Both the position numbers and the translations under genes were made by a program. Below are positions 1 through 22,491 of a DNA stretch of 22,491 nt, piece by piece (the stretch's first letter is position 1; the number at the start of each line of letters is the position of its first letter). The notes under the pieces were generated by a model. The model did no database searches and was not told the DNA's origin. It saw only the letters and a list, made by a program, of their open reading frames with translations. Origin of the DNA: a virus; IMG/VR virus record IMGVR_UViG_3300044516_000118, positions 1 to 22,491 of that record; one strand, given 5' to 3'.

Positions 1-2
1 CT

Positions 3-110
3 CTAATTGTAGAGATAAACAAAATAAACGAAACAGTTGAAGACCTGATAGCAGAAGCACCAGTATCATTGGAAGCGTGGGACAAAGTAGGAGAAGACAT
101 ATGGAAGTAG
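3..110 (+). CDS. C-terminal end of an unknown protein (5' partial)
   Basis: This frame is open from the window edge for 35 codons and ends with TAG at 108-110. The other two forward frames hit stops within the first 40 bases. The peptide is acidic and looks helical, ending in AWDKVGEDIWK. It overlaps the next gene's ATG (101) by ten bases, in the same tight packing seen elsewhere in this operon. The start lies outside the window, so nothing can be said about length or function. Confidence 0.6.
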   Translation, partial: LIVEINKINETVEDLIAEAPVSLEAWDKVGEDIWK

Positions 111-319
111 AACAAGGGTTGTTACCGTCACAGATGAAAGCCCAAGCCATATTACTTAGAGAGTTCTATGGTTTTGGCAAGAACGAAATGGTTGTAGTTC
201 TAAGACAGTTAGTAACAGAATGTGATGACCTTGATACTAACTCAAGGTTGATAGTATTTAATCTAATCAGAAAAGCACAGGAGATATGCCGTAGCACAAA
301 GGAGATACAGAGTGTATGA
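101..319 (+). CDS. Small unknown early protein
   Basis: A 72-residue protein if the ATG at 101 is used. I prefer this over the GTG at 77 because AGGAGA sits six bases upstream of the ATG. The sequence looks mainly alpha-helical (for example LREFYGFGKNEMVVVLRQL), with no cysteine cluster, no membrane segment and no nucleotide-binding motif. It overlaps the preceding partial gene by ten bases, and its stop overlaps an ATG at 316. It is part of the rightward early operon. I do not recognise the family. Confidence 0.65.
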   Translation: MEVEQGLLPSQMKAQAILLREFYGFGKNEMVVVLRQLVTECDDLDTNSRLIVFNLIRKAQEICRSTKEIQSV

Positions 320-603
320 AGTTATCTATCCGCACATATCAACACCAATCACCTGGCTATACCTCATTGGCATTGGGTATTGCATATACAGATGGAGTAC
401 TAGATGAGACGCAAGTTAGCCGCGCTATTCAGTTGGGCATTGACAGTATCGTATGCAATCTTTCCGACTCAGTCACACGCAATGCAAGCAGCAGAACAGT
501 TCTTGGACAAGGACGAGTCGCAAAAGAATGTACAGAAAGAAATCATATGGACCAAATCATTGAGCAAATACTATGCGAAGGCGTTGATGTCAGCACAGTA
601 TGA
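316..603 (+). CDS. Possible overlapping gene, unknown product
   Basis: A 95-residue frame whose ATG overlaps the previous stop (ATGA) and is preceded by AAAGGAGA about ten bases upstream. Without it, the stretch 320-403 would be empty, which is unusual in this operon. However, its last 200 bases overlap the well-supported transglycosylase gene (404-841) in another frame, and residues after about 45 look like frame shadow (many S, T, R). Either two genes really overlap, or only the first part was ever coding. I recognise no family. Confidence 0.35.
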   Translation: MKLSIRTYQHQSPGYTSLALGIAYTDGVLDETQVSRAIQLGIDSIVCNLSDSVTRNASSRTVLGQGRVAKECTERNHMDQIIEQILCEGVDVSTV

Positions 604-841
604 ACAATGGGATACCAAATCAGAATTCCGTGCGTTGTCAAAACTATGGGGTAAAGAATCAGCGTGGGACCACACTGCTGCTAACCCTAAGTCATCAGCG
701 TATGGGATACCGCAGTTGTTAAAACTAAAACCAGAAACGCCTGCGCCCGAGCAGATTGCTCGGGGCTTGGCGTATATCGAACATCGGTACGGCAAACCAT
801 CAGTAGCGTGGGCGCATTGGCGCAAGCACGGCTGGTACTAA
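404..841 (+). CDS. Secreted lytic transglycosylase / lysozyme-like protein
   Basis: A 145-residue protein with an N-terminal signal peptide: MRRK, a hydrophobic stretch at residues 5-20, and a likely cleavage site after SHA near residue 26. The lysozyme-like core is at about residues 78-145. It has KESAWDH with the probable catalytic Glu85, then NPKSSAYGIPQ, and ends in YIEHRYG..SVAWAHW..HGWY. This layout is typical of small SLT/goose-lysozyme-like domains in actinobacteria and their phages, which cleave the glycan strand of peptidoglycan. The start has GGAG six bases upstream. The signal peptide and the position in the early operon, far from the endolysin and holin at 9.3-10 kb, suggest a role outside timed lysis, such as wall remodelling. 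That role is inference. Confidence 0.8.
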   Translation: MRRKLAALFSWALTVSYAIFPTQSHAMQAAEQFLDKDESQKNVQKEIIWTKSLSKYYAKALMSAQYEQWDTKSEFRALSKLWGKESAWDHTAANPKSSAYGIPQLLKLKPETPAPEQIARGLAYIEHRYGKPSVAWAHWRKHGWY

Positions 842-855
842 ACAAAGGAGACAGT

Positions 856-1284
856 ATGGCAAAAGGAAACAACAAAACAATCAATGTAAAATTACCTACA
901 GCAAAAGTAATTATTGCATTGCAACAAGCGCTAGCCAAGTTAGAACTTGACTACACATCACAAGACCAAGCCGAAAAAGAATATCAAAAGGCTACAGAAA
1001 AATGGCGCAAAGATGTTATCAAGTTTGCGACCGATAACATATCAAAAGCAGAAAATATGCGGACTAACTATCGTCAATGGTCTGGCAATCTCAATGTTGA
1101 TTTTGATTTAACTGTTAAGGAGAATGAGTTTCCAGTTGAACCACAACGTGAGTTCGAAATAATGCATATCAGTACTTACAAAGATATGAAGGAAGAAATA
1201 AGTAATAGTATTCGTATCCTTCAACTGACTGATGAAGAAGTAATATCTACTTCTACATACAATTCAATAGCAAGATACCTATAA
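856..1284 (+). CDS. Unknown early protein, helical, with strong RBS
   Basis: A 142-residue protein. The ATG at 856 is chosen because AAAGGAGACAGT directly precedes it; the frame is open further upstream only inside the transglycosylase gene. The N-terminal part is Lys-rich (MAKGNNKTINVKLP) and followed by a long likely coiled coil at about residues 20-75 with many K, E, Q and A. A beta-type segment (NLNVDFDLTVKENEFP) comes next, then a short helical C-terminus. No catalytic motif is visible. It lies between the transglycosylase and the 1296 gene, all in one direction. I do not recognise the family. Confidence 0.75.
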   Translation: MAKGNNKTINVKLPTAKVIIALQQALAKLELDYTSQDQAEKEYQKATEKWRKDVIKFATDNISKAENMRTNYRQWSGNLNVDFDLTVKENEFPVEPQREFEIMHISTYKDMKEEISNSIRILQLTDEEVISTSTYNSIARYL

Positions 1285-1295
1285 AGGAGACAGCA

Positions 1296-1505
1296 ATGAT
1301 AATCAAACACGTGATAGAACTAGAGACAGTAATCAATGAAGAAGTAAACGAATTAACTGTTTACAAAATCAAAGGTATGCCAGAGGCAACTCGTCAACAG
1401 TTCTTTACTGAAGCAGCAAAAGAAATGATAGGCGCAGCACTAGAAAAAATGAATGAAGGAAATACTTGGGCAATACTTAGAGTAGCAGAGGAACAATCTG
1501 TATGA
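1296..1505 (+). CDS. Small unknown early protein
   Basis: A 69-residue acidic protein with AAAGGAGACAGCA just upstream of its ATG, nearly the same RBS as the preceding gene. It looks like a short beta strand pair followed by a helix (EATRQQFFTEAAKEMIGAALEKM). Its stop overlaps the start of the DUF932 gene by four bases, so the two are likely translationally coupled. The function is unknown. Confidence 0.7.
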   Translation: MIIKHVIELETVINEEVNELTVYKIKGMPEATRQQFFTEAAKEMIGAALEKMNEGNTWAILRVAEEQSV

Positions 1506-2506
1506 CCACAGAGGTAGTTAATAGACCACAGATATCAGTAAGAAACGAATCAGCCTGGACTAAATCTGGTGTGGCAGTGACAGCCACATCAGCCAGCGAT
1601 GTAGCCAGACAAGCAGGACTTGACTGGTCGGTATCACTACACGATGTGACCACTACCTATCAGATTCCAGGTAAAGGATTACCCTTCCACATACCAGTCA
1701 ATAACAAGAAAGCAGTTGTTAAGACAACACCAGCAGGTGAGGTAATACCACTTGGTATTGTCGGCAACAAGTACAAGCCGCTACAAAATGCTGAAATATT
1801 CTCAGTGCTAGATACCCTGATTGATTCAGGAGATGCACGGTATGCAGCAGCAGGTGAGTATGCAGCAGGTGCCAAAGTATGGATGCTTATGCAGTTGCCT
1901 ATTGAAATGGAAATCAAAGGTGACCCACACGCAGCATTCCTGCTAGCCAAAACTACACACGATGGTAGTGGCTCTGTTCTTATCCGCCCTATTATCGAAC
2001 GGTTATTCTGTCACAATCAGATTAACAAAATCTATCGGGCTACTGATAAGAAGCGTACTTATATGCTACGTCATACAACTAACTCTAAGTTAGATGTTAA
2101 TGATGTCCGTGGCATTCTTGATATTGCCTACACAACTATTGATGACTACACAGTTATGTCAGAAGCAATGCTTGAGCGTCAAGTTACCCGCCAGTATGCA
2201 GTGGATTACTTCAAGAAAGTATTCCCACTACCTAGCAAGATAGAAAATGCACCCGTTCCACTGCTATCTGCAGGTGAAAAGATGCAACGCACCAATGCCC
2301 TCAATCACAGAGCCAGAAGCCTAGACATATACGAGAACAGTCCTACTCAGGAGAACATCCGAGAGACTGCCTTCGGTCTATGGCAGGCAGTTATTGAGTA
2401 TGCCGACCACGGCAAACCAGGTAGGTCAAAGTCACTAGGCGTTAGAACAATGTCAGGTGGCAGTGATAGCCTAAAAATAAGAGCGCAAGAACTAGCACTA
2501 GCATAG
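1502..2506 (+). CDS. DUF932 / phage-plasmid-like protein (TIGR03299 type)
   Basis: A 334-residue protein. The central block GIVGNKYKPLQNAEIFSVLD, then AAGEYAAGAKVWMLMQLP, and the later IIERLFCHNQ match what I know of the DUF932 family (phage/plasmid-like protein TIGR03299), which is widespread in actinophages and plasmids. The biochemical function is not established; members commonly lie near replication and recombination genes, as here. The length is normal for the family. The start ATG overlaps the stop of the previous gene (ATGA), so translation is probably coupled. The family assignment rests on recalled motif patterns, not a search. Confidence 0.85.
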   Translation: MTTEVVNRPQISVRNESAWTKSGVAVTATSASDVARQAGLDWSVSLHDVTTTYQIPGKGLPFHIPVNNKKAVVKTTPAGEVIPLGIVGNKYKPLQNAEIFSVLDTLIDSGDARYAAAGEYAAGAKVWMLMQLPIEMEIKGDPHAAFLLAKTTHDGSGSVLIRPIIERLFCHNQINKIYRATDKKRTYMLRHTTNSKLDVNDVRGILDIAYTTIDDYTVMSEAMLERQVTRQYAVDYFKKVFPLPSKIENAPVPLLSAGEKMQRTNALNHRARSLDIYENSPTQENIRETAFGLWQAVIEYADHGKPGRSKSLGVRTMSGGSDSLKIRAQELALA

Positions 2507-2516
2507 GAGACTAACA

Positions 2517-2957
2517 ATGGAAATTATTTATACAGATAAAGACGGAACAACAGTTAAGTTCACCGAAGAGATGGCTATCGCAGCCATCACTGAACGCGAT
2601 GCACTACGCACACAACTAAGCGCCTCTCAAGATAGAGCATCGGAACGCTATGGAAAGATAGTAGATATAAGAGATAAGGTTCATTTGTTCTTTACTGAAC
2701 GTAATGATGGTGATGACAATGATGATATAACCTGTACTGTAGAAGATGTCAACGAACTACTCAGAAGTATTGGCTCTGACGAACTCAAAACATTATGGAC
2801 AGTAATAGGCACCATTGATTTTACAGTTAATAATATCTATGCATCCAATGAAGAAGAAGCAAATGACTATGTAATGAATGAGTTATCTGCTGAACTTGGT
2901 GGAGATGCTGAGTTATCTGACTGGCAAATTGATATCAAAAGCACAGAGCAAGATTAA
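2517..2957 (+). CDS. Acidic protein of unknown function
   Basis: A 146-residue, strongly acidic protein preceded by TAGGAGACTAACA. The N-terminal part (residues 1-50) looks like two strands followed by a helix/coiled coil. The middle has an Asp/Asn run (ERNDGDDNDD). The C-terminal half (GTIDFTVNNIYASNEEEANDYVMNEL) has the strand-helix pattern of a small alpha/beta domain. No catalytic or metal-binding motif is visible. It lies between DUF932 and the zinc-finger miniprotein. A DNA mimic would be one reading of the acidity, but nothing in the sequence shows it. Confidence 0.7.
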   Translation: MEIIYTDKDGTTVKFTEEMAIAAITERDALRTQLSASQDRASERYGKIVDIRDKVHLFFTERNDGDDNDDITCTVEDVNELLRSIGSDELKTLWTVIGTIDFTVNNIYASNEEEANDYVMNELSAELGGDAELSDWQIDIKSTEQD

Positions 2958-2960
2958 CTA

Positions 2961-3134
2961 ATGCCCAAGATAGCAGACCATACCTATGATGAGGCACTGC
3001 TATCTAGTAAATGTATGGCAGGTAAGCACAAAGAATGCGGTGGTATCGTGGTCATCGGTATCCGTGCATTAAGGAGACAGTGTGCTTGCCAATGCCATCT
3101 CACATCAGAGCAATCAGATACCCGTTCTATCTGA
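2961..3134 (+). CDS. Small zinc-finger-like protein
   Basis: A 57-residue protein starting just after the previous stop; the RBS is weak, so it may depend on coupling. It has C19-(x7)-C27 as CMAGKHKEC, and then C41-A-C43-Q-C45-H46. Small proteins with a C..G.H..C.G..........C.C.CH pattern are, as I recall, frequent in actinophages and are probably zinc-binding. Its role could be as a DNA-binding or transcription adaptor, but this is inference. Its 3' half overlaps another short frame (3082-3168) that has a much better RBS, and its stop lies 15 bases before a terminator-like hairpin. Confidence 0.6.
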   Translation: MPKIADHTYDEALLSSKCMAGKHKECGGIVVIGIRALRRQCACQCHLTSEQSDTRSI

Positions 3135-3168
3135 TACACTCTGCCTACTGAGATGGGCTGGAGTTTGA
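3082..3168 (+). CDS. Candidate leader peptide ending inside a terminator hairpin
   Basis: A 28-codon frame starting with GTG and ending with TGA at 3166-3168. It is preceded by AAGGAGACAGT at exactly the spacing used by the gene at 856. It lies in a different frame from the zinc-finger gene it overlaps. The stop falls in the loop of the hairpin at 3150-3197, so a ribosome finishing here would cover the left arm of the stem. The encoded peptide (ANAISHQSNQIPVLSDTL, then CLLRWAGV) shows no run of a single amino acid. It could be a chance frame, but the RBS match is notable. Confidence 0.35.
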   Translation: MLANAISHQSNQIPVLSDTLCLLRWAGV

Positions 3169-3197
3169 TTAGTCTCCTTTTCCAGCCCGTCTCTTTT
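3150..3197 (+). terminator. Intrinsic terminator / attenuator candidate
   Basis: The left arm GAGATGGGCTGG (3150-3161) pairs with CCAGCCCGTCTC (3182-3193) over 12 positions, with one G:U pair. A 20-base loop lies between, and TTTT follows (3194-3197). It lies inside the rightward operon, only 20 bases before the ATG of the exonuclease gene, so there is no room for a new promoter behind it. The loop contains GTCTCCTT (3172-3179), the exact complement of AAGGAGAC (3200-3207), the next gene's Shine-Dalgarno. GGAG at 3160-3163 can also pair with CTCC at 3174-3177, giving an alternative fold. Confidence 0.65.
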
Positions 3198-3216
3198 ACA
3201 AGGAGACAAGGGAAAT

Positions 3217-4002
3217 ATGAAAATAGAAATAGAACGTGATAGGTACGGACGACCATTAATAATTCCTAAAGCAGGAGGCAAGCCAGTTGCTTACACAAGA
3301 GCAACTACAATTGCCAACAGTTTAGATGACGGCTCAGCACTAACAGCCTGGAAGATGCGTATGGCTGCAATAGGTTTAACAGTACGCAATGATTTACTAC
3401 TAGCCATCAGCGCAGCAGGCGATGACAAGATGGCTATTAACAAGTTGATAGAAGATGCTATGGAAGTAGCAGGCGCTAGCCGTGCAGCCAGTATCGGCAC
3501 AGCACTACACGCAATAGCAGAGAAACTAGATTTGGGACAGTCACCTGGCCCAATACCAGACGAATGGGCAGGGGACATCCGAGCCTATGAACAAACAACA
3601 GGACATCTCAAGAAATTCTTTATAGAACAGTTCTGCGTGTTGGATAAGTACAAGATTGCTGGTACTCCCGACAGGATAATTGAATATAAAGGTGAGAAGT
3701 TCATTGCAGATATAAAGACTGGTCGCATTGACCATCCCAATAACATTGCTATTCAGTTAGCAATTTACGCCAACGGCTCCCCGTATGACGTTGCTACGGG
3801 TCGCCGTGGTAGTTGGGGTGATATCAATAAAGAAAAAGCAGTTATCATCCATCTTCCAGCAGGAACTGGTCTATGCAAATTAGTTTGGATAGACATTAAA
3901 GAGGGCTGGAAAGGAGTACAATTCGCAATGAAAGTAAGACAGTGGCGAGACAAGAAAGGTCTCGTTACTCCATTTGAAGAACAGGAGACAATCAGTGGCT
4001 AG
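3217..4002 (+). CDS. PD-(D/E)XK nuclease, RecB/Cas4-like exonuclease
   Basis: A 261-residue protein with the motifs of the RecB-like branch of PD-(D/E)XK nucleases, in order: GTALHAIAE with His98, AGTPDRI with Asp152, FIADIKTG with Asp165 and Lys167, and QLAIYA with Gln180. These residues bind metal and form the active site in RecB/AddB/Cas4-type nucleases. It probably resects DNA ends during phage recombination or replication. The RBS is AAGGAGACAAGGG, directly behind the hairpin at 3150-3197. The downstream zinc-ribbon gene starts within its last eight bases. The ATPase, resolvase and primase genes follow, a typical actinophage replication block. Confidence 0.88.
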   Translation: MKIEIERDRYGRPLIIPKAGGKPVAYTRATTIANSLDDGSALTAWKMRMAAIGLTVRNDLLLAISAAGDDKMAINKLIEDAMEVAGASRAASIGTALHAIAEKLDLGQSPGPIPDEWAGDIRAYEQTTGHLKKFFIEQFCVLDKYKIAGTPDRIIEYKGEKFIADIKTGRIDHPNNIAIQLAIYANGSPYDVATGRRGSWGDINKEKAVIIHLPAGTGLCKLVWIDIKEGWKGVQFAMKVRQWRDKKGLVTPFEEQETISG

Positions 4003-4438
4003 CACTGAAGCACCTATCAGTATCACAGTTAAGACAACAGCAGGCTCACTAGTAACAGTCCGTGCAGAGCACGGAGATGAACTAGACCAGTTGGTAGCAA
4101 CAGCATTGGAGGCTATCAAGTCAGCAGTAACAGAACTTGAATCAGCCATCAAAGCAACAGCACCAACAGTAATGGCACCAGCACAGATAGCAGCAGCACT
4201 TAGCACATCTATCGTTGACACTGGAGGCTGGTCATCAGCACCAGTTGTTCAATCAATCGGTGGCAAGAATTGCCCTCACGGCAAGATGACTGCTATCCAA
4301 GGGACAGGTAAAGATGGTTCCACTTATCGTGGTTACTTCTGCCCAGCACAGAAGGGTGCAATTGACAAGTGCAGAAATGTATATGTCAAAGCAGGCTCAC
4401 CAGAATGGAATACATTTGTTGCTGAACAAGTGAAGTAA
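3995..4438 (+). CDS. Zinc-ribbon protein, possibly DNA-binding
   Basis: A 147-residue protein if the GTG at 3995 is used, which has AGGAGA six bases upstream; an upstream TTG at 3974 is in frame but has no such site. The N-terminal part has short strands and a long Ala-rich helix at about residues 30-70 (many A, T, S). The C-terminal half has CPHGKM, then YRGYFCP, then DKCRNVY, a C.H....C....C pattern that looks like a zinc ribbon. It lies between the exonuclease and the ATPase, with TAATG overlap to the latter. A single-strand-binding or recombination-accessory role would fit, but is inference. Confidence 0.7.
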   Translation: MASTEAPISITVKTTAGSLVTVRAEHGDELDQLVATALEAIKSAVTELESAIKATAPTVMAPAQIAAALSTSIVDTGGWSSAPVVQSIGGKNCPHGKMTAIQGTGKDGSTYRGYFCPAQKGAIDKCRNVYVKAGSPEWNTFVAEQVK

Positions 4439-5247
4439 TGCGTACACTCAGACGCAGCATTAACAAAGCAGAGGTAGGCGGAGAACCATTACCGCCTGCC
4501 TTTGCTGCATTTGAACGGGCAGGAATTATCCTGCGCCGTGCAGAAATTACAATGATTGCTGGCGCTCCAGGTGCTGGTAAATCATCTATTGCACTGGCTA
4601 TTGCAGCCAGAGCAAAGGTACCTACGCTGTATTTCAGCGCAGATACTAACGCTCACACTATGGCTATGAGATTACTTGCTATGTCTAGTCGCATTACACA
4701 GACAGCAGCAGAACAGATGCTCAAGCGTGAGCCACAAGCAGCAGAAGATATACTTACCCTTAATAATCATTTGTTCTGGTCTTTTGAATCCACTCCCACT
4801 CTTAAAGATTTAGATGAAGAGGTCAGTGCATTTGAAACAGTTTGGGGTAGAAGTCCTACACTTATAGTTGTAGATAACCTAATGGATATTGCAATGGATG
4901 GACACGAAGAATTCCAGGGTATGCGTGCGGCAATGAAGGAGTTGAAGTATCTTGCAAGAGATACCAACTCCGCCGTGCTTGTTCTGCACCATACCAAGGA
5001 AGGCTTTGATAACTATCCTTGCCAGCCTAGGTCAGCAGTACAAGGGCTGGTCAATCAGATACCAGCAATGGTATTAACTATCGGTCAGATGAAACAGGGT
5101 GATGAAACCTATCTATGTGTAGCCCCAGTCAAGAACAGATACGGGCGAGCAGACCAGACAGGTAACAACTATGTCAGCCTAGCCTTCAACCCTGACAGTA
5201 TGTATCTAGAAGATGTACAAATCAAATACACACAGGAGACAATGTAA
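4438..5247 (+). CDS. RecA/DnaB-like ATPase (putative replicative helicase or RepA-type)
   Basis: A 269-residue RecA-fold ATPase. The Walker A motif is GAPGAGKSS (residues 42-50), the Walker B motif is LIVVDN (142-147), and the sensor-like LVLHHTKEG follows at 182-190. Then come AVQGLVNQIPA and VAPVKNRYGRADQTG, the last of which resembles the arginine/lysine finger region of hexameric DnaB/RepA-type ATPases. It is shorter than full DnaB (about 450 residues) and lacks the N-terminal primase-binding domain, as is common for phage DnaB-like or RadA-like helicases. The start overlaps the previous stop (TAATG), and the next gene starts at its own stop. A role in replication with the nearby primase is likely. 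Confidence 0.87.
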   Translation: MRTLRRSINKAEVGGEPLPPAFAAFERAGIILRRAEITMIAGAPGAGKSSIALAIAARAKVPTLYFSADTNAHTMAMRLLAMSSRITQTAAEQMLKREPQAAEDILTLNNHLFWSFESTPTLKDLDEEVSAFETVWGRSPTLIVVDNLMDIAMDGHEEFQGMRAAMKELKYLARDTNSAVLVLHHTKEGFDNYPCQPRSAVQGLVNQIPAMVLTIGQMKQGDETYLCVAPVKNRYGRADQTGNNYVSLAFNPDSMYLEDVQIKYTQETM

Positions 5248-5423
5248 TGGAAATTAAAATATGGGATTGTTCATTCAGCAAAGAAGATGTAGAAGTATCA
5301 ATAGGTAGAGCACTAACAGATGGTGAATGGAACATAGTAGTTGATGAGTTATATAATAACGACACTCTTTACAATACGGTTCAAGCACAAGTAACTAAGA
5401 TTGCATTGGCAGCAATTGAGTAG
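5247..5423 (+). CDS. Small unknown protein
   Basis: A 58-residue acidic protein. Its ATG overlaps the ATPase stop (TAATG), with GGAGAC (5235-5240) at good spacing. It begins MEIKIWDCSFSKEDVEVSIG and ends in a helix (VQAQVTKIALAAIE). No motif is visible. It was found by reading the sequence in the gap between the ATPase and resolvase genes, and the open frame, RBS and overlap support it. Its stop overlaps the TTG start of the resolvase gene in a TTGAGTAG arrangement. The function is unknown. Confidence 0.65.
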   Translation: MEIKIWDCSFSKEDVEVSIGRALTDGEWNIVVDELYNNDTLYNTVQAQVTKIALAAIE

Positions 5424-5751
5424 TGCAGCCAAACGCAAAGGCAGCGGAGCAGAACGAGATGTAGTTGCTTGGCTTAAAGCCAACGGCTATGTCTATGCAG
5501 ACCGCAGATTAGCAGGTGCTACCCTTGATAAAGGTGACATCAGTGGCATACCAGGAGTAACAATAGAAATTAAGAACCACGCTAAGTTAGACCTTGCAGG
5601 CTGGATAGCAGAGTTAGAAGTAGAGATGAAGAATGATGGAGCGTGGACAGGAACTGTGCTTCACAAACGCAAAGGAAAAGGAGATGTAGGAGAATGGTAC
5701 GCAACAATGCCAGCAAAAGTATGGTTAGAATTAATAAAGAAAATCTTATGA
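5416..5751 (+). CDS. Holliday-junction-resolvase-like PD-(D/E)XK nuclease
   Basis: About 111 residues from the TTG at 5416. There is no ATG, and a further TTG at 5401 is also in frame, so the start is uncertain. The motif set is GSGAERDVV with Glu13, then KGDISGIPGVTIEIKN with Asp41, Glu51 and Lys53, the E...D...ExK active-site pattern of archaeal/phage Holliday-junction resolvases and related PD-(D/E)XK nucleases. The Lys-rich tail (HKRKGKGDVGEWYATMP) also suits this family. It probably resolves branched replication or recombination intermediates. The TTG lies five bases before the stop of the preceding gene, so translation is likely coupled. Confidence 0.78.
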   Translation: MSSAAKRKGSGAERDVVAWLKANGYVYADRRLAGATLDKGDISGIPGVTIEIKNHAKLDLAGWIAELEVEMKNDGAWTGTVLHKRKGKGDVGEWYATMPAKVWLELIKKIL

Positions 5752-5927
5752 AAGAATTAGAAGAACAAAAAGATTGGCATAATTATTTGTTTAATGTGTA
5801 TAGTAAAAATAAAGAAACAAAAGTAGATGCAGAATGCCATATGATGGCTGCTTTTACATTGATACGTACAATGCAATCAATAGAAAAATATATAGAAGAA
5901 GCAAACAATTTACAAATTGTTAATTGA
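5748..5927 (+). CDS. Small helical unknown protein
   Basis: A 59-residue protein whose ATG overlaps the resolvase stop (ATGA), implying coupled translation. It is mostly helical and charged (KELEEQKDWHNYLFNVY..., then MMAAFTLIRTMQSIEKYIEEANN). No motif is recognised. It is followed almost at once by the primase zinc-binding frame. A longer upstream start at 5643 in this frame lies inside the resolvase gene and is not favoured. Confidence 0.65.
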   Translation: MKELEEQKDWHNYLFNVYSKNKETKVDAECHMMAAFTLIRTMQSIEKYIEEANNLQIVN

Positions 5928-5928
5928 A

Positions 5929-6321
5929 ATGGAGAAACATAGTATTGCTGCATACCTAGAGTATGTAGGCGCCGCCGTGCCGTCAGGCGGGCACGGCTGG
6001 CGCAAGATAAAATGCCCATTCCACACAGATAAACACGCATCTGCTGGAGTTAACTTTGATGAAGGTAGATTCAAATGCCACGGATGCGGTGTCGGTGGAG
6101 ATGTTTACGATTTAATTATGCACAAAGAAGGAGGTAACTATCGTGAGGCTGTCAAATTCGCAGAGGCAATTTCTCCTACAGGCAGCGACAGAATACGCCA
6201 AACACATAAACCAAGCAGCAGACTATCTAGCAACGCGGGGTCTGTCGGTAGAAGACACAAAGATGTTTCACCTAGGAGTAGTGGACAATCCATTTCCAGG
6301 ACACGAAGGCTACAAGGGTAA
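5929..6321 (+). CDS. DnaG-type primase, CHC2 zinc-binding part (frame 1)
   Basis: A 130-residue frame from the ATG at 5929. It has the CHC2 zinc-binding domain of DnaG-type primases: GGHGWRKIKCPFH, then FKCHGCGVGGDVYDLI, with ligands C29, H32, C50 and C53. Residues up to about 80 (HKEGGNYREAVKFAEAI) look like the normal end of this domain. From about residue 84 the peptide becomes rich in S, R and T and looks like junk, while the reading frame shifted by +1 there encodes the expected continuation (6143-6769). So the true product may end early, be joined by a frameshift, or be half of a split primase. A strong GC-rich hairpin lies within its first 25 codons. Confidence 0.8.
   Translation: MEKHSIAAYLEYVGAAVPSGGHGWRKIKCPFHTDKHASAGVNFDEGRFKCHGCGVGGDVYDLIMHKEGGNYREAVKFAEAISPTGSDRIRQTHKPSSRLSSNAGSVGRRHKDVSPRSSGQSISRTRRLQG
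5969..6003 (+). repeat. Strong GC-rich inverted repeat inside the primase gene
   Basis: GCCGTGCC (5974-5981) and GGCACGGC (5990-5997) are perfect inverted copies around an eight-base loop. Allowing one bulged T at 5998, the stem extends by GCGCC (5969-5973) against GGCGC (5999-6003), about 13 base pairs. It stands out in an AT-rich neighbourhood. The coded residues (GAAVPSGGHGW) are typical of phage primases, so protein constraint may explain part of it. It is not followed by a T-run, so it is not an intrinsic terminator. Confidence 0.6.
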
Positions 6322-6769
6322 GTTAGTTATACCTTACGTCACCCCATCAGGGGTGGTTGACCTGCGGTTTCGTAGTATCGGGGGCGAAGACCCTAAGTAC
6401 ATAGGACTACCAGGAGCAAAGACAACTATGTTCAATGCTCAGACAGTTCTAACAGCCAACGGATATATCTGTGTCACCGAAGGTGAGATAGATTGTATTA
6501 CGGTGGCAGCCAAGACAGGACATCCAGCCGTAGGCATACCAGGTGCTAACAACTGGAAGCCTTATTACAGCAAGATACTTGATGACTTCGACACCGTGAT
6601 AGTACTAGCAGATGGCGACAGTCCAGGGCTAGAATTTGGTAAGAAGATAAGTAGAGAGTTAGGCAATGTTAATATAGTTCAGATGCCCGAAGGGCACGAT
6701 GTCAACAGCATCGTCTTACAAGAAGGGGCTGCGTGGTTAGATGAAAGAATCAGAAAGTGCTTCGTATAA
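6143..6769 (+). CDS. DnaG-type primase, TOPRIM catalytic part (frame 2)
   Basis: A 208-residue frame starting with GTG at 6143, with AAGGAGG about eight bases upstream. The first part (LLQAATEYAKHINQAADYLA, then TRGLSVEDTKMFHLGVV) is the usual linker of phage primases. The TOPRIM domain follows: GYICVTEGEIDC with Glu113, VGIPGANNW, and VIVLADGDSPG with Asp157 and Asp159, the metal-binding acidic residues. It synthesises RNA primers for phage replication. It overlaps the zinc-binding frame by 179 bases in a +1 register. It may be made separately from its own RBS, or as a fused product by frameshifting; a sequence error is also possible. Confidence 0.82.
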   Translation: MRLSNSQRQFLLQAATEYAKHINQAADYLATRGLSVEDTKMFHLGVVDNPFPGHEGYKGKLVIPYVTPSGVVDLRFRSIGGEDPKYIGLPGAKTTMFNAQTVLTANGYICVTEGEIDCITVAAKTGHPAVGIPGANNWKPYYSKILDDFDTVIVLADGDSPGLEFGKKISRELGNVNIVQMPEGHDVNSIVLQEGAAWLDERIRKCFV

Positions 6770-7052
6770 TAACGAAGTAAATGTATGGGATTACATTAGA
6801 GATAACCCTATGCTTATGGGGCTACCCATATCAGATACCAAGGGGATAGATATTCTTGCAGCACTGCGAGATATCTATGTAGCCTTAGGTGAAGATGTGA
6901 CTCAATCCAAAACCCTACTCAGCCTACTAGCCACAGTCCTAGTGGGAGCAGCAGAGGGTCAAGGCAAAGAAGTAATGGAAGAAGTAATGGTTATGGAAGC
7001 AATGCAAAAACTAGACAATAATCTAAAAGGGATACTTGATGAAGGACAATAA
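6741..7052 (+). CDS. Unknown protein
   Basis: A 103-residue acidic protein overlapping the end of the TOPRIM gene by 29 bases. The RBS is weak. The body looks helical, with LPISDTKGIDILAALRDIYV, then SLLATVLVGAAEGQGKEVMEE and MVMEAMQKLDNNL. The Ala/Val/Leu segment at residues 60-72 is too short and polar at its edges to be a clear membrane helix. It lies between the primase and the nucleotide-modification-associated gene. I do not recognise the family. Confidence 0.65.
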   Translation: MKESESASYNNEVNVWDYIRDNPMLMGLPISDTKGIDILAALRDIYVALGEDVTQSKTLLSLLATVLVGAAEGQGKEVMEEVMVMEAMQKLDNNLKGILDEGQ

Positions 7053-7344
7053 GCATTTAGAAGACATCTTGCTAGAACTAAAAGTAATTATGATACGCAA
7101 GCATCAAGACTACGGCCCCTTAAATATAGCCAATGCCCCAGGTGGGGCAATGAATGGGCTGATAGTCAGGATGCACGATAAGATGACACGGCTAGAAAAC
7201 CTCCACTACAACAACAAAGGCAACACGCCCAACTATGAACCAATAGAAGATACCCTGTTAGATTTAGCAAACTATGCCATAATAGGACTAATGGTACAAA
7301 GAGGTTTTTGGGAAGGCTTGAATGGCACAGGAGTACATAACTGA
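7039..7344 (+). CDS. Nucleotide-modification-associated domain 1 (DUF1599-like) protein
   Basis: A 101-residue protein. The ATG at 7039 is preferred over the TTG at 7036 because AGGGA lies at normal spacing. Motifs are KHQDYGPLNIA, then IVRMHDKMTRLENL, and IEDTLLDLANYAIIGLMV. This combination matches what I recall of the DUF1599 family, also called nucleotide modification associated domain 1, an all-helical, MazG-like fold in phages. Members are thought to act in nucleotide-pool or modified-base metabolism; the exact reaction is not known. The next gene starts inside its last 23 bases. Confidence 0.78.
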   Translation: MKDNKHLEDILLELKVIMIRKHQDYGPLNIANAPGGAMNGLIVRMHDKMTRLENLHYNNKGNTPNYEPIEDTLLDLANYAIIGLMVQRGFWEGLNGTGVHN

Positions 7345-7987
7345 ATATGACGCTTTAGTAGCGTCACTTGCAGTCGAGTATCAACGAAGGTATCCGATGC
7401 TTGAAGTGTTAGATATACGACAGGTGTTATGGCTCTGGTTCCTAACCCATTCTAGAAAGTATGCCGAGTGGTCTGCGTTAGACCGAAAAGATAAAGACAA
7501 GTTGATAGCCAAGTCTTTACGGAATGCAGCGTTAAAGTTCTGCGAAAAAGAAAAAGCCAACACGGTTGGCTACGAGTTGATAGATGTTTATTACTACGAT
7601 GCCACAGTTATAGAAGCATTCCTGCCTAGCATTATTTCTGAAACATATGAGATGCCAACCAAGATTAAAGACCTAAACTTTAAATTCAATAAGTCAGAAC
7701 CCAGCAACGATGGCAACAACTGGCTAGTACTACGTTCAGATATAGCAGCAGCCTACTACAGGTTATCGGAAGCCAAACAAAACATACTCAGGATTAAGTT
7801 CAGCACAGAGAACAGCGACTGGGCAGAGATAGGTAAAGATTTAGATACAACAGCAGATGGTGCACGTATGAAGGTGCAGCGTGCAGTCAATTCGTTAGTA
7901 AGAATTTTAGGTGGATGGCGTCCATTTGCAGACAATGACTCTCCAGTTGTAGAGGAAGATGAAGATGAGCCAACCGAAACACATTAG
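7322..7987 (+). CDS. Sigma-70-like RNA polymerase sigma factor (phage type)
   Basis: A 221-residue protein with GGGAAGG before its ATG. The N-terminal half (LAVEYQRRYPMLEVLDIRQ, WLWFLTHSRKYAEW, then KSLRNAALKFCEKEKA) resembles region 2 of ECF-like sigma factors. The C-terminal part (YRLSEAKQNILRIKFSTEN, SDWAEIGKDLDTTADGARMK, VQRAVNSLVRILGG) has the region 4 helix-turn-helix. An acidic tail follows (VVEEDEDEPTE). Similar proteins are annotated as sigma factors in actinophages. It might redirect host RNA polymerase to late promoters, such as that of the leftward operon; this is inference. Confidence 0.75.
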   Translation: MAQEYITEYDALVASLAVEYQRRYPMLEVLDIRQVLWLWFLTHSRKYAEWSALDRKDKDKLIAKSLRNAALKFCEKEKANTVGYELIDVYYYDATVIEAFLPSIISETYEMPTKIKDLNFKFNKSEPSNDGNNWLVLRSDIAAAYYRLSEAKQNILRIKFSTENSDWAEIGKDLDTTADGARMKVQRAVNSLVRILGGWRPFADNDSPVVEEDEDEPTETH

Positions 7988-8204
7988 AGACCTGCTTCAT
8001 ATCAAGGACTATAGCAAGGCTATGGACCTACGTGGTGAGCCGACAGAGGTATGCGTCTGTGGATGTGATGTCTTTATTATGTTAGGTGGATTTGTAGATG
8101 GGGAGATAGCCTTTTATTTTACAGACGGGGAGTGTGCTAGTTGTGGCAGTATGGTAACTCTGCCTACCCCATCAGGAGAGGATGACGGCATTGCCACTTT
8201 ATGA
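7965..8204 (+). CDS. Zinc-ribbon-like small protein
   Basis: A 79-residue protein. The ATG at 7965 (MSQPKHIRD) is chosen over that at 7959 because AGAGGA is then at normal spacing. It has two cysteine pairs, CVCGC and CASCG, about 25 residues apart, with strands between (FIMLGGFVDGEIAFYFTDG). This is a likely zinc ribbon. It overlaps the sigma-like gene by 23 bases and the next zinc-ribbon gene by 23 bases. The partner and role are unknown; nucleic-acid binding is plausible. Confidence 0.7.
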   Translation: MSQPKHIRDLLHIKDYSKAMDLRGEPTEVCVCGCDVFIMLGGFVDGEIAFYFTDGECASCGSMVTLPTPSGEDDGIATL

Positions 8205-8352
8205 TTTTCAATGCAAGGCTTGCGGTGCATTGACAGAACACACAGAGAACATACCGCCAGCCTGTCATCTTTGTGGAGAGATGATGGCTAGACTATGGAC
8301 ATCAACGCCAGTGCACTTCAAAGGCACAGGCTTCTATGTAACAGGAGGATAA
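8182..8352 (+). CDS. FmdB-family zinc-ribbon protein
   Basis: A 56-residue protein read from the ATG at 8182, with AGGAGAG directly upstream. It starts LPLYDFQCKACG and has CHLCGEMMARLW, so two CxxC pairs (C11/C14 and C29/C32), and ends FKGTGFYVTGG. This Y-x-F-x-C-x-x-C start and the F-K-G-x-G-F-Y end are hallmarks of the small FmdB-type putative regulatory proteins found in bacteria and many phages. The function is not established; DNA or RNA binding is assumed. It overlaps the previous gene by 23 bases. Confidence 0.78.
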   Translation: MTALPLYDFQCKACGALTEHTENIPPACHLCGEMMARLWTSTPVHFKGTGFYVTGG

Positions 8353-8354
8353 CA

Positions 8355-8540
8355 ATGCCATATTATGGACGTGATTTAACAAAAAATACTTCATTACATA
8401 TGGGATATTCAGTCAGGTTTGCACTTGGATTTACTATAACTAGATATGGGTTTGACTTAGATATAGGCCCTGCTTGGATATCTGTAGAGTTTAATAGATT
8501 ATTTAAGAAACATTATGGGTTTGATTCGGATGACGAATGA
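8355..8540 (+). CDS. Small unknown protein
   Basis: A 61-residue protein. The ATG at 8355 has GGAGG at ideal spacing, two bases after the FmdB-like stop. It has aromatic residues and likely strands (SVRFALGFTITRYGFDLDIG, then PAWISVEFNRLF), and ends acidic (DSDDE). No motif is recognised. An in-frame upstream start at 8295 lies within the FmdB-like gene and is disfavoured. The stop overlaps an ATG that opens an eight-codon frame leading into the HNH gene. Confidence 0.65.
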   Translation: MPYYGRDLTKNTSLHMGYSVRFALGFTITRYGFDLDIGPAWISVEFNRLFKKHYGFDSDDE

Positions 8541-8555
8541 TAGTAGAACTCAACC

Positions 8556-8852
8556 TTGCCTAGAACAAAAAATAAAACATATGATGAGCAGCGTATCTCA
8601 CGGATACGTAGATATGGAATTGATGTTCCAGACTATAACCGTATCCTTGAAGAACAAGGCGGTGGTTGTTATATATGTGGTAAAAAACCAGAACCAAAAC
8701 GAGCATTGGATATAGACCATAACCACGCAACAGGAAATGTACGCGGACTACTTTGTTCTATACATAACAGAGGAATAGGTTTTTTTGAGGATAACCCAAT
8801 ACTATTACTCAAAGCCATAGAGTATTTAATCAAGGATAGAAATGACAAATAA
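8556..8852 (+). CDS. Recombination endonuclease VII-like HNH nuclease
   Basis: A 98-residue protein. The order of motifs is RISRIRRYGIDVPDYNRILE, CYICGK (C38, C41), ALDIDHNHATG (D54, H55, H57), VRGLLCSIHNRG (C67, H70, N71) and AIEYLIKD. It fits the endonuclease VII family, which cuts branched DNA. One ligand is unusual: the second pair is CxxH instead of the usual CxxC. No ATG is available; a stop (8544-8546) precedes the TTG at 8556. There is no clear Shine-Dalgarno, so it probably depends on coupling to an eight-codon frame (8537-8563) whose stop overlaps this start. Confidence 0.8.
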   Translation: MPRTKNKTYDEQRISRIRRYGIDVPDYNRILEEQGGGCYICGKKPEPKRALDIDHNHATGNVRGLLCSIHNRGIGFFEDNPILLLKAIEYLIKDRNDK

Positions 8853-9240
8853 ATCTTCTTTTGATTTAGATTTTTCTTTTGGCAGAGAAGGAGAAGAATT
8901 AGTAGAACAACTCCTTACCAAAGGAAAACGAGTAGAAGTTAAACGAGATAGGAAATGGCAAGACACAGGGAATGTCTATATAGAGACCGCCTGTTTCTTT
9001 ACTAAAAAAAATGAATGGGCACCTAGCGGACTAGCAGTAACAGAGGCAGAGTATTGGGCGTTTGTATTAAAAACAACAGTATTAATGATATCCACCCAAG
9101 TGTTACAGTTTGCAGTCCAGACCTACGGCAAGGATATAACCTGCCAGATACCACCGAACTTATCCAAAGGCTACCTTGTAAAGGTGGTAGATTTAATAGA
9201 AGCAACTAAAATGTTTTCTTTCCAGCCAGGGGAAGGCTGA
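8842..9240 (+). CDS. PD-(D/E)XK-like nuclease
   Basis: A 132-residue protein starting inside the end of the HNH gene (11-base overlap). The N-terminal part holds FSFGREGEELVEQLL, KRVEVKRDRKWQDTGNVYIE and PSGLAVTEAEYWAFVL. The acidic residue, the E-V-K at about 32-34 and the TGN...E segment are what I recall from a group of phage restriction-endonuclease-fold proteins. It probably cuts DNA in recombination or packaging preparation; the substrate is unknown. It is the last gene of the rightward operon, ten bases before a strong terminator. Confidence 0.68.
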   Translation: MTNKSSFDLDFSFGREGEELVEQLLTKGKRVEVKRDRKWQDTGNVYIETACFFTKKNEWAPSGLAVTEAEYWAFVLKTTVLMISTQVLQFAVQTYGKDITCQIPPNLSKGYLVKVVDLIEATKMFSFQPGEG

Positions 9241-9249
9241 TAGAAAGCA

Positions 9250-9288
9250 AAATAGACCCCCTATCCAATTAAGGTAGGGGGTCTATTT
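9250..9288. terminator. Bidirectional intrinsic terminator between converging operons
   Basis: AAATAGACCCCCTA (9250-9263) and TAGGGGGTCTATTT (9275-9288) are perfect inverted copies of 14 bases with an 11-base loop. A-rich sequence on the left and T-rich on the right allow termination from both sides. It lies between the last rightward gene (ending 9240) and the last leftward gene (ending 9323), exactly where the coding direction reverses. Confidence 0.9.
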
Positions 9289-9322
9289 GTGTCTGTAATC
9301 GCCTTATAGGGCGTTTAAAGGG

Positions 9323-9508
9323 CTACTTAGCACCTCTGCCAAACTCAGGGGCAGATGGGTCTAACCACTTCAATACTGGTCCAAGGAGACCAGCAAGTGC
9401 TGCTGTTCCTAGAACCTTAAGGTTAGTTTCTCCTGCTAGGTAGAGTGCGATGGCAGCGGCTGCTGCGGCACGGAACCAAGTCAGCGATAGTTGCTTTAGT
9501 TGTTCCAT
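9323..9508 (-). CDS. Putative holin
   Basis: A 61-residue protein with a hydrophobic segment rich in Ala and Leu at about residues 12-26, and a second at about 31-48 (VLGTAALAGLLGPVLKWL). It ends in a charged tail (DPSAPEFGRGAK). Size and two membrane segments fit a small phage holin, which opens the membrane for the endolysin. It directly follows the endolysin gene with a TAATG overlap, the classical lysis pairing. It is the last gene of the leftward operon, followed by the terminator at 9250-9288. Confidence 0.72.
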   Translation of the reverse strand: MEQLKQLSLTWFRAAAAAAIALYLAGETNLKVLGTAALAGLLGPVLKWLDPSAPEFGRGAK

Positions 9509-10032
9509 TAGATTGCCTTTCGTTTTGTATTGTGAACCTTACAGCAGGTACATACTGGTACCACAGTGGTACCTTCTGCAACCTTCTTCTTAGGCTGTGG
9601 CTGTAGTTTAGCCATAACCTGATTCACAACTTTAGGTTGATTCAGCCACCAGAACCAGGGGCTAGTGTCGCTACGGTGAGTAGCGCTAATAGAAATATGT
9701 AGATGCTTAACGTGAGGATTACTACCTGTGTACTTCCTATTGCCTTCTTTGCGTCTGGCTCTTGACCAAATTTTTTTATTGTATATGAGGTAATCCACTC
9801 GTTCATCTTCTTTAAGTTTCTCAAAAATGACAGCACAATCAATACCGCTCTCAGGGTCGTGGGTCAAATCTACTGCTAGCCCAGTATTGTGGTCCGAATT
9901 CGGGCTGGCTTTCCGATGCGCTAACGAAGGTAACAATCCGTCTGACAGTTTCTTGCGCTTCGGATACAACGCTGTCGCTTGACGGAGCACAGCAATAGCA
10001 GCAGGTGACGCTACTTTGGCTACAGTTTTCAT
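9508..10032 (-). CDS. Endolysin, M15-type peptidase
   Basis: A 174-residue protein with SDHNTGLAVDLTHDP (His48, Asp55) and VKHLHIS (His110, His112), the zinc-binding and catalytic pattern of M15/VanY-like peptidases. These cut peptide bonds in peptidoglycan stems or cross-links. The length suits a one-domain endolysin plus a Lys-rich tail. The tail ends in CTCCKVH, a short cysteine cluster that I cannot assign. There is no signal peptide, so export would rely on a holin, and holin-like genes lie on both sides. The start overlaps the stop of the preceding miniprotein (TGATG). Confidence 0.82.
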   Translation of the reverse strand: MKTVAKVASPAAIAVLRQATALYPKRKKLSDGLLPSLAHRKASPNSDHNTGLAVDLTHDPESGIDCAVIFEKLKEDERVDYLIYNKKIWSRARRKEGNRKYTGSNPHVKHLHISISATHRSDTSPWFWWLNQPKVVNQVMAKLQPQPKKKVAEGTTVVPVCTCCKVHNTKRKAI

Positions 10033-10118
10033 CAGATGTCTTCTTCATCGTCTTCCCAGTCAGGAAGGATAGGTACTATTGGGTCAATCGGATTATCCCA
10101 AGGTCTATGTATGCTCAT
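10032..10118 (-). CDS. Acidic proline-rich miniprotein before the endolysin
   Basis: A 28-codon frame with AAAGGAAACTA directly before its ATG. It overlaps the end of the 217-residue gene and, by one base, the endolysin start (TGATG). The peptide starts MSIHRPWDNPIDP and ends DWEDDEEDI. It has no membrane segment, so it is not a holin or spanin. The good RBS and double overlap support real translation. It may serve coupling into the endolysin gene or have its own role; the function is unknown. Confidence 0.55.
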   Translation of the reverse strand: MSIHRPWDNPIDPIVPILPDWEDDEEDI

Positions 10119-10758
10119 TAGTTTCCTTTGTTTCTATGTCGTAATGAAATGCATTTGTATCTTCGGTTACCCACTTCTTCTTATCTTCTACATCCCACTT
10201 GCGGTCATTGATTATCCTGTGGATAAGTGGGTCGCCATACTTAGTTGTATATGATGGCTCAAAGACAAAGGTTCTATTGTTAGGTTGGATAGCATAGTTG
10301 CCATCTTCACGTTCTATAACGTGCCCACACTTGTGCTCATCGGGTGTCTCTGAGTAGCCATCATCTAACCTATTAGAGTCAGGGTTATGCCAGTCAAGGG
10401 TAAAAAGATACTTGCCATTAATTTTATTTTTATTTCTATCTGTGTAATGCAGACTTAAATTAGTCAGGTTAGCAAACTTGGTGGCTGTTATGTATGGGCT
10501 AAAAGAGTTCCAAAGCACTAAATTATGTAGGTCTACCTCTGGCACGCCTGGTTTATTACAGAAGGCATTGATGGGCATACGCCACCATAGACCACCATCT
10601 TCCATCATAAAGTGAAAGAGTGGGCTTCTGTTCTGCACAGAACTAACTCCAAATATTACACAAGGAAAGTACAGGTCGTGACTATCCTTCTGGTTACGCA
10701 AGAAGTTACCACGTACAAAGCAATCTATCGGAGGAATATTTGCATTTAACTCTGGCAC
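10105..10758 (-). CDS. Unknown late protein
   Basis: A 217-residue protein rich in aromatic residues, His, Asn and Asp (for example FHFMMEDGGLWWRMPINAF and LHNLVLWNSFSPYIT). It looks mainly beta, with no signal peptide or membrane segment. The C-terminal half has charged strands (NYAIQPNNRTFVFEPSYTTK, then DRKWDVEDKKKWV). The TAG stop is at 10105-10107. It sits between the holin-like 67-residue protein and the lysis genes, with a one-base TAATG-type overlap to the former. I believe similar proteins occur in aquatic phages without a known function. Confidence 0.7.
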   Translation of the reverse strand: MPELNANIPPIDCFVRGNFLRNQKDSHDLYFPCVIFGVSSVQNRSPLFHFMMEDGGLWWRMPINAFCNKPGVPEVDLHNLVLWNSFSPYITATKFANLTNLSLHYTDRNKNKINGKYLFTLDWHNPDSNRLDDGYSETPDEHKCGHVIEREDGNYAIQPNNRTFVFEPSYTTKYGDPLIHRIINDRKWDVEDKKKWVTEDTNAFHYDIETKETNEHT

Positions 10759-10961
10759 TATTTCCTCAGTGCTTCTTTTACAAACTCGGTGAGTAAATCT
10801 ATCTGCTTCTCTAACCCATCTACCTTATCCTTCAGGCTTGAGCCACCATTAGGGCGTAGTTCATATAGATAATGCTTGACCAACCAGCGCACAGCGCCAG
10901 CAAATCCAGCAATCAAAGTAAATACGGCTACGGCTAGGCCAGCCCATTCAGTAGGTGTCAT
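10758..10961 (-). CDS. Holin-like membrane protein with coiled coil
   Basis: A 67-residue protein. One membrane helix lies at about residues 6-29 (WAGLAVAVFTLIAGFAGAVRWLV), followed by a basic patch and then a coiled coil (SLKDKVDGLEKQIDLLTEFVKEAL). This plan, one membrane helix plus a C-terminal coiled coil, is common among small actinophage membrane proteins of the lysis region. It may be a second holin or antiholin. It overlaps the 651-residue tail gene stop and the following gene start by single bases. Confidence 0.65.
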   Translation of the reverse strand: MTPTEWAGLAVAVFTLIAGFAGAVRWLVKHYLYELRPNGGSSLKDKVDGLEKQIDLLTEFVKEALRK

Positions 10962-12916
10962 TACACAGTCCTTACGAGTATGTCAATCGTTCCGCCATAG
11001 CCAGAAAATCCTCTATCTGGTGGAGTCATCCGAGTGAAGGTGATTTGTTCTATTACAACCTGACGGCTTTCGCCAGTCTGTAAGTCCTGCCAAGTTACAA
11101 TGTCTCCATTTTCTTCAATGGATTCTAACTGTCCTATACGGTCATTAGCACGGCCTTCATAGCCAAGTGTTACATTGTACTTATCTGTTTCTACGTCATA
11201 ACAGAAAACAGGAAACTTAATTACTCGCTGTCTAGGTGTAGCAATAGTAGCCTTTGCCTGATACCCCTTAAAGAGGGGACCTTTACTGCTGTCTGTTGCA
11301 TCTCTAGTTAAAAGAAATCTATACGCTAAAAATTCTTGTGCTCCTGTTGGCTGGCTAGTAGCCACCTCTACTGCTGGAACTGATGAGTCGTAAGTGACTG
11401 CGTCATATATTGTGCCGTTTGCGTCTACTGTTTGTAAAGACATAGACCCAAAAGTAAATACACCACGGCCTACTAAACGCTTAAAGTTTTTAGGTTCTAA
11501 CGTGTTGTATCTAATGAATCCTGTTTTTATAAAACCACTAGTTACTTTTTCTGTATTTTTTTCTATCCAGATACCATCACCTGTTACAGCAAAAGCCACC
11601 CTATCGCTAGAGCCTAAAAAGGCTACAGTTGCAGCAGTAGATGTAGTGCTGGTAGCAACTAAATCTTTAGCAAACGGAAAGAGTAATGTCTCTAATTCTA
11701 CAGATAAATCAATACGGTATAATCCTGCTTCAGTACCAACCAGTCCTGATACATAGGCAAATCTATCCCTGAATGCTATGCCTTTAAAGTCACCTTCAAT
11801 AATTATAGGGCCATACTTAATGCTGCCATCATCTTGGATTGCTGCGACTCTAACACCTTTGCTAGTGCAGATAACCATATAGGTACCAAGGTATACATCT
11901 ATAGCATTGACTATCTCAGTAACAGGGAACTGCGCTATCTCAGTAGGCGTAGCCAAGTTAGGAAAACCTAAAGCAGTTGTCCCTGTAGTCAAACCAATCT
12001 TAAAGATAGAACTATTGCTACGGTTCTTGCCAGCATAGTAAATAGCATTAGGTCCTTCACAGATACTGGTCCATACCCAAGCGCTAGTAGGATGGGTAAA
12101 GGTAGCAGTAGGCAGGGCTGTAGTAGCGTGACTACCAGATGGACTTATATTAGGATTAAGTTCATAGATAGCATTTGCTACACCAGCCATCAAACGCTGC
12201 TTAACAAATCTAACAACAACGCTGCTAGTACCAGTAGCATAGGTAGTATCATCATTTGTAGAGCCACCGATATTACCTACGTGTAAAGCAGTTGTACAAG
12301 CAGCAAAGTATCTAGTTCCGTCTGTTGTTATGCTAACAATAGGCTGGTTAGTGTGTGCTGCTACTAGGCTATATGTGCTAGTAGTAGGTGTATCTGCCGA
12401 CATAGTAATTTTCTTAAGAGCAACACCATCAGTAAAAACAATACAGTCATTAGTTCCATCATTGGCACTCATAACTGAAGGTGTATTAGTAGTCGAATAG
12501 GTTTCTATTGTGTCATTAAGAAGGGTTACTTCACCTTCTGTCCAGACATCTACCCCTTGGCTATCTGCAAAGCGAGATGTGCCTTCACCAGGAATAAGTG
12601 CTGGGTCATAAAAAGTAATGCCAGCCCCCTCGTGAAAGGAAGACTGGCTTCTAATCCACCAACCAGTGAGCGTTTGCTCACCAGGTTCTGTCTGATTATC
12701 AAATTGTTCTTTCTTATATGGAGCAGTCTGGCGTACGTAAGGTTTAGCATCAGAGATAGCATAGATGAATGGCATACCACCGATAGCAACATCATAGGCT
12801 ATATCAGTATTCTGCCAGATAGCATCAGTAGCAACTACACCAACATCAACAGCGATAGCATAACCAACGTCCGCGACATTAGAACCGCGACCTTCTGTAA
12901 TATCACGACCAGCCAC
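10961..12916 (-). CDS. Large tail protein, nozzle / tail-tubular-B-like candidate
   Basis: A 651-residue, mostly beta protein. The N-terminal part (ADVGYAIAVDVGVVATDAIW) and repeated short strand blocks (TDGVALKKITMSADTPTTS, ICEGPNAIYYAGKNRSNSS, FRDRFAYVSGLVGTEAGLYR) suggest a propeller-like core. The C-terminal part (FPVFCYDVETDKYNVTLGY, then WQDLQTGESRQVVIEQITF) looks like a separate beta domain. Size and position, between tail fibre genes and lysis genes, are like the nozzle proteins of short-tailed phages. The assignment is by context and fold impression only; a minor tail protein is the alternative. Confidence 0.55.
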   Translation of the reverse strand: MAGRDITEGRGSNVADVGYAIAVDVGVVATDAIWQNTDIAYDVAIGGMPFIYAISDAKPYVRQTAPYKKEQFDNQTEPGEQTLTGWWIRSQSSFHEGAGITFYDPALIPGEGTSRFADSQGVDVWTEGEVTLLNDTIETYSTTNTPSVMSANDGTNDCIVFTDGVALKKITMSADTPTTSTYSLVAAHTNQPIVSITTDGTRYFAACTTALHVGNIGGSTNDDTTYATGTSSVVVRFVKQRLMAGVANAIYELNPNISPSGSHATTALPTATFTHPTSAWVWTSICEGPNAIYYAGKNRSNSSIFKIGLTTGTTALGFPNLATPTEIAQFPVTEIVNAIDVYLGTYMVICTSKGVRVAAIQDDGSIKYGPIIIEGDFKGIAFRDRFAYVSGLVGTEAGLYRIDLSVELETLLFPFAKDLVATSTTSTAATVAFLGSSDRVAFAVTGDGIWIEKNTEKVTSGFIKTGFIRYNTLEPKNFKRLVGRGVFTFGSMSLQTVDANGTIYDAVTYDSSVPAVEVATSQPTGAQEFLAYRFLLTRDATDSSKGPLFKGYQAKATIATPRQRVIKFPVFCYDVETDKYNVTLGYEGRANDRIGQLESIEENGDIVTWQDLQTGESRQVVIEQITFTRMTPPDRGFSGYGGTIDILVRTV

Positions 12917-13648
12917 TTATTCTCCTTGTTGCTCTTGTTCTATAAGTTTTGTCTTTAAATGTTCGTTAGCCCAATACAATGCATAATAGTCATAGTCAAC
13001 GCTAAAGCGTTTCATATGCTTTACCAGTGCTCCAGTATGGGCGTGTAGTGGTACACCTGCTGCCTTCATACGGCGGAAGAAGATAATATCTTCGCCGACA
13101 AAATGCTCATCTTTACCGTCACCAGTCTCCATAAACATACCCTTACCAGGGTGTGCTTCACGCAGTTTAGGAATAATAGACTTGTGCATTAGGACAAAGC
13201 CAAACCCTGCACAGTCAACCTTGATAACTTGGTTATCAGGTAATGGGTGGTGATAGCGGACTTGAAACTCATCTACATCATCAAACAAGACTGGGAACGG
13301 GCGCATAAGACTGCCCTCGTTCTCCTTAGATATGAAGTAAACACCACTAACTACAGGGCGGTTAACCTTATCGGCTGTCTGCCAGAGTTTATGGATAGCC
13401 TCAAGACTTAGTACTATGTCTGAGTCTACCCATAGTATCCAGTCTGTCTTTAGTTTATCTGCCCAGTAATCAAAGAGTATTTGGCGTTGTCTGCCTATCT
13501 GATTACCCTGCACACGTATGCTAGTAGTAAAGCGCATACCATTGTTAGGACCAGCAATTACTGCTGTCATTAACCCTTCAGTAAACTTACCATCGGTGGT
13601 GCCATTGTCGCACCAACCGATAGCCACTGTCTCTTGCTTTTGTATCAT
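12917..13648 (-). CDS. Glycosyltransferase, GT-A fold
   Basis: A 243-residue protein with an Asp-Ser-Asp motif (DWILWVDSDIVL, Asp75 and Asp77), the metal/nucleotide-sugar binding DxD of GT-A glycosyltransferases. Also seen are GNQIGRQRQILFDYW before it, VDCAGFGFVLMHKSI, and FVGEDIIFFRRMKAAG with the E-D pair expected for the catalytic/acceptor region. The RBS is AGAGGGGACA. It lies in the tail operon and might modify a virion protein, the host wall or a surface glycan; the substrate cannot be told. There is no signal peptide, so it acts in the cytoplasm. Confidence 0.82.
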   Translation of the reverse strand: MIQKQETVAIGWCDNGTTDGKFTEGLMTAVIAGPNNGMRFTTSIRVQGNQIGRQRQILFDYWADKLKTDWILWVDSDIVLSLEAIHKLWQTADKVNRPVVSGVYFISKENEGSLMRPFPVLFDDVDEFQVRYHHPLPDNQVIKVDCAGFGFVLMHKSIIPKLREAHPGKGMFMETGDGKDEHFVGEDIIFFRRMKAAGVPLHAHTGALVKHMKRFSVDYDYYALYWANEHLKTKLIEQEQQGE

Positions 13649-13665
13649 ATTGTCCCCTCTATTTT

Positions 13666-14013
13666 TTAGACTAGTTCTATTTCATCCCAAGATAGTGTTT
13701 CTTCATTCCAAGAATAATGCTTGCCTTCTTCAACTGGCATTGGAGTTGGAGCGTTCCATAGATAAGTTGCCTCATCTTTTGTCCAAGAAGGATATGGCTG
13801 AGGAGCAAAGAAGCCTGTTCCATCCCAGTTGTATCCAATACCAGCATAGTTCTTATGTAAGGCAGTTCCACCATCACGGGAATTGACTCCACCGTGTGTG
13901 TTATAGGAGGTCTGTATCCACTCGCCACCTAGATTTGCCTGACACCACTCTTTAGAATCGGCAACAATAACTTGTGTTACGACTCCGTTTTCAACCTTTG
14001 CATAATGAGCCAT
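13666..14013 (-). CDS. Conserved small phage structural-type protein
   Basis: A 115-residue protein starting MAHYAKVENGVVTQVIVADS, followed by WCQANLGGEWIQTSYNTHGG and YAGIGYNWDGTGFFAPQPYP, and ending in acidic, Trp-containing strands. This MAHYAKVENGVV start is, as I recall, common in aquatic phages, where the genes sit among tail genes and the product is often called a structural or hypothetical protein. It is probably virion-associated. AAAAGGAATAATA precedes the ATG. The exact role is unknown. Confidence 0.68.
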   Translation of the reverse strand: MAHYAKVENGVVTQVIVADSKEWCQANLGGEWIQTSYNTHGGVNSRDGGTALHKNYAGIGYNWDGTGFFAPQPYPSWTKDEATYLWNAPTPMPVEEGKHYSWNEETLSWDEIELV

Positions 14014-14015
14014 TA

Positions 14016-14213
14016 TTATTCCTTTTCTTCTCCGTAGAGAACTGCTGAGTTTAGTAGTTTGACATCACGCTTTGTGACGATTCCGCCCTTTTCATCAAGT
14101 TGATTCTTGGCAGTAGTTTCATCGTCAGCAATGATGTGAACTAACATTGTTACTTCATAACTAAAGCATTGTGTTTTCTTTGTATCTTTTATTTTACTTA
14201 CATTGTCTTTCAT
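14016..14213 (-). CDS. Small unknown late protein
   Basis: A 65-residue protein. The ATG at 14213 is chosen because GAGAGGGACA lies at normal spacing; an upstream ATG at 14237 would overlap the Gly-rich gene. It has YEVTMLVHIIADDETTAKNQ, then LDEKGGIVTKRDVKLL. The strand-helix-strand layout resembles small proteins I have seen next to tail genes in aquatic phages, but the function is unknown. It lies two bases before the next gene. Confidence 0.65.
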   Translation of the reverse strand: MKDNVSKIKDTKKTQCFSYEVTMLVHIIADDETTAKNQLDEKGGIVTKRDVKLLNSAVLYGEEKE

Positions 14214-14226
14214 ATTGTCCCTCTCG

Positions 14227-16842
14227 TTAGATTGCATATCTTACTATTACGATACCACTGCCGCCATTGCCACCAGTTCCATTAGCACCAGTATCTTCAC
14301 CTGATGCACCACCACCGCCTCCACCAGTATTGGCTGTTCCTGCAACTCCATTGACATAAGGTGAGCCGCCTGAACCTCCTGCGCCACCGCCACCTGCACC
14401 GCCAACAGTTACATTTCCGCCACCATAGTTACCGCCACCACCGCCACCTGCGTAAGTTACTGATGAACCTGTAATAGAAACGGCTACACCTGCGCCACCA
14501 TCTCCTTGAGTTCCCGCAGTTCCACCACTACCAGCAAAACCAGCCTGACCAGCACCACCACCGCCACCACCGCATTGAAGTGCGCCACTGGTAGAGCCTG
14601 ACCCACCACCAAATCCTTGATTCGCAGTTCCATTTCCAGGAGTAGTGGTTACACCATCGTATCCGCCACCTCCACCGCCTGAACCAAATGTTCCTGAGTT
14701 AGCATTTGCTTGATACTCACCACCACCGCCACCTTTATTGGAAGTTATGGTAGAAAATACAGAGTCATTACCATTGTTACCATTTGCAAATTGAACTCCT
14801 GCACCACCAGCGCCTACTGTTGCTGTATAAGAAGTTCCTGCTGTTAAAGATAAAGCAGTTTCTAAAGTTCCACCACCACCAGTTGCAGTTACAGTAGAAC
14901 GCAAACCACCAGCACCACCAGCACCACCTCTGTAAGAGCCACCACCAGCACCGCCACCTGCTACAACTAAGTAATCAGCAGTTAAGTCTTGGTAAGGAAC
15001 AAAGGTTCCTGAAGTTGTAAATGTGTGAACCCAGTGAGTTCCAGTATTAGTAATAGTTCCGCCACTTGCTTTGGCTACGGAGTATCTGACAATAACTTTG
15101 CCTGAGCCACCTGAACCGCCTTCGCCATCATTTCTACTACCACCACCGCCACCACCGCCAGTATTTACTGTTCCAGCAGTTGCATTTGAACCAGCCCCTG
15201 AAGTTCCTTTAGAGCCGCTTCCACCGCCACCAGTTCCGCCATTATTAAGAAGTCCAACAGAACCCTGAACTGCTCGCTGACCAGCGCCACCACCGCCAGC
15301 ATAAGTAACAGATGAACCGCTAATTGTTGTTGCAATACCATTACCACCACTACCAGGAGTTGTGCCTACTGCATTACCACCTACCGCACCTGCACCGCCA
15401 CCGCCACCTGCTTCAGAATCTCCATTAGAATTACCGCCATTATTTCCTTGTACTGGGCTCGCAGTTCGAGTACCACCAGTTAGGCTGGCATCACCTCCAG
15501 CACCACCACCTGAACCGCCTGAACCGCCGTTGCCAAAAGTACTACCGTTATATCCATTACCATAACCGCCACCTGTTGAGGTTATAGTTGCAAATACAGA
15601 GTTAGAACCATTAGATGCTAATGGGGTAGTAGATGTTTGCCCTGCGCCACCTGCTCCTATTGTTACTGTATAAGCCTGAGCAGTTAAAGATAAAACAGAT
15701 TCTAAACTTCCGCCGCCTCCAGTTGCGGTAACTGTTGAACGCAAACCTCCTGCGCCACCGCCACCGCCATTATTTCTACCACCGCCGCCTCCACCTGCAA
15801 CTACTAAGTAGTCAGCATATAAGGCTTGAGTTGGAGTAAATGTTCCAGAAGAATTAAATGTGTGAATAAAATAATAGTTGTCAAAAACAATATCTCCACC
15901 AGTTGCTAATGCAGTACCAGTATAGAAATTACCTGATGAATTAAAGGTATGGATTGTGTTACCACCTGATGCGGTTACAGTTCCGCCGTAGGCTTTTTGT
16001 GTTGTGCCTGAGTAACGGGCTATGACTACGCCTGAGCCGCCTGCGCCACCGACAAGAGCACTACCGTCCCAACCACCACCACCACCGCCACCGCCTGTGT
16101 TTGCAGTACCAGCGCCACCTGTCGTGCCTGTCGCACCTCTACCTGTACCACCGCCACCTGAACCACCTGCATTATTCGTGCCACTGCCGCCATTTACGCT
16201 GTCAAACCCACCGCCACCGCCACCTGCATAAGTTACAGATGAACCTGTAATTGCAACTGCTACTCCGTTACCACCAACAGCACCACCAGGAGTAGAACCA
16301 CCTGTTCCTGCTACTCCAGCACCACCACCACCACCGCCGTTGAAAGGCGCGACACCTGTATTTCCTGCTCCAGCAAATCCTTGATTAGCAGTACCAGCAC
16401 CACCAGTTCCAGATGGAGAATATCCACCGCCTGCCGCACCGCCACCTGAACCGCCAGTTCTACCATTTTTAACAACACCACTATCAGTACCACCACCACC
16501 ACCACCAGTTGATGTAATAGTAGAAAATACAGAGTTATTACCATCTCCCCCTGCTGTTGTTGTCGTACTAGCAACACCACCAGCACCTACAGTGACTGTA
16601 TAATTTGTGTTTAATGACAAAGTTAAAGCCGATTCTAAAGAACCACCTCCACCAGTAGCAGTTACGGTAGAACGAAGTCCACCTGCTCCACCACCACCAC
16701 CTTTTGCGCCGCCTCCGCCGCCGCCAGCAACAACAAGGTAGTCAACTGTAAGGGTTGGGGTAATATTACCAGCCACCATACTGCCGTAAATAATTCTGCC
16801 ATCTAATATAGAATTATTAGATAATTTATAGACAGGAGTCAT
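14227..16842 (-). CDS. Glycine-rich tail/adhesin protein with three repeated domains
   Basis: An 871-residue protein with an N-terminal non-repetitive part (residues 1-32) and three large repeats starting near residues 33, 342 and 622. Each begins with DYLVVAGGG followed by Gly runs, GAGGLRSTVTATGGGGSLE, a strand block (YTVTVGAGG), long Gly/Ser segments, SSVTYAGGGG, and ends with SG.VI.RY. This matches the glycine-rich domain found in phage tail fibres and adhesins. Such sequences are thought to form poly-glycine-type folds that display host-binding loops. The domain count and the variable Gly/Asn-rich insertions suggest receptor binding. It lies next to the repeat fibre and the glycosyltransferase. 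Confidence 0.8.
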   Translation of the reverse strand: MTPVYKLSNNSILDGRIIYGSMVAGNITPTLTVDYLVVAGGGGGGAKGGGGGAGGLRSTVTATGGGGSLESALTLSLNTNYTVTVGAGGVASTTTTAGGDGNNSVFSTITSTGGGGGGTDSGVVKNGRTGGSGGGAAGGGYSPSGTGGAGTANQGFAGAGNTGVAPFNGGGGGGAGVAGTGGSTPGGAVGGNGVAVAITGSSVTYAGGGGGGFDSVNGGSGTNNAGGSGGGGTGRGATGTTGGAGTANTGGGGGGGGWDGSALVGGAGGSGVVIARYSGTTQKAYGGTVTASGGNTIHTFNSSGNFYTGTALATGGDIVFDNYYFIHTFNSSGTFTPTQALYADYLVVAGGGGGGRNNGGGGGAGGLRSTVTATGGGGSLESVLSLTAQAYTVTIGAGGAGQTSTTPLASNGSNSVFATITSTGGGYGNGYNGSTFGNGGSGGSGGGAGGDASLTGGTRTASPVQGNNGGNSNGDSEAGGGGGAGAVGGNAVGTTPGSGGNGIATTISGSSVTYAGGGGAGQRAVQGSVGLLNNGGTGGGGSGSKGTSGAGSNATAGTVNTGGGGGGGSRNDGEGGSGGSGKVIVRYSVAKASGGTITNTGTHWVHTFTTSGTFVPYQDLTADYLVVAGGGAGGGSYRGGAGGAGGLRSTVTATGGGGTLETALSLTAGTSYTATVGAGGAGVQFANGNNGNDSVFSTITSNKGGGGGEYQANANSGTFGSGGGGGGYDGVTTTPGNGTANQGFGGGSGSTSGALQCGGGGGGAGQAGFAGSGGTAGTQGDGGAGVAVSITGSSVTYAGGGGGGNYGGGNVTVGGAGGGGAGGSGGSPYVNGVAGTANTGGGGGGASGEDTGANGTGGNGGSGIVIVRYAI

Positions 16843-17156
16843 TAAGAAATCTCCACTCCTGAGATATGAAAGTTTACGCCAGTAGTAGATGCAAGTCCAG
16901 CAATTGTAGTAGCAGGACTTGTTGGTGGGATAACCTGCTTCATATCAATTACTGTAGTGTCAAAAGCACCAACATTTACTGATGATGCAGCAGTTACTCC
17001 AGCAATGGTTAATGTAAAGTTAGCCAGGCTGCTAGTAGTATTAGTCACCAACATATTGGTGATTACTGTAGTAGTTGTAGTATTAGGTTGTGTGTATAGG
17101 GTTGTGCTTGTTGTTGCTGCTGCTGTTCTAGCCAGCGTTTTAGATGTTACAGCCAT
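16842..17156 (-). CDS. Small beta-rich tail-associated protein
   Basis: A 104-residue, Thr/Ala/Val-rich protein: LYTQPNTTTTTVITNMLVTN, then NFTLTIAGVTAASSVNVGAF. It lacks charged clusters and looks like one immunoglobulin-like or jelly-roll-type beta domain. It overlaps the glycine-rich protein gene by one base (TAATG), so the two products are probably made together and may assemble together. Small beta proteins like this are often fibre- or tail-attached in phages; the function here is inference. Confidence 0.6.
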   Translation of the reverse strand: MAVTSKTLARTAAATTSTTLYTQPNTTTTTVITNMLVTNTTSSLANFTLTIAGVTAASSVNVGAFDTTVIDMKQVIPPTSPATTIAGLASTTGVNFHISGVEIS

Positions 17157-17173
17157 TAGTTACTGTACCTTTC

Positions 17174-18949
17174 TTAGAGTGCGCCCATTACAACAAGTAC
17201 TGGGTCGGTTCCTGCATCAATAGTAGCACTGCCTCCAAGGGAAACAGGAGTACCATTGAGTGTAATGCTTGAATTAGTTAAAGATGCATTACCAATATTA
17301 GATAAAGTGTTATTTGCTCCGCTAATTGTTTTGTTTGTAAAAGTTTGAGTTCCACTAGTAGTTGCTACAGTTGAGTCAATAGATACTGCAGGAATTGGAC
17401 CAGTGCTACTTGCTACTGTAATTCCTGTGCCAGCAGATACTGCTGTAATATCTCCTTGGTCATTAGCAATCCAGGCAAGACCTGTTGTGGTTGCAGAGTC
17501 AACAGCCAAGATATATCCATTGGTTGAGGCAACTGTTAAGACAGATGGAGTAGATGCTCCGCTTGCTGAGATAAGGGAACCTTTAGCGGTAAGAATTGCT
17601 TTGTCAATAAAGGCTGATGTATCAGGGGCTACTAAGTCCCAGGCTGCACCGTCATAGACTTTCATTGCTCCAACTACTGTGTTGAAGTACAACGCACCAG
17701 TTAATAGTGCTCCACCATCATTATCTAAAGTAGGGTCAGATGACTTGCTGCCTAGATATCTATCATCAAACTGGTCATAACTAGCAGCAGCAGAAGTTGC
17801 TGATGTGGCTGCTGCGGTAGCAGATGCTGCTGCAGATGTAGCGCTAGTTGCTGCAGCCGTTACTGAGGCTGCTGCCGAAGTTGCAGATGTAGCAGCAGCA
17901 CTGGCTGATGTAGCCGATGATGTAGCACTTGTCTGAGCAGATGAGGCTGAAGTAGCAGCCGAAGAAGCAGAAGTTGCTGCTGCGCTAGCCGATGTAGCAG
18001 ATGAGGTAGCACTAGTAGCCGCTGCCGTGGCAGAAGCCGCTGCAGAAGTAGCCGAGGTGGCTGCGCTAGTAGCACTTGTCGCTGCTGCTGAGGCACTTGA
18101 TGCCGAGGCTGTGGCGCTATTAGAGGCACTTGTAGCACTGGTAGCAGCAGAAGCAGCACTTGTAGCAGCCGATGCTGCTGAAGTGGCTGCAGCCGTTGCT
18201 GACCCTAGAATGCTATCTACATAATCCTTCGGCGTAGCCGAGGAGGCAACCATACCTGCGCTAGATAGACCAGTGATGACAGGGCTACCAGAGATGGTAG
18301 GGCTGGTCAGGGTCTTATTAGTCAGGGTCTGGGTAGCATCAACAATGACTACCGTACCTGTGGTATTAGGTAGGGTGATTGTATTGTCCTGAGTAGGGTC
18401 AACTACAGTCAGGATAGTCTCGTAAGCATCAGCCGTAGCACCCTCAAAAGATATGCTTGCAGCAGCAAGCGGAGTACCAGTAAAGGTAGGGTTAGAAATT
18501 GTAGGGCTGGTAAGAGTCTTGGCAGTAAGGGTCTGTGTCTTGTCTGTACCTACTACATCACCTTCGCCAGATGCAATGCCGTGCATTGACTGGGCATTAC
18601 CTGCGCCATCATTATAAGAGGCAGCAGCCTGGGTATGTAGGTTGGCATCACGGAAGTCTCTACCGATAGCCATATGTCTTACTACGGCACCTGCTGAGTG
18701 TGACTGTGCAGATGAACCATCAATGGCTCGGGTGATTGTAAATGTATTGGTAGATACCGCCGTAGCATCTACGATTTCTTCAAGAGCAGTATCAACATCT
18801 ATAACTAAAGTATATGTTCTGCCTGCGGGGATTGTTACACCACCAAGCAAGGCTGTGCCTGATACTACTGTCATAGTAGCAGCACCTGCGGTAATAGCAC
18901 TAGTCAGTGTTGACTGTTGGCTACGGGACGAGTATTGACGTGTTGGCAT
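17174..18949 (-). CDS. Tail fibre with Ala/Ser/Thr repeat region
   Basis: A 591-residue protein. Residues 1-100 form a beta domain like those at the base of fibres. At 130-220 there are TLTAKTLTSPTIS and TLTNKTLTSPTISGSP repeats. About residues 250-395 are almost only A, S and T in seven-residue rhythm (SAAATSA), a likely long trimeric helix or coil. After that comes SYDQFDDRYLGSKSSDP, ALYFNTVVGAMKVYDGAAWD and another beta region with TFTNKTIS. These blocks are typical of tail fibres of aquatic phages. It is likely the host-contact fibre or its shaft. AGGAA precedes the ATG. Confidence 0.8.
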   Translation of the reverse strand: MPTRQYSSRSQQSTLTSAITAGAATMTVVSGTALLGGVTIPAGRTYTLVIDVDTALEEIVDATAVSTNTFTITRAIDGSSAQSHSAGAVVRHMAIGRDFRDANLHTQAAASYNDGAGNAQSMHGIASGEGDVVGTDKTQTLTAKTLTSPTISNPTFTGTPLAAASISFEGATADAYETILTVVDPTQDNTITLPNTTGTVVIVDATQTLTNKTLTSPTISGSPVITGLSSAGMVASSATPKDYVDSILGSATAAATSAASAATSAASAATSATSASNSATASASSASAAATSATSAATSATSAAASATAAATSATSSATSASAAATSASSAATSASSAQTSATSSATSASAAATSATSAAASVTAAATSATSAAASATAAATSATSAAASYDQFDDRYLGSKSSDPTLDNDGGALLTGALYFNTVVGAMKVYDGAAWDLVAPDTSAFIDKAILTAKGSLISASGASTPSVLTVASTNGYILAVDSATTTGLAWIANDQGDITAVSAGTGITVASSTGPIPAVSIDSTVATTSGTQTFTNKTISGANNTLSNIGNASLTNSSITLNGTPVSLGGSATIDAGTDPVLVVMGAL

Positions 18950-18957
18950 TTATGTTC

Positions 18958-19890
18958 CTATCGGGCGCTGTAATGAAGTCGTGGGGGATATTGAGTCTGT
19001 TGCTTTAATCTTTCCTCGTTAAGGCGTTGAGTATAAAGAGCAAACAACTGACGCACTGCATTATTGCTAGCGCCAAATGGGCGCTTAGAATCAATCTCAT
19101 CAGCCTGTGGGCTGTATTGAGCAGCACGGGCTGGGTCTAGATATTGTAGTAATCTGTAAGAAGCACCAAGAATTACCACATCTTTTACAGTTTCAGATAG
19201 TCCAGTCTGTATAGAGAAATCCTGATTAGTAGCAGTAAATGGAGTTGGATGGGTAGCATACATAACCTTAACGGTTCTACCAGCAATAATTACATCACCA
19301 ATAGTTACAGTCTGGCTACCACTACCAGTCCAAGTCCCTGGAGTAGCATCTGCGAACGGGTCAAAGTCATAACGCTTAACGCGTATCCATTCTTTAGTAG
19401 GTCCTATGTCCTGCCAAGAAATAGCAAGTATGTTTTCTATATTTAAATTATTAAAATTATATGTAGTAATGGCTGCGTTGTATGTAAATGTAGTCTGTTT
19501 AGCAGCATATATGCTGGCGCCTACGGCTTCAATAGTATCGTTAATAGCCTTCTTAATACTGTATCTTGGGAAGATAGGGCTAACAGTTACCTGGGTATCT
19601 ACGGCAGCAGTAGCAGCAGTAGTTCCAAGATAGCCACGCCCGTAAGGAGCGATGGTAGCAGTGTTAGCAACACGGTCTACGCTATCTATCCATAGTAATT
19701 CATCGTTAATCTCAATAACACCTTTGCCAAAATCAGCAGTTGAGCCAAGGCTTAGCACTGTAGGAGATGAACTAGGTGATGTTAATGTAGTAACAGCAGC
19801 AGTTAAATGTGTGCTTCTATCCTGTTGGAAGGTATATCCAGATAGATTAATCTTAACTTCATCTATCATCTCGGCTAATGTGACTGTCAT
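18958..19890 (-). CDS. Head-tail connector / neck-like structural protein
   Basis: A 310-residue protein: MTVTLAEMIDEVKINLSGYT, a strand region with VIEINDELLWIDSVDR, TIAPYGRGYLGTTAA, then FPRYSIKKAINDTIEAVGAS and beta-type segments. The C-terminal helix region has DVVILGASYRLLQYLDPARA and ends in a Gln/Arg-rich tail. I recall similar proteins in actinophages between capsid and tail genes, where they are described as structural or connector. It may be the adaptor or tail-tubular-A-like part joining the portal to the nozzle. The start overlaps the previous stop (ATGA). Confidence 0.6.
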   Translation of the reverse strand: MTVTLAEMIDEVKINLSGYTFQQDRSTHLTAAVTTLTSPSSSPTVLSLGSTADFGKGVIEINDELLWIDSVDRVANTATIAPYGRGYLGTTAATAAVDTQVTVSPIFPRYSIKKAINDTIEAVGASIYAAKQTTFTYNAAITTYNFNNLNIENILAISWQDIGPTKEWIRVKRYDFDPFADATPGTWTGSGSQTVTIGDVIIAGRTVKVMYATHPTPFTATNQDFSIQTGLSETVKDVVILGASYRLLQYLDPARAAQYSPQADEIDSKRPFGASNNAVRQLFALYTQRLNEERLKQQTQYPPRLHYSAR

Positions 19891-20162
19891 ACGTCAATAC
19901 TCCTTAACGCTGCTAGAGGTGAAAGGTTAGTAGTGCTAGCAAGTTCATTGCAGATACCTCCCAATGCCTTAAAATCTTTAGGCTGACGGGTTGCATCTGC
20001 CTCTAGATTAAGGGCGCCTATAAGCGCCTTACCTGATGTACTTGCTAGTGAGTTTGCCGCAGCAGTAGCAGTCAGATATGAAGTCAATACTGGATATGTC
20101 CCACTATTTGCTAAGCGATTTAGTTCGCTTGTAAATGTACTACCTGCTGTGCCTGTTGCCAT
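19887..20162 (-). CDS. Small Ala/Thr-rich structural-region protein
   Basis: A 91-residue protein without cysteine clusters or membrane segments: TGTAGSTFTSELNRLANSGT, YLTATAAANSLASTSGKAL, then ICNELASTTNLSPLAALRSI. It looks helical. It starts at the stop of the preceding Lys-rich gene (TAATG) and its stop overlaps the start of the connector gene (ATGA), so all three are probably translated together. I believe similar small proteins occur beside neck genes in other phages, but no function is known. Confidence 0.65.
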   Translation of the reverse strand: MATGTAGSTFTSELNRLANSGTYPVLTSYLTATAAANSLASTSGKALIGALNLEADATRQPKDFKALGGICNELASTTNLSPLAALRSIDV

Positions 20163-20398
20163 TATCTATACCTTGCCGTTTTCTTTGCGATTGACTTGGG
20201 TTGTTTAACAAACTGTTTACCTTTTTTCTTGCCTGCTGCTTTAGCCTTATTAGTTGCAGCCTTCTCGGCTGGTGTCAGGTTAGCCCAGGCTGCCTCTGGT
20301 AGGTATCTCTTCTTGCCTTTAGATGGTTTGCCATCAGAAGTCTTCCACTTCTGACCAGTCCACTTCTTTAAAGACTGTTGAGATTTAGCCAGTGCCAT
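20162..20398 (-). CDS. Basic protein with a conserved YLP..AW...L/KTARYR pattern
   Basis: A 78-residue Lys-rich protein. It contains SLKKWTGQKWKTSDGKPS, KRYLPEAAWANLTPAEKAAT, then GKQFVKQPKSIAKKTARYR. I recall this pattern from DUF5872-type proteins of phages and large viruses, in which it can be joined in one chain with a GQWSARKAQLLA..Y...GGGY segment, as in the neighbour at 20398-20592. Here the two are separate but overlapping genes. It is probably a nucleic-acid-binding or virion protein; no function is established. The family name is recalled, not searched. Confidence 0.65.
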   Translation of the reverse strand: MALAKSQQSLKKWTGQKWKTSDGKPSKGKKRYLPEAAWANLTPAEKAATNKAKAAGKKKGKQFVKQPKSIAKKTARYR

Positions 20399-20592
20399 TA
20401 CTTGTAGCCTCCGCCTGCCTTCTTATACTGAACTGCTAGTAATTGTGCCTTACGTGCAGACCATTGCCCAGGGTTTCCACCCTTGGAGCCTGCTTTAATT
20501 TTATTGAATAGTGCTTTACGCATACCAGGCTTAGTGTAGTTGCCAGCCTCATTGACTTTAGACTTAGGTTTTGCTTTGGCTTTCTTTTTCAT
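20398..20592 (-). CDS. Small Lys-rich protein with GQWSARKAQLLA motif
   Basis: A 64-residue protein with 16 lysines and 2 arginines. It starts MKKKAKAKPKSKVNEAGNYT and has IKAGSKGGNPGQWSARKAQL, ending in AVQYKKAGGGYK. The GQWSARKAQLLA core is conserved in phages, as I recall. The RBS is only a purine run (AGAAGAAAAA). It is the first gene behind the terminator at 20611-20643, with no room for a promoter in between, so its transcription depends on read-through. The charge suggests DNA contact, perhaps in the capsid. Confidence 0.65.
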   Translation of the reverse strand: MKKKAKAKPKSKVNEAGNYTKPGMRKALFNKIKAGSKGGNPGQWSARKAQLLAVQYKKAGGGYK

Positions 20593-20610
20593 TTTTTCTT
20601 CTATTCTAAT

Positions 20611-20643
20611 AAAAAAACCAGGTCTATTGTTTAATAAACCTGG
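20611..20643 (-). terminator. Intrinsic terminator inside the late operon
   Basis: On the minus strand CCAGGTTTATT (20643-20633) pairs with AATAGACCTGG (20628-20618) over 11 positions with one G:U pair and a four-base loop (AAAC). It is followed directly by seven T (20617-20611). This is a textbook intrinsic terminator placed after the capsid and basic-protein genes and 19 bases before the next start. It should lower transcription of the tail and lysis genes relative to the capsid genes. Confidence 0.88.
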
Positions 20644-20661
20644 CTTTATTTAATTAACAAA

Positions 20662-20961
20662 TTATCTCGAACGAGAAGTTCCACCGCCACCAAACTTTGG
20701 TGTTTTCTCTCGTCTTAAACTTGGCTTTTGAATACGAGAATCAGAAGCCTTTCCCTTCGATGCAGCAAGACGTCTTGCTCCATACATACGCTTTACGCCT
20801 TCTACAAACTGAGCATTTGAAGAAGTGCCAGCCTTCTTAATAGCGGCTGTCATTCCCATATCTTTAATCTTAGCAATGGTATTTTCAGAAACTTTAATCT
20901 TTGCAGCCTTAGGTTTCTTACTTCCACCGCCATCAATCTTACTTCCCATATATCTTGCCAT
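20662..20961 (-). CDS. Small basic protein with MGM..A and EGV+RMYGARR motifs
   Basis: A 99-residue protein from the ATG at 20961, which overlaps the preceding stop (TAATG); an ATG at 20967 is also in frame and equally well placed for AAGG. It is Lys/Arg-rich at both ends, with a central NTIAKIKDMGMTAAIKKAG and FVEGVKRMYGARRLAAS. It ends in KFGGGGTSRSR. I recall this central block from phages of aquatic bacteria. It is probably virion-associated or DNA-binding, with unknown function. It is the last gene before the internal terminator. Confidence 0.65.
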   Translation of the reverse strand: MARYMGSKIDGGGSKKPKAAKIKVSENTIAKIKDMGMTAAIKKAGTSSNAQFVEGVKRMYGARRLAASKGKASDSRIQKPSLRREKTPKFGGGGTSRSR

Positions 20962-21242
20962 TACCATTTTACCTTATCTGCCCAATATGCGGCACTCATT
21001 TTTCCTTTGGATATATTTTTTTGATGACGCGATTTAAAACTCTTACGCTTCATCTTCATTTTCTGGGATTCCCCAGACTTTGGCTTACCTGCGGTAGATG
21101 CACCTTGCTCGCCAAATCTAATTGTTTTTACTTGACTGCCTTCTTTAGCCACAACAATGTGTGACTTCTTAGGGTGGCTAGGGGTGCGTTTAGGTTTATT
21201 AAAACCTGCTACACCTGCTCGTTTTAACCTTGGGTCAGCCAT
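20961..21242 (-). CDS. Small basic protein with ADPRLKRAGV and MSAAYWADKVKW motifs
   Basis: A 93-residue, strongly basic protein. It begins MADPRLKRAGVAGFNKPKRT, followed by HPKKSHIVVAKEGSQVKTIR and FGEQGASTAGKPKSGESQ, and then a Lys/Arg run and KGKMSAAYWADKVKW. This order is well conserved in aquatic phages as I recall, without a proven function. It is probably a nucleic-acid-binding or virion protein. It is two bases downstream of the previous stop, in the island of basic genes. Confidence 0.7.
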   Translation of the reverse strand: MADPRLKRAGVAGFNKPKRTPSHPKKSHIVVAKEGSQVKTIRFGEQGASTAGKPKSGESQKMKMKRKSFKSRHQKNISKGKMSAAYWADKVKW

Positions 21243-21244
21243 TA

Positions 21245-21451
21245 TTAGTTAGTACTTCCCATCGGATAGGCACCTGTTTTTTTCATAATCATTTCTTTTG
21301 CTTTTTGAAGACCACCTTGTGGTATGGTGCCTTCTCTTATCATTTTCTCAAGCATTGCATTGGCTTTAGCAATCTTAGCGTTTTCTCGTTTGTTTTCCCT
21401 CATAGGCTGTTTAGCCCTAGCCTCATCAGGAGACTTATCAACGTATGCCAT
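21245..21451 (-). CDS. Small charged protein, unknown
   Basis: A 68-residue protein with a helical, charged body: MAYVDKSPDEARAKQPMREN, KRENAKIAKANAMLEKMIRE, and an end of GGLQKAKEMIMKKTGAYPMG. It has many K, E, A and M. It lies between the Lys/Met-rich miniprotein and the next basic gene, with gaps of two bases. No family is recognised. The alternating charges suit a coiled coil or a capsid-associated helper, but this is inference. Confidence 0.62.
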   Translation of the reverse strand: MAYVDKSPDEARAKQPMRENKRENAKIAKANAMLEKMIREGTIPQGGLQKAKEMIMKKTGAYPMGSTN

Positions 21452-21453
21452 AA

Positions 21454-21588
21454 CTACTTCTTCTTGCCCATCTTCTTCATTACGGCTTTCTTCATAGCCA
21501 TCTTCTTTGGCGCTGACTTCTTGCCCTTGGCTTTTCCAGCCATCTTCTCTTTGCCTTTTGCTTTCATCATTCCGTAATCCATTGGCAT
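21454..21588 (-). CDS. Lysine/methionine-rich miniprotein
   Basis: A 44-residue protein with 17 lysines and 9 methionines, almost nothing but K, M, A and G. It starts MPMDYGMMKAKGKEKMAGKA and ends MKKMGKKK. It fills the gap between the genes at 21590 and 21451 exactly, with one- and two-base spacing, and AGGAG lies upstream of the ATG. The composition is like that of short histone-H1-like or DNA-condensing tails. It is probably packed with DNA or in the capsid; this is inference. Confidence 0.62.
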   Translation of the reverse strand: MPMDYGMMKAKGKEKMAGKAKGKKSAPKKMAMKKAVMKKMGKKK

Positions 21589-21589
21589 A

Positions 21590-21901
21590 TTATGCTCCTA
21601 GTTGATTTAGTACTGCTGCTGATTTTTTGGTTATATGTTTTGTTGGTGCCATTTTGCTAGAGTCATAAGGTTTACCTAGTATATCACTAGCCTTGACTGC
21701 CTCTTGAATCTTCTTCATAGAAGTTCCAGCAGGCTGGATACCCTGGGCTCTTGCCTCTTTGTAGGCATCCAATTCTTTATTGAACTTTTTATTCGGAATA
21801 GTTCTACGACTATCCGCATCTCCAGTGTTCATCTGTATACTCAAACCCTTACAGCCAAAGCATCCTTCTACTGGCTCAGGGTGGTGCTCCCAGTGTTTCA
21901 T
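21590..21901 (-). CDS. Small protein with HWEHHPEPVEGCFGCK motif
   Basis: A 103-residue protein. The N-terminus MKHWEHHPEPVEGCFGCKGL has two His and a CxxC pair, a likely metal site. The rest is helical and charged: NKKFNKELDAYKEARAQGIQ, then MKKIQEAVKASDILGKPYDS, ending in TKHITKKSAAVLNQLGA. I recall the HH-x-x-(V)-x-G-C-F-G-C start from actinophage proteins near capsid genes; its role is not known. Its start overlaps the stop of the preceding gene (ATGA). Confidence 0.68.
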   Translation of the reverse strand: MKHWEHHPEPVEGCFGCKGLSIQMNTGDADSRRTIPNKKFNKELDAYKEARAQGIQPAGTSMKKIQEAVKASDILGKPYDSSKMAPTKHITKKSAAVLNQLGA

Positions 21902-22170
21902 ATCGCTGTAAAGTTATCCTCTGTTACCCCTACACCGCCAGCAATAAGCGCTGCTTTGGTAGCAGCATCTACTGTGTGGTTGTAACCACCCTCATATACT
22001 TCAGGAAAGCCTCTTAAATCGCCATCAACTGGATAGCGAACCTGAGCATATCCACCAGTAGGTTTAAGAACTATAGTTATTCCACGGTTTAATTTATAAA
22101 AATGGAATAAACGTCCACTACCAGCAGGACCTTCTTCAACTATTGGAGTTGTAAATACAAACTCAGTCAT
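21898..22170 (-). CDS. Small beta-rich protein next to the capsid gene
   Basis: A 90-residue protein. The ATG at 22170 is chosen because AGGAGG stands four bases upstream; a GTG at 22191 is also in frame but would lie in the hairpin region. It has FVFTTPIVEEGPAGSGRLFH, then LNRGITIVLKPTGGYAQVRY and VYEGGYNHTVDAATKAALIA. It looks mainly beta, with a C-terminal helix. Small proteins in this position are sometimes head decoration or completion proteins, but I see no proof. It is followed by the CxxC protein. Confidence 0.65.
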   Translation of the reverse strand: MTEFVFTTPIVEEGPAGSGRLFHFYKLNRGITIVLKPTGGYAQVRYPVDGDLRGFPEVYEGGYNHTVDAATKAALIAGGVGVTEDNFTAI

Positions 22171-22197
22171 AAGTCCTCCTAATGAACTCACCCCGAA

Positions 22198-22224
22198 GGG
22201 TAGGCTGTTCTAATATGCCTACCC
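22198..22224 (-). other. Hairpin directly after the capsid gene
   Basis: GGGTAGGC (22198-22205) and GCCTACCC (22217-22224) form a perfect eight-base stem with an eleven-base loop, in the only intergenic space after the capsid gene. There is no T-run, so it is not a typical intrinsic terminator. It could protect the 3' end of the capsid message or be a processing site. The RBS of the next gene begins about 20 bases downstream. Confidence 0.6.
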
Positions 22225-22239
22225 TACAGAGTCAATCAA

Positions 22240-22491
22240 CTAGAGAGCAGCGATTGAAGATGATGTTTCGATACGGAACAGTGCTTCTTCACGATAACGT
22301 GCAAAGCCGAGTACGCCGTACCAACCCATTGGGCGGAAGCGCATCAACTTATCGGTTACGTTTCCGATAACAATGTGTGGCTCTTCTGCAACAGCCTCAG
22401 CAAGTGCTTGCTGTCCGCAGAGGATAGTATCAAATACGCGTGTTACTGGAGTTACAGTTACAGTTGTTGTAGCGGTAACTGCAGCAGTGTT
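22240..22491 (-). CDS. Major capsid protein, N4-gp56-like family, C-terminal part
   Basis: The last 83 residues of a protein that runs off the right edge. The C-terminus has FDTILCGQQALAEAVAEEPH, VIGNVTDKLMRFRPMGWYGV and ARYREEALFRIETSSSIAAL. The order Q-A-L-A-E-A, D-K-L..RFRP-GWY, and A-R-Y-R-E-A-L-R-I-E-x-SSI fits the C-terminus of N4-gp56-family major capsid proteins as I recall. It is the shell protein of the head. The stop is at 22240-22242 and the hairpin at 22198-22224 follows. The start and N-terminal part are outside the window. Confidence 0.78.
   Translation of the reverse strand, partial: NTAAVTATTTVTVTPVTRVFDTILCGQQALAEAVAEEPHIVIGNVTDKLMRFRPMGWYGVLGFARYREEALFRIETSSSIAAL

Follow-up and report, generated by a model that had tools for sequence, protein, structure and literature searches.

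The stretch of DNA analysed here, referred to as the window, comprises positions 1 to 22,491 of the IMG/VR virus record IMGVR_UViG_3300044516_000118. From an ATG at position 3217 it carries a gene for an exonuclease of the PD-(D/E)XK/Cas4-like type, which matches phrog_466 (E 6e-62) and further phrog_298, with a PDDEXK_1 match slightly below cut-off, and which is preceded by a gap of 82 nt. Downstream lie a gene with a sub-cut-off match to L5 gp49, a DnaB-like helicase, a RusA-like resolvase and parts of a primase, so the leader precedes a replication/recombination cassette. A tblastn search with the exonuclease returned 522 phage records, foremost among them those of Mycobacterium (261), Streptomyces (187) and Gordonia (49), none with an exonuclease match at 60% identity or above; we infer an actinobacterial host. 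In three annotated isolated phages the exonuclease gene either overlaps the gene in front of it or begins 1 nt past its end, which leaves no such leader there, and a DNA search of isolated phages gave three weak partial matches only, covering 17–22% of the query. One scan of genome contigs for cellular homologues yielded 34 stretches that matched the pattern, none of which codes for a relative.

The 82-nt gap and the end of the preceding ORF would together form a leader of two tandem hairpins, P1 and S1 (Table 1). The S1 hairpin has 13–14 bp and a predicted energy of -25.4 kcal/mol, and its fold in the window beats 200 of 200 shuffles (z -3.2); for the longer stretch 3095–3235 the z-score is -4.35. 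Both P1 and the hairpin occur in the leaders of five relatives, each of which likewise folds better than all of its shuffles (z -2.9 to -5.1). All 69 distinct clade-A and all 64 distinct clade-C segments of 61 nt at the position of P1 form at least 8 pairs (the clades are defined below), a count that accepts any pairs and stands without a shuffle control.

Table 1. Features of the exonuclease leader in the window (SD, Shine-Dalgarno)
Feature	Position	Strand	Basis
P1, upstream leader hairpin; contains the stop codon of a 57-aa ORF (3132–3134)	3106–3143	+	fold
S1, 5' stem strand	3150–3162	+	fold; covariation in relatives
L1, first part of the loop, GTTTGATTA; resembles TTTTG in many relatives	3163–3171	+	
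Anti-SD loop core GTCTCCTT; proposed 5' strand of pseudoknot helix S2	3172–3179	+	
S1, 3' stem strand	3181–3193	+	fold; covariation
L3, linker TTTTAC, the U-tract of the earlier note; T-run not conserved in relatives	3194–3199	+	
Distal SD-like motif AAGGAGAC; proposed 3' strand of S2	3200–3207	+	
Proximal SD-like motif AAGGG, 4 nt 5' of the ATG	3208–3212	+	
Exonuclease gene, PD-(D/E)XK/Cas4-like type; proposed controlled gene	3217–4002	+	phrog_466 and phrog_298 matches; tblastn

Scans for loci with relatives of the exonuclease, each returning the best 80, revealed three leader groups among the relatives listed. Clade A, which contains the window, has the hairpin, as does clade C (at least 158 loci, with 61–65% exonuclease identity to the window), and clade B, at about 73–77% identity, has a leader of a different kind without the hairpin; the hairpin is thus retained in exonuclease relatives down to about 61% protein identity. 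In the first scan the loop core lies within 75 nt 5' of the exonuclease gene in 77 of the best 80 loci, the exceptions being L036, which has no upstream sequence, and L079 and L080, which belong to clade B. A second set of 374 exonuclease-matching loci among the matches listed, 16 of which were left out for too short an upstream sequence, contains 130 distinct leaders: 80 with TCTCCTT, 48 of the clade-B type and 2 others. The 74 distinct clade-C leaders divide into 67 with TCTCCTT, 6 with TCTCTTT and one with unrelated upstream sequence (L474). The hairpin is missing in L474 and L406, and these two, L382 (whose start the script misplaced) and the 48 distinct clade-B leaders make up the misses of the leader sets. 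Many loci are repeat fetches of identical contigs, and distinct sequences were counted where possible.

By its covariation, the stem of the S1 hairpin is shown to be a genuine RNA structure. In MAFFT alignments built without structure, the 31 clade-A sequences (87.6% of cells paired) have changes on both sides of 10 of the 12 S1 pairs, and the 25 clade-C sequences (98.7% paired) on both sides of 4 of 6. The covariation score of the whole structure was equalled by none of 500 shuffles in either clade and drops sharply in slid registers in both; the mere count of pairs with changes on both sides was matched by 9 of 500 shuffles in clade A and 51 of 500 in clade C. Two outer clade-A pairs, 17–62 and 19–60, are unpaired in 15 and 13 of the 31 rows, partly as a result of alignment shifts. 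Unaided, RNAalifold recovered the inner 9 of the 12 clade-A pairs and, in clade C, the 6 pairs together with 3 outer ones; it also places two intraloop pairs that touch the anti-SD core.

The earlier note had called this hairpin a terminator, and in the window the GC-rich stem, the strength of the fold and the CTTTTAC that follows it do give that appearance. The label does not carry over to the relatives: a run of at least four T follows the stem in 22 of 64 distinct leader rows and is lacking in the other 42, at least five T in eight are found in 24 of 64, the loop is conserved, and the hairpin stands close before an SD-like motif in the leaders read. We therefore consider it very improbable that the hairpin is an intrinsic terminator or attenuator between operons whose loop complementarity arose by chance. 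Termination as a common function was rejected on the ground that the U-tract is not conserved. A terminator consensus scan did not list the window hairpin, which that scan's loop limit of 8 excludes anyway.

The loop core GTCTCCTT is the exact complement of the SD-like motif AAGGAGAC, as the earlier note had reported and at the positions that it gave. Among mono-shuffled loops, 344 of 50,000 had eight contiguous bases complementary to the 3' part of the leader, and outside the leader 90 of the window's 22,473 18-mers match that 3' part equally well; the complementarity of loop and motif is not fortuitous. The motif itself recurs: AAGGAGAC occurs six times in the window where 0.43 are expected (one of the six being the loop itself, on the other strand), and GGAGAC 12 times where 6.6 are expected (4 of 100 shuffles as high), so that the label of standard ribosome-binding site (RBS) of the phage is fair for the 8-mer but weak for the 6-mer. 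The loop also resembles the 3' end of 16S rRNA, both being anti-SD sequences, and mimicry of that end was hence considered.

Among relatives, the complement is retained even where the motif differs. The sets of distinct leaders were selected by the loop core (TCTCCTT or TCTCTCTTT), and loop conservation is therefore inflated in them: TCTCCTT stands in all 64 distinct rows thus selected (55 of clade A, 9 of clade C). Within 90 distinct loop/motif combinations from core-selected leaders, all 90 reach 7 or 8 contiguous pairs when G-U is allowed, and 74 do so with Watson-Crick pairs alone. In the alignments, 97.2% of S2 cells are paired in clade A and 97.6% in clade C, with no both-side changes in S2 among the 31 clade-A or the 25 clade-C sequences. 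The predicted energy of loop with motif is stronger than that of the 16S tail with motif in 59 of 62 combinations (-12.9 versus -8.3 kcal/mol in the window). The three misses are TCTCTTT loops, which in six clade-C leaders form 7 contiguous pairs with AAGGAGA, one of them G-U, weaker than those of the 16S tail. The loop thus appears able, as the earlier note had supposed, to cover the SD-like motif in cis. When partners were shuffled across the pooled leaders, 123 of 5000 shuffles were as strong as the real pairs; this is the one cis shuffle test that points towards co-adaptation. Shuffling within clades left the pairing undiminished (2793 of 3000 shuffles at least as strong for GTCTCC loops and 1478 of 3000 for CTCTCC loops), as did a repeat shuffle of the cis pairs at clade-A loci (1964 of 2000), and cis co-adaptation beyond the common SD core is therefore not demonstrated by these comparisons. 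Of two single leaders, L426 (CTCTCCTT with AAGGAGAG) is consistent with compensatory change and L563 (CTCTCC with GGAGAC) is not. CTCCTT pairs with any SD, so conservation of the core could have a different cause.

Alternatively, the hairpin could be an operator bound by, for example, the exonuclease or a DNA-binding partner, its loop being kept for protein contact and its SD complementarity being secondary. As in hairpin operators, the stem is free to vary in sequence while the loop and its U-rich L1 part are kept; no covariation is seen in S2; and there is a precedent in T4 gene 43, which uses a hairpin operator (PMC3014915). Against this, what clades A and C have in common in the loop is the anti-SD core, with TGATTA missing from clade C and from L379, L360 and L408, and the SD motif keeps its place relative to the hairpin. 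We regard an operator of this kind as unlikely, at perhaps one chance in five.

Distances along the leader bear directly on this point. The spacing set of 116 regions, from which 2 without a start and 10 duplicates were dropped, includes 51 distinct leaders of clade-A type, defined by loops without CTCTC and so taking in L429, L431 and L505 from the other exonuclease clade. In these the loop core lies 20.0 ± 1.3 nt from the motif (range 18–26) and GGAG lies 11.4 ± 3.0 nt from the start (range 4–16); without the three outsiders (48 leaders) the values are 20.0 ± 0.9 and 11.9 ± 2.4 nt. In the 53 clade-C leaders the core-to-motif distance is 25.8 ± 1.1 nt and the motif-to-start distance 4.1 ± 0.3 nt, with the motif 4–5 nt from the start in all 53. 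With the distance from hairpin to motif constant and that from motif to start variable, it is the hairpin and not the start codon that places AAGGAGAC in the window's clade, which supports a pseudoknot and weakens the description of this motif as the exonuclease RBS. The motif is indeed SD-like, but in the window 11 nt separate its GGAG from the ATG, and AAGGG is nearer and better spaced. A second, proximal SD-like motif is found in 40 of 45 leaders of the window's clade with a spacer of at least 7 nt, compared with 14.5 on average and at most 24 when spacers are shuffled, and none of 200 spacer shuffles pairs equally well with the 16S tail. Four of the six clade-C leaders with TCTCTTT loops (L466, L467, L475 and L503) have an exonuclease start of GTG rather than ATG, as though a weakened loop were accompanied by a weakened start.

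A further rival would hide the SD motif by the base of the stem (GTCTCTTT, 3189–3196, with AAGGAGAC) in a simple local hairpin, leaving the loop out of it. This is what the nested minimum-energy fold of 3095–3235 draws, and with G-U allowed 16 of 38 clade-A-type combinations give 6–8 contiguous pairs between stem base and motif, and 3 of 52 clade-C combinations give 6. Such pairing costs the outer stem, however, and its Watson-Crick runs with the motif, L3 included, are 2–5 nt in all 90 combinations, short of the 7–8 that the loop reaches in most of them; moreover, a near relative has a changed version of CCATCTCA, the upstream partner on which the release of the stem base depends in that fold. 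We think this arrangement improbable, nearly as much so as termination.

The loop may also have targets elsewhere. Against the 42 starts of the window, its predicted pairing is strongest at 2517 (-14.9 kcal/mol), followed by 1296 (-13.4) and then by the exonuclease and 20398 (both -12.9). Part of the clade-A loop, TTAG, is unused in cis pairing and matches the RBS of another gene. It could be that the loop acts as a long-range or trans antisense on other RBSs of the phage, chiefly that of the gene two upstream (2517–2957; 146 aa), alone or beside the cis motif. In the window the loop TTAGTCTCCT pairs over 10 bases with the RBS of that gene (AGGAGACTAACAATG, 2505–2517), and at 39 clade-A loci with an orthologue the RBS matches 8–11 loop bases, a match longer than that of the exonuclease motif in 31, equal in 6 and shorter in 2. 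Matches of at least 9 bases occur in 24 of 32 distinct cases, compared with 22 of 52 other SD-bearing starts of the same loci; GGAGACTA is present at the upstream RBS in 25 of 32 cases with TAGTCTCC loops and in 2 of 7 with other loops (Fisher p 0.02, uncorrected for relatedness); L360 and L357 follow by one base, and L378 matches 10 bases on the other side. Such pairing would account for the conserved TTAG, which cis pairing does not. Yet co-change is not clear, since 103 of 2000 partner shuffles equalled the real pairs in length of match and 503 of 2000 in strength; L012, L333, L340, L399, L405 and L423 keep the loop without an extended RBS match; GGAGACTA also stands at the RBSs of other genes (9 of 39 distinct GGAGAC RBSs); and, for action in trans, there is no conserved terminator to release a short RNA. 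In clade C, loop matches to upstream RBSs are generally shorter. Taken together, these observations leave a long-range role doubtful, and rather more so than a protein operator.

The association of the leader with the exonuclease gene is real, in its conservation as in its specificity. Among 793 SD-bearing gene-like starts (the window and L001–L080, both strands, duplicates kept), 39 have a hairpin of at least 9 pairs with at least 6 anti-SD loop bases, and 38 of these are exonuclease starts; counted as distinct hairpin-bearing starts, the exonuclease accounts for 15 of 16. The screen recovered 38 of the 78 exonuclease leaders present, probably through its limit on SD spacing. Of at least 120 stretches with the exact loop 15-mer, 117 were examined: in 58 the exonuclease gene follows, all 58 with a stem of at least 10 pairs, and of the 59 among the matches listed that do not precede it, one (L132, which has no exonuclease) has such a stem. 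The combination of this stem with an unrelated loop, which the earlier note had named as evidence against its proposal, was not seen before the exonuclease gene among the leaders read, and was found before a different gene in six relatives. There a covariance model run on 61 sources detected a second similar hairpin (E 7e-5 to 3e-4), 3.3–4 kb upstream of the exonuclease gene, whose loop, TACCTGC, is not anti-SD. These hairpins (L023:1288–1364, L026:1175–1251, L108:341–416, L033:1050–1126, L076:969–1046 and L077:1145–1221) stand directly 5' of an SD, AGGAGACTAA, of a small gene, with a similar GGGCTGG stem and a conserved TACCTGC loop; an anti-SD loop is thus no automatic companion of a hairpin that precedes an SD.

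With the stem, the conserved loop, its conserved complementarity and the tie to the exonuclease gene established, we infer that loop and purine motif pair into an H-type pseudoknot ahead of the gene and that the leader controls translation in cis, a reading which, on comparative evidence, we hold to be somewhat better than an even bet. The anti-SD loop of the second hairpin would pair with AAGGAGAC a few nucleotides past the stem, and the pseudoknot so made from S1 and S2 would close just 5' of the start codon, lowering access of the 30S subunit and hence translation of the exonuclease until it is opened, whether by the binding of a protein, by passing ribosomes or through the kinetics of folding. 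For the window's clade, the motif that pairs may serve as a distal or decoy SD, and the SD that works may lie just beyond it. As the sign of control, repression is more likely than masking of a decoy SD; it is the simplest reading and the natural one for clade C. Geometry speaks against S2, in that L3, at about 3–9 nt by eye, is short for a stem of 12–13 bp, and a rough A-form estimate, in which the groove labels are probably swapped, likewise finds L3 tight. The RNAalifold pairs inside the loop, the stem-base pairing of the minimum-energy fold and the exonuclease relatives that lack the hairpin (clade B, L474 and L406) also count against this reading. Cis control, a protein operator, long-range pairing, termination and occlusion by the stem base can coexist, and the likelihoods that we attach to them need not add up to one.

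Clade B, as noted above, lacks the hairpin, and a compact pseudoknot RNA (consensus GNTGGGTGGTCCCGCNANCNGCGAACACGGGAC) lies 5' of its exonuclease gene. Sites of this type include L586:4858–4913 (- strand), L390:1833–1888 and L101:3802–3857 (- strand), and the RNA is also found 5' of other early genes, among them the window-DUF932-like gene and the MNTI gene. In 26 sequences all 286 of 286 pair cells are standard; one stem pair appears as A-U, G-C, C-G and U-A and is the sole pair with changes on both sides; no frame is open in more than one of 84 contexts; and the RNA has no Rfam match. It is a candidate riboswitch-like or protein-binding element, and perhaps of greater interest than the exonuclease hairpin leader. 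More boldly, one might imagine a new class of phage riboregulator, a leader of two hairpins in which the anti-SD loop chooses between the distal decoy and proximal working SDs of the exonuclease and, in clade A, the RBS two genes upstream, thereby timing the replication/recombination cassette, while a sister clade uses another pseudoknot RNA before the same gene; we offer this as a speculation with the odds well against it.

If cis control by a pseudoknot is correct, a conserved RNA gates translation of the exonuclease in uncultivated phages with an actinobacterial-phage-like exonuclease, and a further phage lineage, beside that of the T4-type gene 32, places a pseudoknot over a gene of DNA metabolism. 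The leader is small, self-contained and testable with reporters, and the tandem-SD spacing gives a sharp prediction. At gathering score Rfam gave no matches in the window, L384, L281, L360, L426 or L508, and at E up to 10 only three weak, unrelated ones; no description of the leader was found in searches of the open-access literature.

The leader would work like known SD-controlling pseudoknot leaders. Riboswitches of the preQ1 and SAM/SAH kind need conserved pocket bases. The preQ1 and SAM/SAH riboswitches resemble the exonuclease leader in being H-type leader pseudoknots tied to SD access (PMC10622847, PMC7367207), but they bind ligands, and the exonuclease leader has a long variable stem, no sign of an aptamer and no Rfam match. 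The rpsO (S15) pseudoknots of Escherichia coli and mycobacteria lie at or near the initiation site, the mycobacterial one upstream of it, and limit translation (PMC10931766); they differ in belonging to a cellular gene with a ribosomal-protein repressor. A further precedent is the gene 32 operator of T4, T2 and RB69, which is likewise a pseudoknot in a phage mRNA leader that serves translational control of a gene of DNA metabolism. In T4 the gene 32 pseudoknot occupies a region 67 nt upstream of the start, where it is proposed to nucleate gp32 along an A+U-rich RBS that is free of structure, whereas in the exonuclease leader the partner of the loop would be the SD motif itself.
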